NCBI RefSeq assembly: GCF_041361345.1
Contig: NZ_JBGKAD010000002.1
Span: 372,001-436,000 of the forward strand
Reading direction: 5' to 3'
Source: Halobaculum sp. MBLA0147
GTDB taxonomy: Archaea; Halobacteriota; Halobacteria; Halobacteriales; Haloferacaceae
DNA length: 64,000 nucleotides
Made by a program: the position numbers and the translations under genes. The notes beneath the pieces are model-generated. The model was not told where the DNA came from. It did no database searches and worked only from the letters and a program-made list of their open reading frames with translations. Below are positions 1 through 64,000 of this stretch, piece after piece; the first letter of the stretch is position 1; every line of letters starts with the position of its first letter.

Positions 1-915
1 GTCGAACGCGTCGAGAGCGGCGTCCGCCGGCAGGTAGACGACACGGACGCCTGGCACCCGCGCCAGCGGTTCGAAGTCGGTGACGTTGGAGGCACGTGGG
101 AGTCGCGGGACGCCAACGCGGAGTGCGTCCGCGTCAGACACCTCGTCGTCGTCCCCGACGACGGCTCGTTCGCCCTGCGGCGGGAGCGAGACGCTGTCCT
201 CCTCGGGCAGTCCGGGGTCGTCGTAGGGCAACACCCCGAGGACGGGCACGTCCGTCAGCCGCTCCAGTTCCTCGACGCCGGGGGCCAGCAGCGAGCGGTC
301 CCCGCGGAACTTCGTGATCACACACCCACGGACTCGCTCGCGGAGGGCCGCGGGCATCAACTCCAACGTGCCGTAGAGGCTGGCGAACACGCCGCCGCGT
401 TCGATGTCGCCGACGACGAGCACGTCGGCGTCCGCGAACCGTGCCGCCTCGACGTTCGCCAGGTCGCGGTCGTGGAGGTTGACCTCCGCCGCGCTCCCAG
501 CTCCCTCTGCGACGATCACGTCCGCGTCTGCGGCGAGTCGATCGTGGGCTGCCGCGGCGGCCTCGCGGGCCCGGTCCCAGTGCTCGTCGTAGTACGTGCC
601 GGCCTCGTAGTGGCCGACGGCGGTGCCGTCGACGATCAGTTGACTCTCGCCGTCGCCGCTCGGTTTGAGCAACACCGGGTTGTGGTCCGTCGACGGCGCG
701 GTACGAGCCGCCCGGGCTTGGACGTACTGGGAGACGCCCACCTCGCCCCACTCGCCGTCGGGTGTCGCGGCGACGCGGGCGTTGTTGCTCATGTTCTGGG
801 CTTTGAACGGCGCCACGTCGTAGCCCGCGTCCGCCAGCCGGCGGCAGAGTCCGGCGACGACGGTGCTCTTGCCGACGTGACTCGCCGTCCCGACGACGAG
901 GATCGTCTCGGTCAC
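1..915 (-). CDS. cbiP: Cobyric acid synthase CbiP/CobQ (C-terminus cut by window edge)
   Basis: Glutamine-dependent amidase that amidates side chains b, d, e and g of adenosylcobyrinic acid a,c-diamide to give cobyric acid. The N-terminal P-loop-like dethiobiotin-synthetase domain is visible, with GTASHVGKS near residue 8 followed by KAQNMSNN, which is diagnostic of CobQ/CbiP. 305 codons lie in the window; the C-terminal glutaminase domain with its Cys and His lies beyond position 1. The GTG start (915-913) overlaps the TGA of cbiA (914-912) as GTGA, so translation is probably coupled. It is the last visible gene of the cobN-cbiC-cbiE-cbiA-cbiP operon. Confidence 0.93.
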
Positions 916-2372
916 CTCTCCCGTGACCCCCCGGATCGTTCTGTGCTCGACGGTGGCGCTCGGGACCGCTCGTCTGCCCTCTGCGGCTCCCGCGACCGCT
1001 CACCCTCCGCCCACGCCGCGACACGGTCACAGAACGTGTCGAAGGCGCCGGACTCGGCGTGGACGTGTGTGTACGTCCCGAGCGTCCGGTACTCCGTCAG
1101 CCCCTCGCGGCCGTCGGCGATCCCGTCGCCGCGCGTCACTTCGAACGCGAACCGCGCGTCGCTCGCCACGTCGGCCGTCGAGTAATGGAACTCGTGGCCG
1201 CGAACCGTCTCCCCGCTCGCGGCCGTGAGCGTCCGGTCCGTCGCACTGAGTTCGACGTGATCCAGCGCCTGGTACCGGTCACACATCCGCACGTCCGCCG
1301 GGAGCACGCCCGCCATCTCGTGGGTCTCCCCCTCCGCCGTCGTCAACGTCTCTACCAGCGCCATCAGGCCGCCACACTCGCCGAGAACGGGGAGTCTGTC
1401 GGCGGCCCGCTCCGCCAACGTCGCCAGCGCCGGACTCTCGGCGAGCGCCGCGGCGTGGAGTTCGGGGTAGCCACCCGGGAGGTAGACGCCGTCACACGGC
1501 GGGAGCTCGTCGCCCGCGGCGGGGGAGAACGGCACCACCGTCGCACGCGCTCGGAGTCGGTCGAGCGTCGAGGGGTACCGGAAACAGAACGCGGCGTCGT
1601 CCGCGACCGCGACACGGGGCTCGTCGGTGTCGATGTTCGAGGCCCGTCCCTCGCGTCCCTCGACTCCCGAGTCGCCGTCTGCGGGTCCACCCCGACCCGA
1701 CTGCGCCGGTCGCGGTGGCTCGCGAGCGACCTCGACCAGCCGCTCGGCGTTGACGTGCTCGGCCGCCTCCTCGACGGCCGCCTCGGAGACGGTCGTCTCC
1801 TCGCCCATCACGAGTCCGAGGTGCCGATCCGGCACGGAGAGATCTTCGTCTGGGGGGACCCGACCGACGTACGCCAACTCCTCCGGCAGCGCCTCGCGAA
1901 TCCCCTCGGCGTGGCGCCCGCCGTGGGCACGCTGTGCGAGGACGCCGGCCACCTCTACGTCGTACCCCGCCTCGTCGGCGTACGCTGCGAACCCGAGCGC
2001 AGTCGCGCCGACGCTCTGCATCCCGGCGCTCGCGTCGACGACCAACACCACCGGGAGGTCCAACACCTCCGCGACGCGAGCCGTCGAACAGACGGAGCCG
2101 TCGTACAGCCCCATCATCCCCTCGACGACACACACGTCACCCTCGCCGCGCCAGTACGTCCGGCGGGTGCCATCCTCGCCGGCGAGCCACGGGTCCAGCG
2201 AGCGCGACGGAGCGTCGACGGCGACTTCGTGGTGGCTCGGGTCGACGAAGTCCGGTCCGGCCTTCGCCGGCTGTGGGTCGTAGCCGGCCGCCGCCAAGGC
2301 TCGGGTGACGACGAGCGTCGCGACCGTCTTCCCGACGCCCGATGCCGTCCCGCCGAGGACGACTCCCTTCAC
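912..2372 (-). CDS. cbiA: Cobyrinic acid a,c-diamide synthase CbiA/CobB
   Basis: ATP- and glutamine-dependent amidation of the a and c side chains of cobyrinic acid. 486 residues, normal for the family. The N-terminal synthetase domain has the P-loop GTASGVGKT near residue 7 and the family-typical KAGPDFVDP stretch. The C-terminal triad glutaminase domain has the nucleophile motif LGECGGLM and the His motif HEFHYS. A hydrophilic insertion of about 40 residues separates the domains, common in haloarchaea. The GTG start at 2372 overlaps the TGA of cbiE (GTGA); the in-frame codons further upstream lie inside cbiE and look non-coding (Arg-rich). Confidence 0.95.
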
Positions 2373-3295
2373 GGCTCGCCTCCCTCGTCCGCGACGGCCC
2401 ACTGCGACAGTTCCGGACGACGAACTGGCGACTCGCCCGCGGTCGTCCGTCGCACCACGAGCACGGACAGATCCGAGAACGGCGTCTCCTCGCCCGCGTG
2501 GGTCGCCAACTCGCCGAGCGTCGTCCGCGTGATCGCCTCGTCGGCGTGGGTGAGTCGTTCGAGCACGAGCGCCTCCAGTCCGGGGTCGGCACCGGCGTCA
2601 CACAGTGTCGCCGCCACGTCGCCCGGCATCCAGTCGAACGGCCGCGGGAGGACGAGTAAGTGTCTGTCGCCCACGTCCCGCCGGAGTCGCGCGAGCCCGT
2701 CGTCGACGGCCCCGCTGACGTGGAGCGTGACGAACGTCGTCCGCTCCATCGGCGTCCGCGCCCGACTCGCGGCGACTTGGAGCGACGAGATTCCCGGCAC
2801 CACGCGCACCGGCCGGTCCACGACGTCCTGGACCTTCCCGAGGAACTGGTAGCCGGAGTGGTTCGGGTCGCCCATCAGGACGGCCGTCCCGCGCTCGCCG
2901 GCCGCGACGCGGTCCGCGAACGTCGTCAGCGCCGCCGCCTCGTCTCGGTAGCCACAGGTGAGCGTGTCCGCGTCCGTCGCGTCTGCGACGAACTCGACGA
3001 CCGTCTCGAACCCGACCACCACGTCCGCACGCTCGATCGCTCGCCGGCCTCGCGGGGTGAGGAACTCCAGCGACCCCGGACCGATCCCCACCGCGTACAC
3101 CGGGTCGACGGCGTCGGCGCGGTCGGACTCGGCGACTTCGGTGGTGTCGTGGTCTCCGTCACCTACCCCCGTCGGGCCCGTCCGACGGACACCGCCGACG
3201 GGTTCTGGCTCTGCGGCCGCCAAGTCGGCGGGATCCGGTCCACTCGCGAGGTCGTAGTCGTCCGTCGCCCCCGTGTCGGGTTCGTCGGCAGTCAC
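2369..3295 (-). CDS. cbiE: Cobalt-precorrin-7 (C5)-methyltransferase CbiE
   Basis: SAM-dependent C5 methylation of the corrin ring, working with the C15 methyltransferase CbiT encoded at the head of the other operon. 308 residues: a poorly conserved acidic N-terminus of about 65 residues, then the class III methyltransferase fold starting YAVGIGPGSLEFLT, with GYRDE and the SAM-binding MGDPNHSGY in the middle. In many bacteria CbiE and CbiT are fused (CobL); here they are separate genes almost 18 kb apart. GTG start at 3295 overlaps the cbiC stop as GTGA. Confidence 0.93.
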   Translation of the reverse strand: MTADEPDTGATDDYDLASGPDPADLAAAEPEPVGGVRRTGPTGVGDGDHDTTEVAESDRADAVDPVYAVGIGPGSLEFLTPRGRRAIERADVVVGFETVVEFVADATDADTLTCGYRDEAAALTTFADRVAAGERGTAVLMGDPNHSGYQFLGKVQDVVDRPVRVVPGISSLQVAASRARTPMERTTFVTLHVSGAVDDGLARLRRDVGDRHLLVLPRPFDWMPGDVAATLCDAGADPGLEALVLERLTHADEAITRTTLGELATHAGEETPFSDLSVLVVRRTTAGESPVRRPELSQWAVADEGGEP

Positions 3296-4200
3296 GCGTC
3301 GCCCCCGTCTGGTCGTGGGTCGTCGCCGCCGTCGGGTCGCTGTCCTCCGGCGCCGTCTCCCCCGTGCTCGTCCGCCGCCAACGACACCTCGCCGTCGCGG
3401 GCGTCACTCGCCACGTGGATCAACTCGTTCGTCAGCCCCGCGGCGAGTCCGCTCCCGCCACGCCGTCCGACGTTCGTGATCGCCGGCACCCCGTGGGCCG
3501 CGGCGACGCGCCGGAGCCGTCGGCGACTCTCCTCGGCCTTCACGAAGCCGACGGGCGTGGCGACGACCACCGCCGGTCGCGTCCCGTCCTCGATGCAGTC
3601 CGCCAGCGCCAACGCCGCGGTCGGCGCGTTCCCGACGACCGCGACGGCGTCGTCGTACGTCCCCTCGCGGTCGAGTTCGAGGACGGACGCCGCGGTGCGG
3701 GTCATCCCCGTCTCCGCCGCGAGTTCCGCACCGTTGCCGATCGCCTTCCACACTGGACAGTCGTGGCCGCGCCCGGTGACCCCCGACTGGACCATCGTGA
3801 TGTCCGTGACGATCGGGCGCTCGCCCAACACCGCCCGAGCACCCGCTCGGACCGGCTCCACGTCGTCGCCCGTCTCCGGAGCCGTGAACCGCAACAGGTG
3901 TTGGAACTCCGGGTCGCCGGTCGCGTGAACTGCCTTCTGTCGGAGCCGATCCGCCAGCGTCTCGTCCGGCACCAACTCCCGCACCCGATCCATGCTCGTC
4001 TCGGCGATCTCCATCGCCCGCTCCGTCGTCGCACCGAGATCGGCGTACGCCTCGTCGCCGGGCCCGCCGCCGTCCGTGCGGTACGGTTCACCCGGCGTCG
4101 CGCTCCCGTCAGTCACCCGTGCGACGCGCCGCCGCCGGGTCCCGTCGCCGTCCGAGCCGGTCTCGTCGGGCAGCCGCTCGGCGAACTCGTCAGTCGTCAT
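3292..4200 (-). CDS. cbiC: Cobalt-precorrin-8 methylmutase CbiC
   Basis: Moves the C11 methyl group to C12, producing cobyrinic acid; needs no cofactor. 302 residues with the conserved core (MVQSGVTGRGHDC, KAIGNGAELA, VVGNAPTAALAL, PVGFVKAEESR, TNVGRRGGSG). The first 40 and last 40 residues are Gly/Asp-rich tails absent from bacterial homologues of about 210 residues. The ATG at 4200 lies inside the end of cobN (11-nt overlap), so the two are probably translationally coupled. Confidence 0.94.
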   Translation of the reverse strand: MTTDEFAERLPDETGSDGDGTRRRRVARVTDGSATPGEPYRTDGGGPGDEAYADLGATTERAMEIAETSMDRVRELVPDETLADRLRQKAVHATGDPEFQHLLRFTAPETGDDVEPVRAGARAVLGERPIVTDITMVQSGVTGRGHDCPVWKAIGNGAELAAETGMTRTAASVLELDREGTYDDAVAVVGNAPTAALALADCIEDGTRPAVVVATPVGFVKAEESRRRLRRVAAAHGVPAITNVGRRGGSGLAAGLTNELIHVASDARDGEVSLAADEHGGDGAGGQRPDGGDDPRPDGGDA

Positions 4201-7200
4201 CGGACACCTCCCCGACCGCGGCGGGCGGACGACTCGTCTCCGCCTCCAACTCGCCCTCGGCGCGTAAGTCGAGGTCGCGCAACGCCCGGTGGACGTCGTC
4301 CGGCGCGTCCCACAGGTCGCGATCGATCGCCTCCAGTAACGTGTCCGCGATGGAGGCCAGCGCCCACGGGTTCACGTCCGACATCCAGGCCTGCCTGTCC
4401 GGGTCGAGTGCGAACTTCTCGGCCACGTCCGTCCACAGCCGGTCGCTCACGACGCCGGTCGTCGCGTCCCAGCCGAGCACTACGTCGACCGTCGAGGAGA
4501 GGTCGCCGGCACCCTTGTAGCCGTGCTCCTCCATCGAGTCGAGCCACTCGGGGTTGAGCACGCGAGCCCGCATCGCCTTCCGGACTTTCTCCTCGTTGGT
4601 GTACACGTCGACGTTCGACGGATCCGAGGAGTCGCCGACGTACGAGGCCGGTTCGCCGTCGTCCCCCGCCTCCGCGACGGCCGTGATCAGCCCGCCGTGG
4701 AACGCGTACCAGTCCGAGGAGTCGAACTCGTCTTGCTCCATCGTGTCCTCGATCTTCACCGTCGCGTCGACGCTCGCGAGTCGGCGCTCGAAGGCGTCGT
4801 GGGCCTCCGCGACGGAGCCACGCCACCCCATCGCGTAGCCACCCCACTCGACGTACACGGACGCGAGGTCGCTCCGGTCGTCCCAGTTCCCCTCGTCGAC
4901 CGCCTTGTTCGTCCCGGCGCCGTACCCGCCGGGCCGCGTCGTGAACACGCGGTGACGCGCCGCCGTCTCCGGGTCGTCGTGGCCCCGGTCGCGCAACTCC
5001 GCCTCGGCCTCCTCGACGTGTTTCTTCACGTAGTTCTCCTCGTGTGGCTCGTCCAGTTCGACGACCGCCTCGACGGCGTCGTGGATCACCCCCGCGGCCT
5101 GTGGGAAGGCGTCGCGGAACAGTCCCGACACGCGCGTCGTCACGTCGATCCGCGGCCGGTCCAACTCGTCCAGCGGGATCGGCTCCACGTCGTCGATCCG
5201 TCCGGCGTCGGTCCACACCGGCTCGACGCCCATCAGCGCGAGCACCTGCGCGACCGTCTCGCCGCGGGTCCGGACTGTCGGCGTCCCCCACGCGACGACG
5301 CCGATCTCCTCGGGGTACGCGCCCTCTTCGCGGCGATGTCGCTCCGCGACGCCGTCGGCCACCTCGCGGCCGACATCCCACGCCGTGCGAGCGGGTACCT
5401 TCCGCGGGTCCAGCGTGTAGAAGTTCCGGCCGCTCGGCAGCAGGTCGACGCCGCCCCGCGTCGGCGCGCCGCTGCCACCCGCGGGGACGTACTCACCCTC
5501 GAGTGCGTCGGCCGTCCGCGTCACCTCCTCGCTTGCGCCCCGTACCTTCGGGACGACGGTCTCACAGACGTACCGCAAGACCTCGCGCAGCTGCTCGTGA
5601 GCACCCGGTTCGGCACGGGCGTCACCCAACGGCTCCAGGGCGACGACGAGGGTGTTCATAGTCACCTCGTCGTCGGGGTCCGCCTCGCGGCCGGAGGGGG
5701 GCACGTCGAAGTCCGTCTCCGCGAGCAGGCCGACGAGGTCGAGACTCGTCTCGTACACCACGTCGGCGGCCTCGGCGTACGTCATCCCCAGGGTCTCGTC
5801 GTACGTGCCCGGTTCGGCGAGCAGCCGGTCGTGGTCGATCCCGAGGACACCGGCGACGCTCTCGCGCAACGAGGGGGCGCCGGTGTTCTCCAGTCGCGTG
5901 AGTGCGACGACGTACTCGACGAGTCTGTCGTCCGTCGGCGGTTCGCCGAGCGTGTGGAGCCCCAGGCGGATCTGTGTCGTCTTCACGTCCGTGACGTACT
6001 CGTGGATACGCTCGACCAACTCGTCGGTGTCCACCTCGTCGCCCGTCACTTCGCCCTCCGCGAGTGTGGTCCCGGCCTCGTCGGGGCCGCGCACCGAGAC
6101 GCGCTCGTCGATCTCGCCCGCGATCCCCAACTCGACGGCGAGGTCCAACTCGGCGACCTGCTCGTGGATGCGCTCCGCGAGGTTCGCCTCGGTCTCCGCG
6201 CCGACGCCGGTGCCTGCCTCGCGATACCGCGTCGCGAGCTCCTCCAACTCGGCGAGTTCGTCGTAGGTACCCGCGTCGGCCATCACCGGCGTGAGGTGGT
6301 CGACGACGGCGGCGTACGAGCGCCGCTTCGCCTGTGTCCCCTCGCCAGGGTTGTTGATGACGTACGGGTAGACGTTCGGGAGGTCCCCGATCAGCTGGTC
6401 CGGCGCGCTCTCGGCGTCTAACCCGACGGTCTTCCCGGGGAGCCACTCCAGACTGCCGTGGGTGCCGAGGTGGACGACGGCGTCGGCGTCGAACGACTCC
6501 CGGAGCCACGCGTAGAAGGCGACGTAGTCGTGTGGCGGCTGGAGTGCCGAGTCGTGGTACACCTTCGACGGGTCCATCCCGAAGCCGCGAGGCGGTTGGA
6601 CGGTACACAGCACGTTCCCGAACTCGACGCCCGGGATCGCGAACGGGCGATCCGGCGGGTCACCCCACTCCTCGTGGACCGCGGCCCGGAAGTCCTCGTC
6701 GAGGTCGTTCCACCACGTCTCGTACGTCTCGGGTTCTACCACGTCGACGCTCCGCTCGCGCACGTCCTCGGGCGCGACCCAGCGGTCGTCGAGCGTGAGT
6801 TGACTCGTGAGCGCGTCGATCAGGTCCGCGCCGTCGTCGGGTGGACCGGCGTGGCGTCCACTCTGACCTTCACTGCCGTTCTCTCCCCCGCCGAGGTCGT
6901 ACCCCCGGTCGGCCAACTCGGCCAGCAGGTTCCGGGCGCTGGCGGGCGTGTCGAGTCCGAACGCGGTGCCGATCCCGTCGTCACTCGGCGGGTAGTTGTG
7001 CAACACGACCGCCACGCGGCGGTCGGCGGGGTCACGGTGGCCCAGTCGGGCCCAGTTCGCGGCGAGTCGCGCCGCGTGGGCCACGCGGTCCGGGATCGGG
7101 ACGTGTCGTTTCGGCGCGGTGCCGATCCCGGCGGTGTCGTCGCCGCGTGCCTTCCCCGAGATCGGGTGGGTGATCACGTTGCCGTCGAACTCCGGCAACG

Positions 7201-8125
7201 CGACCGACAGCGCCAACTCGAACCCCATCACGCCCGTGTCGGCGGCGTCGTAGCGACTCGGCGACCGCATCGTCGTGATCGTCTCCAGCACCGGGATGCC
7301 GAGGCGGTCGAGGAACACCGACTCCGCGCCCGCGCCCTCGTCGTCGGCGTCGCGTCCCCGCTCGTCCATCGACAGCGCGAACATGAACGCCGAACACACC
7401 GCGTCGACGAGCGGTTCGCGACCGCCCTCCCCGTCGGGTTCCGTCAACCACTCGTCGACGACCCACTCGGCGTCCTCCTGTTCGCTGGTGTCCGTGGCCG
7501 GATTACAGAACACCGGCAGCGCGTCGACACCCTCCGACTCCAGCGCGCGGACCAGTGCGTCCACGTAGGCGGTGTTCTCGTGGGTCCAGTGTGACTCGTA
7601 GAACCACACCGCCACCGTCGGCGTGTCCGGGTCCAGCGTCGCCCGCAGCTCCTCGTAGCTCGCGCCGGGGTGGTCCGGGTGGTAGACGCCCTCCGTCGGG
7701 AGCGCCACGGGGTCGTCGTGAGCGACCGTCTCGTCGGTGTAGGTGTCGACGAGTGACCGCAGCAGGTTCGCGAGGTTCGCCGTCCCGCCACGTTCCAGGT
7801 AGGAGACGACCCGCTCGCGGACCGCCGCGTCCGTCGTGGTGTCCTCGGCCGCGAACGCGTCGCCGGTCGAGTGGACCACCGTCGGGACCCCAGCCTCCCG
7901 GAGGTCCGCGACGAGGCCGTCGTACCCCGGGACACCCTCCGTGTCGCCGTGGAACCACAACACGACCGCCGTCGCGTCCTGCGCGGTCTCGCGGAACGCG
8001 GCGACCTCGTCGGGTTCCAGATCACCCGACGCGGCCGTCACGTCCGCAGTCTCGATACGCTCGGCCGCCGCCGCCAGCGCCCCCAGTTCGTTCTCCGTCG
8101 CCGTGTAGAGTGCGATCTCGTGCAT
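4190..8125 (-). CDS. cobN: CobN-like cobaltochelatase large subunit
   Basis: Large ATP-dependent chelatase subunit that binds the corrinoid and inserts cobalt (hydrogenobyrinic a,c-diamide in the aerobic pathway). 1311 residues, matching CobN/BchH. Conserved blocks include HLGTHGSLEWLPGK near residue 550, YPYVINNPGEGTQAKRRSYA, GRNFYTLDPRKVP and a C-terminal DVNPWA block. The ATG at 8125 was chosen because the open frame further upstream runs antisense to chlID and is Ser/Arg/Ala-rich. It is the first gene of its operon, transcribed away from chlID, which encodes the expected ATPase partner. Its co-occurrence with CbiX means this genome has both an early and a late cobalt chelatase. Confidence 0.95.
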   Translation of the reverse strand: MHEIALYTATENELGALAAAAERIETADVTAASGDLEPDEVAAFRETAQDATAVVLWFHGDTEGVPGYDGLVADLREAGVPTVVHSTGDAFAAEDTTTDAAVRERVVSYLERGGTANLANLLRSLVDTYTDETVAHDDPVALPTEGVYHPDHPGASYEELRATLDPDTPTVAVWFYESHWTHENTAYVDALVRALESEGVDALPVFCNPATDTSEQEDAEWVVDEWLTEPDGEGGREPLVDAVCSAFMFALSMDERGRDADDEGAGAESVFLDRLGIPVLETITTMRSPSRYDAADTGVMGFELALSVALPEFDGNVITHPISGKARGDDTAGIGTAPKRHVPIPDRVAHAARLAANWARLGHRDPADRRVAVVLHNYPPSDDGIGTAFGLDTPASARNLLAELADRGYDLGGGENGSEGQSGRHAGPPDDGADLIDALTSQLTLDDRWVAPEDVRERSVDVVEPETYETWWNDLDEDFRAAVHEEWGDPPDRPFAIPGVEFGNVLCTVQPPRGFGMDPSKVYHDSALQPPHDYVAFYAWLRESFDADAVVHLGTHGSLEWLPGKTVGLDAESAPDQLIGDLPNVYPYVINNPGEGTQAKRRSYAAVVDHLTPVMADAGTYDELAELEELATRYREAGTGVGAETEANLAERIHEQVAELDLAVELGIAGEIDERVSVRGPDEAGTTLAEGEVTGDEVDTDELVERIHEYVTDVKTTQIRLGLHTLGEPPTDDRLVEYVVALTRLENTGAPSLRESVAGVLGIDHDRLLAEPGTYDETLGMTYAEAADVVYETSLDLVGLLAETDFDVPPSGREADPDDEVTMNTLVVALEPLGDARAEPGAHEQLREVLRYVCETVVPKVRGASEEVTRTADALEGEYVPAGGSGAPTRGGVDLLPSGRNFYTLDPRKVPARTAWDVGREVADGVAERHRREEGAYPEEIGVVAWGTPTVRTRGETVAQVLALMGVEPVWTDAGRIDDVEPIPLDELDRPRIDVTTRVSGLFRDAFPQAAGVIHDAVEAVVELDEPHEENYVKKHVEEAEAELRDRGHDDPETAARHRVFTTRPGGYGAGTNKAVDEGNWDDRSDLASVYVEWGGYAMGWRGSVAEAHDAFERRLASVDATVKIEDTMEQDEFDSSDWYAFHGGLITAVAEAGDDGEPASYVGDSSDPSNVDVYTNEEKVRKAMRARVLNPEWLDSMEEHGYKGAGDLSSTVDVVLGWDATTGVVSDRLWTDVAEKFALDPDRQAWMSDVNPWALASIADTLLEAIDRDLWDAPDDVHRALRDLDLRAEGELEAETSRPPAAVGEVSDDD

Positions 8126-8159
8126 AAGTTTGTTAAAGCGCCGTTGTGCTTCTGCAACT
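8126..8159. promoter_or_regulatory. Divergent promoter region between cobN and chlID
   Basis: Only 34 nt separate the cobN ATG (minus) from the proposed chlID GTG (plus). The stretch AGTTTGTTAAAG around 8128-8139 is the only A/T-rich patch and lies 21-32 nt before the chlID start, a fitting place for a TATA box of a leaderless transcript. The cobN promoter would have to overlap the 5' end of chlID. Placement is an inference from sequence alone. Confidence 0.45.
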
Positions 8160-10946
8160 GTGCTTGATTTCGACGCCGACTTGAACCCTTCGGCACGCGA
8201 GGTGGTGCCGTTCCCGGCGGTGGTGGGACAGGACCGCCTGAAGCGTGCGCTGTTGGTCGCGGCGGCGAACCCGTCGGTCGACGGGGTGCTCGTCCGCGGC
8301 GAGAAGGGGACCGCGAAGTCGACGGCAGCGCGGGGGTTGGCGGCGCTGCTGCCGCCGCAGCGAGCCGTCGCGGACTGTCCGTTCGGCTGTCCGCCAGACG
8401 ACCCAGACGCGCAGTGTGCGGCGTGTCGCGAGCGACTCCGCCAGGGCGAGGCGGTCGCGCTCGACGAGGCGAGTGATGTCGAGGAGAGCGGTCGCGATCG
8501 AGCCGACGTGCTCGAAGACGTGGACGACGACTCGACGGCTGTCCCGGTCAGGCGGCGCTCAGTGCCGTTCGTGACACTGCCGCTCGGGGCCTCGCGGGAC
8601 CGCCTCGTCGGGTCGCTGTCGGTGCCGGACGCGCTCGACGGCGAGGCGACGTTCGAGCCGGGACTGCTGGCGCGCGCCAACCGCGGGTTCCTCTACGTGG
8701 ACGAGGTGAACCTGCTGGACGATCACCTCGTCGACGTGGTGCTCGACGCCGCCGCCTCGGGACGGAACCGCGTCGAACGCGACGGCGTGAGTCGGACACA
8801 CCCGGCGCAGTTCACCCTGATCGGGACGATGAACCCGGAGGAGGGACGGCTCCGGCCGCAGTTCCGGGACCGTTTCGCGTTACAGGTGACGGTCACGGGG
8901 AGCCGAGAGTTGGGCGAACGCGTCGCGGTGATCGAACGGTCGCTGTCGGGGTTCGACGGCGACCACGAGGCGGCGACGGCCGCGATCCGCGAGCGGCTCG
9001 TCGCCGCACGGGAGCGCCTGCCGAACGTGACACTCCCGGACTCGTTGACACGGTCGATCGCGGACCTGTGTCGCGACGCGGGCGTGGACGGCCACCGCGG
9101 CGACGTGGCGCTGGCGCGGTGTGCTCGGACGCTGGCGGCGTTGGACGGGCGCACCAGAGTACTCGAATCGGATCTGCGGGAGGCGGCGACGTTCGCGCTG
9201 CCGCACCGCCTCGCCGCGACGCCGTTCGGCGACGGGGCGGATCTGGACCGCCTCCTCGCGGACCACTTCGGCGAGGAGGGTGGCGAGGGGACCGACGACG
9301 CCGGCGAGGGTGCCGGTGATGCTGGCGAGGGGGCCGGTGACGCCGACGAGGGGGTGTCGGGTGCCGACGCCGACGGCGGGGGAACCGGTGAGGGGGACAG
9401 CTCCGGGGGTCGGGAGCCCGACGGTGCCCCCGGCGGCGAGGGCGACGAGACTGCCGGAACGGACCGCCAGCAGGCCCCCGACGACGACCGAACACGAGCG
9501 GGCGCCGGCCGTGGTCCCGACGACGCAGGCGGAGGTGCAGGAGAAGGACCCGGTGGCGACGAGTTTGACGGTACGTCTGGCCTCGGCGACGACGAGAGTC
9601 GCCGATTCGACGGCGAGGAGACACCGGACGTGTCCGACGGCGACGACGGCGGGAGCGTGCTCGGCGAGGAGGGGACCGCTGCTGGCGGTGCGGGGAGTGT
9701 CCGTCTCGGTCCCGACGGTACCGGCGGTGGTGACACGACGGTGACTCCACACGAGGACGACGGAGACCGCGGAGCCGACGCCGAGGCGACGCCGCTCGTC
9801 CCCGGCCAGCAGCGTCCCGCTGCTGCCGCCGGAGACGACGCCGACGAGGCGGCAGAACCCGGTGGCGGCGACAGGGACGACGACGAGGACGGCGACGCCG
9901 ACGCGGACCGCAGCCACGGACTCCCCGGCGACACGGACGACGAGCGGACGGAACGCGGTGGGATCGAGACGCCGGACCTCGACCCACCCGCTCCGTCGGA
10001 GCCGGACGGCGGCGACCACGACGCGACGCGAGCGAGCACGGCGGCTCGTGGCGCGACCGTGCGGACAGAACGAGCCGACGCGACGGACGCGGTCGACGCC
10101 GCAGCGACCGCCCGCGCCGCCGCGGCGCGCGGTGCCGACGAGGTGCAGTCGCGGGACCTCCGGCGCTCCGTCCGATCCGGCGGCGACGGCGCGCTGGTCG
10201 TGTTCGCACTCGACGCCAGTGCCTCGATGCGCGCGCCGATGCGTGCCGCGAAAGGTGTCGCACTCGACCTGCTGCGCGACGCCTACGAACGTCGCGACGA
10301 AGTCGCGGTGGTGACGTTCGCCGGCGAGACCGCCGAGGTGGTGCTCCCGCCGACCGACAGCGTCGACCTCGCTGCGCGCCACCTGAAGTCGCTCCCGACC
10401 GGCGACCGGACCCCCCTGCCTGCCGGCCTCCGCGCCACGGAGCGAGTTCTGACCCGCGCCGACGCCGACTCCGCCGTCGTCGTCTGCCTCACCGACGGCC
10501 GTGCGACCGCGACCGGCCGCGCGGTCGGCGACGGACAGCCCGCCGCGACAGACGAAGTTGGTTCCTCGAAGACCACTCAGGCACCTGAGGCAACTGAGGT
10601 ACCTGAGGTAACTGAGACAACTGGGTCGGCGGAGAGAGACCACTCTTGTGACGAGACGCCGCAGGCCGAGCGGAGTGGCGACGAGCGCGCCACCGTGTCA
10701 CCGGTGGTGGCGACACGTCGGGCGGCGGCGACACTCGCCGAACGAGACCCGCGTGTGCTCGTCGTTGACGCCGGGACGGACGGCCGGACGAGTCTGGTCG
10801 GCGACGTGGTGGCGGCGACGGGCGGGGAGCGGGTCCCGCTCGACGATCTGACCGCGAACCGCGTCGCCGACGCCGCCGACCGCGCGACGGCGGCCGACGG
10901 GAGGAGCCAGTCCCGAGGCGCGACCGACGGGGGTGACCCGACGTGA
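8160..10946 (+). CDS. chlID: Fused ChlI-ChlD type chelatase ATPase subunit (AAA+ plus VWA)
   Basis: Motor subunit expected to power the CobN chelatase, combining the CobS/ChlI and CobT/ChlD roles. 928 residues. The AAA+ domain has Walker A GEKGTAKS near residue 47, a four-Cys cluster (CPFGC, later QCAAC) near residues 75-95 and Walker B FLYVDEVNLLDD near 177. Residues of about 370-655 are a Gly/Asp/Glu-rich linker with DAGEGAG repeats. The VWA domain begins near 680 with the MIDAS motif DASAS. A 9-bp tandem repeat codes for an insertion inside the VWA domain. The GTG at 8160 was chosen over an upstream TTG because homology begins at LDFDADLNP. The stop overlaps the transporter start as GTGA. 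Confidence 0.92.
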   Translation: MLDFDADLNPSAREVVPFPAVVGQDRLKRALLVAAANPSVDGVLVRGEKGTAKSTAARGLAALLPPQRAVADCPFGCPPDDPDAQCAACRERLRQGEAVALDEASDVEESGRDRADVLEDVDDDSTAVPVRRRSVPFVTLPLGASRDRLVGSLSVPDALDGEATFEPGLLARANRGFLYVDEVNLLDDHLVDVVLDAAASGRNRVERDGVSRTHPAQFTLIGTMNPEEGRLRPQFRDRFALQVTVTGSRELGERVAVIERSLSGFDGDHEAATAAIRERLVAARERLPNVTLPDSLTRSIADLCRDAGVDGHRGDVALARCARTLAALDGRTRVLESDLREAATFALPHRLAATPFGDGADLDRLLADHFGEEGGEGTDDAGEGAGDAGEGAGDADEGVSGADADGGGTGEGDSSGGREPDGAPGGEGDETAGTDRQQAPDDDRTRAGAGRGPDDAGGGAGEGPGGDEFDGTSGLGDDESRRFDGEETPDVSDGDDGGSVLGEEGTAAGGAGSVRLGPDGTGGGDTTVTPHEDDGDRGADAEATPLVPGQQRPAAAAGDDADEAAEPGGGDRDDDEDGDADADRSHGLPGDTDDERTERGGIETPDLDPPAPSEPDGGDHDATRASTAARGATVRTERADATDAVDAAATARAAAARGADEVQSRDLRRSVRSGGDGALVVFALDASASMRAPMRAAKGVALDLLRDAYERRDEVAVVTFAGETAEVVLPPTDSVDLAARHLKSLPTGDRTPLPAGLRATERVLTRADADSAVVVCLTDGRATATGRAVGDGQPAATDEVGSSKTTQAPEATEVPEVTETTGSAERDHSCDETPQAERSGDERATVSPVVATRRAAATLAERDPRVLVVDAGTDGRTSLVGDVVAATGGERVPLDDLTANRVADAADRATAADGRSQSRGATDGGDPT
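10582..10624 (+). repeat. 9-bp tandem repeat inside the chlID VWA domain
   Basis: Five degenerate copies of a 9-bp unit of the type CACCTGAGG, each encoding a tripeptide of the form (A/V)(P/T)E. They sit in an insertion of about 55 residues between the MIDAS strand and the next core VWA strands. The stretch is less GC-rich than the flanking code, which suggests recent slippage expansion. Confidence 0.7.
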
Positions 10947-11659
10947 CGGAACTCGCCACACTCGCGGGACTCGGCGTCCTCGCCTCGGCTGCGGTGCTCG
11001 GCGTCACACACGGCTTTGAGCCGGATCACGCCGCGGGGATCTCGGCGCTGACGAGCGACGCCGACGGGTGGCTCCACGCGGCGCTCGTCGGTGCGAGTTT
11101 CGCCGTGGGCCACGTCGTCGTGGTTCTGGTGTGGCTCGCCGGCCTCCGCGCGCTGGGTGGGACCCTCTCCGCCGTGCCTGGAGTCGCGGAGACGGTCGGC
11201 ACCGTCGTGCCGGCGGTCGTGTTGTCCGGCGTCGCACTCCTGCTCGCCACCACCGGGTTGCGTCGCGTCCGCGGCCGGTCGCCACACCCGCACCGCGGGG
11301 AGACGGACGGCCCGGTCGGGTGGGTGCTCGCGCGGGTCCACCACCGGCTCCACGGGCACGACCACGAGACGGCGGGCGACTACCTCCGGACCGGCGTCGT
11401 CGGCTCGGCGTTCGCGCTCTCGCCGCCGGTGAGTATGCTCGCGCTCGTCTCGGCGGTGTTGCCGACGGCCGGCGCGGCCCTCACGCTGTCTGCGGTCGCC
11501 GTCTACGCTGTCGGCCTCACCCTCTCGATGGTCGTCGTCGGCGCAGGACTGGCCGGCGCGTTCGGCGTGGCGGGGCGGCGGAGTCGCCACGCTCACGGGA
11601 CGCTCGAGGTCGCGGCGGGTGTCGTCGTGTTCGGGTTCGCGGTGCGACTCCTCGTGTGA
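10943..11659 (+). CDS. NicO-type cobalt/nickel transporter
   Basis: Inner-membrane permease with about six hydrophobic segments over 238 residues. The first helix has HGFEPDHAAGI, the H-x4-D-H metal signature of Ni/Co transporters. A His-rich cytoplasmic loop (HPHRGE, VHHRLHGHDHE) precedes the second half, and SPP is found in the fourth helix. Its GTG overlaps the chlID stop (GTGA), so it is co-transcribed with the chelatase ATPase; cobalt uptake for B12 synthesis is the likely role. Nickel cannot be excluded from sequence. Confidence 0.88.
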   Translation: MTELATLAGLGVLASAAVLGVTHGFEPDHAAGISALTSDADGWLHAALVGASFAVGHVVVVLVWLAGLRALGGTLSAVPGVAETVGTVVPAVVLSGVALLLATTGLRRVRGRSPHPHRGETDGPVGWVLARVHHRLHGHDHETAGDYLRTGVVGSAFALSPPVSMLALVSAVLPTAGAALTLSAVAVYAVGLTLSMVVVGAGLAGAFGVAGRRSRHAHGTLEVAAGVVVFGFAVRLLV

Positions 11660-11991
11660 GTTCCTGAGAGCTTGCGGCGGCAGTCAGATAAGCTGGTAGG
11701 GGTGGCACGCGAGAGACGCGCGAGGGGAAGCGAGCGGCGAGGCTGGGGATGCAGAGGTGCTGTGCGGAGCGGATTTGGGCGGAACTGGAACCCCCGATCT
11801 GCTCGCGTTCACTTTAGAAGTCTCGGCGACCTCTACTGCGCCGAGCGGTGCCGAGAGACGTGATATGCTACCGAGCGACCGCGAGCGGATCGAGGCTTGC
11901 TGAATGCCAGCCTGACCAGACCATTCGCCTTTATTTGAATACCACCACGAACGACGACCCCGACACACTTCGTGACGAACGACGACCGAGG
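11660..11991. other. Intergenic region with a tRNA-like scrap and a TATA box
   Basis: No convincing gene. Read on the minus strand, the stretch around 11775-11815 contains GGGGTTCC followed by CGCCCAAATCC, resembling the T-arm and 3' end of a haloarchaeal tRNA, but no acceptor partner, anticodon arm or D-arm can be paired with it. The A/T-rich TTTATTTGAA near 11931-11940 is a good TATA box for the following CPBP gene. Confidence 0.5.
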
Positions 11992-12726
11992 GTGCCGACG
12001 GAGTCCACAACTTTCGTGTTACTCCCCGGCAATCTCTGTGTCGTGTTCGAACTCCCGTTCGTGACACTGTTCGGTGTCGGTCTGGCTGCGGCCGGCCACC
12101 AGACACTCTCTCGGCTGGCCGCACGCGTCGGCTTCGAGACGGTGATCGCCGACGACCGGACGCGTAGTGACGTCGTCAAGTGGGTCGCGGCGGGAGCGAT
12201 GCTCGCGTACGTTCTCGGAGTGGAAGGGCGAGCGTTGTCCTCGATCGGCTTGCGAGCCCCCGACGCACTTCCAGTCGTTGGCAGTCTCACACCGGTGCTC
12301 GACGTGCTCGTCTGGTCGGGACTCGGTGTGGTCGCGACGTGGGTGACAACGGTGGCCGTCTACGCTCTCTACACACGACTCGGTCTCCCCCTGTTGGAGT
12401 CGTTCGAGGACGAGCTCCGTGACGGTGGGACTGCCAGGTACCTGTTCACGGTTCTCTCGGCCGGTGTCGTCGAGTCCCTGTTGTACCAAGGGTACTTGAT
12501 CGAACGTCTCACCGGACTCACCGGGAGTGTGATCCTCGCGGCGGGCCTCTCGTGTGTCGTCTTCACCGCGGCTCACGCCGCTGGCGAGACCTTCTCGACG
12601 GCCGAGACGGTGTACATCGGCGTCCCCGCCGCCGTCCTCACGGCACTGTACGTGGTGTCCGGCTCCGTCTACGTCGCCTGCCTCACTCACGTCGTCGTGA
12701 ACACGCTGAGCGCGGTAACGGAGTGA
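11992..12726 (+). CDS. CPBP-family intramembrane protease-like protein
   Basis: Multi-pass membrane protein of 244 residues related to the CPBP (CAAX protease/bacteriocin-processing) family. The motif 1 region reads ESLLYQGYLIER, i.e. the usual EExxxR is partly kept (first Glu and Arg, second Glu replaced by Ser). The family His residues appear in TAAHAAGE and LTHVVVN. The altered motif 1 leaves catalytic activity uncertain. I chose the GTG at 11992, about 52 nt downstream of a TATA-like TTTATTT; a GTG at 12019 is also possible. It ends head-to-head with DUF3209 of the B12 operon and is probably not part of that pathway. Confidence 0.72.
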   Translation: MPTESTTFVLLPGNLCVVFELPFVTLFGVGLAAAGHQTLSRLAARVGFETVIADDRTRSDVVKWVAAGAMLAYVLGVEGRALSSIGLRAPDALPVVGSLTPVLDVLVWSGLGVVATWVTTVAVYALYTRLGLPLLESFEDELRDGGTARYLFTVLSAGVVESLLYQGYLIERLTGLTGSVILAAGLSCVVFTAAHAAGETFSTAETVYIGVPAAVLTALYVVSGSVYVACLTHVVVNTLSAVTE

Positions 12727-12730
12727 CATA

Positions 12731-12743
12731 GGTGGGACCCACC
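12731..12743. terminator. Perfect inverted repeat between convergent genes
   Basis: GGTGGG-A-CCCACC lies in the 33-nt gap between the stops of the CPBP gene (plus) and the DUF3209 gene (minus). A 6-bp all-GC stem between converging genes could act on either transcript, but there is no T-run, so the terminator call is tentative. Confidence 0.35.
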
Positions 12744-12759
12744 CGGGTCGCGGACGAGT

Positions 12760-13131
12760 TCACTCCTCGACGGGGAACGCGTCGTGGAGCGAGTCGTGTG
12801 TCTCGCCGAGATCGTCGAAGAACGTTTCGCCGAGTGTGGCCAGCCGCGCCAGCGAGCGCTCGGCGTCTCTGACGGCGACGAGACGGCCGCGCCGGTAGTC
12901 GTACGCCGGGTCGTCCGCGTCCGTCTCCGCGACGAGTTCCTCCAAGTCCACCAGAGCGGCGTCCAAGTGCCGCTGGAGTTCGTCGAGACTCTCGGCGTCG
13001 GCCATCCCCGCGATAGGGCCCTCCATGTGGCCCTCCAGTTCCTGGCGGGCGTGTTCTTCGGCGGCGCGGTCCGTGGTTCCGAGGACGGTCGTCAGTCCGA
13101 GTCTGAGTGCTTCGATCTCGTGACAGGTCAT
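12760..13131 (-). CDS. DUF3209 family protein of the cobalamin operon
   Basis: A 123-residue, largely helical, acidic soluble protein beginning MTCHEIEALRLGLTTVLG. I recognise it as DUF3209, a small family found next to cbiX in haloarchaeal B12 clusters; its function is unknown. The N-terminal Cys-His pair could bind metal, but that is conjecture. The ATG (13131) overlaps the TGA of cbiX as ATGA, and it is the last gene of the cbiT-led operon. The longer open frame upstream lies inside cbiX and is Arg-rich, so it was not used. Confidence 0.82.
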   Translation of the reverse strand: MTCHEIEALRLGLTTVLGTTDRAAEEHARQELEGHMEGPIAGMADAESLDELQRHLDAALVDLEELVAETDADDPAYDYRRGRLVAVRDAERSLARLATLGETFFDDLGETHDSLHDAFPVEE

Positions 13132-14456
13132 AGCAGTTGGGTGTCGAGGTCGCTCACGATGCGGTCGCGGTCCAAGTGCGACGAGACGATGCGGTCGGCG
13201 TCGTCCGGCGCGACGCCCTGGTACCAGACGCCGTCCGGGTAGACGGCGACGTTCGGGCCGTCGCCACACGGGCCCAGACAGGAAGTCCTGGTGACGCGGG
13301 CGTCACAGGCCTCCGAGTCGCGGACGGCCTGCCGGAAGCGTTCCAACACCTTCGCAGAGCCGTTCCCGGCGCAGGTCTGGTTCGTACAGACGGCGACGTG
13401 GTTGGCGGGCGTGTCGTGGACGTGTGGCTCGTCGGCCACGTCCGAGCGGTCTTCGTGGGCCGCCTGGTGGGTGAGCGCTCGCAACATCGCCCGTGCGCCG
13501 CCCACGTCCTCCTCGTAGCCGTCGAGTTCCACCTTGTACTTGCAGGTGTCACACGACATCTCGACGCTGTCGGTGCGAGCCTCCTGCCAGCGGTCGCCGA
13601 GCACGTCGAGGAGTCTGTCGTCGGTGCCCAGCGGGTCGCCCGAGGCGGCGTCGACGTACGGGTAGTCGGCGTCGAACTCGGCGGCACCGTCGTGGATCCG
13701 CCCCGTCAACACGCCGTCGCCGAGCATGTACGGGAGGACGACGACGCCGTCGGGTCGGTGTCGGGCCACGTCGTGGAGCGTCTCGTCGAGTGTCGGCTCC
13801 GTCACGCCGACGAAGGTGGCGTCTACGCGGTCGAACGCGCGGCCCTCGTACAACAGCCGCGCGAGTTTGTGTACGTCGGCGTTGGCGTCCGGGTCCGAGG
13901 ACCCACGAGCGCACAGCACCACCGTCACGTCGTCGTCCTCGCGGTCGACTCCGAGTTCCGCCTCCACACTGGCGGCGCGGTCGTCCAACAGGTCGACCAG
14001 CGCCGGGTGGACGCCGAGGTGGGCGCCGTTGGCGACGGACAACTCTGGGTGCTCCTCGCGGACGCGAGCCAGTGCGGCCGGCACGTCGTTCTTGACGTGG
14101 CTGGCGGCGAACAGCGAGAGGTGGACGACGGAGACGGTGGAGACGCTGCCGGCGAGTCCGTCGATCGCGTCGCGGATCGACGGCTCCGCGAGTTCGAGGA
14201 ACCCGGCGTCGACCGGAATGCCGAGCCGCGACTCCAGGTTCGCGGCGAGTCGCCGCACCTGCTCGTTTGACTTCTCGCGGCGGGAGCCGTGGCCGACGAG
14301 CAGTACCGCCTCATCGTCCAGTGACGGGTCCGCCGCGGTCGTCGTCTGCGCTCCGTCTCGGCTCGCACCGGTGTCGCTCCCGGCTTCTCCACCGACGGCA
14401 GTGTCTCCACCGCCGCCAGCCTCGACGGTCCGCCCCGAGTCGGCGGTGTCAGACAC
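13128..14456 (-). CDS. cbiX: Sirohydrochlorin cobaltochelatase CbiX with Fe-S tail
   Basis: Inserts Co2+ into sirohydrochlorin, the committed step of cobalt-early B12 synthesis. 442 residues: a low-complexity N-terminus (about 45), then two CbiX/SirB-type halves (LLVGHGSRREKSN with the first metal-binding His, and VVLCARGSSDPDAN in the second), and a C-terminal thioredoxin-like [2Fe-2S] ferredoxin domain. That domain has CTNQTC near residue 355 and CLGPCGDGPN near 395, giving four Cys. An extra MSCDTCKYKVEL segment joins the parts, as in long CbiX proteins. GTG start overlaps the preceding gene by 8 nt. Confidence 0.93.
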   Translation of the reverse strand: MSDTADSGRTVEAGGGGDTAVGGEAGSDTGASRDGAQTTTAADPSLDDEAVLLVGHGSRREKSNEQVRRLAANLESRLGIPVDAGFLELAEPSIRDAIDGLAGSVSTVSVVHLSLFAASHVKNDVPAALARVREEHPELSVANGAHLGVHPALVDLLDDRAASVEAELGVDREDDDVTVVLCARGSSDPDANADVHKLARLLYEGRAFDRVDATFVGVTEPTLDETLHDVARHRPDGVVVLPYMLGDGVLTGRIHDGAAEFDADYPYVDAASGDPLGTDDRLLDVLGDRWQEARTDSVEMSCDTCKYKVELDGYEEDVGGARAMLRALTHQAAHEDRSDVADEPHVHDTPANHVAVCTNQTCAGNGSAKVLERFRQAVRDSEACDARVTRTSCLGPCGDGPNVAVYPDGVWYQGVAPDDADRIVSSHLDRDRIVSDLDTQLL

Positions 14457-15240
14457 GCGCCGTCACCTCCACGTCGGCTTGGTTGAGACTCCGGCGGAGT
14501 TTCCGGCGGCGTGTCGGTGCGAACAGCTCGAACGTCTCGCAGTCCTCGTAGATCGCCGCTCCGACCGCCGGGACGGCCTCGTCGTCGACGCCGAACCAGT
14601 AGCCGGAGGACGCCTCTGCGACGTCGCCCGTCGGCGCCGCGACCGGGAGCGCGTCGAGGAGTTCCTGCACTCGCCGGAGGAACTGCCGACTCTCGTGGAC
14701 GACGGAGAGCCCGACGGTGCCGCTCGAGGACTTGAAACAGACGGTCCCAGTCGACTCGACGATCCCGCGGAGTAGGGGGCGCGGGTGGTCTGCGAGCGCG
14801 TCGAAGTCGTACGCCGGCGCCGGCTCCGACTCTTCGCTCGCTTCCGATCCCGTCTCGGTTTCCCGCTCTGTCCCCGTCTCTGGCTCCGTTCCCGTCTCGT
14901 CTGCCGTCTCACCGTCGACGGGGACACCGAACCGCTCGGCCGCGGCGGCGAAGTCACCCGCCACGTCGACCACGAACGACTCTTCTCTGCGGGTGATCGA
15001 CGTGTCGTGTAGGTATTCACGGTCGGTGACCTCCCGCTCGACCGCACTGCGGCCGGCGATCGCGGCCAACCGTTCCGCACTCGTCTCGTCCGGTGCGGTC
15101 AGACGGAGTCCGGCGGCCTCGACGCTCTCGGCTCCACTCTCGCCGGTAGCGGGCGCGTCACCACTACGAACCGCCCCGTCGCCGGCGACGTACCCCCAGA
15201 GGTACGCGGTCTCTGGGGACGCCGTGTCGAGGTCGCTCAC
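14449..15240 (-). CDS. LAGLIDADG-like protein of the cobalamin operon
   Basis: 263 residues, hydrophilic, no signal or membrane segment. It occurs in haloarchaeal B12 operons as an uncharacterised protein. I see two LAGLIDADG-type repeats. The first, near residues 13-22, reads YLWGYVAGDG and is followed by a strand (LRLTAPD) and a helix (AERLAAIAG). The second, near residue 160, reads LLRGIVESTG and is followed by VCFKSSS, GLSVVHES and FLRRVQELLDAL. The first motif keeps the acidic residue; the second has Thr where the catalytic Asp belongs, so DNA cleavage is doubtful. The two are joined by an Asp/Glu/Thr-rich linker. GTG overlaps the ferredoxin stop as GTGA. Family assignment is by eye. Confidence 0.8.
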   Translation of the reverse strand: MSDLDTASPETAYLWGYVAGDGAVRSGDAPATGESGAESVEAAGLRLTAPDETSAERLAAIAGRSAVEREVTDREYLHDTSITRREESFVVDVAGDFAAAAERFGVPVDGETADETGTEPETGTERETETGSEASEESEPAPAYDFDALADHPRPLLRGIVESTGTVCFKSSSGTVGLSVVHESRQFLRRVQELLDALPVAAPTGDVAEASSGYWFGVDDEAVPAVGAAIYEDCETFELFAPTRRRKLRRSLNQADVEVTARV

Positions 15241-15560
15241 GACTCCTCACCTCCGTCCGTCGCAGCCTCGAGTTCGGTCACGTCGATCGCGTCGAACGGA
15301 CACGCGGCGGCGGCCTGCTCCGCCTCCTGGACGCGGTGGTCGACGAACTCTCCGACGACCCGCTCGGCGGTCTCCGTGATCTCGCCGTCGTCGCTGCCGG
15401 CGGGTGGTGCGGGGTCTGCGTCCGGGTCCAGCGTCGCCAGTCCGGCGTCGTCTTCGACGAACCGTGGATCGCGGGTCAGACACGCGAACACGCCGTCACA
15501 CGCCTCGCGGTCGACGGTGACGCGGTAGCGTGCGGTGGTCTCGGTGTTCGAGTCCGTCAT
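15237..15560 (-). CDS. [3Fe-4S]-type ferredoxin of the cobalamin operon
   Basis: 107-residue acidic protein with three cysteines in the arrangement C-x5-C ... C-P (EACDGVFACLTRDPRF near residue 19 and AACPFDAIDV near residue 88), the pattern of small [3Fe-4S] or [4Fe-4S] ferredoxins. It is placed directly after cbiH1 and before cbiX. An electron-transfer role in ring contraction or in cobalt redox control is plausible because some bacterial CbiH proteins carry their own Fe-S domain; this is inference. The ATG overlaps the cbiH1 stop by one base (TGATG on the minus strand). Confidence 0.82.
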   Translation of the reverse strand: MTDSNTETTARYRVTVDREACDGVFACLTRDPRFVEDDAGLATLDPDADPAPPAGSDDGEITETAERVVGEFVDHRVQEAEQAAAACPFDAIDVTELEAATDGGEES

Positions 15561-16774
15561 CAGTAGTCGTACTTCGTCTCGTAGCCGCGCGGGGTGACCA
15601 TCCGACCGTCCCACACGTACGTCTCCTCGTTGCCGATCACCAGCGTCGTCGTCATGTCCACCAACTCCGTCTCGCCGTACGACGGCAACTCGCCGAGTGT
15701 CGTGATCTCGACGGCCTCGTCTTCGCGACCTGCGCCGTGGACGATCCCGACCGGGGTGTCGTCGGCGCGGTGCTCGCGGAGGATCTCGCAGGCGCGCTGG
15801 AAGTTCTCGCGTCGTTTGCGGCTCCACGGGTTGTAGATCGAGATGGTGAACCCCTCGCCGGCGACGGCGTGGAGTCGCGACTCGATCTCCTCCATCGGCG
15901 TCAGGTGGTCCGACAGCGACACGCTGACGGAGTCGTTGACGAGTGGCGCACCCAACCGCGCCCCGCAGGACTGTGCCGCCGGCACCCCGGGCACGACTTC
16001 GAAGTCTAGCATCGACGCCGTGGCGCCCTTCGACTCCGTGATCTCGAGTGCCAGCCCCGCCAGCGCGTACACGTTCGGGTCGCCGCTGCCGACGATGGCC
16101 ACGTCGTTGCCGGCGAGCGCGCGGTCGATCGCCTCCTCCGTCCGCGACACCTCGCCGCACATCGGCGTGTCGTAGATCTCCTCGGCGTCGTCGGTGATCT
16201 CGTCCGGCAGCAACTCGACGTAGGTCGTGTACCCGACGATGTGCTCGGCGTCCGCGAGTGCGCGGGTCGCTCGCTCCGTCATCCCCTCTGGTTGGCCCGG
16301 TCCCAACCCGACGGCGGTGAGACTCCCAGCGTCGCCCTCGAAGTCGTCGACGGTCGCGCCGACCTCCTGCTCGACCGTGTCGTCGTCCGTGCTCGCGCCG
16401 CAAGACGACGAGGAAGCCGACGCGTCTGCCGATCCGCTCGCGCCGCACGCCGACGACTCCGGCTCCGTCGCGCCACCGCAGGAAGACGTGGTGCTCCCCG
16501 CGTCGGCGGTCGTCTGCTCCGCTGTGTCGGCGGTCGCCGTGTCCTCGGTGTCGCCCGGGTCCTTCGGTCCGACCTCGGCGGCGTCCGCACCGCCGCAGAT
16601 CGACTCGCTGCGTTCCGTCGTCTCGGTCTCTGTCTCTATCTCGGTCTCGGTCCCTACCTCGGCCTCTGTCCCCGTCTCGGTCGTCGCCGCGGTACCCGCC
16701 CGTTCCGCGTCCGCAGTCCGTGTCTGTCCGTCCGTCGGTGCGTCCGTCTCCGTGGTGGTGTCGTCCGTACTCAT
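15560..16774 (-). CDS. cbiH: Cobalt-precorrin-3 C17-methyltransferase CbiH, copy 1
   Basis: SAM-dependent C17 methylation with ring contraction. About 404 residues. The C-terminal 250 form the class III methyltransferase domain (LTAVGLGPGQPEGMT, GSGDPNVYALAG, VVPGVPAAQSCGARLGAP, ISIYNPWSRKRRENF, TLVIGNEETYVW). The first 145 residues are Thr/Glu/Ser-rich and carry four regularly spaced Cys-Gly units (SICGG, SSCGG, SACGA, SSCGA), which is unusual. ATG at 16774 is 1 nt after the cbiH2 stop; the upstream in-frame extension overlaps cbiH2 and is not used. A second, divergent CbiH precedes it. Confidence 0.92.
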   Translation of the reverse strand: MSTDDTTTETDAPTDGQTRTADAERAGTAATTETGTEAEVGTETEIETETETTERSESICGGADAAEVGPKDPGDTEDTATADTAEQTTADAGSTTSSCGGATEPESSACGASGSADASASSSSCGASTDDDTVEQEVGATVDDFEGDAGSLTAVGLGPGQPEGMTERATRALADAEHIVGYTTYVELLPDEITDDAEEIYDTPMCGEVSRTEEAIDRALAGNDVAIVGSGDPNVYALAGLALEITESKGATASMLDFEVVPGVPAAQSCGARLGAPLVNDSVSVSLSDHLTPMEEIESRLHAVAGEGFTISIYNPWSRKRRENFQRACEILREHRADDTPVGIVHGAGREDEAVEITTLGELPSYGETELVDMTTTLVIGNEETYVWDGRMVTPRGYETKYDY

Positions 16775-16775
16775 G

Positions 16776-17741
16776 TCAGAAGTCCTCCACGTCACGACCG
16801 CCACGCGGCGTGACGAGGAACTCGCGGTAGTCGTTGCGCCACACGTCCGTCTCGTGGGTGCCGATCAGGATCGAGGTGCCCATCCCGCCGATCTCGTCGG
16901 CGTGGGCGGTCACCTCGCCGAGCGTCGTCAGTGTCTCCGTCTCGCCGTCTGCGTTGCGCCCGGCGTCGTCGCGGCCGGCGTCGTCGACGATCGCGACGGG
17001 CACGTCGTCGGCCCGCTCCTCGCGGAGCACCTCGATCGCCCGCTCGTAGTCGCGCCAGCAGTTGTACAGCACGATCACGAAGCCGCTGATCGCCGCCGCC
17101 CGCAGCTTCTCCGCGATCTCGTCCCAGCCGCGCCACTTGTCCGACAGCGAGATCGTGCAGAAGTCGTTCGACAACGGCGCGCCGAGGTTCGCCGCCCCGC
17201 CGAGTGCCGCGGTCACACCCGGTACGATCTCGATGGGGACGTCCGTCGCGTCCTCCTCGTCGGCCATCAGGTACAGCAGGTCCGACTTCCCGTACACGTT
17301 CGGGTCGCCGCCGGAGACGTGCGCCACGTCCTGTCCGTCGCGGACGCGCTCGAACGCCTCCCGCGCCAACTCCACCTGCCGTCCCATACTCGACCGCACT
17401 ACCTCCTGATCCGGTCGCGGATCGACGGCGGGCTCGCCGTCGGTGTCGTCGCCCACCCGGGCGTCTTCGTCCGCTCCGGTGTCGTCGCTCGCGGTGGCGT
17501 CACCGCCTTCTCCGCTGCCGCCGCCCGCTCCGGCGTCCTCGGGCGGCAGCGTGCCGTCCTCGCGGAGGAACGCTTGGTAGAGGTCCGACGCGATCACGCA
17601 GTCGGCGGACTCGATCACGTCCACTGCCCGCTTCGTCGCGTGATCCGGGAGCCCCGGTCCGATCCCGACGACGTACAGCGTCCCGTACTCCTCGGGTGGT
17701 GACCCGGCGGCCGCGCTCCTGGACTCCGCGGCGTCGCTCAC
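16776..17741 (-). CDS. cbiH: CbiH/CobJ-family methyltransferase, copy 2
   Basis: Second CbiH-type protein, 321 residues: YVVGIGPGLPDHAT near residue 21, a Gly/Asp-rich insertion at about 65-110, then SGGDPNVYGKSDLLY, IVPGVTAALGGAANLGAP, ISLSDKWRGWDEI and VLYNCWRDYERAIEVL. Tandem non-identical CbiH genes are usual in haloarchaea. One may carry out C17 methylation and the other a related or regulatory task; sequence does not say which. The GTG at 17741 overlaps the cbiG stop (GTGA). Confidence 0.9.
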   Translation of the reverse strand: MSDAAESRSAAAGSPPEEYGTLYVVGIGPGLPDHATKRAVDVIESADCVIASDLYQAFLREDGTLPPEDAGAGGGSGEGGDATASDDTGADEDARVGDDTDGEPAVDPRPDQEVVRSSMGRQVELAREAFERVRDGQDVAHVSGGDPNVYGKSDLLYLMADEEDATDVPIEIVPGVTAALGGAANLGAPLSNDFCTISLSDKWRGWDEIAEKLRAAAISGFVIVLYNCWRDYERAIEVLREERADDVPVAIVDDAGRDDAGRNADGETETLTTLGEVTAHADEIGGMGTSILIGTHETDVWRNDYREFLVTPRGGRDVEDF

Positions 17742-18826
17742 TGCCCCACCGCCACGGTGACGGCCTCCTCGTACCGTTCCTTCTCGACGAGTAGTTCGTG
17801 GTCGGCCCCGCCGGCGATGGCCGACGCCTCGGCGATTCCGGGCCACCCGATCAACTCCTTCGACCGGGACGGGGTCGGTCCCTCGAAGCGTTCGAGCGTC
17901 TCCTTCTCGAAGGAGACAACGCCGACTCCGAGCTCTCCCGCGGCCGCGAGCAGCCCCGGCTCCTCCTCCTTCCGGGTCCCGGTGGCGACGAACGACACGT
18001 CGTCGAGCGTGTAGCCGGTCCCGTCCAGCGCCGACTCCCACGCGGCGTGGAACTGCTCGGCGTCCGCTCCGGCGACGCTCCCCGTCCCGAGCACGACGCC
18101 GTCGGGATCGTTGCGCTTCAGGACGGTCACGTCCTCGTCCGCGATCACCGCCGCCGGACCGTCGAGTCGGGCGACGGGGCCGAGTTCGTCGTCGAGGACG
18201 GCGAGGTTCGTCGCGACCGTCGAGTCGCCGTTGACGACGTGCGCGTCCAGTGCCTTCGCGCGCTCCTCGACGCCCTGTTTGCCGGCCGCCTCGGAGGCGG
18301 TCGTCGTGGCGGGCACCGCACCGAGTCCGGCGAGGTCGTCGGCGACTTGGTTCGCGCCGTGGTGACCCCCGGTGAGCGGGATCCCCCACGTCAGTTCCTC
18401 GTCGGCGACGACGACCGCGGGGTCGTCCCACTTGTCGTCGAGCAGCGGTGCGGTCTTGCGCATCGCGATCCCCGAGGCCATCAACCCGAGGAAACAGTCG
18501 AACTCGCCCCAGTACTCGGCGAACACGTCGCCGTGGTACTCCAGGATCTCGATCGTCTCGTACTCGTCGGCGAGTCCGTCGCGGACCTCGCGGGCAGTCT
18601 CCAGCTTCCGCTCGAAGGCGACGATCCCGAGCGTCTCCGCGACCTCGCCGTCGGAGTCCGCCGTCGAACAGTGGCCGCCGGAACTCTCCGACTCCGTGGT
18701 GTCGTCGTCCGCCGCCGTCTGTTCCCGGTCTGGCTCCGTCTGCTCCTCGTCCGGTACGGTCTCCGTCTGTGTTGTGTCGTCTGCCGTGGTCGACTCTTCT
18801 GTCGTCGTGGTGTCGTCGGTACTCAC
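17738..18826 (-). CDS. cbiG: Cobalt-precorrin-5A hydrolase CbiG
   Basis: Opens the delta-lactone of cobalt-precorrin-5A and releases acetaldehyde, a step specific to the cobalt-early pathway. 362 residues: a Thr/Glu-rich N-terminal tail (about 65), the CbiG N-terminal and middle region with GLMASGIAMRKTAPLL and the signature LTGGHHGANQVADDLA, then the C-terminal domain (LGTGSVAGADAEQFHAAWE, SFVATGTRKEEEPGLLAAA, PTPSRSKELIGWPGIAEA). GTG start overlaps the cbiF stop as GTGA. Confidence 0.93.
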   Translation of the reverse strand: MSTDDTTTTEESTTADDTTQTETVPDEEQTEPDREQTAADDDTTESESSGGHCSTADSDGEVAETLGIVAFERKLETAREVRDGLADEYETIEILEYHGDVFAEYWGEFDCFLGLMASGIAMRKTAPLLDDKWDDPAVVVADEELTWGIPLTGGHHGANQVADDLAGLGAVPATTTASEAAGKQGVEERAKALDAHVVNGDSTVATNLAVLDDELGPVARLDGPAAVIADEDVTVLKRNDPDGVVLGTGSVAGADAEQFHAAWESALDGTGYTLDDVSFVATGTRKEEEPGLLAAAGELGVGVVSFEKETLERFEGPTPSRSKELIGWPGIAEASAIAGGADHELLVEKERYEEAVTVAVGQ

Positions 18827-19764
18827 GTGTCTGTCTCCGTGTCGGTCGATCTGTCGTCTGTCTCCGTCTCACTGGTCCCACCCGAGTCGTCCGCACCCTC
18901 TCCGTCGTCCGGGCCGCGGTCGGCCCAGCCGTCGTAGAGGAACGAGCGGTCGTACCCCGCGCCCGCCGGGGCCTCGCCGATCAGCACCAGCGCCGAGGCG
19001 CGGTACCCCGCCTCCGTCACGCGGTCGCCGATCGTCGCGATCGTCCCGTCGATCACGTCCTCGTCCGGCCAGGAGGCGTGGTACACCACCGTCACCGGCG
19101 TCTCGGGGTCGTGTCCGTCGGCGAGGAGTCGCTCCATCACCTCCGGGATCGCGTGCGTCCCGAGGTACAGACAGGTCGTCACGTCGCCCATCGCGACGAA
19201 CTCCGAGACGTGATCGTCTTCGGGATCGAGCGTCTTCCCCTGTGGTCTCGTGAACGCGACGTGATCGGCCGTCCCGTTGAGGGTCAACTGCGTCCGCAGG
19301 GTCGCGCTGGCGGCGAACGCCGCCGTCACGCCGGGGACGATGTACGTCGGCACGTCCTCGGACTCCAGTGCGTCCATCTGCTCGAGTGCGGCGCCGTAGA
19401 TCGACGGGTCGCCGGAGTGGAGTCGCACCACGTCGCGTCCGTCGCGGTAGGCGTCCCGCATCAGCGGGATCAGCTCCTCCAGCTCCTTCCCGATGGAGGA
19501 GACCGTCTCCGCGTCCGCACAGTACCGCTCCAACAACTCGCTGTTGACCAACGACCCGGCGTGGACGACGAGGTCAGCCGACTCGACGAGTTCCTTCCCG
19601 GCGACCGTCAGCAGTCGTGGGTCGCCGGGTCCCGCGCCGACGAACGGGATCCCCGGCTGCTCGTCGCCGGCCGTGTGCTCGTGGACGCGCGGGTCGCGCT
19701 CCCGCTCGCGGCGCTCGCTCGCGGCGTCGATGGCCGCCTGCGGGTCCGTCTCCGCGTCGCTCAC
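18823..19764 (-). CDS. cbiF: Cobalt-precorrin-4 C11-methyltransferase CbiF
   Basis: SAM-dependent methylation at C11. 313 residues. Core class III methyltransferase motifs: IPFVGAGPGDPRLLTVAG near residue 39, DLVVHAGSLVN, RLHSGDPSIYGA, IVPGVTAAFAASATL, TTCLYLGTHAI and VVYHASWPDE. A 30-residue Asp/Ser/Thr-rich C-terminal tail is a halophilic addition. GTG start at 19764 overlaps the cbiL stop (GTGA). Confidence 0.95.
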   Translation of the reverse strand: MSDAETDPQAAIDAASERRERERDPRVHEHTAGDEQPGIPFVGAGPGDPRLLTVAGKELVESADLVVHAGSLVNSELLERYCADAETVSSIGKELEELIPLMRDAYRDGRDVVRLHSGDPSIYGAALEQMDALESEDVPTYIVPGVTAAFAASATLRTQLTLNGTADHVAFTRPQGKTLDPEDDHVSEFVAMGDVTTCLYLGTHAIPEVMERLLADGHDPETPVTVVYHASWPDEDVIDGTIATIGDRVTEAGYRASALVLIGEAPAGAGYDRSFLYDGWADRGPDDGEGADDSGGTSETETDDRSTDTETDT

Positions 19765-20567
19765 GGCGCACCACCGCCGTCGGTCGCGAGAGCCGTGTCG
19801 TCGTCCTCGGTACCCGCATCGTCGTCTCTCGTACCCGTGCCGTCGTCCGCTGCGACTGCACCTTCGTCCGTCTCCCCGTCTTCTGCCGACGCGAAGTCGG
19901 TCGGGTGGTCGCGCTCCAGGTCGCCCCGTTCAGCGTACGCCAGCGTGTAGTAGTCCCGCTCGGCCACGTCGGTCGGGTCGTCGGTGACGACCGTCTCGTC
20001 GGTGTTCATGAACAGCCGGCGTCCGTAGGTCACCTCGTAGCCCGCCTCCACGAGCCCCTCGTGTGTCGCCGGTGCGTCGGTGACTTTGAACAGGATCATC
20101 CGGTCGGGACCGGTCGGGGAGCGGCCGCCGTCGGCCTCTCGCAGTGCGAGCCCCGCGCCGGACTCCACCTCGACACCCAACGCCGTCGCGAACGCCGTCA
20201 CGCTGGAGACGCCGGGGACGACTTCGAGTGTCACCGCCGGGTGGAACGCCGCCAGCGTGCGCCGGAGGTGGCCGAACGTGGAGTACACGTTCGGGTCCCC
20301 GAGCGTGACGAACGCGGCGTCGCCCTCGCGAGCCACCGGTGCGACCGTCGCGGCCGCCTCGCGCCACGCCCGCCGCAGTTCCTCGGGGTCCCGGGTCATC
20401 GGGAAGTCGAGGTCTCCGAGTCGGTCCTCCGGGACGTGTTCCGTCGCCACCCGTCGGGAGAGACGGCCGGGAGTGTACACCACGTCCGCGGACTCCAGCG
20501 CCTCTCGCCCACGGATCGTGAGCAGGTCCGCCGCTCCGGGACCGAGTCCGACACCGTACAGGGTCAC
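19761..20567 (-). CDS. cbiL: Cobalt-precorrin-2 C20-methyltransferase CbiL
   Basis: Methylates C20 of cobalt-factor II/precorrin-2, directly after CbiX. 268 residues: MTLYGVGLGPGAADLLTIRG at the N-terminus, TLGDPNVYSTFGHLRRTL, EVVPGVSSVTAFATALG, MILFKVTDAP and YGRRLFMNTDETV. The last 50 residues are an acidic low-complexity tail. GTG start at 20567 overlaps cbiT (GTGA). The conserved region begins right at the start codon, which supports the choice. Confidence 0.95.
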   Translation of the reverse strand: MTLYGVGLGPGAADLLTIRGREALESADVVYTPGRLSRRVATEHVPEDRLGDLDFPMTRDPEELRRAWREAAATVAPVAREGDAAFVTLGDPNVYSTFGHLRRTLAAFHPAVTLEVVPGVSSVTAFATALGVEVESGAGLALREADGGRSPTGPDRMILFKVTDAPATHEGLVEAGYEVTYGRRLFMNTDETVVTDDPTDVAERDYYTLAYAERGDLERDHPTDFASAEDGETDEGAVAADDGTGTRDDDAGTEDDDTALATDGGGAP

Positions 20568-21154
20568 GGCTCGCCCCCCGCCGTTCCGGTGTCGGTGTCA
20601 CTCCCCGACCCGTCGCTCGCACTGCCGACGACGGTGTACACGGGATTCTCGGCGTCGAAGGAGGTGGCGCCGGCGAGTTCGTAGCCGTGACTCACCTGGA
20701 ACTGGACGACGTCCTCCAGTAGGTCCCGCTCCCGGTAGGCGTCCACGACGCCGCCGGCCACCTCCAGCCGGGAGACGTTCGTGACCACGCGGTCGACGCC
20801 GGTCGCGACGGCGTGGTCCAACACCGCCTCGTAGTTGCGCGTCCCGCCGAGGAACAGCGCGTCGTAGTCGTCTGGCAGTCCGTCCGGTGCCTCGGCGGCG
20901 ACCAACTCGACCGCATCGCGACAGTCGTTGGCCGCGAGGTTCGCCTCGGTCGCGTCCAGCTTCTCCGCGACTCGTTCCAGCGCCGTCACGCGACCCGCGT
21001 CGCGCGCTACCGTCGCTGTCACCGCACCGGTGCAGGCACCGACCTCCACGACGTGCTCGTCGTCGTCCAGCGCCAACTTCTGCCGGACGACGGCACGCAC
21101 CTCGGGTTTCGTCGGCCCCGCCTTCGCGTCTCGTGGGAGTCGTATCGTCGACAC
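20564..21154 (-). CDS. cbiT: Cobalt-precorrin-6B C15-methyltransferase (decarboxylating) CbiT
   Basis: Methylates C15 and decarboxylates the C12 acetate. 196 residues of Rossmann class I methyltransferase: GPTKPEVRAVVRQKL, then the SAM loop VVEVGACTGAVTATVAR near residue 35, ALERVAEKLDATEANL, and LFLGGTRNYEAVLDHAV. It is the first gene of the long B12 operon (cbiT to DUF3209). A TATA-like stretch lies 23-34 nt before the GTG at 21154, fitting a leaderless mRNA. Confidence 0.94.
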   Translation of the reverse strand: MSTIRLPRDAKAGPTKPEVRAVVRQKLALDDDEHVVEVGACTGAVTATVARDAGRVTALERVAEKLDATEANLAANDCRDAVELVAAEAPDGLPDDYDALFLGGTRNYEAVLDHAVATGVDRVVTNVSRLEVAGGVVDAYRERDLLEDVVQFQVSHGYELAGATSFDAENPVYTVVGSASDGSGSDTDTGTAGGEP

Positions 21155-21176
21155 GCCACGACGACGGTGTGACTCC

Positions 21177-21188
21177 CGTAAAACAATT
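21177..21188 (-). promoter_or_regulatory. TATA-like element of the cbiT operon
   Basis: On the minus strand the stretch reads AATTGTTTTACG, centred about 28 nt before the cbiT GTG, the spacing expected for a leaderless haloarchaeal transcript. It is the only A/T-rich block in this region. No known B12-sensing operator is recognisable next to it. Confidence 0.5.
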
Positions 21189-21308
21189 GTGGTTGTCGTA
21201 GTTCAAGCACGCTTGTCTACGTCGGTGGTGACCCGACCGGTGTCGTCACCGGCGAGCGTCGAGGTGGCTCGACGGGTCAGTGCCGCCGCTCGGAGATGGG
21301 CGTCCGAC

Positions 21309-21407
21309 GCGACGGCGTGAACCGAGAGGCAGTGATCGCGACGGCGTGAACCGAGAGGCAGTGATCGCGACGGCGTGAACCGGGAGGTAGTGATCGCGAC
21401 GAAGTGA
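21309..21407. repeat. 29-bp tandem repeat upstream of the cbiT operon
   Basis: Three full and one partial head-to-tail copies of a 29-bp unit starting GCGACGGCGTGAACC. Units begin at 21309, 21338 and 21367, with a degraded fourth at 21396. The first two are identical; the third differs at a few positions. It lies between the S9 peptidase stop (21442) and the cbiT promoter, 155 nt upstream of the cbiT start. Function unknown: it may bind a regulator or be a slippage product. Confidence 0.85.
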
Positions 21408-21441
21408 GTTCCGACGCGGCGACTCTGGCGGGAGTGCCCCG

Positions 21442-23283
21442 TCAGAGCCGGTCGTCGAGGAACTCGGCGATCAGCTCGAAGGCGCGCGCCTTCTGGTCTT
21501 GGTCGGCGGAGCCGTGGCCCTCCTCGCCGAGTTCGTGGTACGCGAAGTCCTCGGGCGCGGACCACCCGCGGTCTTCGAGCGCGTCGCGGAACAGCCGCGC
21601 CTGCGAGATCGGACACCGCGGATCGTTGACGCCGTGGAGGATCCCGATGGGCGCCTCGACGTTCTCGACGTGCGTGATCGGGGATCGCTCGCGGTACAGC
21701 GCCTCGTTCTCCTCGGGATCACCCAGGTACCGCTCCAGCGCGGACTTGAAGTGTGGCATCGAGTCCTCGTACAACTGCAGGAGGTCCGTCATCCCGATCC
21801 ACGCGACGCCGGCGGCCCACGGCTCCGGGTGCATCGTCAACTGACAGTACGCGGAGTACCCGCCGTAGGAGGCCCCGAGCACGGCACGGCGGTCCGGGTC
21901 CACATCCCGTTCCGCGGCGAGCCACTCCGCGCCACACCGTACGTCGACCTGTTCCATCCCGCCCCAGTCGCCGTCGATGGCGTTCTTGAACTCGCGACCC
22001 CGTCCCGTCGAGCCGCGGTAGTTCGGCTCCAACACCGTGTACCCCTGACTCACGAGGAACTGGGTGTACACGTCGAAGCTGTGTTGCGCCTGCACGGACG
22101 GCCCACCGTGGACCTTCACGACCGCCGGTGCCGGCGACTCGGCGGTCGGTGACTCGTACAACAGCGCACCGATCTCGGTGCCGTCCTCCGACTCGTAGCG
22201 GACGTACTCCGGGGCGACGAACACGTCCGGGTCCACGTCGCCGTAGTCGGCGGGGAGCAGCGTCCGCGTCTCGTCGCTCGTCAGATCGTATGCGACGAGT
22301 TCCGACCGACTGTCTCCCGTCGTGACCTGCAGAGCGACGGTCGTCTCGTCGAGGAAGCTCTCGGCCGGGCTCGCTGCCAGCGAGACGACACCCTCCGATA
22401 CGTCGAGTTCGCGGCTCTCGCCGCCCGCGAGGTCGTACACCACCGGCACCTCGGCGGCGCGGCGTGTACGTGTCACCAACACCGCGTCGCCGCCCGGTAG
22501 GACGGCGTCGGCGGTCTCCTCCGTCGTCCCGTCGCTCAGCCACTCGACGGTGTCCGCGTCGAGGTCGTACACGCCCACTCGCGAGCGGTCCGTCGAGTTG
22601 TCGTCGACGAGCAGCCGCTCCCCGTCCGGGAACCAGTCGACCGCGCTCGCCTCGGCGCCGTCCTCGCCCACGTCGAGACGGCGACGATCCGAGCCGTCTC
22701 GTGCCGCGACGTACACGTCCCGATTCTGGAGATTCTCCGACTCGTTGCACGCGAACGCGATCCGCTCCTCGTCGGGACTCAGCGTCGACGGCCCGGGTCG
22801 CACGGGCTGTTCGAACGTCGTGAGTCGCGTCGACTCGCCGGCCTCGCGGTCGAAGGCGTAGAGGTTCAGTTGCTCGCCGTGGTCGGAGACGTACACCAGC
22901 GTCCCGTCGCTCGCGGTGTCGACGAGGAACGACTGTCCGTCTGTCTCGATCACGGGGGTCGCAGTGCCGTCGCGGTCCAGGCGGTACACGTCGTTCTGCT
23001 CGTCGCCGTCCTCGTCGCGGTGGAAGAAGATCTCCTCGCCGTCCGTGTCGTAGTGGAGCGCGCCACGCGGGTTCCGCGGGACGTTCCCGTCGGAGAGGCG
23101 GGTCCACGTCGACGGGTCCGACGCGTCGGCGGTCGACGCGACGTACACCTCCATCCGGCCGCTCCGGTCGTGGAAGAACGCCACTTCCGACCCGTCCGGC
23201 GAGATCCGCGGCGTCACGAACGACGGGAGTCTGGCGAGTGTCTCGGGGTCCAACTCGTCGGCGGAGTCGATCTGTGTCGACAT
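21442..23283 (-). CDS. S9 family prolyl oligopeptidase/acylaminoacyl-peptidase
   Basis: Cytoplasmic serine peptidase, 613 residues, no signal peptide. The N-terminal part (to about 350) has beta-propeller/WD40-like repeats typical of TolB/S9 proteins (PRISPDGSEVAFFHDRSG, STLSPDEERIAFACNESE). The C-terminal alpha/beta hydrolase domain has the nucleophile elbow LGASYGGYSAY, Asp in HGVNDPRCP and His in EEGHGS. The ATG at 23283 begins MSTQIDSADEL; further upstream in-frame codons are less likely. It has its own transcription unit between the B12 operon and a gene-poor region. Confidence 0.92.
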   Translation of the reverse strand: MSTQIDSADELDPETLARLPSFVTPRISPDGSEVAFFHDRSGRMEVYVASTADASDPSTWTRLSDGNVPRNPRGALHYDTDGEEIFFHRDEDGDEQNDVYRLDRDGTATPVIETDGQSFLVDTASDGTLVYVSDHGEQLNLYAFDREAGESTRLTTFEQPVRPGPSTLSPDEERIAFACNESENLQNRDVYVAARDGSDRRRLDVGEDGAEASAVDWFPDGERLLVDDNSTDRSRVGVYDLDADTVEWLSDGTTEETADAVLPGGDAVLVTRTRRAAEVPVVYDLAGGESRELDVSEGVVSLAASPAESFLDETTVALQVTTGDSRSELVAYDLTSDETRTLLPADYGDVDPDVFVAPEYVRYESEDGTEIGALLYESPTAESPAPAVVKVHGGPSVQAQHSFDVYTQFLVSQGYTVLEPNYRGSTGRGREFKNAIDGDWGGMEQVDVRCGAEWLAAERDVDPDRRAVLGASYGGYSAYCQLTMHPEPWAAGVAWIGMTDLLQLYEDSMPHFKSALERYLGDPEENEALYRERSPITHVENVEAPIGILHGVNDPRCPISQARLFRDALEDRGWSAPEDFAYHELGEEGHGSADQDQKARAFELIAEFLDDRL

Positions 23284-23603
23284 TCGTCCGTCACCAGAAC
23301 GGTCGCCCACAAATACCCCCTGGCACTGTTCGACTCTCTCCCACCGCTTTGAGGAGAGGATTCCACCCGCTACGTATCAGTCCAACTGGTCGAGATCATC
23401 ACGCCGCTCGCGGTCCACGACCCCGGCAGTGACCTGCCGACAGCGCTCGTCGAACAGTCGTGCTTGATCGGGTACGAACTCGACAGCAGGCCGACAGCAA
23501 CTGAAGATGGTACCTCTCCGACAGTCTTCGACTCGACAGTGAATACGTACGGTAGCAGACTGGATCGATACGAGAAATCCGATTGACGCACAGCACGTGG
23601 TAG
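23284..23603. other. Intergenic region, no convincing gene
   Basis: Open frames exist on both strands (for instance a Cys-rich 90-codon frame on the minus strand, 23377-23649), but none has a recognisable domain, and the two opposing frames look equally codon-biased. The minus frame overlaps the start of the HTH remnant. Composition becomes visibly less GC-rich from here to about 26.4 kb, suggesting a different origin from the B12 locus. Confidence 0.4.
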
Positions 23604-23834
23604 GTGGGGGCGCCAGACGATACAGCCGAACTTTTTGGGGAGAGTGCACTCTCGCTCGACGAGTATCTTGATAGGCACGCTGCGGTCGGACACTGGACGC
23701 AGTACGAGATTCTCTATCGACTCGTCCACGATGGCGACACGAGTCCGACAGAACTCGCCGACGGAGTCGGTGTCGTCGACAACATCCCTGACGGCGTTGT
23801 TAGTGAACCACTAGAAAGTCCATCTATTCGGTGA
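23604..23834 (+). pseudogene. Truncated winged-helix (ArsR-like) regulator
   Basis: 76 codons from a GTG. ALSLDEYLDRHAAVGH, then QYEILYRLVHDGDTSP and TELADGVGV match the N-terminal half of haloarchaeal winged-helix regulators (helices 1-3 of the DNA-binding domain). In intact relatives the sequence continues with a recognition helix of the type DDSTLHYHLNKLV and a wing; here it ends in an unrelated tail after VVDN, without recognition helix or wing. I read it as a remnant left by deletion or frameshift, but a short expressed protein is not excluded. Confidence 0.6.
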
Positions 23835-23873
23835 TAGCCAACTGATCGACAGTTCGAAACGGATCCATCTACC

Positions 23874-25970
23874 CTACTCTCGAGATTCGTCACTGTCCCC
23901 TCTCATCGACGAGACTGGAAGCCGAACCTCGACGGTCGTCCCCCGGTCGGTCACTTCCGCCGAGATAGCACCGTTTACATTCGTGATGATCCAGTGTGTC
24001 AGGAACAGTCCGAGTCCCTGGCCGTGGACCAATGGTTCTTCTTCACCCGTGGTGAGGACCCGTTGTTCCGCATCTGGTAGACCTGATCCGTCGTCTGAGA
24101 TTCGGATGACGGCCTCCTCGTCGGTCGACGATACTGTGACCTTCATCGTTGGCTCTGGGCCAGTGTGCTTGGCAACGTTCTCCAACAACTCCCACAGTGC
24201 CGTCTCGATACGTGGCTTGGTTTTCGCGAAAGTGGATTCGGGGAGATCCACTGTGGTCGAAACTTCGGGGTTGTCGTCTTCGAGCTGCGTCACGAGGTCA
24301 CGAATCATCGCGGTGACATCCAACGGCTCCAACTCCGGCGACAGGCCTCGGTTCGACTCGATCCGCCGAGCGGATTCACTGAGGTCGAGCAACCTGTCTC
24401 CGGCATCGAGAATACGTTCTGCCTTGACCGCATCCTCGTCGTCGAGGTCCTCGGCCAGCACTTCCGCGTACCCATTGATGACTGTGAGCTTGTTACGAAC
24501 GTTGTGACGAAGAACACGGTTGATGACGTTGATCAGGTTCTTACGATTGCGCCGTTCGCCTACATCCTGAGCCATCGCCTGTACTTCGACAACATCTTCG
24601 GGAGTTCGCTCGTCCGGGTCGACCTCAGGGTCGTAGATTGGTTCTGCCCGGACATCTACGTACAGCGTCTTGCCCGCCCGTGTCTCGATAGGCACCTCCC
24701 GGCTCTGAACAGACTCTCCATTCTGGATTGCGTCGTAGAAATCCCCGTACGCCTTCTGCACAGTCTCTTTGTCCGAAATCACAACCGAGATTGGCTCTCC
24801 GACGAGTTCTTCTGGGGTGTACCCAGTGTACGCTTCGGTGGATTTCGATACGAAACTAAACTTGCCCTCGGTGTCGACTCGGAAGACGAACGCGAAACTC
24901 GCGGACACAATGGCCCGGAGTAGTTCGTTGCGCTCGTCGAGTTCACGCTCTCTTCGGATCAGATCACGCCGTTGGCGTTCAGACTCCGTGATATCGGTCA
25001 GTGAGACGATTCTCGCCGTCGTGCCGCCGAGTCTCATCGCCCGCGGGGAAGCGAGATAGTAGCGTGGGTCGTCGTCGGCATCTCGTTCAATTATCTGGTT
25101 GTCGTCCGTCTCGCTGATGTCCTCAATCTCCGTAACCACGTCTTCGAGATACGCTCCGGTCGACCCCTCGAGTTCTGGAAAGATGTCTTCGGCTGCAGCG
25201 GAGTACGCTCGAATCTGCCCTTCGTCACTGAGCACTATCGTCGCTGCATCGCCCTGTGCCTCGGTTCGTGCCGCGAGAAACTGTTCGCCGAAGGCGAACA
25301 GCACACCGATCGCGAAGACTGCGACCCCCAACGGAGCGTATATGAGCTCCAGAAGATACGGCGTCGTGACGGCGACGATGTCGATCGTCACTGGCAGTGC
25401 GAGCAACGCTGTCAACGCGTTGAGCGGACCAGTATCGTACCCCGACTCGACGTACATTTCGAAGATCATGAACAGACCGACACCTGCGAGAACGTACGAG
25501 AGGCCGGTCGAAGCCCAGTGGATGACCCCGTGGCGGATCGCGAGGTGGCGGAACGGCGTCGTTGTCTCGACAGTAGTGAAGTAAAGCTGGTGGATCGGGT
25601 TCGTCAGTTTCACTGCCGTAATAAATAGAAAGATCCCCCCTGCGAGACGACGTGGTGTCCGTCGCCTGTGTAAGGTCCGTCCGGTGTACGCAGAGGCAAA
25701 GTACAGCCACGCCCAAACGGCACCGAATCCGAGGATGAGGCCCAGGATGTAGGTAGCCGGCTTGAACGTGGTTGGCACCAGCAGGTATGAGGTTTTGAAC
25801 AGAGACCAGAGGCCAGTCAGGCCGAGTAGTCCGACGAGTCCGTACCGCACCTCCTCATCGACAACTGTCCGAGCTCGAGGTATGGAGACTAGACAGGCGA
25901 CTCCCGTGAGAAAGAAAACGGCGACGTAGACGCTACCAGTGGGGGTATCCAGAGGAGACAGCATGTACAC
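23874..25970 (-). CDS. 7TM-PAS sensor histidine kinase
   Basis: Membrane sensor kinase of 698 residues. Residues 1-230 have about seven hydrophobic segments (histidine kinase N-terminal 7TM type). Then come two PAS-like regions (SDEGQIRAYSAAAEDIF and VDTEGKFSFVSKSTEAYTGY), the phospho-acceptor helix VLRHNVRNKLTVINGYAE with His near residue 500, and the ATPase domain (ELLENVAKHTG, ISDDGSGLP, GQGLGLFLTHWI). No response regulator lies nearby, so it is an orphan kinase. ATG at 25970, with a second ATG two codons on. Confidence 0.9.
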   Translation of the reverse strand: MYMLSPLDTPTGSVYVAVFFLTGVACLVSIPRARTVVDEEVRYGLVGLLGLTGLWSLFKTSYLLVPTTFKPATYILGLILGFGAVWAWLYFASAYTGRTLHRRRTPRRLAGGIFLFITAVKLTNPIHQLYFTTVETTTPFRHLAIRHGVIHWASTGLSYVLAGVGLFMIFEMYVESGYDTGPLNALTALLALPVTIDIVAVTTPYLLELIYAPLGVAVFAIGVLFAFGEQFLAARTEAQGDAATIVLSDEGQIRAYSAAAEDIFPELEGSTGAYLEDVVTEIEDISETDDNQIIERDADDDPRYYLASPRAMRLGGTTARIVSLTDITESERQRRDLIRRERELDERNELLRAIVSASFAFVFRVDTEGKFSFVSKSTEAYTGYTPEELVGEPISVVISDKETVQKAYGDFYDAIQNGESVQSREVPIETRAGKTLYVDVRAEPIYDPEVDPDERTPEDVVEVQAMAQDVGERRNRKNLINVINRVLRHNVRNKLTVINGYAEVLAEDLDDEDAVKAERILDAGDRLLDLSESARRIESNRGLSPELEPLDVTAMIRDLVTQLEDDNPEVSTTVDLPESTFAKTKPRIETALWELLENVAKHTGPEPTMKVTVSSTDEEAVIRISDDGSGLPDAEQRVLTTGEEEPLVHGQGLGLFLTHWIITNVNGAISAEVTDRGTTVEVRLPVSSMRGDSDESRE

Positions 25971-26150
25971 ATTACAGGGTCTAGAGACGCATAAGCAGTG
26001 TGTTGCAGATGCAACAGAGGGACGCGCACGTCGGTCTGTCCCTAGCTTTAGGGCAGGTCACAGTTCGACAGAGTCACTACCTCAGCCTCGATACCTATTT
26101 GACAGCACCACTCGCCACTCTCACGACTCGGCCAAGACCCACACTGCTGC

Positions 26151-26456
26151 TCACTCTAGCGTCTCGGAAACAGCGTCCAGAATACTATCAGTCACCTCAC
26201 CGACGCCAACGTTGTGTCCCGGAAATGGAAGGACGAATGCAGTTGCACCGCTACAGCGAGTGAACTTCGTCCTCTGGGTCGTCGTGTCCACGTCCACCGC
26301 GGGCAATGCGTTCACACTAGAATCTGCCTGCAACTCGCCTTCGACACGCCGGAGTGACGCCTGTGCCGCGTCGGACTCGACACATACTACCGCACGATTG
26401 TCTTTGGTGGGGTGACTCTCACCGAGGGCGTGGACGAACTCGTTCACGGTGAACAC
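26151..26456 (-). CDS. Conserved-looking hypothetical protein
   Basis: 101 residues from a GTG (FTVNEFVHALGESHP), acidic, with no membrane segment. I do not recognise the family. The even, haloarchaeal-type amino acid use, the alternating strand/helix pattern (RAVVCVES, ALPAVDV, ATAFVLPF) and the absence of a competing frame suggest a real gene. It follows the transducer gene on the same strand by 78 nt, so the two may be co-transcribed. Confidence 0.5.
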   Translation of the reverse strand: MFTVNEFVHALGESHPTKDNRAVVCVESDAAQASLRRVEGELQADSSVNALPAVDVDTTTQRTKFTRCSGATAFVLPFPGHNVGVGEVTDSILDAVSETLE

Positions 26457-26534
26457 CCGTTCGGCGAGATGTACGGCAGGCCGACAAGCGATTGAACTGT
26501 CTTCGGACGGTCGTCCGACCCAACGTTTCGACCC

Positions 26535-28118
26535 TCACTCATCGGGTGTCTCTGTCTCGGCCGCTTCCTCTTCGGCCTCGTCGAGCTCTCGTTCCAGGTC
26601 CGTGACGAGCTCGTACTGTCGCCGGTTGGCGTCGGTCACCTCGTCGACCGCGTCGGCGACGGCACGTGCCTGTTCGGTCGCCTCGTCGACGGTCGCCGCG
26701 ACCGCCTCCGCGGACTCAGCCTGATCCTCGGTCGCACGGGCCACCTGTCCGACGCCGTCGGCCGCCTCGGCGACCGTGTCGGCGATGTCCTCGAAGCTCG
26801 TCATCGTCGACTCGACGGCGTCGACGCCGTCGTCGATCCGTGCGGTCGTCTCCTGGAGGTTCGTCACCGTCTCGTCGGCCTCCGACTGGATCTCGTCGAC
26901 CATCTCCTCGATCCGCGTCGCCTGCGTCTGTGACTCCTCGGCGAGACTCTTCACCTCGTCCGCGACGACGGCGAACCCCTCGCCGGCCTCGCCGACGCGC
27001 GCGGCCTCGATGGAGGCGTTCAGCGCCAACAGGTTCGTCTGATCAGCGATGTCGTCGATCACCTCCACCACCTCGTCGATCTCTTCGATGCGCGCCTGCA
27101 GGTTGTCGACGTCTGCCGCGACCGCGTCCGCCGAGTCGGACACCTCCTCCATCACGGCGAGTGCGTCGTCGGCGGCCGCCGTCCCGTCGTCGGCCGCCGC
27201 GCGCGCCGACTCCGTCGTCGCGGAGACGCTGTCGGCGGTCGAGGCGACCTCCTCGACGGTCGCTGAGAGGTCCGCCACCTCGTCGGCGATCTCGTCGATC
27301 GTTGCCCGCTGTGCCTCCGTCGTCCGCTCGATCTCGCCGGAACTCTCCGAGACGGTCTCCGACACGTCGACGAGGTCTCGAACCGTCTCGCGGACAGCGT
27401 CCGTCAACGAGGCCAGCGCCTCTCGCTGGCGCTCCGTCTCGCGTTCCCGTTCCGCCAGTCGGTCGAGTCTGTCGATCCGGTCGAGTGCCTTCCCGAGGTC
27501 CGAACACAACACGTCAAGGAACCGCTCGTCGCCCTCGTCGAAGGCGGCCGGGTCCGGCGAGCCAGCCAAAACGACGCCGTGGCCCGCGACAGGGACGAGG
27601 AGTTCGCTCCGGAACGTCGCGTCCGGGTTGTGATGCGTGCCGTCCTCGGCCCAGTAGTCGCTCACGTGGACCGCCTCACCCGACTCGTAGACGGACCACG
27701 CGACGCTCCCAGGGCCGAGCGCCGGGGGTTCGCCCAGCTCCTCGTCGAGTGTCCCGCTCCACCCGACCGCCGGCAGCGACTCACTCGTCTCGTCGTACAG
27801 GTGGACGCCCGTCAGTGGGAGTCCCAGTACGTCGACGGCGGCGTCAACAGCCGCCTCCGCCGCCGCCTCGCGGGAGTCTGCCTCCGACAGCGTCTCGACG
27901 GAATGGTACAGTCTGAAGACGGCGCTCTCGGCAACTCGTCGCTCCCCGTCCCCACCTGCCGACTCACTCTGGCCCGCGTCGGATTCGTCCACTGCCCCGG
28001 TCGACGTGTCGGCCCCGACGCGCCCGCTCGTCTCTCCGTCGGCGTCCGCACCGGGCGCCGTCGGTCGTGGTGCCTCTCCGTTCGTCGCCCCCGACTCGTC
28101 TCTAGTCACTGTAGGCAC
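26535..28118 (-). CDS. Soluble GAF-domain methyl-accepting chemotaxis transducer
   Basis: Cytoplasmic transducer, 527 residues, without transmembrane segments. A disordered acidic N-terminus (about 60) is followed by a GAF-like sensor domain (about 65-210; [30 protein letters not shown]). The rest is a long coiled coil ending in the MCP signalling domain, with the hairpin tip core [19 protein letters not shown]. It would signal to CheA/CheW. No TM or HAMP suggests an intracellular ligand. Start GTG at 28118; a GTG three codons later is equally possible. It is divergent from the CBS gene. Confidence 0.92.
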
Positions 28119-28350
28119 CTCTTGCGTGACTGGCGGGAAGTCTGTAGCGCATCGCTTCGGGTTCCTCCCGTACGCACAATTCGAATCGTCCGTTCACAGA
28201 AGCCCTCTCTCGGCGTCGGAGTTCGGCAACGCCACGGGCGACGTGTGGTGTCTCCGTGGCTCGGCGTTCCACCCGGGCTCTCCCAGCTCGGCGTTCTCAC
28301 CACGTTGCCGAGACCCGTGTGTACTTGCCGCTCGCGCCACAGGCACCTGC

Positions 28351-28746
28351 GTGCCCACACCAGTCTCGGAGTTCGCCACGACGCCGGTACTGACGGTCGA
28401 GAACGACACGACGGTCGCCGACGCGGTCGACGCGCTGGCCACGAAGGAGATCCACTCGCTGGTGGTGATCTCGGCGGACTGCCAGCCGACGGGCGTGTTC
28501 ACGTCGACGGACCTGATCGAGGTCGTCGCGTCCGACGTAGCTCTCCCGGAGACGACCGTCGGCGAGCACGCGACGACAGACGTGATCACCGTCTCGCCCG
28601 ACGAACCCGTCGAGTCGGTTGCCGCCACGATGCACGACCACGACGTGGGACACGTCCCCGTCGTCGACGACCAGGTGGTCGGCATCGTCACGGAGAGCGA
28701 CTTGCGCGAGTACCTCGCGGGGCAGGTGACCGTCTCCCCCGAGTGA
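28351..28746 (+). CDS. CBS-domain pair protein
   Basis: 131-residue soluble protein consisting of two CBS domains (VLTVENDTTVADAVDALATK ... VFTSTDLIEVVA and VITVSPDEPVESVAATMHDH ... IVTESDLREYLAG). Such Bateman modules bind adenine nucleotides and regulate partners; none is obvious here. The GTG at 28351 begins PTPVSEFATTPVLTV; the long upstream in-frame extension overlaps the transducer promoter region and lacks similarity. Confidence 0.88.
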   Translation: MPTPVSEFATTPVLTVENDTTVADAVDALATKEIHSLVVISADCQPTGVFTSTDLIEVVASDVALPETTVGEHATTDVITVSPDEPVESVAATMHDHDVGHVPVVDDQVVGIVTESDLREYLAGQVTVSPE

Positions 28747-28847
28747 CCCGGTCGTCCCTCTGAGGTCTTCGGGCGAGCCACACGCAAACTTCAGGGACAC
28801 CGCAGTTCCCGTGAGATACTTCTTCGTGGCCCCCGCGAGACGACACA

Positions 28848-29849
28848 GTGTCACCCGGTGCCACACTAGACGGCGACTACTCCGTCGTGTTGCCCACCAG
28901 GACGTGGACGACGGCGTGTGAGGAACTGGTCTCGCAGGTCGGGCCTGAGGGGGAACTCGTCGTCGCCTGTGACCACCCCGACGATCCGGTTGTCGAGCGG
29001 GCGGCGGACCGTCCGGTGACCGTCGTCGTCGCCGGTCCACCGGACGGCTGTTCCGCGAAGTGTAACGCGCTCGCCGCGGGTCTCGACCGCGCCAGCGGGG
29101 AGTAACTCGTCTGTACCGACGCCGACTTCCCACACGGAGCCGACTGGCTGGAGACGGTCTGCGAACACCTCGCCGCTGCACCGCGGGACACCGTCGTCTC
29201 GTCGGCTCCCGTGCCGGTGAGCGAACGCCCACTCCTGCGACTCCTCGAGGGGCCGGGTGCGATCGGAGCCCTCCTGACCGTCACGCTGAACACCACCGCC
29301 TGGGGTGGGACGATGGCGTTCGCTCACGACGCCCTCGCGCTTGACGAGTACGTCGCGGACCTGCGTCGGACGGTGAGCGACGACGCACTGCTGACGGACC
29401 GAGTGGCGAACGTCGAGTCGGTCCCGGAGTTGATCTGTCCGATGCCGGTTTCGGAAACCGTCGACGAGACGCTCGCACGACAGGTGCGGTGGACACTGAC
29501 GGCCCGTTACCTCGACCCCGGCGGGCTCGTGTTCGGCGTCGCCCTCTCGCTCGCGGTCGTCCTCGGCTCGCTGTTCGCGCCCCTCGTCGTCGTCCCGTTC
29601 ATCACCGCAGTGGCGGGGGTAGCGTTCGCCTACTGTGGTCTCCGGCGGCCGAGTTTCCTCCTCGCCGTCCCGGCCTACTGGCTCTCCCTCCCACTGGTCG
29701 TCTACGGGCTCTCGCGGAGCACGTTCGAGTGGAACGGCCGCCGCTACCGCTGGCGGAGCCTCTACGACGCGACGGTCCTCGACCGCTCCCGGGAGCCGGC
29801 CAGCGAGGAGATGGCGGAGAGTGGTGGATCTGACGAGATGCGAGAGTGA
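28848..29849 (+). pseudogene. Family 2 glycosyltransferase broken by one in-frame TAA
   Basis: Two parts lie in the same frame, separated only by a TAA at 29103-29105. The N-terminal part (from GTG 28848) has SVVLPTRTW, ELVVACDHPDDPVVE and KCNALAAGLDRASGE, typical of GT-A glycosyltransferases. Directly after the stop the frame continues LVCTDADFPHGADWL, containing the DxD metal-binding motif, then a QVRWT-like block (RQVRW) and three or four C-terminal membrane helices. There is no frameshift and no plausible restart before GTG 29211. Best read as a nonsense mutation in a ceramide-glucosyltransferase-like gene; a sequencing error is the alternative. Confidence 0.88.
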
Positions 29850-29941
29850 GGGGCCGACAGAGCGGTGGATCCGACGAGATGTGACTCCGTCGCGAGCGAG
29901 CCTGCCCTCCGAGTGGCCGACACCCACGTGGTGGGCCGGGA

Positions 29942-30625
29942 TCAGGCGACGCCGAGGACGGTCTCGAGGTCGCTCGCCATCTGCTCGCGCGGTGGCCGGC
30001 GGTCGCGGTAGGCACGCTCCACGTAGCCGTCGGCGTTGACGAGCAGGACGAGTGCCCCGTGGGTGAACATGTACTGGTCCATGTCGTCGGGTTGGGTCCG
30101 CTCGAAGGTCAGTCCGAACTCCTCGCCGACGACGGCCTGGGCACGCTCCCGGGACTCTGGCCGGAGGAACCGCCAGTTCCCGGCCGTCAGATCGACGTTC
30201 ATCTCCTCGGCGTACGTCGCGAGCGTCTCGGGGGTGTCACGCTGGGGGTCGAAGGTGATCGGCGCGAAGGTGACACGGTCCGCGTAGTCGGTCTCGATCG
30301 CGCGGTCTTGGATCGCGGCCAGCTCCGAGACCACGAGCGGACACACCGTCATGCAGGTGCTGTAGAAGAACGTCACGAACGTCGGCCGCGACAGGTCCGG
30401 GAACGAGACGCTCGCGTCGGTCGTCGCCGCGGGGAGCGTGACGTCCGGCACCCGTTGTCCCCACGCCGGGTACGGCACGTCGGCGCTCTCGTACTGCCGG
30501 TCGGGTTCCGACAGCGTCACGTTCGGGTTCGGGTCGCCGAGACTCGCGAGCCCACCGACACAGCCGGCGAGTCCGAGGCTCGCACCAGTCGCGCCGACTG
30601 CTCGGAGGTACGACCGTCGTTGCAT
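29942..30625 (-). CDS. SCO1/SenC family lipoprotein
   Basis: Thioredoxin-fold copper chaperone of the SCO family, expected to help assemble the CuA site of cytochrome oxidase. 227 residues: Tat-like start MQRRSYLRAVGATGASLG with lipobox GLAGC (Cys near residue 22), so it is probably a membrane-anchored outer-face lipoprotein. Copper-binding residues are present: CxxxC in FYSTCMTVCPLV and the His in MFTHGALVLLV. The ATG at 30625 begins the signal; the nine residues encoded further upstream are not needed. Confidence 0.93.
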   Translation of the reverse strand: MQRRSYLRAVGATGASLGLAGCVGGLASLGDPNPNVTLSEPDRQYESADVPYPAWGQRVPDVTLPAATTDASVSFPDLSRPTFVTFFYSTCMTVCPLVVSELAAIQDRAIETDYADRVTFAPITFDPQRDTPETLATYAEEMNVDLTAGNWRFLRPESRERAQAVVGEEFGLTFERTQPDDMDQYMFTHGALVLLVNADGYVERAYRDRRPPREQMASDLETVLGVA

Positions 30626-30716
30626 GGAGGCGACTCGGTGATCCACCTACTTGTCCCACTCGGTGTGTCCCACCCGTTCGGACAGTCGCCGCGTGAGGTA
30701 GTGGCTCGTCGGCCCC

Positions 30717-31436
30717 TCACAGATCCAACGGGTTGCGTTCGAGCGACTCCTCGGAGCGGGCCCGTGCGTACTGGACGCCGACGCCGGCCAGGAACGCGAC
30801 GGCGAACCACACCGGCGAGGCGTTCGTGAGGCCGCCGCCGACGACGAGGTCGCCGGTCAGCGCCCGCTGCCACAGGGGGACGACGACCGCGAGCAGCCCC
30901 GCGCCGACCGCCGTCACGGCCGCCGCCAGGACGAGTTCGTGGTACCGCACCGCCACCGCCGCGCCGAGAATCCCGACGACGAGGCCGATCGCCAGCGACC
31001 GCTGGAACGTCACCGACTGGAACGCGGGGGAGTTCACCAACCGCTCGACGGTCGTCGCGAGCGTCCCGACGCCCTCGAACTCGACGGTCGCCAACACGCG
31101 CGTCACGTCGCCACCGACCAACACGACCAGCGTCGACCCGGCGGTCGCGACGAACCCCGTCAACAGCGTCGCGAGTCGCGTGGCCGTCGGGAACAACAGC
31201 CGACCCAGGATCGCGCCGACGAGCACCCCGGCGACACCGAGCCCGATCTGCGCCTCGATCGACCCGCTCGCGACCACCGGTGCGCCGAGCCACCCACCGG
31301 CACCGCCGAGTGCCCCACCGGCCAACAGTCCAGTCCAAGCGACGAGTGTGTCCGTCAGATCTCTCCCGAAGGCGGCCAGCGCGCCTCCGACCACCGTGAC
31401 GAGCCCAAGGACCCCGACCGTCGTTAACGCGACCAT
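30717..31436 (-). CDS. Multi-pass membrane protein of unknown function
   Basis: 239 residues with about seven hydrophobic segments, Gly/Ala/Val-rich, opening MVALTTVGVLGLVTVVGG. No charged active-site motif or known transporter signature was recognised; the regular Gly-rich helices resemble DUF4203-like proteins, but weakly. ATG at 31436 is a natural start before the first helix. It lies 91 nt upstream of the SCO gene on the same strand and could be co-transcribed with it. Confidence 0.7.
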   Translation of the reverse strand: MVALTTVGVLGLVTVVGGALAAFGRDLTDTLVAWTGLLAGGALGGAGGWLGAPVVASGSIEAQIGLGVAGVLVGAILGRLLFPTATRLATLLTGFVATAGSTLVVLVGGDVTRVLATVEFEGVGTLATTVERLVNSPAFQSVTFQRSLAIGLVVGILGAAVAVRYHELVLAAAVTAVGAGLLAVVVPLWQRALTGDLVVGGGLTNASPVWFAVAFLAGVGVQYARARSEESLERNPLDL

Positions 31437-31687
31437 ACCGAGTGGAACGGGTGGGCTTCGAAAAAACCTCGGACGATCCGACGACGGGGGTACTCGGTCC
31501 GACACCGTCCTCGACATCGCTCGCGTTCTGCCGACTCTCACGCCGCTACTCGTCGAACCGCCACCCACGAGGTCGGGGTCGGCCCCCACCGACTCGACCA
31601 CTCGGAGCGGTGCGGTGCCGAGCATCTCGGTCCGTCTGGGGGTTCCTCTCGCCGCGACGAAGACGGCGGTGGTCGTTCGGGTGCCAC

Positions 31688-32356
31688 TCACGGGCCGCCC
31701 GAGGCGCGATCGTTCTCCACGTACGCCCGGACGACGGCAGTCTCGGCCTTTCGGAGCAGTTCGCCCGCGGTGCTGGTCGCACAGTCGAGTTCCGCGGCCA
31801 CGTCGGCGACACGCCCCTCGCGTGGCACCGCGTAGTAACCGACGTCGACGGCCGTCTCCAGCGCGGCTTCCTGCCGCGGTGTGAGCCGCTCGGGACGCTC
31901 GGTGCGCGCGAACGGCTGGACGCGCTCGATCCGGACCCGTTCGACGGCCGCGAGGTCGCGGAGGTCGTCGTGGAGCCGACTCACCGCGTCGGACTCGCCG
32001 ACTGCCTCGAACGTCACGCGCCCGTCGGTGTGGAACACGACGGGCGGCGGGAAGCCGACGCGGGCGGCCGCGACCACGTCCATCGCGGCCGCCGGGAACT
32101 CGTAGGCCCGCTGGCGGAGGAAGAGGTACGTCCCCCAGTCGCCCGCGACGGTCTCGCTCACGGTGACGGAGTCGACGGCGTCCACGACCCGCTGGGCGGC
32201 CGCCGGGTCTCCGTCGACCCACGAGAGCGTGGTCGGCTCGGCGGTCGGACTCCACGTGAGCAACTCGGCGCGGTCGAGTCCCGCGGCTCGCAACCCCGTG
32301 GTGAACGGGTGGACCGCCTCGTCGGTGTACCACGTCGCGAAGGCGACACGCTTCAT
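31688..32356 (-). CDS. Bat-like HTH transcriptional regulator
   Basis: 222 residues. The N-terminal 160 residues form an uncharacterised sensor-like domain; the C-terminal 60 match the HTH-10 (bacterio-opsin activator) domain: LTPRQEAALETAVDVGYYAVPR followed by VADVAAELDCATSTAGELLRKAE. This C-terminal helix-turn-helix is characteristic of haloarchaeal regulators. ATG at 32356 (MKRVAFATWYTDE). Transcribed alone; the target is unknown. Confidence 0.88.
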   Translation of the reverse strand: MKRVAFATWYTDEAVHPFTTGLRAAGLDRAELLTWSPTAEPTTLSWVDGDPAAAQRVVDAVDSVTVSETVAGDWGTYLFLRQRAYEFPAAAMDVVAAARVGFPPPVVFHTDGRVTFEAVGESDAVSRLHDDLRDLAAVERVRIERVQPFARTERPERLTPRQEAALETAVDVGYYAVPREGRVADVAAELDCATSTAGELLRKAETAVVRAYVENDRASGGP

Positions 32357-32467
32357 GCGGCTCTGGCTCGGCGGTTCGTGGCACCGGTACTTGAATCGCG
32401 CCGATCCGACCGGCCTCGGGAACCCCACGCGAGTGGAGAGGTGTTGCGTCGGCGCGGAGCGGTGTTT

Positions 32468-32557
32468 CGTCGGTGGAGGTGGATGTGGAGGGGCAGTGCG
32501 CCAGCGGAGGTGGAGGGCCGCTGCGTCGGCGTCGGTGGAGGATCAGTGCGCCAGCGG
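32468..32557. repeat. GGTGGAGG-rich imperfect direct repeat
   Basis: CAGTGCGCCAGCGG occurs at 32494-32507 and again at 32544-32557, and each copy is preceded by GTCGGTGGAGG. The stretch lies between the Bat-like regulator start and the hydrolase stop. It is low-complexity G-rich sequence with no sign of coding. Confidence 0.6.
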
Positions 32558-32574
32558 GGACTCACCGCGACCGC

Positions 32575-33648
32575 TTACCGCTCCGACTCCGTCTCGGACC
32601 GTCCATCTTCGCCCAACTCGGCGATGATCTCCGGCACCGCCGTCGTCAGGCTCCCGAGGTGGTCCGTGTCGGGGAGGCGGTCGAGCGTCGCGTCGGGGAG
32701 CTCGTCGGCCAACTCCCGAACGCCCGACAGCGGGACGTTCTCGTCGCGGTCGCCGTGGTAGAGCGTCGTCTGCGTCTCGACGGCGTCGAGCGAGAGGTCC
32801 CACGCCGTCGTCGCGTGTCGGAACTCCGTCACCGTCCCGCGCCCCGCCCCACCGACGGCCGTCTGGAAGTCGCTCGCAACCGTCTCCGCGACCCGATCCG
32901 GCACGTCCGTCGGCTCCCGGCCGTCGACGTACTGTCCCACGACCGCCTCGGGGCGGGCGCTCCCCGCGACGGCTCCCTGGAGGCCGACGAGCGCGCCGGC
33001 CAGTCGGGGTGTGTGGACCGCCAGGGTACCGAGCACTCGCTGGACGACCGGGGTCGCCTCCCGGAGCCGCGGTGGGACGGCACCGGCCACGAGGTGCAGC
33101 GACGACACGCGGTCGGGGACGGTCCCGGCTGCCGCGAGCCCGTACGCTGCGCCCCCGGAGAACGCCACCACCGGTGCGGAGTCGACACCGGCGTCGTCCA
33201 GCACCGCCGCGACGAGTCTCGCGCCGTCGGCGACCGTCCGGTCGGGTGCCGGCGGCGAGTCACCGTACCCGGGACGCTCGGGCGCCAGGAGTCGGACACC
33301 GGCGGCGGCAGCCGCGTCACCGAACAGCGACGCCAACCTCCGCGATCCGGGGGTTCCGTGGAGGAACACGACCGGCGTCCCGTCCGCGCGGCCGTACTCG
33401 GCGTACGCGAACGATCCACCGTGTGCACGGCTCTCGTCGCCGTGGGCGCGTCCCCCGTCGTCGAACGTCACCCGCCGCGTGCGTCCGGCGAGTCGCGGCG
33501 CTCCGTCGGCCGCCGTCGTCGCCGACGTGGCCGATCCGGCCGTTCTCTCGGTCGCCGCCGAGTTTCCAGTCGTCCCCGCGTCCCGAGCGCGCCGGTCGGT
33601 CTCGTCGGGGGCGTCTCCTCCGCCAGCCGTCTCGTCTCCTGTCGCCAT
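32575..33648 (-). CDS. Alpha/beta hydrolase
   Basis: 357 residues. A Thr/Ala/Glu-rich N-terminus of about 75 residues precedes an alpha/beta-hydrolase fold: oxyanion motif FLHGTPGSRRL, nucleophile elbow VVAFSGGAAYG (Ser in S-G-G), Asp in YHGDRDENVP, and His in LPDTDHLG. All three catalytic residues are present. Substrate unknown. ATG at 33648 (MATGDETAG) is preferred to a GTG 60 nt upstream. It is on the same strand as dabA, 150 nt downstream of it. Confidence 0.88.
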   Translation of the reverse strand: MATGDETAGGGDAPDETDRRARDAGTTGNSAATERTAGSATSATTAADGAPRLAGRTRRVTFDDGGRAHGDESRAHGGSFAYAEYGRADGTPVVFLHGTPGSRRLASLFGDAAAAAGVRLLAPERPGYGDSPPAPDRTVADGARLVAAVLDDAGVDSAPVVAFSGGAAYGLAAAGTVPDRVSSLHLVAGAVPPRLREATPVVQRVLGTLAVHTPRLAGALVGLQGAVAGSARPEAVVGQYVDGREPTDVPDRVAETVASDFQTAVGGAGRGTVTEFRHATTAWDLSLDAVETQTTLYHGDRDENVPLSGVRELADELPDATLDRLPDTDHLGSLTTAVPEIIAELGEDGRSETESER

Positions 33649-33798
33649 CGGCCCTCGGTTCGGGACGTGTCGTGTGGAGTCTGGTGCCGGATCTGTGCGG
33701 GGGTACAAATACGACGCGTGTAGTCGTGTGCCGACGACAGCTTCCTCGTGGTGTTCCGCGAGTGAACTCGAGGGCCGGCTCCCTGCGTGATCCCTGGA

Positions 33799-36441
33799 TC
33801 AGTCGTCCCCGACCGAGAGAGGCGTCGGCGTCACCGCCTCGCTCGGCTCCGACTCGCGGAGCGGCTCCCACTCTAGCCCACCCTCGTAGTGGAACGCCCG
33901 GTGATCCCGCTCGGGATCGACGACCGTGAGCGAGTGCCAGTCGTTGTCGAGGAGTTCTGCCACCGCCTCGTTGGCCGACAGAGTCTCGGTCACGCGATCG
34001 ACCGGGGCGTGGATCACCGTGGAGAGTCGGATCGGTTGGTGGTACGGCTCGTCGACGCCACTCGTGAGCGACTGGAGCGGGAGCCCGGTCATCAGGTCGC
34101 CGCCGTTCCCCTGGTAGACGCCGACGTTCCCGACCGGATTCTGGGTCACCTTCGACCCGCTGCCGTAGACGGCGTTGTCGACGGTGGCGAAGTAGTACTG
34201 GGTGTTGATCCACTGGGTGACGACCATCGGGCCGGTGAGAATCGCCTCCAGGGCGTCACCGTCGGGGTCCGTCCGCCAGTCGTACGAGTGGAGGAACGAG
34301 CGCCCGTCGAGGTCGAGATCCGCGGTGAGTGCCCGTGGCCCGACGACGAAGCCGGCGTTCCCGGCCAGTCCCCACTCCGGACGTGTCTCCGCCCAGTCGG
34401 CTGCGCGCCGCTGCGTCTCGCGGAGGCCCGCTTCGGCGTCCCCGACCGTCACGCCCATGTCCTCGGCTCGCTCGGCGGCCGCTCCGGCGCGGGCGTCTGC
34501 CAGATCGCGACGGAGCCGTTCGACGTCTCGCTCGTGTGTCTCGGGCACGTCGTCGGCGAACAACTCGATCTCGTCGGTGGTCGTGTCGTGTTCGCCGGCG
34601 ACGAAGACGGTGTCCTCGGGAATCTCGATCCCCCGTTCGCGGAGTCTCGCACGCACCGCCTCCTCGTTACAGATCGCGGCGAGGACGCGAGCACTCGGCC
34701 CGCCGGGGTTGCCGGCGCAGGCTCCACAGTCGAGACTCGCGTCGAAGGGGTTGTTCGTCGTCTGGCTGGCGTGACCCGCGAAGACGACGACGCGGGCGAA
34801 CTCCTCCCACCCGGTGAGTTCGAATGCGGCCGCGGCGTACTCCACCTTCTCGTCCACCGACAGCCCTCTGGGGAGATCGCCGGCCGCGCCGTCGTGGTCC
34901 TCGCCGGCGCCCCCGTCGCACCCGTCGCCACTGTCGTCCGGATCGAGGCCAGGCTCGCAGAACTCGTGGTCGTCGGGGATCCGCTCGTCGACGCCGTCGA
35001 GGAGGTCGTAGACGCGCGACGGGAGGAGTGTCCGCGCGGCCAGTGCGGCACCGTACCCGACGCCGGCGCTCTCGACGAAACTGAACGCGGTGGCGGCGTT
35101 CGTCTCGAGACTCTCGATCACTGTCTCCGCCGTCCCGCGGACCCCGTGCCACCGGTCGTAGGCGTCACGCTCGTCGTCGGTGCCCTCCCGTGGCCGATCG
35201 TCGATCCGGTGTCCGGCGTCGACGATCGGCGGGCAGGCGTCGACAGTCACGTCCGAGTCGTAGCCGGAGTACCGCATCGGCACCCCGAAGAACCCGGCGT
35301 ACCCGTGGGTCTCGTAGTCCCCGACGCGCTCGACGTGCCGTCTGATGATCTCGGACCGCGTGTCGATACAGAAGACCAACTGTGCGTCCGGGCGGTCCGT
35401 GTCGGCCGATCCGGCCTCCGCACCCCCAGACGCGACCCCGGAACCCGAGGAGTCGCTCTCCACGAGCGCCTCGCTGGCGTCCGTGAGTTCGCCGACCAGC
35501 TCCTCGCGGTACGTGGCCTCCCACGCGGAGAGCCAGACTTCGGGGAGCGGCACCGCGCCGGGCTCGGTGTCGTCGGCCTCCTCGCCTCCGTCCGCAGCCT
35601 CGCCCTCGACTGCCGTCTCGGCCCCCTCGTCGGGTGCCAGCGGCGCGTCGAACAGGTTCGCGAGCGTGAGTCGGACGGCGAGGTAGCCGGCGAGGGTGAT
35701 CGGGTACGTCGACTGCCACGCGCCGTCGTCGGCTGCCCGCCGCTTGAGTAGCCCCGTCCAGCCCGGGAGTGCGGCGAACTGCGACGCGAAGATCGCCTCC
35801 CACTCCTCAGTCGGGTAGTCGTCGAGGAGGGTGCGGATCGCGGCGACGGGGGAGTCGGGCAGCTCGGCGAGCCGCTCTCTGTTCGGGATCGCTCGGTCGT
35901 GACGTGCGACGCTGCGGAACGCGTGGTAGAACCCCTGCTCGCGGTTCGGCATCGGCCACTCCGCCTGGTCCTGGTCGAGGAACGACGACAGCCACTTGGT
36001 CAGGACCGTGTCGACCCGGTCGTCTGCGTCGGACCGCTCTGGCTCCCGGTTCGTCACGTCCGCCTCCGCCGTCTCCGAGTCGGCGCCGGACCGCTCGGTC
36101 TTCCGCTCCGTGTCGTCCGACTCGTCGCTCGCCATCCGGTCCAGGGCCGTCTCCGGGTCGAGATCGTACCCCGCGGCCGCCAACTCGGTCTCCAACACGT
36201 CCGTGTCGATCCTACCGGACTCCCACGCACGGCGGAACACGTCGACACTCGGGTAGCCGTCGCCGCCCAGCAGGCGCTCGGCGTCCGCGACGGCCTCGTG
36301 GAACGGCCGGTCCTCGAACCCGGCGAGCGGGTTGGCCGTCACGAACGAGTGGAGCGGCCAGACGGACCCGACCGCGTCTGCTGCCGCCTCGATACTGTCT
36401 TGAACGTCGACACTGTCGTGGACACGCCGATCAGTACTCAT
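33799..36441 (-). CDS. dabA: DabA-type inorganic carbon accumulation subunit (DUF2309)
   Basis: 880-residue cytoplasmic protein of the DUF2309/DabA family. In characterised systems DabA is a carbonic-anhydrase-like subunit driven by the DabB membrane partner to trap CO2 as bicarbonate. Predicted Zn-site residues are all present: Cys and Asp in CIDTRSE near residue 356, His in FAGHASQTTNN near 555, and Cys in SLDCGACAGNPGG near 571. The N-terminus contains the conserved WPLHSFVTANPLAGFEDRPF. Several acidic insertions are halophilic features. The ATG overlaps the dabB stop by 11 nt, indicating one operon. Confidence 0.92.
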   Translation of the reverse strand: MSTDRRVHDSVDVQDSIEAAADAVGSVWPLHSFVTANPLAGFEDRPFHEAVADAERLLGGDGYPSVDVFRRAWESGRIDTDVLETELAAAGYDLDPETALDRMASDESDDTERKTERSGADSETAEADVTNREPERSDADDRVDTVLTKWLSSFLDQDQAEWPMPNREQGFYHAFRSVARHDRAIPNRERLAELPDSPVAAIRTLLDDYPTEEWEAIFASQFAALPGWTGLLKRRAADDGAWQSTYPITLAGYLAVRLTLANLFDAPLAPDEGAETAVEGEAADGGEEADDTEPGAVPLPEVWLSAWEATYREELVGELTDASEALVESDSSGSGVASGGAEAGSADTDRPDAQLVFCIDTRSEIIRRHVERVGDYETHGYAGFFGVPMRYSGYDSDVTVDACPPIVDAGHRIDDRPREGTDDERDAYDRWHGVRGTAETVIESLETNAATAFSFVESAGVGYGAALAARTLLPSRVYDLLDGVDERIPDDHEFCEPGLDPDDSGDGCDGGAGEDHDGAAGDLPRGLSVDEKVEYAAAAFELTGWEEFARVVVFAGHASQTTNNPFDASLDCGACAGNPGGPSARVLAAICNEEAVRARLRERGIEIPEDTVFVAGEHDTTTDEIELFADDVPETHERDVERLRRDLADARAGAAAERAEDMGVTVGDAEAGLRETQRRAADWAETRPEWGLAGNAGFVVGPRALTADLDLDGRSFLHSYDWRTDPDGDALEAILTGPMVVTQWINTQYYFATVDNAVYGSGSKVTQNPVGNVGVYQGNGGDLMTGLPLQSLTSGVDEPYHQPIRLSTVIHAPVDRVTETLSANEAVAELLDNDWHSLTVVDPERDHRAFHYEGGLEWEPLRESEPSEAVTPTPLSVGDD

Positions 36442-37939
36442 CGTACTCCTCCGTGTTCGTCAGTACGGTGTCGGACGCCGGTCGCGTCGCGTTCGACAAC
36501 AGCACGTACAGTCGCTCGCTGCGCTGGTAGACCTCGGTCTCCACCGCGAGGTACGTCGCCAGGAACGCCCCCGCGACGATCGCGTGGGCGGCAGTCAGTT
36601 CGGCCGGTTGTCCGACCGCCGGGAGGCCGTCGAGCAGCCCCTCGACCACGCGGTACGTCGCCGCGTAGACGGCGATCGCCGGGAGTGCGACCAGCGGGAC
36701 CGCTCCGTACCGGACGGCGGCCGGAAGCGACGCCGACCGGACGGCCTCGCGCACGGCGTGGAGCACCGTCAAGACGACCAGTCCGGTCAACAAGAGTCCG
36801 GCGTCGACCTCGGTCCCCTTGCCGGTGAGCGCGGCGAACAGTGCCCCACCGGCGAGTGCCGTGCCGAGGGCGACCACGACGCCGAGGGCTCCGGTCGACC
36901 GGTCCCGGTCCGCCGGCTCGCTCGGGTGTTCGTGTGTGACCCGGCTCCCCGAGGCGAGGAACTGGTACGCCTTGTAGAACCCGTGCAAGACGAGGTGCGT
37001 GATGGCGGCACCGAAGAACCCCAGTCCGGCCTGCAGGATCATGAACCCCATCTGCCCGACCGTCGAGCAGCCGAGTCGCCCCTTCACGTCCGTCTGTACC
37101 GTCTTGAGGAACTTGCCGCCGAGCGCACTCACAGTTCCGACGACCACGACCGCGAGCATCACCCACGCCTCGGCGGTGACCACCGGCGCGAACCGGACGA
37201 GCAGGACGCCGCCCGCGTTGACGAACCCGGCGTGCATCAGCGCCGACGCCGGTGTCGGTGCCGTCATCGAGGAGAGGAGCCACCCGTGGAACGGGAGCAG
37301 CGCCGACTGGATCGCCGCCGCGAGGAGGAGTGTCGCGGCGACGACCGAGACGACCGGCGAGGGAGCGGCGCCGAGCGTCGACGGGAGCTCCGAGACCGCC
37401 ACCGCGCCGGTGGCCCACCACACCGTCCCCACGGCGACCCCGACCAGTGCGCTACTCGCCAGGAAGTACCGCCGTGCGAACGAGCCCGCTGCAGACGCCT
37501 GCGGCCACCCGTCGACGGCGGCGATCAGCCGACTCATCACGAGCCCCATCAGCAACCACGCACCGACGAACGGGAGGAAGTGGTCGGCGGCGACGAGCAC
37601 CGCCACCACGAGCGTGAACGCGAACACCAGCCCGAAGAACCGGTCGTCGGTTCGGCTCCCGGCGACGTACCGCCGAGCGTAGCTGTGGACGACCCCACTG
37701 AAGAAGGTGACCGCCACCCACATCACGAGTGTCAGTCCGTCGACGGCGAGGAACGGTGTGCCCGCCGACACGTCGATCCGTGCCACCGTCTCCCCAGTCC
37801 AGACACCGGCCGCGAGAACCCCGACCGCCACGACCCACAGCGTCCACACGAGCCACGTCAGGACGGTCGGTACGACCGACGCGTCGTCCGTCGGTGTCGG
37901 GAGTTCCCCTACCGTCGCTCTCTGTCGTTTCCCAGTCAT
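36431..37939 (-). CDS. dabB: DabB-type NuoL-like membrane subunit
   Basis: Membrane protein of 502 residues with about 13 hydrophobic segments, related to the NuoL/MrpA ion-translocating subunits. Visible features: FFSGVVHSYARRYVAG, LLPFHGWLLSSMTAPTPASALMHAG with the proton-pathway Lys/His region, and STVGQMGFMILQAGLGFFGAAITHLVLHGFYKAYQF (family-typical, across about residues 300-335). It partners dabA immediately downstream (11-nt overlap), giving a dabB-dabA order. ATG at 37939 (MTGKRQRATVG) was chosen; a GTG at 38017 would add 26 residues. Confidence 0.9.
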   Translation of the reverse strand: MTGKRQRATVGELPTPTDDASVVPTVLTWLVWTLWVVAVGVLAAGVWTGETVARIDVSAGTPFLAVDGLTLVMWVAVTFFSGVVHSYARRYVAGSRTDDRFFGLVFAFTLVVAVLVAADHFLPFVGAWLLMGLVMSRLIAAVDGWPQASAAGSFARRYFLASSALVGVAVGTVWWATGAVAVSELPSTLGAAPSPVVSVVAATLLLAAAIQSALLPFHGWLLSSMTAPTPASALMHAGFVNAGGVLLVRFAPVVTAEAWVMLAVVVVGTVSALGGKFLKTVQTDVKGRLGCSTVGQMGFMILQAGLGFFGAAITHLVLHGFYKAYQFLASGSRVTHEHPSEPADRDRSTGALGVVVALGTALAGGALFAALTGKGTEVDAGLLLTGLVVLTVLHAVREAVRSASLPAAVRYGAVPLVALPAIAVYAATYRVVEGLLDGLPAVGQPAELTAAHAIVAGAFLATYLAVETEVYQRSERLYVLLSNATRPASDTVLTNTEEYDEY

Positions 37940-38425
37940 CGTTTCGAATTGCCGACCGACCACACCCACGTCGTCTCCCCGACCGAACTCCGTCGACGAC
38001 CGACCGCCGACGATCACCGGGAACGTGGTCGTCGATCGACTACACCGGGAACACGGACGTTCTGTATATTAAATCTGACTGTACTACCGTATCGTTCGCA
38101 AACAGAGATCGAACGAACGAGATGGTCAACCCGTCTACGGACTCTCGCTCTCCGGACTCGCTCGGGTGGCTCTCGCTGTCGTCTCGCTGGCGTTCGTGTC
38201 GGCCCCGTGGGATCGTGGTCAGCCGATCCGACCGACTCGTGTCGTTCGTCACCGGTGTGTCCCCCAGCGGCGGGGAAGAAGTTACCGGATCGTTCTCCGG
38301 AGCGGGCCTATCCGACCACTCCGTTAGCATCGATGGGGACTCAACGGCCCGCCCGTTCGCTCGGTCCGGCAGTACGGGATTCGGGTCTCTCACTCTACTC
38401 CGAGACGCCTCCCTCCACCCTCCTC
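37940..38425. other. Intergenic region upstream of dabB
   Basis: No convincing gene on either strand. It holds the putative dabB promoter near 38063-38074 and otherwise Ser/Arg-rich non-coding frames. It separates dabBA from the Lrp/AsnC gene transcribed on the same strand. Confidence 0.55.
38063..38074 (-). promoter_or_regulatory. TATA box upstream of dabB
   Basis: On the minus strand the stretch reads ATTTAATATACA, the strongest TATA-like box in the region. A start site about 25 nt downstream would leave roughly 100 nt of leader before the ATG at 37939, or about 25 nt before the alternative GTG at 38017, so the box slightly favours the longer protein. Confidence 0.5.
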
Positions 38426-38914
38426 TCACACCTCACCGTCGTCTCCCTCCTCACTCTCTGGAGCGAACTCTCCGAAGGGTGTCGTCTCGTGACTCCGGAC
38501 GAGCACCTCGTCGGCGACGGTGAGCCCCAAGTCCAACAGTTCCTGTGCGACCGGCGTGATGTCGCTGTCCGACTCGCCGACGGCGGTCACGAGGAGATTC
38601 TGCTCGCCGGTGACCAACTCTTGGACCGACACGACCCCGTCGATGGCGAGAATCTCCGGGACGAGGTCGCCTCGATCCGGAATCGACGCGGTGCAGTAGA
38701 GCAACATCCGGAGAGGGTACCCGGACTCCTGATAGTCGACGTCTGCACTGTACCCTTTGATCACGCCGTCTCGCTCGAGTCGCTGGATCCGCTTGCGGAC
38801 GGTACTCCCCGACGTCCCCGCCAGGTCGGCGATGTCGCTGGACGACGTGTTCCGAGCGTCGTCCTGGAGCGCGTACAGAATCGCCTCGTCGACGTCATCG
38901 GTCTGCTCGGTCAT
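38426..38914 (-). CDS. Lrp/AsnC family transcriptional regulator
   Basis: 162 residues: N-terminal HTH (DEAILYALQDDARNTSSSDI, SGSTVRKRIQRLERDGVIKGY) followed by an AsnC/RAM-type ligand domain (PLRMLLYCTASIPDRGDL, VQELVTGEQNLLVTAVG). Classic Lrp layout. ATG at 38914. It is about 490 nt upstream of dabB on the same strand and is a candidate regulator of the dab operon or of the divergent uspA gene. The long upstream in-frame extension is not coding. Confidence 0.92.
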   Translation of the reverse strand: MTEQTDDVDEAILYALQDDARNTSSSDIADLAGTSGSTVRKRIQRLERDGVIKGYSADVDYQESGYPLRMLLYCTASIPDRGDLVPEILAIDGVVSVQELVTGEQNLLVTAVGESDSDITPVAQELLDLGLTVADEVLVRSHETTPFGEFAPESEEGDDGEV

Positions 38915-39331
38915 ACCAGCGTCTCGACGGCAGCCGTACTTCAATTCCGGTGTGGTGGACGAGGCGCGATCGGCGTCGCCGGGGTGACCGGAACCCGTGG
39001 TCCGCTCTCCCCGAAAGATCTCGTAGGAATCGTCACCGCCGGTCGTCGATCGGAGTGTCGGATCGCCCTTCACGACCGCGCAGGACGACCTCGAGTTTCT
39101 CGACGACGGGTTCTGGCTCTGACCACCCCACTGTGGGACGTCGAGGGATCTCGACCCCCGGTACGACCCGACACCGAGAGTGGGCCCGTCTCTCCGATCG
39201 GCGGGTCGACTACGGTGGGCGATCAACTCCGACTCGAACGGTATCCCAGTCTGCCCACGGAGTCGAACGAGAGCACGATACCGTGTTCTGCTCGCCGGAA
39301 GCGTCATCTCCACACCGCGCGTGGGGGTGGT
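38915..39331. other. Divergent intergenic region between lrp-like and uspA-like genes
   Basis: About 417 nt without a supported gene. Frames that cross it are Arg/Ser-rich and lack plausible starts. It should hold promoters for both flanking genes, but I see no strong TATA box. Confidence 0.5.
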
Positions 39332-39751
39332 ATGATCGAACGTGTTCTCGTCGCCGTCGACGGGTCGGAGATGGGCGAGCGGGCACTCCGGCACGCACTA
39401 GCGGCACACCCGGACGCGACGGTGACCGTCCTGACCGTCGTCGGTGAGCCGTCGGCGATGTTCGGGCAGGCAACTGCGATCGCGCTCGCGGACGACGTCG
39501 AAGAGTCGACCGAAAAGTACGCCCGGCCGGTGTTCGAGCGTGCCAGAGAGGTCGCCGCCGAACGCGGCGCCGAGATCCAGACGGCGGTGGACGTTGGACA
39601 CCCGGCACGGGTGATCCTCGACCGAGCGGGGGCGTTCGACGCACTCGTGATCGGGAGCCACGGTGGCTCGCTCGCGGACCGACTGATCGTCGGGAACACA
39701 GCCGAGACCGTCGTCCGTCGGTCGCCAGTCCCCGTGACGGTCGTCAGGTGA
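39332..39751 (+). CDS. UspA family universal stress protein
   Basis: 139 residues, a single Usp domain: VLVAVDGSEMGERALRHALA at the N-terminus and the ATP-binding loop IGSHGGSLADRLIVGNTAE with SPVPVTVVR at the C-terminus, the G-x2-G-x9-G-(S/T) type layout. Soluble, probably nucleotide-binding and dimeric. Monocistronic. ATG at 39332 agrees with the family start. Confidence 0.93.
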   Translation: MIERVLVAVDGSEMGERALRHALAAHPDATVTVLTVVGEPSAMFGQATAIALADDVEESTEKYARPVFERAREVAAERGAEIQTAVDVGHPARVILDRAGAFDALVIGSHGGSLADRLIVGNTAETVVRRSPVPVTVVR

Positions 39752-40174
39752 CGGAACACAGGTGCCGACACGAACCCGACGAGACTGCCCGCCCGACACC
39801 GTTGTGCGCCCGGCCGTCGACCCCGGCCCGCCCGCGTGAGGTGGGTGTGATCCGATCGGGACCGACGCGCCGCCCCTCCCGACGTGGGCCCCGGTGAACT
39901 ACACTGTGTCTTTGTGTTCTAACACACGGTAGGGTGCGTGCGTCTTCGGTGGGCAGATATTCGGGATAGCGCGGCTGGATCGGTGTTTCCACCACGCGTA
40001 AACTCTATTTTGCGATAGCAAACTTGACCGACCCTACTCGGGACTCTGACAGTCTACACCCGCCGACAACACGTCAGAACGGTTCTCTCGAGGCGACCTG
40101 CGACCAGTCTCACGTTAATTCGACGATGCATCCCAAAGCCCCGTACTCAGATCCGACGCGCGACGGTCGGGTGT
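39752..40174. other. Intergenic region with two palindromes
   Basis: No supported gene. It contains TGTGTT-CT-AACACA (39913-39926) and TTTGC-GATA-GCAAA (40009-40022), both perfect inverted repeats, in a locally A/T-rich stretch. The region lies between the convergent ends of uspA-like and arsC genes, where no promoter is needed, so the palindromes may be remnants or mark an unrecognised small RNA. Confidence 0.5.
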
Positions 40175-40615
40175 TCAGGATTCGGTGATCTCGTCGAACA
40201 GGTCGGCAACCCGCCGTTCGATCTCGTCACGAATTGCACGGACATCGTCGAGGTCTCGACCGTCGGGGTCGTCCAGTCCCCAGTCACGCACGTCGACAGC
40301 CCCACCCACGTCACCGACATCGAGCGTCGAACAGCCCATCGTCGCGACGTAGTCACAGGATCGGAGTTCCGCGATCGTGATCTCTCGCGGAGTCCGGTCG
40401 GACAGGTCGAGCCCCTCCTCCTCCATCACAGTCACTACCTCCTCGTGAACGTGGTCTGCCGGATCGGTGCCGCCGGTCAGAATCTCGATACGATCGTCGA
40501 GACCACGTCGCTCTCGCTCCTGTTCCGCGAAGGCTGTGGACATCTGGGAGCGACCAGCGTTCTGGACGCACATGAAAGCGATACGAGTCGGGTCGGAATC
40601 GTCGTTGTCAGTCAT
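40175..40615 (-). CDS. arsC: ArsC-type arsenate reductase (LMW phosphatase family)
   Basis: 146 residues of the low-molecular-weight phosphatase/thioredoxin-coupled ArsC family. Phosphate-binding loop CVQNAGRSQ near residue 16 (C-x5-R-S), and VRDWGLDDPDG with the general-acid Asp. Reduces arsenate to arsenite for export by Acr3. The ATG lies in the end of the preceding arsC-like gene (8-nt overlap). Last gene of the ars operon. Confidence 0.9.
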   Translation of the reverse strand: MTDNDDSDPTRIAFMCVQNAGRSQMSTAFAEQERERRGLDDRIEILTGGTDPADHVHEEVVTVMEEEGLDLSDRTPREITIAELRSCDYVATMGCSTLDVGDVGGAVDVRDWGLDDPDGRDLDDVRAIRDEIERRVADLFDEITES

Positions 40616-41084
40616 TGGATCGGTGAAGTTCCTGCTTCGAGGTTGGATTGGTCGGTAGGTCGTCGATCAATTCGATCACCCGCTGTTCGATTTCTGTACT
40701 GATCGCCCCCACTGTCTCGATGTCGCTGTCAGCTGGGTCGATGAATCCCCAGTCGCGTACGACGACGCCAGCTGGCAGGTCTTCCACCATCGACGAATGT
40801 CCCATCAGGACGACTACATCACACGTCTCGAGCGCCGTGTCGGTGAGCCGGGTCGGTGATCGTGCCGACAGATCGTACCCTTTCCCCTCCATCACACGCT
40901 CGACTGGAGGGTGGATCGCCTCCGCAGGGTTCGTCCCGCCACTGACGATCTCGATCTCTGGCCGGTCTTGGACTCGGACCTGCACTTCGGCGACCGCCGC
41001 CGCCGCGATCTGACTCCGTCCGGCGTTCTCCTCACAGACGAATGCGACACGAAGCGGGTCACGACTGTCGGAGTGGCCTGACAT
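40608..41084 (-). CDS. Second ArsC/LMW phosphatase-like protein
   Basis: 158 residues, paralogous to the following gene: P-loop CEENAGRSQ near residue 17 (C-x5-R-S kept), VSGGTNPAEAIHPPV, and VVRDWGFIDPAD. Clear enough divergence to suggest a different redox partner or substrate. ATG at 41084 (MSGHSDSRDPLRVAFV). It follows acr3 by 10 nt in the same operon. Confidence 0.87.
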   Translation of the reverse strand: MSGHSDSRDPLRVAFVCEENAGRSQIAAAAVAEVQVRVQDRPEIEIVSGGTNPAEAIHPPVERVMEGKGYDLSARSPTRLTDTALETCDVVVLMGHSSMVEDLPAGVVVRDWGFIDPADSDIETVGAISTEIEQRVIELIDDLPTNPTSKQELHRSND

Positions 41085-41094
41085 CTCTCTCCTC

Positions 41095-42261
41095 TCAATC
41101 GTCGTCCAGTGCCGGTTCCGAGTTCGGTGACGGAGGCTGGTCACTCGTTCCACTCCCCCACTCGAACGTCCGCTGGAAGTACAACGCGACGTTGACCAAC
41201 GCGAGCAGAACCGGCACCTCGATTAGCGGGCCGACGACCGTCGTGAATGCGACACCCGAGCCGACACCGAACACTGCCACGGCCACCGCGATTGCCAACT
41301 CGAAGTTGTTCGACGCTGCCGTGAATCCGATCGCCGTCGTGGTCGAGTAGTCAGCACCGATTCCGCGACCCATCCCGAAGCTCACGAAGAACATGACGAC
41401 GAAGTAGATCGTCAGCGGCACCGCGATCAAGAGTACGTCACCCGGCGAGGCGACGATGTTCTCCCCCTGCGTGGCGAACATCACGATCACCGTGAACAGC
41501 AGCGCGACGAGCGTCAACGGGTCGATCTTCGGGACGAACTCCTCGTCGTACCACGTCTCGCCGTTGATCCGCGTCCCGACGTAGCGGCTCAGGAGTCCGC
41601 CCGCGAACGGAATCCCGAGGAAGACTACGATCGCCTCGAACACCTGCATCGGCGTGATGTCGAACGTAGTGATCCCTGCGACGAGCGACTCCATCCCGAG
41701 CAGTGGCGGCAGGAACACCCCGAAGAACCAGACGTACACACCGTAGGTGACGATCTGGAACAGGCTGTTGAACGCGACCAGTCCGGTGACGTACTCGGTC
41801 GACCCCTCTGCGAGTTCGTTCCAGACGAGCACCATCGCGATACACCGCGCCATCCCGATGAACACCAGTCCGAGGAAGAACTCGGGGCGCGCCGGCAGTC
41901 CCGGGACGAGCCCACTGAAGAAGATCACGGCCAGCCCGAACATCAGCGTCGGGCCGATGAGCCAGTTCTGGACGAGACTCAGGCCCAGCACGCGCCAGTT
42001 ACTGAACACGGTGCGGAGTTGTGAGTAGTCGGCCTTCGCCAACGGTGGGTACATCATCACGACGAGACCGATCTCGACCAAGTAGAGGTCCTGGATCGGT
42101 CGAGTGACCGACGGTGCGAGGAACCCCAGACCGACACCGACCGCCATCGCCCCGAAGATCCAGACGGTGAGATACTTGTCGAGGAAGTCCATCGACCGCG
42201 GGTCGCCACAACTCTCACAGTCGCAGTTCGACCCGTGGTCGTGGGCATCGACGTTACTCAT
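41095..42261 (-). CDS. acr3: Acr3-type arsenite efflux permease
   Basis: 388 residues, about ten membrane helices of the Acr3/BASS fold: VVMMYPPLAKADYSQL, FIGMARCIAMVLVWNELA with the essential Cys in ARCIAMV, and TAASNNFELAIAVAVAVFG. The extra cytoplasmic N-terminus (MSNVDAHDHGSNCDCESCGD) adds three Cys and two His before the first helix, which is unusual. ATG overlaps the arsR stop by 8 nt. Confidence 0.94.
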   Translation of the reverse strand: MSNVDAHDHGSNCDCESCGDPRSMDFLDKYLTVWIFGAMAVGVGLGFLAPSVTRPIQDLYLVEIGLVVMMYPPLAKADYSQLRTVFSNWRVLGLSLVQNWLIGPTLMFGLAVIFFSGLVPGLPARPEFFLGLVFIGMARCIAMVLVWNELAEGSTEYVTGLVAFNSLFQIVTYGVYVWFFGVFLPPLLGMESLVAGITTFDITPMQVFEAIVVFLGIPFAGGLLSRYVGTRINGETWYDEEFVPKIDPLTLVALLFTVIVMFATQGENIVASPGDVLLIAVPLTIYFVVMFFVSFGMGRGIGADYSTTTAIGFTAASNNFELAIAVAVAVFGVGSGVAFTTVVGPLIEVPVLLALVNVALYFQRTFEWGSGTSDQPPSPNSEPALDDD

Positions 42262-42649
42262 CTACACTCCCATCGAGAACGGTGACGAGTGCCACGGCTC
42301 GGTTCGTCGCACGGTACTTCTTCCAACGGCCATCTTTGCGATCATCGACGAGTCCCGCGTCGACGAGTTTCGAGAGCGCGTGGCTGAGCCCGCTCTCGGT
42401 CACGTCGACGACCGCGTTCAATTCACAGACACAGAGTTCCTCGCCAGCCGCGACGAGGACACGGACCAGCGTGTATCGTGTCTCGTTGGAGAGTGCCGAA
42501 AGTACACCCACTTCGGCGTTCAACTGCGCCGTCCCGAGTGTCGCTTCGAGGGTGCCGAGCTCGTCGAGGCGGCGCTCGACGTCCTCGTTGCGACACTCCT
42601 CGAGTTCGTCGTCGAGGTAGCGACGAAGCCGTTCTGTGGTTTGTGCCAT
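42254..42649 (-). CDS. arsR: ArsR family arsenic-responsive repressor
   Basis: 131 residues. Winged-helix: LSALSNETRYTLVRVLVAAGE, metal-sensing motif ELCVCEL (CxC on the alpha-3 helix), then ESGLSHALSKLVDAGLVDDRK as recognition helix and wing. First gene of arsR-acr3-arsC-arsC. A perfect palindrome overlapping its promoter is the likely operator, giving autoregulation relieved by arsenite. Confidence 0.92.
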   Translation of the reverse strand: MAQTTERLRRYLDDELEECRNEDVERRLDELGTLEATLGTAQLNAEVGVLSALSNETRYTLVRVLVAAGEELCVCELNAVVDVTESGLSHALSKLVDAGLVDDRKDGRWKKYRATNRAVALVTVLDGSVDE

Positions 42650-42659
42650 CGACCGTGAC

Positions 42660-42680
42660 TTGAGAAGACTCTCAATTAAC
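42660..42680 (-). promoter_or_regulatory. ars promoter with overlapping ArsR operator
   Basis: TTGAGA-AGAC-TCTCAA (42660-42675) is a perfect 6+6 inverted repeat centred 18 nt before the arsR ATG and overlapping the TATA-like GTTAATTG (minus strand, 42680-42673). The overlap of box and dyad is the classic layout for repression. Related CTTGAG half-sites recur at 42735-42740 and inside a second dyad at 42759-42776. Confidence 0.65.
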
Positions 42681-43450
42681 AGTTGCGGTACAACCGGAGG
42701 CTCGTTCGCTCAAGCGTCCTACAGTACGACAGAACTTGAGACTGAAGATCAGAGAGTCCACTACACTTGAGTAGTGCTTAAATCGGAGTACGGGAGCGAG
42801 CCCGGTGGCCGAAGGGAACGTGGAGTCGTGCGCGGCTACGACCCGACGCGACTGGGGAGTCTGTGGCTTCTTCGAGTTCCGACTCTCACCGCGACACCGG
42901 TCGTCGTCGAGTTCTCGCCGATTGGTGAGTCTTCTAACTCCCCGTCCAACCGTGACACGACGAGATCACGAACGGCGTACGTCACGGTCAACTCGACCGT
43001 CTCAGGTTCTGATCTGTCGTCACCACTAAGACCTCCGAGTCCGTTCCGCAATCTGTTACGACTCGTGACGCTGGTGCGTGACGACGACGATTCGAATCAG
43101 TACGTGCGCCGGGTGTGACTGACAGCGAGTGCCGTCCTCGTCGCTTTGCAATCCCTCCACCCCTGAAGAGGTGGGATTCCCCCGGTGGGGATTTCGACTA
43201 TGCCGGTTCCCCGGAGGCAACTTCTCCACCTCGCGGGGGGTACTCCGGTCTATGGGATCCTCTCTGGGATTTGTCCGTCTGACGCGGCACGCGTCGGTGA
43301 ACGTCGACGGTACCCCGATCAGCCACCTCTACAGGCGGAGCAGGCCGAGAAACTCGCCTCGACAGCCCGTGACCTATGACTGCAGTGGAAGGACTCGCGG
43401 AGAATCGAGTTACGGAGACGCTGCCGGCACGGTCGAGGTCGGGGCCCGAG
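42681..43450. other. Gene-poor region with dyads and possible relics
   Basis: No gene I would defend. CACTAC-ACTTGA-GTAGTG (42759-42776) is a perfect dyad. Around 43153-43171 CCACC-CCTGAAGA-GGTGG forms a hairpin followed by ATTCCCCC, reminiscent of the right-end hairpins of haloarchaeal IS200/IS605-type elements. A 64-codon frame (43185-43379) opens with a Tat-like PRRQLLHLAGG and may be the stub of an exported protein. All are fragmentary. Confidence 0.4.
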
Positions 43451-44731
43451 TCAGTCGTCGTCTCGAAGCGACGATAGCCGCCGTCGGGCGGCAGAACAAC
43501 GACCGGCGAGTTCGTATCCGGCGAGCACGAGCGCCGAGAGGACGCTCACGAGGAGTGTGAACGACTCGGGGATACGCATCCACCGTGGTGTGACCCAGAC
43601 GAGACCGTTCACGATGCGGGGACCGAGCACCGACTCGACTCGCGATTGGGCGTGTTCGACCGGCGTCTCGGGGTCGGCAGTCCGAGACCGGAGACCCAGT
43701 TCGACGGCCGCTTCGCCGTTCGCACTCTCGTCGGGGGTAGAGAGGCGCTCCGCCTCGTACACGTCGATCGCCGTCGAGATCGACCAGACGACAGTCCCAC
43801 GCGTATCGATCTGGAGAACACGGTTGCCGTTCGTGTCCGTGACGAGCGTGTGTCCGTTGGGCAGGCGGTCGGCGTCGCGTGGCCACTTGAGCCGCTCGTC
43901 TCGCCACACCCACGACTCGGTCCAGGTACCGTCCACACGCTGGAACTCGACGATCCTGTCGTTGTTCGAGTCGGCCACGATCAGCGCCGGGCCACCCCGC
44001 TCTTCGGGGACGTAGTCGGCGTTGTGTTGCTCGTACAGCGTCGAGTGGGCATCGTCGGCACCCAGTGAGAGTGACTCGTTCACTCGTCCGGAGGAGCGGT
44101 TGACGAATATCACTCGGTCGTGGTTACGTAGACTCGCGGTCACGTACCGTCCGTCACGAACGAGCTCTACGTCGTTCAGGTGCGTCCAGTCACCGGTGAA
44201 CGAGCCGCCACTGTCCGGTGCCAGTGTGGTGTACGCGCTCCACTCCCACGTGGTGGTGTCGGTGCTGGTGTCGACGATCTCCACCTCCTGCTGGACGATG
44301 TCGGCGACGAGATAGTGTGTCTCGTTGATACGGTCGACATCGTGCCACTCCGTATTGCGTCGTCCGGGTGTGACCTCACTGTAGAGGACGGTTCTGGCAC
44401 CGGTTTCGGGGTCTATCTGCTCGATACGCTGTCGCACACAGTTCGTACAGTCGAGACTCTCAGGGCTATTCACCACCGTCGAGACGATCACGTCGTCGCT
44501 ACCAGTGATCGGATCGACGTCCCAGTACTCGTCGCGGACCGTCTCACGGTACGATACGGTCCCGTCCCCCTCGACCACGACGAGTGCTGTGCCAGTGACG
44601 ACCGTCGGACCGGACACAGTAGTCTCGGGTGAGTAGCCGGGATCGTCGGTACCGAACACCGGATTCGTAGCGACTGTTATCACGAGTGGAACGACGAACA
44701 GACAGACACAGACAACCCGAATGTAGTTCAT
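43451..44731 (-). CDS. Arylsulfotransferase-like (ASST) membrane-anchored protein
   Basis: 426 residues: N-terminal hydrophobic segment (signal or anchor), an extracellular beta-propeller of about 340 residues, and a C-terminal membrane helix (SFTLLVSVLSALVLAGYELAG, residues near 390-410). Propeller blades read WHDVDRINETHYLVAD, WTHLNDVELVRDG, ALIVADSNNDRIVEFQ and LPNGHTLVTDTNGNRVLQ, as in bacterial aryl-sulfate sulfotransferases. The paired His (WHDVD, THLND) are kept. Catalytic activity is unproven in archaeal members. The CTNC pair near residue 95 could form a disulfide. Confidence 0.82.
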   Translation of the reverse strand: MNYIRVVCVCLFVVPLVITVATNPVFGTDDPGYSPETTVSGPTVVTGTALVVVEGDGTVSYRETVRDEYWDVDPITGSDDVIVSTVVNSPESLDCTNCVRQRIEQIDPETGARTVLYSEVTPGRRNTEWHDVDRINETHYLVADIVQQEVEIVDTSTDTTTWEWSAYTTLAPDSGGSFTGDWTHLNDVELVRDGRYVTASLRNHDRVIFVNRSSGRVNESLSLGADDAHSTLYEQHNADYVPEERGGPALIVADSNNDRIVEFQRVDGTWTESWVWRDERLKWPRDADRLPNGHTLVTDTNGNRVLQIDTRGTVVWSISTAIDVYEAERLSTPDESANGEAAVELGLRSRTADPETPVEHAQSRVESVLGPRIVNGLVWVTPRWMRIPESFTLLVSVLSALVLAGYELAGRCSAARRRLSSLRDDD

Positions 44732-45189
44732 GTAGACTCATCGTGTTCACCAATCTCCTTACATCCTCTGTCTCCCTTCCCCTAGATAGCATTGTTCACA
44801 AATATTTGTTCGGTATTTGCTTTGGCAACAGAGAACTGCAGTGGTAGGGACTATCCTTCCTGCAGAAAGACGAGGACTTTTCCACTGATCGTACAGAGAG
44901 TCAGGTGCGGAAAGGGGGTCATCTCGGCCACGGTGTGCAGGCACACGACACGGTGACAGGCGGGGCACACCTGACACCACGACTTGGCGATTTCACCGAG
45001 TAGTGCCTCGTGCCGGGCAGCGACACTCCCTACCCGGGACACTCTCGCTAGTAGGAGCAGGCTTCCCGGTCGTCACGTCGCTCACGAACGCCGGCTACCG
45101 TCGAGCACGCGCTGAAGTGTGGCTGAATTACAATCAGATATGAAAGAGACACACCACAAACATAATGTTGGATCGTACCTGGCAACTAT
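44732..45189. other. Intergenic region with a possible small zinc-finger gene
   Basis: On the minus strand 44851-45042 there is a 63-codon frame with SWCQVCPACHRVVCLH, a CPxC-type zinc-binding pattern, which may be a small protein or a fragment; no start signal supports it. At 45161-45167 CATAATG lies about 26 nt before the GTG of the kinase gene and is its likely TATA box. Confidence 0.4.
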
Positions 45190-46902
45190 GTGATAGTTCA
45201 GGTCCCACCGCGAGTGCCACCTCTCGTGGTCTCCCTGTTCATCACGGTCTCACTAGCGGGCTACGGCCGGCGCCAGTATCTGCAGCGCGCTCGGCGGAAC
45301 GACCTGCTCGCGTTCGTCGCGCTGATGGGAGCACTGAGTCTGTCACTGCTCGCAGAGACTTTCCTTCGAATCGCGACATCGCCGGCGCTGAAGCTCCTCG
45401 GATTCAATTTCCTCAACACAGTCTGTATCTGGGTGTCGAGCTACGCGCTCCTCTGGTTCGCCTTGGCGTATTCGAACAACACTCGGTGGATCAACCGGTG
45501 GACGATCGGAGTCGCGGTCGCGACGCCGATCACGTTCGGTGTGATCGGAACTGTCGCCCCGGAGTTCCTGTACGAGGTCCACGGGCTCGTCAGTCACGGT
45601 CCCGTGACGGTTCTGGGGGTGACGTTTCGACGGTGGTACACGCTCGATCGAACGCTCAAGCCGCCGTTTCTACTGCTCCACCTCTACGTCTACGTAGTGG
45701 GGCTTCTCGCCGGTGGTGTGCTCGGTCGCTACCTCCTCCGACGTCGCGGGGACGTCGAGTTGGGTCACGCTGTCGCGATCGTAGTCGGAGTAGGAGCCCC
45801 GCTGGTAGCAGGCGCATCACTGATCACCGGGATCGTTCCGCCAGAGCTGAGCCTGACGGGTGTCTCGTACGGCGTCACAGCCGTGGCGTTCGCGGTGGCG
45901 ACGTTCCGGTACCGACTCTTCGACGTCGCACCCGTTGGACGGCAGCAACTCGTCAGAGAGATGCCCGACCCAGTCGTCATGCTCGACGACGACGAGGCGG
46001 TCGTCGACTGCAACCCCGCCGCACGAGCGATCGTCGGTGCCCCGCCCGACTGGCACGGAACCGCTGCAGAGGCGTTCTTCGCCCCACTCTGCGAGGATAC
46101 ACGTCGCGTCGTCACCGGTGAAGCCGACCCCCGCACGATCAGCATCGCAGATGGCGAGACAGAGCGGTACTTCACACCCGACATCGCACCCATTGACAAC
46201 GGGGAGGGAGTTGTCCAGGGTCGACTGATCGTCCTCCGAGAGATCACTGCACAAAAACAGCGGGAGCAGGAACTCGAACGCCAGAACGAACGCCTCGATC
46301 AGTTCGCCAGCACAGTCTCACACGACCTGCGGAACCCACTGAACGTTGCACAGGGCCGGGTCACGCTCGCTCGAGCGGAGGTCGACAACGACCACCTCGA
46401 GGCTGCAGAAGACGCACACGAACGGATGGCGACTCTGATCGACGACTTGCTGACCTTCGCTCGCTCGGGTACCGCGGTCGAGGAGACGACTGCCGTCGAG
46501 CTGTCGACCGTCGCACGGACAGGGTGGCAGACAGTCGAGACGTCGGAGGCGACACTCGAGATCGAGACCGATCGGGTCATCAGAGCCGATCGGGACCGGA
46601 CGCGACAACTGCTGGCGAATCTCTTCCGGAACGCGATCGAACACGCCGGGCCGGATGTGACGGTCACCGTCGGTCCCGTCGACGGCGGGTTCTACGTGTG
46701 TGACGACGGTCCTGGGATTCCGGAAGAGGAGCGCGCGGACGTCTTCGACCGCGGGTACTCGACGTCGGACGGTGGAACGGGGTTCGGACTCGCGATCGTC
46801 GATGTGATCGCCGACGCACACGGGTGGACCGTCCGAGTTGTCGACAGTGCCGACGGTGGTGCCCGGTTCGAGATCACACAGGTTGCGGTCGTGTCTGCGT
46901 AG
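45190..46902 (+). CDS. 7TM-PAS sensor histidine kinase
   Basis: 570 residues: seven hydrophobic segments over residues 1-240 (histidine kinase N-terminal 7TM type), a PAS domain (REMPDPVVMLDDDEAVVDCN), HisKA with FASTVSHDLRNPLNVAQG (His near residue 380), and HATPase (NLFRNAIEHAG, VCDDGPGIPEEE, GTGFGLAIVDVIADAHGW). No regulator partner nearby. Start GTG at 45190, 26 nt after a TATA-like box, consistent with a leaderless message. Its last codons overlap a convergent AbrB remnant. Confidence 0.92.
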   Translation: MIVQVPPRVPPLVVSLFITVSLAGYGRRQYLQRARRNDLLAFVALMGALSLSLLAETFLRIATSPALKLLGFNFLNTVCIWVSSYALLWFALAYSNNTRWINRWTIGVAVATPITFGVIGTVAPEFLYEVHGLVSHGPVTVLGVTFRRWYTLDRTLKPPFLLLHLYVYVVGLLAGGVLGRYLLRRRGDVELGHAVAIVVGVGAPLVAGASLITGIVPPELSLTGVSYGVTAVAFAVATFRYRLFDVAPVGRQQLVREMPDPVVMLDDDEAVVDCNPAARAIVGAPPDWHGTAAEAFFAPLCEDTRRVVTGEADPRTISIADGETERYFTPDIAPIDNGEGVVQGRLIVLREITAQKQREQELERQNERLDQFASTVSHDLRNPLNVAQGRVTLARAEVDNDHLEAAEDAHERMATLIDDLLTFARSGTAVEETTAVELSTVARTGWQTVETSEATLEIETDRVIRADRDRTRQLLANLFRNAIEHAGPDVTVTVGPVDGGFYVCDDGPGIPEEERADVFDRGYSTSDGGTGFGLAIVDVIADAHGWTVRVVDSADGGARFEITQVAVVSA

Positions 46903-46999
46903 CGGCGTCACCGTCGCCTGGCTCCAAGTCGTACTTCTCGCGGAGCCCGTGCGTGATCGTCGCCTGGTCCTTCTCGGAGATCCGTGTGGTCTCGCTCAC
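46874..46999 (-). pseudogene. Truncated AbrB/SpoVT (MazE-like) DNA-binding domain
   Basis: 41 codons from a GTG: SETTRISEKDQATITHGLR then EKYDLEPGD, an unmistakable match to the swapped-hairpin AbrB domain of haloarchaeal antitoxins (usual form ISEKGQATIPKELREKYGLEPGDEV). After EPGD the frame turns into an unrelated short tail and ends inside the kinase gene, so the second half of the domain and any toxin gene are missing. A TATA-like GATATT 20-25 nt upstream is still present. Read as a toxin-antitoxin relic. Confidence 0.75.
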
Positions 47000-47259
47000 G
47001 TGCGGCGATACGTGTCAGAATATCTCACCCTCGTGAGGGCTGGATACTCACGCTGACAGCCCTACCGCCTCGCTCAGATTTGGTAGCTGGTCGTCTCTCA
47101 CGAGTCCGGACTCCAGAGGCTTGAACCGAGCGACCGCCTCCCGGCCGAGAGAGACGGAGACGATCGGTTCGCCGACACACAAGAACCTGTGCCGTGACGC
47201 CGACACTCCCACACGGCCGCGCGGGGTTGTCGTCTGTGCAGCCGGTACGTGGACACGCA

Positions 47260-47619
47260 ATGGCGAAAGCAGCCTTCGTGATCACGAGTGGTGCAGACGG
47301 CAGTGCGACGAGTATCGGCAACGTAGTGAACGCGCTCGAAGGCGCCAAGGAGTTCGTCGAGACGGACGGCGACGAGGTGGAGGTCATCTTCGACGGGGCG
47401 GGGACCCAGTGGATTCCCGAACTCGAAGACGAGACACACGACTACCACGACCTCTACGCCGCCGTCCGCGGGCACGTCTCGGTGTGTGACTACTGTGCGG
47501 ACGCGTTCGACGTGAGCGAGGCCGTCGACGAGGCGGGACTCGCCCGACTCGCCGACTACGACGGTCACCCGAGCATCCGCTCGCTCGTCGCCGACGACTA
47601 CGAACTGCTCACCTTCTGA
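47260..47619 (+). CDS. DsrE-like family protein
   Basis: 119 residues: KAAFVITSGADGSATSIGNVV, EVEVIFDGAGTQWIPEL, and a Cys pair in SVCDYCADAFDV. The alpha/beta DsrE/F layout with a Cys in the middle suggests sulfur relay or a related binding role; the exact function is unknown. ATG at 47260 (MAKAAFVITSG); the 22-residue in-frame extension upstream is unlikely. Confidence 0.82.
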   Translation: MAKAAFVITSGADGSATSIGNVVNALEGAKEFVETDGDEVEVIFDGAGTQWIPELEDETHDYHDLYAAVRGHVSVCDYCADAFDVSEAVDEAGLARLADYDGHPSIRSLVADDYELLTF

Positions 47620-47701
47620 CGCCGACTCGACAGCAGACAGGAGAGACCAGTCCCCTCTGGCTCTCGATCCGCGTGAGGGCCGGACACGCTCGCTCGGCGA
47701 G

Positions 47702-48421
47702 TCAGACGAACTCGGACGGCTGCGGGCCGTTCGTGAGGTGGACTTCGAACGGTTGCGTACTCGGGTCGTCTCGTTCGACGAGGTGCCAGTACGTCTCGGC
47801 GAGTTCGTCTGGGTCGAGGAACGTCTCCGGATCGCGATCCGGGTTCCGCTCGCGGACGCCCGGACTGTCGATCTGTCCGTCGAGGACGACGTGGGCGACG
47901 TGGACGCCGTCGGGGCCGTACTCTTGGGCGATGTCCATCGCCATCCCGCGGGCGGCGAACTTCGCGGCCGTGAACCCGATCGCACCACCGCGACCCCGGA
48001 CCGCGGAGGTCGCGCCGGTGAAGATCACCGTTCCGCCGCCCGTCTCGAGCATGTCCTCGACGGCCTCCTGGGAACAGACGAACGCCCCACGCCCGTTGAC
48101 CGCCCACGATTCCTCGAACGACTCGACACTCGTGTCCAACAGTCCCGTCCACGAGGCGGCACTCGCGTGGTTCACCAGCACGTCGATCGGGCCGAACGCG
48201 TCGCGGACCGTCTCGAACCCGTCCCGAATCTGCGCCACGTCGGCGAGATCCGTCGGGACGGCGAGCCCCTCACCCGGATCGGGGAGGTCGTCCGCTAAGT
48301 CCGTGATGTAGTCCGCCGATCGGGCGAACAGTGCGACGCGACACCCCTCGGCGGCGAACTTTCGTGCGAGCGACTCGCCCAGTCCCGGTCCGACGCCGGC
48401 GACGACTGCTGTTCGGCTCAC
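47702..48421 (-). CDS. Short-chain dehydrogenase/reductase with Tyr-to-Phe change
   Basis: 239 residues of the classical SDR fold: cofactor loop VVAGVGPGLGESLA, then NHAS (usual NNAG), Ser in VIFTGATSAVRG. The catalytic Y-x3-K is replaced: the sequence reads IGFTAAKFAARGMA, with Phe where Tyr should be, while Lys is kept. Activity as an ordinary dehydrogenase is therefore doubtful. GTG at 48421. It follows the NAD(P)HX epimerase gene by 102 nt on the same strand. Confidence 0.86.
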   Translation of the reverse strand: MSRTAVVAGVGPGLGESLARKFAAEGCRVALFARSADYITDLADDLPDPGEGLAVPTDLADVAQIRDGFETVRDAFGPIDVLVNHASAASWTGLLDTSVESFEESWAVNGRGAFVCSQEAVEDMLETGGGTVIFTGATSAVRGRGGAIGFTAAKFAARGMAMDIAQEYGPDGVHVAHVVLDGQIDSPGVRERNPDRDPETFLDPDELAETYWHLVERDDPSTQPFEVHLTNGPQPSEFV

Positions 48422-48523
48422 GACGACTGGTAGGCCGTGCACCCGCAAAAACTGTGCTGACAGTCCGGCCGATCCAGCAAGTATCCACTTCGGTCTCGGT
48501 CCAGTTTCGCTCGGGGGCAGGAG

Positions 48524-49276
48524 TCAGACTGACTCGGACGGTGTGAGTTCGATCCAGTCACCATCCTCGAACGGCGAGTCGTACGTGATACCAGCCCGTT
48601 CGTACACGACCGCCGGCATCCCGATGTCGGCGAGGAACAGTCGTCCGACACCACAGTCGAGCCCCGTCTTCGGGAGAGCGAGTGTCACCGTTCGATCGGG
48701 CTCGACGACGGGCACGAACGCGTTCCCGGTCGTCGCGTTCCGTCCGGAGGGAACGTCCAGCGACACGACGCTCGTCTCCCCGCGGCCGGCCATGGTGATC
48801 GCGTCGACGAGTGTACTCGCCGGCGTCCGCAGCGCCCCCTCGAGACCGTACCCGACGAGTGCGTCCACGATCACCGACGGTTCGCGCGACTGGAGGACGT
48901 CGTTGACCGTCTCGTGAGTGGGGACATCCATCGCCGAGAGAGTCTCGAACTGGTGGGCAGCCGCGCCGGTGAGGTCGGCCGCAGGTCGGTCGAGAATCAC
49001 CTCGACGGTCACGCCACGGTTCGCCAAGTGGCGTGCGCAGACCAGTCCACCACCACCGTTCCCACCATTACCAGCGACGACTACGACCGGGCTGTCACCG
49101 ATGTCGCGGACGTGCCAGGCGAGAGCTCGTCCGGCGTTCTCCATCATCTGGAGCACTTGGAGGCCGACTTCCTCGACAGCGACACGATCCACCTCGCGCA
49201 TCTCCGCGGCCGTCACCGCCGGAATCTGGCGTCCGGTGGCTGTCTGGAACTGATCGGACGACACGTAATTTGTCAC
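48524..49276 (-). CDS. nnrE: NAD(P)H-hydrate epimerase
   Basis: Repairs the R-epimer of hydrated NAD(P)H. 250 residues: AAEMREVDRVAVEEVG, LQMMENAGRALAWHV, glycine-rich VVVAGNGGNGGGGLVCARHL, VDALVGYGLEGALR and VSLDVPSGRNATTG. Here the epimerase stands alone; in many prokaryotes it is fused to the ADP-dependent dehydratase NnrD. GTG start at 49276. Confidence 0.9.
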   Translation of the reverse strand: MTNYVSSDQFQTATGRQIPAVTAAEMREVDRVAVEEVGLQVLQMMENAGRALAWHVRDIGDSPVVVVAGNGGNGGGGLVCARHLANRGVTVEVILDRPAADLTGAAAHQFETLSAMDVPTHETVNDVLQSREPSVIVDALVGYGLEGALRTPASTLVDAITMAGRGETSVVSLDVPSGRNATTGNAFVPVVEPDRTVTLALPKTGLDCGVGRLFLADIGMPAVVYERAGITYDSPFEDGDWIELTPSESV

Positions 49277-49360
49277 ACAGACTGGCTACTTGACGATTGT
49301 GCGGTACTGTGGGTTCCGCGGTGTAGCGGCGTTCTCGTACGATATCGGTGCGTACAGAGC

Positions 49361-49717
49361 TTACGACTCCGTCTCGTTCGCTTCTGCCCACTCGAGTAGT
49401 GGTTCGAGCCTGTCGCTCACTTCCCGTCCGTCTGCCGTCAGTGAATACTCGACACGAGGCGGGATCTCGTCGTACTGGGTTCGCGAGAGGAGCCCGGCCT
49501 CTTCGAACTCGTCGAGTCGCCTCGAGACCGTGGAACTACTCGCACCTGGGAGGTGTGACTCGATCTCGGCGAACCGGAGTGTCTCGTGTGCCCCGATGAT
49601 ACTGATCAACTGCATCGCGTACTTGCGACCGAGCACGTCGATCACACCCGTCAACGGGCAGTAGCAGGTGCCGTCAACGTCACACGCGCGAGTCGGTGTC
49701 GGAGTCGAGTCTGCCAT
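49361..49717 (-). CDS. HxlR family regulator, Cys-rich N-terminus
   Basis: 118 residues. Winged-helix of the HxlR/DUF24 type: CPLTGVIDVLGRKYAMQLIS, RFAEIESHLPGASSSTVSRR, LDEFEEAGLLSRTQY. Three Cys are clustered at residues near 12-19 (ACDVDGTCYCPL), apt for sensing thiol-reactive agents or Hg2+. Divergent from merA with a 74-nt gap that holds a palindrome and repeats around the merA TATA box, so it is the likely mer regulator. Confidence 0.88.
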   Translation of the reverse strand: MADSTPTPTRACDVDGTCYCPLTGVIDVLGRKYAMQLISIIGAHETLRFAEIESHLPGASSSTVSRRLDEFEEAGLLSRTQYDEIPPRVEYSLTADGREVSDRLEPLLEWAEANETES

Positions 49718-49791
49718 GACTTCGAGGCCTCGAACTTACTCCGTGGCTTCGGACTCCACAGTATAATGGCTTCGGGAACGAGAGCTTAGAC
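49718..49791. promoter_or_regulatory. hxlR-merA divergent control region
   Basis: TATAAT at 49762-49767 lies 25-30 nt before the merA ATG. TGGCTTCGG occurs twice (49744-49752 and 49767-49775), bracketing that box at a 23-bp step. TTCGAGGCCTCGAA (49721-49734) is a perfect 14-bp palindrome just upstream of the hxlR start. The arrangement fits repression of both genes by the dimeric HxlR protein. Confidence 0.65.
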
Positions 49792-51249
49792 ATGGTCACG
49801 ACTCGATCGTACGACCTCGTGATCCTCGGGGGTGGTGCGGCAGCGTTCGCGGCACTCACCGAGGCGAGTCGGCGTGGACTGTCTACGGCACTGGTGAACA
49901 CTGGACTCCCAATCGGTGGGACGTGTGTGAACGTCGGGTGTATCCCGAGCAAACATCTGTTGGCAGTCGGGGAGACCGCTGCTGCGTCGAGTGAGAATCC
50001 GTTCGAGGCCGTACAATACAGTGACGACGAACCGACGGTCGACTGGCCGACTGCACTGGACGGCACGACCGACCTCGTCGAGCAGTTCCGACGGGAGAAC
50101 TACGTGGATGTCGCCGAGCACTTCGAGACGGATACCTACGAGGGGTACGGTCAGTTGGTCGACGACACGACGATCGAAGTCGTCGACGGGGCCGACGAGG
50201 GGGCACGCATCACCGGTGAGAAGCTGCTCGTCGCGACCGGGAGTTCACCGCGGGAACCACCCATCGACGGCCTCGGTGAGGTCGACTACTACACGAGCGA
50301 GACTATCCTCGAGGAGCGTGAGCTTCCCGAGCGTATCGTGATGCTCGGCGGCGGGTACATCGCGTTGGAGTGGGGCCAGATCCTACACCGCGTCGGCGTC
50401 GACGTGACTGTCCTCCAGCGTTCCGACCGGGTGCTCTCGGACACAGAGGGGCAACTCGGACGCGAGATACAGCGGGCATTCGAAGAGGATGGCATCGAGC
50501 TGGTAACCAGAAACGACTTCCAGTGTGTCTACGCAGCAGCAGCCGACGGAGGAGCCGACACGGTTCAGTCGGGTGTCGCCGTCGAGACGATTGTCGACGG
50601 CACCGAGCGGACGGTCACTGGTGACGCGCTGTTCGTCGCGACCGGTGTCCAGCCCAACAGCGAGGGCGTCGGCCTCGATACGGTGGGAGTCGAAACGGAC
50701 GACGACGGCACGATCCGCGTCGACGAGCACTTCCAGACGACCAATCCCGACGTGTACGCAGCCGGCGACGTGATCGGCGAACCGGAGCTAGAGACGGTCG
50801 CAGCCAAGGAGGGCAACCACGCCGTTAAGAACGCGTTCGGGGGCGAGGGTGTCAGTATCGACTACGACGCGGTCCCGGCTGTCGTCTTCACCAGCCCCGA
50901 GGTCGCCACGGTCGGCACGACCGAACGCGAGTATATGGATGAGCACGGGACCTGTTCCTGCCGGACCATCCGGATGGAAGACGTACCGCGGGCGAAGACG
51001 GTCGAGAACACGGACGGGCTCGTCCAGGTCGTCAAACACCACGAGACCGACGAGATCGTCGGCGTCCACATGGTCGGTCCCCGCGCTGCAGATACGATTG
51101 TGGAAGCGACACTGGCCGTGAAGTTCGGACTGACCGTGGACGACATCGTCGACACGGTCCACCCGTTCCCGACGTTCAGCGAGGCGTTCAAACACGCCTG
51201 CCAGGCGTTTCGGCGGGATACTTCGGCGATGAGTTGCTGTGTGGAGTGA
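49792..51249 (+). CDS. merA: Mercuric reductase MerA-like flavoprotein
   Basis: Reduces Hg2+ to Hg0 with NADPH. 485 residues: FAD loop LVILGGGAAAFAAL, redox pair GGTCVNVGCIPSK (Cys near 44 and 49), NAD(P) loop IVMLGGGYIALEWGQ, VYAAGDVIGEPELETVAAKEGN, and the C-terminal vicinal Cys pair SCCVE needed to bind Hg2+. No N-terminal NmerA domain. The C-terminal CC makes mercury reduction much more likely than lipoamide or thiol reduction. Leaderless from a TATAAT box; ends 3 nt before the convergent CCCC membrane gene. Confidence 0.9.
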   Translation: MVTTRSYDLVILGGGAAAFAALTEASRRGLSTALVNTGLPIGGTCVNVGCIPSKHLLAVGETAAASSENPFEAVQYSDDEPTVDWPTALDGTTDLVEQFRRENYVDVAEHFETDTYEGYGQLVDDTTIEVVDGADEGARITGEKLLVATGSSPREPPIDGLGEVDYYTSETILEERELPERIVMLGGGYIALEWGQILHRVGVDVTVLQRSDRVLSDTEGQLGREIQRAFEEDGIELVTRNDFQCVYAAAADGGADTVQSGVAVETIVDGTERTVTGDALFVATGVQPNSEGVGLDTVGVETDDDGTIRVDEHFQTTNPDVYAAGDVIGEPELETVAAKEGNHAVKNAFGGEGVSIDYDAVPAVVFTSPEVATVGTTEREYMDEHGTCSCRTIRMEDVPRAKTVENTDGLVQVVKHHETDEIVGVHMVGPRAADTIVEATLAVKFGLTVDDIVDTVHPFPTFSEAFKHACQAFRRDTSAMSCCVE

Positions 51250-51252
51250 GTA

Positions 51253-52440
51253 CTACTCCTCTGTGAGCCGGCTGGTGACGGTAGAGTCGACGTCGACAAA
51301 CGAGAGATTACCCGACGTGTCCCGTCGCCCACCCGACGACCGGATGAGACTCCACAGCAGCAGAAGGACGCTTCCGGAAAGAAACGTTCCGCTCACCGGA
51401 GACGCCGGGATCATGAACGACCAGTAGATGGGTGTCGCCGTGGTGCCGATGAGCACGCTGAGGAGACCGTAGAAGGCGGGAGCACAACAGCAGCAGGCAG
51501 TTGCTCCGGTCATCGCGGTCGTCCCGGCGAACAGTCGACCGCTCTCGATCGACCGACTACCGGACAGCTGCTGTGTGACGACCGCAGCGTTGAATCCGAC
51601 GAGTCCACCGAACAGCAGCATCGTCAACAGTGATCCGACCGAGAGGTAGCCGGCGAACGGGATCGACGGGACGTTCCACTGGACCGCAGGCCAGACGACT
51701 AGCGGGCTCGCAACGTCGTACGAGATCAGGAACGCGTCGGTCGGTGCGTTCACACCGTCGTCGGGATTGAACGTCATCGTACCTGCCGAAAACGCGTACA
51801 ACACGGCGATGAGAATCCCTGTCATCCCACCGACGAGTCGTGGTGTTCGATCACGCACGACTCCCTGTACGATTCCTCGGGCGTCGGTCCAGACGACGTA
51901 CCCGACGAGCACCGGGAGAGCCAGTGCAACGAGGTACCCGAGTGGGTGGAGGTAGCCGCCGTTCGGCATGACGGCGGGGTACGCGATCCAAGCGGCGAGA
52001 TCGAGTCCCAACAACGCGTACCGTGGTCGTCGTGGGTACCGAGTGGCGGTGAAGACGACGGCTCCGACGGCCAGCGACCCAGCGACTACCAGTGCTAAGA
52101 CGGGGTAGACTGCGACGAGTTCTGGTGGGTTCGTTCCGACGACTTGTACTTCGACGACCCCGATTAGTCCGGTTATTGCCGCGATACCACCACCGAGTGC
52201 CGGAACTGCGGCTTGAGTCGGAGTGACACCGACTCTCCGAACGGCGGCGACCGACCCCGCGAGTAGTACGACGCCGACGACGACACTTCCGAACAGAACC
52301 CAATGCGGTATCCCGGCGTGTGTCGTTCCAGAGTGGGCGACGGTCGATCTAGAAAAGAGGCTAACCGTCACAGCGACGAGGCCGAGAGCACGAGTGAGCG
52401 ATCGTCCGCGCCGTGGTCGCCGGTGGTCTCTCGTATCCAT
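51253..52440 (-). CDS. Membrane protein with MerT-like CCCC motif
   Basis: 395 residues with about ten hydrophobic segments; a probable signal segment ends near STVAHSG. Near residue 310 the helix reads GATACCCCAPAFYGLLSVLIG, four consecutive Cys followed by Ala-Pro. MerT transporters have a similar vicinal Cys-Pro pattern in their first helix. Placed tail-to-tail with merA (3-nt gap). Mercury or soft-metal uptake is an inference; I do not recognise the family. ATG at 52440 is 29 nt after an AATAAATC box (minus strand, near 52465-52474), fitting a leaderless mRNA. Confidence 0.75.
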   Translation of the reverse strand: MDTRDHRRPRRGRSLTRALGLVAVTVSLFSRSTVAHSGTTHAGIPHWVLFGSVVVGVVLLAGSVAAVRRVGVTPTQAAVPALGGGIAAITGLIGVVEVQVVGTNPPELVAVYPVLALVVAGSLAVGAVVFTATRYPRRPRYALLGLDLAAWIAYPAVMPNGGYLHPLGYLVALALPVLVGYVVWTDARGIVQGVVRDRTPRLVGGMTGILIAVLYAFSAGTMTFNPDDGVNAPTDAFLISYDVASPLVVWPAVQWNVPSIPFAGYLSVGSLLTMLLFGGLVGFNAAVVTQQLSGSRSIESGRLFAGTTAMTGATACCCCAPAFYGLLSVLIGTTATPIYWSFMIPASPVSGTFLSGSVLLLLWSLIRSSGGRRDTSGNLSFVDVDSTVTSRLTEE

Positions 52441-52534
52441 CTGATCTACTTCTTTCACTGGACGAGATTTATTCCCTCCGTGTTCGCGCGTCGTCCGGAC
52501 ACTCCCGTCGGATCTGCAGCGGCGCAGACGGGTC

Positions 52535-53194
52535 TCACTCGCTCCTCCCTGTGTGCGTGTGATCTAGTCGAGTACTCCCGACACGCGTCACGAACCCGAT
52601 CGTCGCCCCGAGTGACATCGACAGGACCGTCGCCACAGTCTCACCGGGGAGCCCTCCGAGGCCGCCGACCGACGCTCCGGCGGCGTGGACGCTGAACAGC
52701 GTGGCGTACCCGAAGAACCCACCGGGGGTGAACGAGAGGACCGGCACCGCCGCGTGGAGACTCGCGAGGAGCATGAACGCGCCGACCACGAGACTCAACG
52801 CGACGTGCCCACCGCCGAACAAACCGTCGACGATCACCAGCGTCAGTGCTGCGTAGCAGATGCCGGCGAGGTTGCTCAAGAGCCCACGTTGCAGTCGTGT
52901 GAGTCCGTCGGCGTCGACCGCGTAGAAGCTCGCCGACGCGACGAACGACGGCCAGAGCGGGATCTCGAGGACGGCGACGAACACGTACGTCCACGGGACC
53001 GACGCCACGCCGAACACGATCGCCAGTGCCAGTGTCTCGTCTAGCTCCGACGCGACGACACGTCGTCCGATCACTACTCCGGGTCGACTGGACTCGCGAA
53101 CAAAAGCGTCGTGGTGGTGCCAACGACCGAGCACGAGCGACGAGTCGTCCACACCTGGTCCGGGTGGAGATGCGGCACCGCTGGGTTCGATCAC
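52535..53194 (-). CDS. DUF1097-type membrane protein
   Basis: 219 residues with about five helices in the C-terminal 150 residues: LALAIVFGVASVPWTYVFVAVL, SFYAVDADG, GGFFGYATLFSVHAAG, SMSLGATIGFVTRVG. The layout matches DUF1097 proteins of unknown function. The GTG at 53194 overlaps the preceding stop as GTGA; the family region begins only around residue 45, so an internal GTG near 53062 is an alternative start. Confidence 0.72.
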   Translation of the reverse strand: MIEPSGAASPPGPGVDDSSLVLGRWHHHDAFVRESSRPGVVIGRRVVASELDETLALAIVFGVASVPWTYVFVAVLEIPLWPSFVASASFYAVDADGLTRLQRGLLSNLAGICYAALTLVIVDGLFGGGHVALSLVVGAFMLLASLHAAVPVLSFTPGGFFGYATLFSVHAAGASVGGLGGLPGETVATVLSMSLGATIGFVTRVGSTRLDHTHTGRSE

Positions 53195-54072
53195 GGGAGG
53201 ACCGCGACCCGACCGGTCCAGACGGCGACGACGCCGAGGTAGAACAGCGTCCCCAACGCGGCACTGGTCAGGACCCGCCGCGCCGGGTCGCGGGCAGGGA
53301 GTGAGTAGCGAACGAGCGGGATCGACGTGAGCTCCGGGCGTGTCAGTACTCGGTTCGAGAGGAGTGCGACTGCGGCGACGACAACCGGTCCGGTGAGGAG
53401 ACTGTTCGTCACAGCGAGGAGCCGTCCGACCGTGGCATCGCCGAGCGTCAGTGTCGCCACCCACCCGAGTGTGTTCGCCGGTGGCGGGAGCAGTGGGAGC
53501 ATCTCCGCCGCCACCGCACCGTAACTCGCGTACAGGAACACGGCGGAGCCGCCGAGGAGACTCGTGGTCTTGACGACTAACTGGATTCGCTCACTCGCGA
53601 CGAACCGAGGGAGGACGAACAGGCCGACGAGGAAGACCAGGTTCGATCCGATCCACGGGCCGAGCGTCTGGAGTGCGAGCGGGAGTCCAGTGGCGAGGAT
53701 CCCGACACTGAACCAGTCGAGGCTCAGCGCGTCACTGCTCGGACAGGCACCGGACAGGACGCTCCGCCGGTGTGTCGGGTGACCGAGGTAGTAGGCCATC
53801 CGCAACAGCAGGAACGTCGGTACGAGCAGGACGTACGCGACGACGCGCACCACGAGTCCGCCGGGAGAGGAGACGGTCCCCAACAGAAACGCCGTGGAGA
53901 AGTCCAAGACGCCGTTGACGAGCCAGAAGGTCAACAGCGACGGCGCGAACACACACCCGTTGAGCAACGCCGTCAGGTGGCCGACCGACCAGTCGAACTC
54001 GTGAGAGAGTAACTCCTCGACGGCGTCGCTCAGGCCTCGCGTCCGTCGCTGGAGTGCCCTGTAGCCTCTCAC
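53191..54072 (-). CDS. Membrane protein of unknown function
   Basis: About 293 residues with six or seven hydrophobic segments (LLTFWLVNGVLDFSTAFLLG, VVAYVLLVPTFLLLRMAYYLG, GSNLVFLVGLFVLPRFV). The N-terminal 50 residues are hydrophilic with ELLSHEFDWSVGHL. No family recognised. It overlaps the DUF1097-type gene (GTGA), so the two likely form a complex or share a role. GTG at 54072 chosen because upstream codons are Arg-rich; a TATA-like TATAAAAC (minus, near 54236-54243) would imply a leader of about 140 nt. Confidence 0.68.
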   Translation of the reverse strand: MRGYRALQRRTRGLSDAVEELLSHEFDWSVGHLTALLNGCVFAPSLLTFWLVNGVLDFSTAFLLGTVSSPGGLVVRVVAYVLLVPTFLLLRMAYYLGHPTHRRSVLSGACPSSDALSLDWFSVGILATGLPLALQTLGPWIGSNLVFLVGLFVLPRFVASERIQLVVKTTSLLGGSAVFLYASYGAVAAEMLPLLPPPANTLGWVATLTLGDATVGRLLAVTNSLLTGPVVVAAVALLSNRVLTRPELTSIPLVRYSLPARDPARRVLTSAALGTLFYLGVVAVWTGRVAVLP

Positions 54073-54376
54073 AGACGTGTCGTCGCCCCCGACGCTGAAA
54101 AACACCGCTCGGAACTGTCCTCGTCTCACCCGACCGTCACGTCGCCAGGGGTGGAGTCGACACCGCCAGCGCTCCTCTCTCCGGGCGGACGACCGACAAC
54201 GGGTGATCCGGCCGACTGTAACACTTCTCGAATACGTTTTATACCCCACCTTCGTGTTTCGTTACACGACTTCTCGGAATTTGTGTGCACAGCGTGAGGG
54301 AGACCGAGTCGAAGACGCACGAGTAGAGCGGACGGTGTGGTCGTAGGGTGTCGGTCACCACGGGTTGACGAGACGT
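54073..54376. other. Intergenic region upstream of the MNT-HEPN module
   Basis: No supported gene. A strong box, TTTTATA on the plus strand at 54235-54241 (TATAAAA on the minus strand), could serve either direction; the minus-strand membrane gene is the only known candidate. Confidence 0.5.
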
Positions 54377-54586
54377 GTGGTGACGGCCCAGACCGGACGA
54401 ACGCGACGACAACTGTCGACACAGATGTGGGCCGCACGTGCGACACTGGATCAGTGGTGGTCTCGACACACGGGGAAATACACATTACGTCGAAGAGTGT
54501 AGACCCGGCGTATGCCTGAGTCGAAGACGACTGATCCCCAGCTCGTGGACGATGCCCACGGGAGGGCCGCCGAGGCGTTCGCCGAG
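54377..54586 (+). repeat. Direct repeat, left copy (promoter and 5' end of MNT gene)
   Basis: About 210 nt that recur at 55264-55472 on the same strand with roughly 85% identity by eye. The copy covers the upstream region, the promoter (AAATACA near 54476-54482) and the first 25 codons of the nucleotidyltransferase gene. The step between copies is 887 bp, exactly enclosing the toxin-antitoxin pair. Confidence 0.9.
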
Positions 54587-54877
54587 CGCGCTCGGGCAGC
54601 GTGCGGCGAGGAACTGGAGGGACTGTACGTGTTCGGCTCGACGATCAGTGGTGAGGCGGCCGACCTGTCGAGTGACGTGGACGTGTTGGTCGTCCTCGCA
54701 GACGGGAAACGAGAGACGGCAGCCGACAGGCTCCGTGACCTCGCGTACGACGTGATGATCGAGTACGGGCCAGTGGTCGAACTCCACGTCCTGTCAGTCT
54801 CGACGTTTGAGCAGTACCAGCGCGAGGGGAACCCGTTCGTGGAGCGGGTGATCTCGGAGGGGCGAGTGTATGCCTGA
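54512..54877 (+). CDS. MNT-type nucleotidyltransferase (antitoxin)
   Basis: 121 residues of the minimal nucleotidyltransferase fold: GLYVFGSTISGEAADLSSD followed by VDVLVV, giving the GSx10DxD active site, and later VELHVLSVS with the third acidic residue. In characterised pairs MNT proteins AMPylate and silence HEPN toxins. The final codons overlap the HEPN start (54870), as usual for such pairs. Leaderless-type promoter in the repeated upstream block. Confidence 0.92.
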   Translation: MPESKTTDPQLVDDAHGRAAEAFAERARAACGEELEGLYVFGSTISGEAADLSSDVDVLVVLADGKRETAADRLRDLAYDVMIEYGPVVELHVLSVSTFEQYQREGNPFVERVISEGRVYA

Positions 54878-55259
54878 CGAAGAGGTGTCGGTTCAGCGGG
54901 AACTCACACAGGCGCGCCAAGCGCTACGCGATGCACGAACCGGTCGTGACGCAGGATTGTCGGACGCTGCGGTGGTGAATCGGCTGTACTACGCGGCGTT
55001 TCACGCGGCGAAAGGTGCTCTGTACGACGACGGACATAATCCAGTCTCACACGGGGGCGTTCTCTCGCTGGTGGGATCAGAACTAGTCGTCTCGGGCGAT
55101 GTGTCACGAGATCTGGGACGATTCTTGAACCACCTCTCGGAACTACGTCAGCAGGCCGACTACGGATACGAAGCGATCACAGACGACATCGGTGATCTGG
55201 TCACACGGACAGAGCAGTTCGTCACCAAGATGGAGTCGCTCTGTGAGGACGCCGATTAA
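54870..55259 (+). CDS. HEPN-domain protein (toxin)
   Basis: 129 residues, all-helical. Core reads SDAAVVNRLYYAAFHAAKGAL, then LSELRQQADYGYEAI, typical of the HEPN family partnered with MNT. The Rx4-6H RNase motif is present as R-LYYAAF-H near residue 38, with the supporting RQQADY downstream. Likely RNase toxin neutralised by the upstream MNT. Overlaps MNT by 8 nt and ends 5 nt before the right direct repeat. Confidence 0.92.
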   Translation: MPDEEVSVQRELTQARQALRDARTGRDAGLSDAAVVNRLYYAAFHAAKGALYDDGHNPVSHGGVLSLVGSELVVSGDVSRDLGRFLNHLSELRQQADYGYEAITDDIGDLVTRTEQFVTKMESLCEDAD

Positions 55260-55263
55260 AATC

Positions 55264-55472
55264 GTGGTGACCGTCCAGGCCGGACGAACGCAACGACAAC
55301 TGTCGACACAGACGTGGGTCGCACGTGCAATAATGGATCAGTGGTGGTTCCGCCACACGGGGAGATACAATCACGTCGAGGGGTGTTTGCCCGGCGTATG
55401 TCCGAGTCGAAGACGACTGATCCCCAACTCGCGGACGATGCCCACGGGAAGGCCGCCGAGGCGGTCGCCGAG
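55264..55472 (+). repeat. Direct repeat, right copy
   Basis: Second copy of the block at 54377-54586, starting 5 nt after the HEPN stop. It keeps the promoter-like GATACAA and the MNT start region. Sequence similarity ends abruptly after GCCGAG, where the left copy continues into MNT and the right copy into unrelated sequence. Confidence 0.9.
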
Positions 55473-55490
55473 AGTGGATTGAACGTCTAG
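55398..55490 (+). pseudogene. Truncated second MNT antitoxin start
   Basis: 30 codons beginning MSESKTTDPQLADDAHGKA, nearly identical to the N-terminus of the intact MNT protein, then a new tail SGLNV and TAG. It lacks the whole catalytic region. It marks a former second copy of the toxin-antitoxin gene or a partial duplication. Confidence 0.85.
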
Positions 55491-55636
55491 CGTTTCACCT
55501 CGACTGTGCCGTAGGCGGTCGCGGCGTCTGGTGATGTCTCTCCCGAAACACGACCGCCAGGACCGCGAGGATAGCTCAGGATATACAAATCGTGTTCAGG
55601 CATATCACGTTCAGACATATCGTGTTCAGTCATCAT
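55487..55636 (-). CDS. Possible small protein with pentapeptide repeats
   Basis: 49 residues from ATG: MMTEHDMSERDMPEHDLYIL, then SYPRGPGGRVSGETSPD and a charged end. The 15-bp tandem repeat 55591-55633 encodes TEHDM-SERDM-PEHDL. Codon use is haloarchaeal and the reading frame is clean, but I do not recognise it and a chance frame is possible. It would be divergent from the next gene with only 7 nt between the start codons, which counts against one of them. Confidence 0.35.
   Translation of the reverse strand: MMTEHDMSERDMPEHDLYILSYPRGPGGRVSGETSPDAATAYGTVEVKR
55591..55633. repeat. 15-bp tandem repeat
   Basis: Three copies of a unit of the type CGTGTTCAGGCATAT (the second with CACGTTCAGACATAT, the third partial). 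A/T-rich compared with its neighbourhood; either coding for the EHDM-type repeat on the minus strand or acting as an operator array for the plus-strand gene that starts at 55644. Confidence 0.7.
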
Positions 55637-55643
55637 TCTACTT

Positions 55644-55898
55644 ATGTATTCGGCGAGTGGGCACCCGTGTGTGCCGCCCTCGTTCGGCAATCGGTCAGAA
55701 GAGCTGTCGTGGGTTCAGCGGTCCTACGAGAACGATTCTACCGAGTTTATCCAGTTGCTCGGCGAACAGATGTCCGTCGACGAACTGGCTGACGAGTTGG
55801 GAGTCGACGCCGCCGACGTTCGCGAGCGGCTCGCGTACCTCTCGGAGTTCGACCGTGTCCGTCGGGACGGTGAGACGGTTCACCCACCAGAACAGTAG
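55644..55898 (+). CDS. Small HTH-like hypothetical protein
   Basis: 84 residues. The C-terminal half (SVDELADELGVDAADVRERL) looks like a helix-turn-helix followed by a short wing (RRDGETVHPP). No relative recognised. ATG at 55644; an internal ATG at 55770 would leave only the HTH. It stands alone beside the toxin-antitoxin region. Confidence 0.5.
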   Translation: MYSASGHPCVPPSFGNRSEELSWVQRSYENDSTEFIQLLGEQMSVDELADELGVDAADVRERLAYLSEFDRVRRDGETVHPPEQ

Positions 55899-55956
55899 AC
55901 GACCCGTGAGAGTCTCCGGCGTGAGAGGCCTGCACCGACCGGAGCGACGGCACGCC

Positions 55957-58290
55957 TCAGTCGTCGTCGGCCGTCACCGCGTCGGCGTCGAAGTCCGTCC
56001 CGTCGATCTCCGTATCGACGGCAGCCGTCTCGAAGTGGTCGAGGAGCGACTGTAGTTCCCGTGCGCGGTCCGACAACGACCGGACGTTGTCGGTGACTTG
56101 CTCGAGAGAGGCCGTCTGTTCCTCGGCCGCGGCGGAGACCTCGTCCGCCTCCGACGCAGTCTCGCGACTCGTCTCTGCGACTTCCTCGGCGACGGTGACC
56201 ACCTCCTCCGTGGTCGCCGCCTGGTCGTCGGTCACGCGACTGATCTCCGTCATCCCGTCCGTCGCCGTCTCGACGCGGTCGACGATCTGTTGGAGACTCT
56301 CGGCGGCGTTCTCGACGGTCTGAGAGCCGGACTCCAGCCGTTCGCCCATCTCGCGGATGTCGGTGACGGCGTCGCTCGTCGCCGTCTGCACCTCTTCGAT
56401 ACTCACCTCGACTTCGTCGGTCGCCTCGCTCGCTTCCTCCGCGAGGTTCTTCACCTCGTCGGCGACCACTCCGAAGCCGTCTCCCTCCTGTCCGGCACGG
56501 GCGGCCTCGATGGAGGCGTTGAGTGCGAGGAGGTTCGTCTCCTCGGCGATGGTCCGGATCAGGTCGACCGTCTCCTCGATCCGTTCCATCTCGTCGGCCA
56601 ACGCCTCCACCTCCGCGATGGTGGCCTCGGCGTCGGTGACGATGGCGTCCATCTCCGCGACGGCCGCCTCGGCCGCTTCGCGACCGTCTTCACCCTCTGC
56701 CGCGGCGGCCCGGGCGGAGTCTGCGACCTCGTCTGCCTCGGCGGCGACCTCCTCGACGGTCGCCGAGAGATCACCCATCTCGTCGGAAACCTGTCCCAAC
56801 TGCTCGCGTTGATCCGACGCGGCGGCCGAGATCTGTTCGATCGAGGTCGCCACTTCGCGGCTGGCCGTCTCGATCTCGTCGGCACCGACGGACACGTCCT
56901 CGCTGGCCGCGACGACCTCGTCGGCGAACACCTGTACGTCTCCGACCGTCGCCTCAATCTCCGCGATGAGCGTGTTGAACTCGTCGATCAGTTCTTGGAC
57001 CGCCTCGATGTCGCTGTCGGACTCGATCCGCGCCGTGAGATCGCCGTCGGCAGCCGCCCGCATCGCGCTACAGGCCTCCGTCACACGCTCTCGTAACTCC
57101 GCAGCCTGTGCCTCTGCGCGCTCGCGTTCCGTCCGGGCCTCCTCTTTCGCACTCTCTGCGGCCTCGATCTGCCGTTGGAGCGAGTCACGCATCGCCGCGA
57201 AGCCGTCGTAGAGGTCGCCGATCTCGTCGCCACGATCGCTCTCGATGGTCACGTCCAACTCGCCGCGTTCGAGTGCGGCCGCCTTGTCGGCGAGTCGTGT
57301 CAGCGGTGGGATCGTCCGGTACGCCGTCACACCGCCGACGATCGTGAGTCCGCCGATCACCGCCCCGAGCAGCAACAGGAGGTCACGCGAGAGTGTCCGC
57401 CGGAGCGCGAACGCATCGCGTGCCGGAACCTGTGTCGTCACGACCCAGTCCGTCCCGGCGACCGGCGCGTACCCGACTGCAGTCCGGCTCGCCCCGCTTC
57501 CCAAGACTGCCGCGCCCGACTCTCCGTCCAAGCCTCGTTCGACCGCTCGTGAGTCGACGGACAGGCTCTCGTCCGTCTCGCGGTTCTGCCCACCGATCTC
57601 GTCTGGTCGTGTCGACAGAACCGTCACGCCACGGTCGTCGACGACACGTGTGAACCCGTCTGCGTCGGGCTTCGTCAGTCCCTCGCTACGTGCACCGAGA
57701 CTGACCATCATCACGAGGTAGCGGTCCGTCTCGGGGACCGGACTCACGACGGCGAAGACGAAGGCACCCTTCGGGTTCTCGAACGGCTCCGTGACGAGCG
57801 TCCCGTCTGAGCTGTCGAAAGTCAGCTCTTGGATCCACGGGACCCCTTCTTCCCGTGGCTTGAGCCCGACGAAGTCGGCACTACTACTCGACGTGACGGT
57901 CAGTGTTCCGTCACGCGGTGCGAGAAGATGAAGCGCCGCCACCTCGTCGGAGATGCGACGCGAGTCGAGTTCCGTCGCGAGGTACTCACTCACCGCACCG
58001 GGGTCGCGTGCGGCGAGTGGTTCGCGGCTCGAGACCATCACGGACTCCTGTCGCATCGATCCGATCCACTGACTCAGTGTCTCACTCTGGAGCTGTGCGG
58101 TTCGACGCAGTGTGTCCTCCGTCGACGCCTGCACCTCGCCTCTGGTCGTGACGTAGGTGTTCGCCCCGATCGCGACGACCAGTACCACGATCACGACGAA
58201 CGCGACTGCGAGTTTCGCGGTGAAACTGCCCCGGATCGACTGCACGAGTGACGATCCGTCGTCGTCACTCGCCCCCTGTTCGGTGGCCAT
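55957..58290 (-). CDS. Membrane-bound Htr-type chemotaxis transducer
   Basis: 777 residues. One transmembrane helix at 25-45 ([20 protein letters not shown]), an extracellular double-Cache-like sensor domain of about 270 residues ([39 protein letters not shown]), a second helix near 320, HAMP domains, then the MCP coiled coil with hairpin tip [19 protein letters not shown]. Sensor type suggests small organic ligands. ATG at 58290 ([12 protein letters not shown]); upstream in-frame codons are not used. Confidence 0.93.
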
Positions 58291-58564
58291 ACGCCCGACT
58301 GTGTCGTTTCCCCACTTGACTCCCCAGTAACGGCGCTCACACACGGTTACGTCACCGTCACCCGAGTGACGACACCAGTTCGACGGTCGTCGTAGTGGTC
58401 GTCTACGAGCGGCGAGAGTGCGACACACTACTGGCCGTCTGTGTGCGCCGCGAGGATGGAACGCCACCGACGAGCCCTGATCCACGTGACACGCCCGAGA
58501 GGGCGTGTATCGAGACCGCACGAGCGGTGTGGGTTATAGATCATTCCGTGTCGGACGAGGACTT

Positions 58565-59929
58565 ATGGCAGACTTCGACGTACTCGTGATCGGCGGTGGG
58601 ACCGGGAACAACGTGGCGGCGGCTGCGGCGGAGGCCGGTCTCGAGACCGCGCTGGTCGAACCTGGACCACTCGGTGGGACGTGTCTGAACAGAGGGTGCA
58701 ACCCGTCGAAGATGCTGTTACAGACCGCGAACGCCGCCAACGCCGTTCGAGACGCCGAGAAGTTCCACGTCGGTGCGACACTGACCGGGATCGACCACGG
58801 CACCGTCGTCGCCGAGACGATGGACACACTCTCCGGAATCGCGGTCGACATGGAGGGGCGGTACCGCGAACAGGAGCACCTCACGCTGTTCGACGAGTAC
58901 ACTCGGTTCGTCGACGATCGTGCGGTCGAACTCGGCGGCGAGACCGTCACCGCAGACCGTGTCGTGATCGCCACCGGGAGTCGGCCCCTCGTCCCACCGA
59001 TCGACGGACTCGACGAGACACCACACATGACGAGTCGTGACGTGTTCGAGCGGACGGATCGCCCCGACTCACTGGTGATCCTCGGCGGCGGGTACATCGC
59101 CGTCGAGTTGGGGTACTACTACGAGTCCGTCGGCACCGACGTGACGATCGTCGAGATGGAAGACCGACTCGTGCCGCGGGAGGACGACGACGTGGCCGCG
59201 GCGTTCACCGACATCGCCACCGAGCGCCACGAGGTCGTGACCGGTCACCGCGTCACGGCGGTCGAGGACGTCGACGGAGAACGACGAGTCCACGCCGAGG
59301 GGCCCGACGGCGACACGCGGACACTGACCGGCGACGAACTCCTCGTCGCGTTGGGGCGTCGGCCGAACAGCGACGACATCGGGCTCGAACACACCGCCGT
59401 CGAGACGGACGAGAACGGGTTCGTGACCACCGACAGTCACTTGCGGACGACCGCCGAGAACGTCTGGGCACAGGGAGACGTGGCCGACAAGTCGATGTTC
59501 AAACACACTGGCGACTACGAGACCGAACACACCGTCGCGAACGTCGTCCACGACGAGGGTGTCGAGATTGACCTCAGCGCGGAGCCACACACCATCTTCA
59601 CCGAGCCACAGATCGCTGGCGTCGGTGCGACCGAAGACGAACTCGCCGACCGAGGAGTCGACTACCGTGTCGGGCGTGCCGACTACGCCGACTCGGCGAT
59701 GGGACGGGCGAAGCGGCTCCGTGAGGGGTTCGCGAAGGTACTAGCCGCACCCGACGGCGAGATTCTCGGTTGTCACGTGATCGGGTACGAGGCGTCGACT
59801 CTTCTCCACGAAGCCGTCGTCGCGATGCGGAACGGCGTCGGTGTCGACGCGGTCGCCGACACGATCCACGCTCACCCGACGCTGAACAAGGTGGTCGAAT
59901 CCGCGTTCGTGGACGCCGCATCGCAGTGA
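58565..59929 (+). CDS. FAD-dependent disulfide oxidoreductase
   Basis: 454 residues: FAD loop VLVIGGGTGNNVAAAAAEAG, redox pair GGTCLNRGCNPSK (Cys near 41 and 46), NAD(P) loop LVILGGGYIAVELGYYYE, WAQGDVADKSMFKHTGDYE and the dimer-interface HAHPTLNKVVE. It lacks the C-terminal Cys pair of MerA, so it is a dihydrolipoamide, mycothione or bis-gamma-glutamylcystine reductase type. Haloarchaea use gamma-glutamylcysteine as thiol, which makes the last attractive, but sequence alone does not decide. ATG at 58565. Confidence 0.88.
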   Translation: MADFDVLVIGGGTGNNVAAAAAEAGLETALVEPGPLGGTCLNRGCNPSKMLLQTANAANAVRDAEKFHVGATLTGIDHGTVVAETMDTLSGIAVDMEGRYREQEHLTLFDEYTRFVDDRAVELGGETVTADRVVIATGSRPLVPPIDGLDETPHMTSRDVFERTDRPDSLVILGGGYIAVELGYYYESVGTDVTIVEMEDRLVPREDDDVAAAFTDIATERHEVVTGHRVTAVEDVDGERRVHAEGPDGDTRTLTGDELLVALGRRPNSDDIGLEHTAVETDENGFVTTDSHLRTTAENVWAQGDVADKSMFKHTGDYETEHTVANVVHDEGVEIDLSAEPHTIFTEPQIAGVGATEDELADRGVDYRVGRADYADSAMGRAKRLREGFAKVLAAPDGEILGCHVIGYEASTLLHEAVVAMRNGVGVDAVADTIHAHPTLNKVVESAFVDAASQ

Positions 59930-60109
59930 CCGGAGACACACCGTCACTCGACGACGACTGCGTGTCTCACGACGATCACACGTCCCTCGACGACCGTCAC
60001 CAGTGGCGATCGTGGCGTCTCGACCAGTCCTCCATCGTTGTCGCTGGTCCTGTACCGCCGTGACACGACCGCAGTGGGGTTCAGATAGTTCTGGTCCCTG
60101 TATTGTACC

Positions 60110-60478
60110 ATGTCCGATTCGGCAGCAGCCTGGGACGTCGAACAGACCGGCGACGTGCTCGTCTTCGAGTTCGGGGCCGACATGGACATCTCTGCGTTCG
60201 GCGAGGAGGCGTGGGCGACGTACACCGACATGTTGGAACGGGAGGCCGTCGACGCGGTCGTGACGGTCGTCGAGACCGAAGATCCGTTCGACGCCGCTAC
60301 CTTCGACGTGTGGGACCGATCCGGTGATCGTGCCGTCGAGGCTGGGGTCGAGCGGTGGGCCGTCGTCGGTGACCGACTCAAGCGGATGTCGACACGGTCG
60401 AAGTTGGACACGCCCGGACTGGAAGTCGAGGGATTCGACGACCGTGGCGAGGCACTCCGGTGGGCACGTGGAGACTGA
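60110..60478 (+). CDS. SpoIIAA/STAS-like protein, copy 1
   Basis: 122 residues: WDVEQTGDVLVFEFGADMDIS, an acidic middle, VERWAVVGDRLKRMSTRSKL, and the terminal FDDRGEALRWARGD. The pattern (edge strand, IERxAVVGD loop, then EVEGFDDRxEALxW at the end) resembles the SpoIIAA-like family, which bind acidic lipids or partner proteins. A paralogue lies 2.3 kb downstream (62779). Function unknown. Confidence 0.72.
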   Translation: MSDSAAAWDVEQTGDVLVFEFGADMDISAFGEEAWATYTDMLEREAVDAVVTVVETEDPFDAATFDVWDRSGDRAVEAGVERWAVVGDRLKRMSTRSKLDTPGLEVEGFDDRGEALRWARGD

Positions 60479-60605
60479 TCGGCGACGAGACGAACGGGAC
60501 CGTCGACGACGGGACGAACGGGAACACGCAGTTAGCGCACCGCTCGTCCGGGCGTGGATCACGACCGGCACCACAGTGAAGTGGCGGGTCCCAGTACCGA
60601 CACAC

Positions 60606-60974
60606 GTGACGTTCGACACCGAGAACGTCGTCGCACACCTCCGCTCGCACGCCGGCGAGGCGCTCCAAGCCGTGGTGGTCTACGACGATCAGACCCACCG
60701 AGATCTCTACCGGCGCGACGACTTGCGGGAGATGCACGGGTCCGACCTCGAAGGAGAACTGCTCGCAGAGGCGCGACGACGCCCGCGGCGGGAGTCGCCG
60801 GAGTCGGGGCTGTACGAGGGTCCGCTCGCCGCGACCGTCCACGTGTTCGCGGGGCGCGTCGTATTGAACCTACCACGTGACGACGACAGCGGGACACTCG
60901 TCCTCCTCGATCCGAGCGTCGCACGGAACCTCACAGAGTTCATCGCCGATATCCGTGGTGATCTCTACGAGTGA
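60606..60974 (+). CDS. Conserved haloarchaeal hypothetical protein
   Basis: 122 residues from GTG: VTFDTENVVAHLRSHAG, then YDDQTHRDLYRRDDLRE, then LYEGPLAATVHVFAGRVVLN and SGTLVLLDPSVARNLTEF. A small alpha/beta domain seen widely in haloarchaea without known function. The GTG at 60606 fits the family start; the upstream in-frame part overlaps the SpoIIAA-like gene and is not coding. Confidence 0.75.
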   Translation: MTFDTENVVAHLRSHAGEALQAVVVYDDQTHRDLYRRDDLREMHGSDLEGELLAEARRRPRRESPESGLYEGPLAATVHVFAGRVVLNLPRDDDSGTLVLLDPSVARNLTEFIADIRGDLYE

Positions 60975-61054
60975 CCCTGAGATCCCACCCGAGTACTCTG
61001 CTGCCGTGTTGGCGACTCCGTGGGCCATTCGAGCGTCGACGACGTTCCAAGCGA

Positions 61055-62620
61055 TCAGACGGTGGTGTTCTCGTCGGCGACCGAGAGTGACACCGCGACA
61101 CGGCTTCCGCCGAGGTCGGACTCACCAAATGTGATCCGGCCGCCAGAGCGAGTGACGATCCAGTTCACCAGCCACAGCCCGAGGCCACTGCCGTGTTGGA
61201 GTGGCTGCTCCTCGCCTTCGAGGAGTGTCTGACGCTCCTGTGCGGGGATACCGGGGCCGTCGTCAACGACCACGAGTCTGAGCCGCGAGTCGTCGTACTC
61301 GTCTGGCAGTAGACGGACGGCGACACGAGGCTCGTCGCCGGCGTGTTCGAGTGCGTTCTCGACTAACTGTTCGACGGCGACATCGATTCGAGGCGCTGCA
61401 TCCACTGGCCGATCGGTCCGGATGTCGACGTCGACAGTCGCCGACGGAAACTCCGGTTCGAGGTCCGCGACGGTGTCACGGACGATTGCGTCGAGTTCGT
61501 GGCAGCGCTGCTCCACGCGGTGTGACTCGAAGATGTCGTTGAGAAGCCGAGCGTACGATGTCACACTCTCGAGTCGTCCTGCACTCTGGTAGATTCGGTC
61601 GGCAGCGCTCGCCGTCGACTCGTCGTCGGCGTCGCGGAGTGTCTCTGCGAACCCGAGGATCTTGGTCAACTCGTTGCGGAGGTTGTGTCTGAGCACCCGG
61701 TGAAGGACGCCCGCCTGCTGTTGGTTCTCTTTGCGTGCAGTCACCTCGCGGGAGTTGAGTACGATCCCCTCGACGGGGGAGTCGGGGCGGTGGCTGGCGG
61801 CCGACTCCAGCCACACCCACGAGCCGTCGGCCGTCCCGAAGCGGTACTCGACGCGATCGGTGGCGGGGTTGTCCGCGTGGACGGCTACCTCGAGGAGTTC
61901 TGCGACGCGCGACCGGTCGTCGTGGTGGACTCGTTCCAGGTACGGCTGTGACCGCAGTGTCTCCGGGTCGAGACCGAGCACCGACTCGACGGAGGGGCCC
62001 TGGTACCGCACGGTTCCGTCGCGTGCGAGGACGGTGACGAGATCGCGCGAGTGGGCCGTGAGTGCCTCGTGGTAGGCACGAGCCGTGTCGTCGACCCTGT
62101 CACGGACGTGGTTCAACAGGTGAGGTCGTCCGTCGACCTCGATCACCGTCGCCGACATCGTCGCCGGGAGAATGGTACCGCCGCGACAGTAACAGGTGAT
62201 CTCGTCGGTCGTCGCCGATCCCTCCGCTTGCACCGTGTCGGCGAACTCGCGGAACTCCTCGAAGTTGTGTGGATGGAGATCGGAGGCGGGCATCGAGAGC
62301 AACTCGCGTCTGGAGAACCCGACGAGATCGGTTGCCGCGGCGTTACAGTCGACGACGGCATCGTTGGCCACGTCGACGACGAACACGGCGTCGTTGGTGT
62401 GACGGAACGTCGCCCGGTAGGCGTCTGGGAGCGCATCCTCCGGAAGTTCGGTACCCGGCTCACCGTACTCGCGTTCTGGGTCGACGGCTACGTCTGGATC
62501 CGAGACGACGGATCCAGTGAGATCTGGACCAGCACCACGCGAGAACTCGTAGCCGACGCTGTCGCCACCCGACGACGGCGGCTCGCGGGGCGACTCCGTG
62601 TCGTCTGTGTGATCTGCCAT
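61055..62620 (-). CDS. Soluble PAS-PAS sensor histidine kinase
   Basis: 521 residues, no membrane segment. Disordered N-terminus (about 65), two PAS domains (FRHTNDAVFVVDVANDAVVD and VLARDGTVRYQGPSVESVLG with a PAC motif WVWLESAASHRP), HisKA-like helix VLHRVLRHNLRNELTKILGF, HATPase (VEQLVENALEHAG, VVDDGPGIPAQE, GSGLGLWLVNWIV). The single CYC pair in the first PAS (EITCYCRGG) might bind a metal. ATG at 62620. No response regulator nearby. Confidence 0.92.
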   Translation of the reverse strand: MADHTDDTESPREPPSSGGDSVGYEFSRGAGPDLTGSVVSDPDVAVDPEREYGEPGTELPEDALPDAYRATFRHTNDAVFVVDVANDAVVDCNAAATDLVGFSRRELLSMPASDLHPHNFEEFREFADTVQAEGSATTDEITCYCRGGTILPATMSATVIEVDGRPHLLNHVRDRVDDTARAYHEALTAHSRDLVTVLARDGTVRYQGPSVESVLGLDPETLRSQPYLERVHHDDRSRVAELLEVAVHADNPATDRVEYRFGTADGSWVWLESAASHRPDSPVEGIVLNSREVTARKENQQQAGVLHRVLRHNLRNELTKILGFAETLRDADDESTASAADRIYQSAGRLESVTSYARLLNDIFESHRVEQRCHELDAIVRDTVADLEPEFPSATVDVDIRTDRPVDAAPRIDVAVEQLVENALEHAGDEPRVAVRLLPDEYDDSRLRLVVVDDGPGIPAQERQTLLEGEEQPLQHGSGLGLWLVNWIVTRSGGRITFGESDLGGSRVAVSLSVADENTTV

Positions 62621-62778
62621 CTGTCTTCTCCTCACTCGGATACGTACACCACGACGGGTCACTACGTGAACGCCTCGCGGTTCTGTCGAGTATGAACACG
62701 TCCACGGACCGACGGGGTCGGTACCGCGCGTACACCACCGGTCGAGGGTTGAAGTCGTGTTCCTCGTGAGGACTTCGT

Positions 62779-63153
62779 ATGTCTATCCTACGCCGGACGG
62801 ACGGGTGGGAGGTCGACCAGATCGGCGAGACGCTCGTCTTCGGGTTCACCGAGGAGATGGAACAGGAGTCGTTCGGTGACGAGGCGTGGCGAGAGTACAC
62901 GGAGACGTTGGAGCAGGACACGGTCTGTGCCGTGGTCACCGTCGTCGACATCTCGGAGCCGTTCGACGCCAGTACGTTCGACGTGTGGGCACGGTCCGGC
63001 GAGGTAGCGGTCCAACACGGCGTCGAGCGGTGGGCCGTCGTCGGCGATCAACTGAAGCGGATGTCGACGATCTCACAGCTCCGCCGGCCAGGGTTGGCGG
63101 TTCGCGGCTTCGACGACCGCGACGCCGCGATCGAGTGGGCGACCGAGGCGTGA
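62779..63153 (+). CDS. SpoIIAA/STAS-like protein, copy 2
   Basis: 124 residues, paralogue of the gene at 60110: WEVDQIGETLVFGFTEEMEQ, SFGDEAWREYTETLEQDTV, EPFDASTFDVWARSGEVAVQ, VERWAVVGDQLKRMSTISQL, FDDRDAAIEWATEA. The middle and C-terminal halves align almost without gaps. It is divergent from the PAS kinase (158-nt gap). Function unknown. Confidence 0.75.
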   Translation: MSILRRTDGWEVDQIGETLVFGFTEEMEQESFGDEAWREYTETLEQDTVCAVVTVVDISEPFDASTFDVWARSGEVAVQHGVERWAVVGDQLKRMSTISQLRRPGLAVRGFDDRDAAIEWATEA

Positions 63154-63204
63154 GCGAGTCTCGAGCGAGTCCCCGGAGCACCCCGCCGACTCTCGTCGGG
63201 AAAC

Positions 63205-64000
63205 TCACACCGGGTCGGAGTCGGTGACGATCTCGACTAGCGCCGGGCCGTCGTGGGCGACGGCAGCGTCCAGTTCCGACTCGAGTGTGTCGACCTCCGT
63301 CACCCGCACACCGTAGCCACCACAGTTCTCCGCGAAGGCCGCGAAGTCGGGGTTCTGGAGACTCGTCTGCCACTCCGGCCACCCACCGGTGCGTTGCTCC
63401 TTGCTGATCTTCCCCAGTTCGTCGTCGTTGAACAGGACGTGCGTCAGATCCATGTCGTACTTCACTGCGGTCGTGAACTCGGCCATGTACTGGCCGAACC
63501 CGCCGTCACTGGAGATCGACACGACGGGCCGGTCGTAGAACTCGGCGTCTCCCTCCTGAGTCGCCGCCCACGCACCGAGTGCCGCCGGGAGCGCGAATCC
63601 GATCGACCCCATGTACCCGGACATGAGCACGTCCTGGTTCGTCGTCTCGAAGTAGCGGCCGAACGCGTAGGTGTTGTTCCCCACGTCGACCGGCAGGATC
63701 GCGTCGTCGGGGACCACGTCACTCAGCACGTGGAACGCCTCCGCGTAGTTCAGACCCTGCTCGGCCGGCTCACTCCGACGTGTCGCCTTCTCGTCGCGCC
63801 AGATCGCCCACCGATCTGCGACTTCCTCGCGGTGGTCGATCGAGTCGGGCTCTCTGTCCGCCAACCGCTCGCGGAGTCGCTCCACCGTGACGCCGATCTC
63901 ACCCAACACTGGCACGTCGACAGAGTGGTGTTTCCCGAGCGTCATCGCGTCGAAGTCGACGTGGACGATCGGTTTGTACTCCGAGATTCCGGTGTGGTCC
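63205..64000 (-). CDS. Thiamine diphosphate-dependent enzyme (5' end outside window)
   Basis: C-terminal 265 residues of an acetolactate synthase/pyruvate oxidase-type enzyme: VGNNTYAFGRYF, SGYMGSIGFALPAALGAWAA, and the ThDP-Mg motif SDGGFGQYMAEF...LFNDDELG. The middle-domain end (KPIVHVDFDAMTLGKHH) shows that the N-terminal PYR domain and part of the middle domain lie beyond 64000. The exact substrate cannot be set from this part. Confidence 0.9.
   Translation of the reverse strand, partial: DHTGISEYKPIVHVDFDAMTLGKHHSVDVPVLGEIGVTVERLRERLADREPDSIDHREEVADRWAIWRDEKATRRSEPAEQGLNYAEAFHVLSDVVPDDAILPVDVGNNTYAFGRYFETTNQDVLMSGYMGSIGFALPAALGAWAATQEGDAEFYDRPVVSISSDGGFGQYMAEFTTAVKYDMDLTHVLFNDDELGKISKEQRTGGWPEWQTSLQNPDFAAFAENCGGYGVRVTEVDTLESELDAAVAHDGPALVEIVTDSDPV

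Follow-up and report, generated by a model that had tools for sequence, protein, structure and literature searches.

A domesticated LAGLIDADG-fold protein in the cobalamin operon of haloarchaea, with a possible role beside the cobaltochelatase CbiX

The stretch of DNA analysed here (the window, 64,000 nucleotides) lies on contig C2 of the haloarchaeal genome G000, from Halobaculum sp. MBLA0147. It contains a minus-strand operon of overlapping genes, in the order cbiT, cbiL, cbiF, cbiG, cbiH1, cbiH2, ferredoxin, LAG, cbiX and DUF3209, where LAG is our label for the LAGLIDADG-fold protein encoded at 14449-15240 (-). The first gene, cbiT (20564-21154 (-)), as well as cbiL (19761-20567 (-)) and cbiF (18823-19764 (-)), were named from their conserved order, and cbiG (17738-18826 (-)) served as a marker of de novo corrin synthesis. 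Two tetrapyrrole methylases follow. For cbiH1 (16776-17741 (-)) the assignment comes from homologs and gene order in related loci, and cbiH2 (15560-16804 (-)) matches PF00590 and is named by its order, following PMC8305020. A single-cluster ferredoxin (Fer4_15 in Pfam, 15237-15560 (-)) precedes LAG. Behind LAG lie the CbiX cobaltochelatase (13128-14456 (-)), with an MXCXXC motif and a C-terminal thioredoxin-like 2Fe-2S domain and without a His-rich tail, and a DUF3209 protein recognised by Pfam (12760-13131 (-)). The CbiX fusion of MXCXXC motif and 2Fe-2S domain is general in operons with LAG.

The start of LAG overlaps the end of the ferredoxin reading frame (15237) by 4 bp and its end overlaps the start of cbiX (14456) by 8 bp, in agreement with the initial annotation, which described a gene embedded in the operon with start/stop overlaps on both sides. 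Upstream of cbiT there is an operator-like dyad, TACGACAACCACAATTGTTTTA (TAnnnCAA-N6-TTGnnnTA, 21179-21200 (-)). A scan of the operon region against Rfam matched no family, hence no known cobalamin riboswitch is present there.

LAG has 263 amino acids and a GTG start. Both LAGLIDADG-like motifs proposed earlier were located, the first (YLWGYVAGDG) at residues 13-22 (15175-15204 (-)) and the second (LLRGIVESTG) at residues 156-165 (14746-14775 (-)). Their starts are 143 residues apart, slightly less than the approximately 145 first given. The two halves are separated by an acidic linker of about 34 residues (residues 110-143, 14812-14913 (-)), modelled with low confidence and largely absent from most homologs. 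In Haloquadratum the homologs contain a long insert of a different kind.

In terms of sequence, the Pfam model LAGLIDADG_3 (PF14528) matches residues 156-198, covering motif 2, with an E-value of 1.6e-4 and 22.3 bits, against a gathering cut-off of 22.5 bits. The same model matches 9 of 32 homologs at E <= 0.1 (best E 2.7e-5). The LAG family profile retrieves the LAGLIDADG domains of MCM inteins and aligns both motifs, in motif 2 LRGLFDADGSVC of the inteins with LRGLLEACGTVC. The endonuclease of these inteins is the nearest sequence relative that we found (L147, L148, L149), and a Cys after motif 2 is common to both (DADGSVC in the inteins, ACGTVC in LAG). An NCBIfam search with LAG returned no family. 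Searches of PDB sequences, with the protein and with the family profile, gave only noise, so relatives in the PDB are visible only by structure comparison.

The structural picture is clearer. An AlphaFold2 model of the window protein, built from 67 sequences (pLDDT 86, pTM 0.82), has the helix and strand order of two alpha-beta-beta-alpha-beta-beta-alpha units, the LAGLIDADG pair occupying residues 9-262 of the model. The AlphaFold model of a Haloferax elongans homolog (pLDDT 92.6, pTM 0.88) has the same double fold. Among the matches listed, 50 of 50 were LAGLIDADG proteins in the Foldseek search, and again 50 of 50 when both models were compared with the PDB by VIA. The VIA lists are headed by I-Tsp061I (Z 15.9 and 3.0 A over 179 residues; Z 16.9 and 2.8 A over 179 for the other model), with PI-PfuI, I-DmoI and WhiA (Z about 15) within about two Z units. 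The initial annotation had read the strand-helix pattern of this fold from the letters and proposed structure prediction with a fold search as a check; the double fold appears in both predicted structures, every PDB match listed belongs to the LAGLIDADG proteins, and the assignment thus survives the refuting test that the annotation had set. Sequence support for the assignment is thin yet consistent and structure support is strong, and the models make it almost certain that LAG has this fold.

We compared the catalytic positions over 107 distinct homologs. The acid position of motif 1 (D21) varies, with D in 50, S in 43, A in 5, N in 5 and G in 4, while position 164, the catalytic-acid position of motif 2, is C in 104, S in 1, A in 1 and T only in the window protein. 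Homing endonucleases carry a metal-binding acid at the position equivalent to 164. None of the 107 homologs has acids in both motifs: the catalytic acid pair is lost across the whole family, and LAG is very probably nuclease-dead. The acid reported earlier for motif 1 is thus present in the window protein without being conserved in the family, and the Thr reported in place of the second acid is present too but peculiar to this protein, the family having Cys. Conservation mapping of the two motif Asp positions, also proposed with the annotation, finds a conserved acid at neither.

Other positions are strongly conserved. These are AYxWG of helix 1 (invariant), R74, H78, E162, C164, G165, Cys168 (invariant in the alignments), K or R at 170, V176-G177, S179, H182, S212, Y231, R244 and K247, with R74 and H78 falling in a RE-x-AHD stretch in most homologs. 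The basic residues R74, R158, R244, K247 and K/R170 are invariant or nearly so in an otherwise acidic protein. Strand alternation suggests that the concave saddle, which in LAGLIDADG homing endonucleases is the DNA-binding surface, is lined in LAG by residues 164, 166, 168 and 170, together with 177, 179 and 181. That surface would then still be under strong constraint. Judged by their places along the strand, Cys164 and Cys168 would lie about 13 A from each other and need not belong to one metal site.

As for distribution, a scan of the genome contigs with the single sequence found no LAG relative, and an alignment-based scan found 151. With the family profile run over 292 haloarchaeal genomes, LAG is present in 145 and cbiG, taken as the marker of de novo corrin synthesis, in 150. 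All 145 LAG genomes have cbiG, and only 5 of the 150 cbiG genomes lack LAG. Among 393 sampled genomes of the same phylum, no LAG match was found outside the haloarchaeal order. Weak profile matches in three further genomes were rejected as LAG, since they proved to be MCM inteins.

The neighbourhood is equally constant. In 81 loci (80 from named contigs and 1 from a numbered genome), cbiX adjoins LAG in 80 and the ferredoxin precedes it in 78, and 20 more divergent loci have the same gene order. The Haloquadratum cluster is split (L166, L167, L073), with cbiH1-cbiH2-LAG-cbiX-DUF3209 kept together, and cbiT-L-F-G and the ferredoxin located apart from the LAG-cbiX block. This split and the locus counts indicate that LAG is linked more tightly to cbiX than to the ferredoxin or cbiG. 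From the exclusive co-occurrence with cbiG and the adjacency to cbiX we conclude, with high confidence, that LAG is dedicated to de novo B12 synthesis, and we lean towards a functional tie to CbiX. The earlier proposal of a domesticated endonuclease fold inside the B12 operon is upheld by the lost acid pair, the strict co-inheritance with cbiG and the fixed place in the operon. Two irregular cases were also seen. The 247.6-kb plasmid NZ_CP119786.1 of Haloarcula rara carries two copies of the LAG locus with equal scores (L057, L058), and at L049, in the draft genome G183, LAG is seemingly broken by a frame change, with two profile matches in different frames.

The five cbiG genomes without LAG are G001, G007, G129, G268 and G052. 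In the first four, cbiG is divergent (53-57% identity) and the operon is reduced to cbiT-L-F-G-H1-H2-cbiX (L142-L145), with LAG, ferredoxin and DUF3209 all missing; the CbiX of these operons has no 2Fe-2S domain and carries a long His-rich tail at its end. G052 retains the ferredoxin, the usual cbiX and DUF3209, and exactly where LAG would stand between ferredoxin and cbiX it has a second, His-tailed CbiX (L146:10703-11641 (+)). Overall, a His-tailed CbiX is found in 5/5 operons without LAG versus 1/98 with LAG, where the other 97 have the 2Fe-2S domain and no His tail; this contrast comes down to two to three independent changes, with four of the five LAG-less operons belonging to one type. 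In the exceptional operon, L085, LAG occurs together with a His-tailed CbiX and no DUF3209 was seen, and for this reason strict mutual exclusion of the two was rejected. In a CbiX tree with long branches, a weakly supported branch (74/72) sets the His-tailed rows apart, which is in line with few independent changes.

Starting from the computed fold, acid-pair loss, exclusive cbiG co-occurrence and cbiX linkage, we infer that LAG acts on CbiX and in what manner. Our preferred reading, with a probability of roughly 40%, is that LAG is an accessory of the cobaltochelatase at cobalt insertion, handling cobalt or the tetrapyrrole; this step is indicated by the tight linkage to cbiX. In this reading LAG, a domesticated LAGLIDADG protein that has lost its nuclease residues and serves the de novo (cobalt-early) corrin synthesis of haloarchaea, would act with CbiX when cobalt enters sirohydrochlorin. 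It would deliver or hold Co(II), or present the tetrapyrrole, to CbiX, and the old endonuclease metal site, with Cys now at position 164, may hold a softer metal. Its role would be equivalent to that of the His-rich CbiX tail; for the tail of CbiX-L in Bacillus, storage and delivery of metal have been proposed (PMC7689651).

Further observations count in favour of an accessory of CbiX. The operons without LAG carry a His-tailed CbiX, the slot of LAG in G052 holds a His-tailed CbiX, and a divergent homolog of 198 amino acids in the draft genome G021 (L150:5826-6422 (-)), away from cbi genes and with cbiX on another contig, is flanked by two cation-efflux (PF01545) genes beside a rhodanese gene. 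Against it count the Thr at position 164 of the window protein itself and the presence of both LAG and a His-tailed CbiX in L085. Moreover, the operon type without LAG is missing further parts, namely the ferredoxin, DUF3209 and the CbiX 2Fe-2S domain, and the association of the His tail is therefore not with LAG alone. The narrower form, in which the Asp-to-Cys site handles cobalt or a corrinoid and LAG is a cobalt-delivery partner that replaces the His-rich tail, is possible but doubtful.

It is unlikely that LAG serves instead as a structural scaffold, or as an oxygen shield for early cobalt intermediates, with the ferredoxin, DUF3209 and the CbiX 2Fe-2S domain as partners, which would allow the cobalt-early pathway to run in air. 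This would fit the absence of the four parts as a set from four operons and the genomes that carry these. The haem-copper oxidase (COX1) is absent from 4 of the 292 genomes, including three of G001, G007, G129 and G268, which suggests anaerobic life. Three of these four genomes are without the oxidase versus 145/145 LAG genomes with it (Fisher p 1.8e-5), on raw counts that ignore descent, G001 and G007 being of one genus. However, COX1 is present in G268 and in G052, and we know of no oxygen chemistry of the LAGLIDADG fold.

The initial annotation had proposed a regulator of the B12 operon or a scaffold, and the dyad bears on the first of these. It sits some 25 bases ahead of the cbiT start codon in nearly all operons, and AAAACAATT is common to 62 of 65 dereplicated cbiT upstream regions. 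The window holds a single match (0 in 100 shuffles). Exact matches occur in 110 of the 292 genomes, all with cbiG, and in none of the reversed control. The dyad is likely the target of a B12 or cobalt regulator. A WhiA-like LAG would sense corrinoid or cobalt and bind the cbiT promoter through the old DNA saddle. Its fold is equally close to WhiA, the conserved basic residues described above could be read in this way, and the dyad overlaps the likely cbiT promoter. Nevertheless, all five operons without LAG retain this dyad ahead of cbiT, imperfect in G052 and G268 and with exact matches in G129, G001 and G007, in the last of these upstream of cbiM. As it persists there, the predicted dyad-binding factor is not LAG alone. 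LAG also lacks a helix-turn-helix domain, and its gene is in the middle of the operon, tied to cbiX. The regulator claim does not stand up well to these results, and we consider this reading weak and rather improbable.

A further reading is that LAG is an enzyme that fills the gap left by CbiD (methyltransferase) or CbiJ (reductase). Cluster genes lacking an assignment have been offered as candidates for this haloarchaeal gap (PMC8305020), and the same gaps were reported elsewhere (PMC6719526). In our profile search neither CbiD nor CbiJ passed the cut-off in G000 or in the five genomes without LAG. LAG is among the few cluster members without an assignment, and its conserved Cys and His could be catalytic. 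On the other hand, the Pfam scan of LAG gave no CbiD or CbiJ profile match, and we know of no SAM or NAD(P)H cofactor site in the LAGLIDADG fold. CbiD and CbiJ are missing, too, with the four divergent operons that have no LAG, ferredoxin or DUF3209, and G052 keeps the remaining pathway without LAG. Because the operons without LAG share the same gap, LAG is not a simple substitute for either enzyme, and this weak proposal is very unlikely.

Finally, a living homing endonuclease or decaying selfish element, which the fold, its ancestry and the profile similarity to MCM intein endonucleases might suggest, is highly improbable, and an active endonuclease is largely refuted, given the acid pair in 0/107 homologs, conserved residues along the whole length, exclusive co-inheritance with cbiG and a fixed operon position with conserved synteny in place of an intron or intein location or sporadic spread.

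Among known proteins, the archaeal homing endonucleases I-DmoI, I-Tsp061I and PI-PfuI share with LAG a double fold in one chain with both motif helices (Z 15-17), and haloarchaeal MCM inteins share a detectable profile similarity. LAG differs from all of these in having no acid pair, in not being mobile and in its place in a biosynthetic operon. In WhiA a C-terminal helix-turn-helix domain follows the LAGLIDADG pair, and the protein binds promoter DNA. WhiA (DUF199) resembles LAG in being a LAGLIDADG pair that no longer works as a nuclease and was domesticated in cellular genomes; LAG, however, has no such helix-turn-helix domain, was found in haloarchaea only and is linked to cbiX, where WhiA has cell-division targets, and a Pfam scan of LAG at E <= 1 contained no WhiA model. 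The His-rich tail of CbiX-L, of the Bacillus megaterium type, is a possible functional counterpart, present in the operons without LAG; it is, in contrast, part of the enzyme and unrelated in sequence or fold.

In Haloferax volcanii, HVO_B0055 occupies the corresponding slot between cbiX1 (B0054) and cbiH2 (B0057). Haloferax homologs of LAG were recovered by our search, and the two very likely belong to the same family. HVO_B0055 is one of four cobalamin-cluster genes without an assignment in that species (PMC8305020), previously with neither fold nor mechanism, and the CbiD/CbiJ proposal of that work is not favoured here. Some public records name LAG proteins "cobalamin biosynthesis protein" or hypothetical. 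The existence of a conserved gene without assignment at this position is already known, and our literature search found no paper linking LAGLIDADG with cobalamin biosynthesis. What appears to be new is the assignment of the fold, the loss of the acid pair throughout the family and the linkage to cbiX.

The LAGLIDADG fold is known as a binder of nucleic acids, in nucleases, maturases, WhiA and HO. LAG is a domesticated member in a new setting, and has the appearance of a selfish DNA-cutting enzyme that was put to use in making a vitamin. Its tie to B12 synthesis and CbiX would extend the fold to metabolism, or else reveal a B12 regulator of a new type in archaea. If the narrower form, with a converted metal site and cobalt delivery in place of the His-rich tail, is true, LAG would be the first protein of this fold to work in metabolism rather than on nucleic acids. 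One of the four open genes of the haloarchaeal cobalamin cluster (PMC8305020) is hereby given a fold and a narrow hypothesis, and Haloferax volcanii, the host of HVO_B0055, is genetically tractable.
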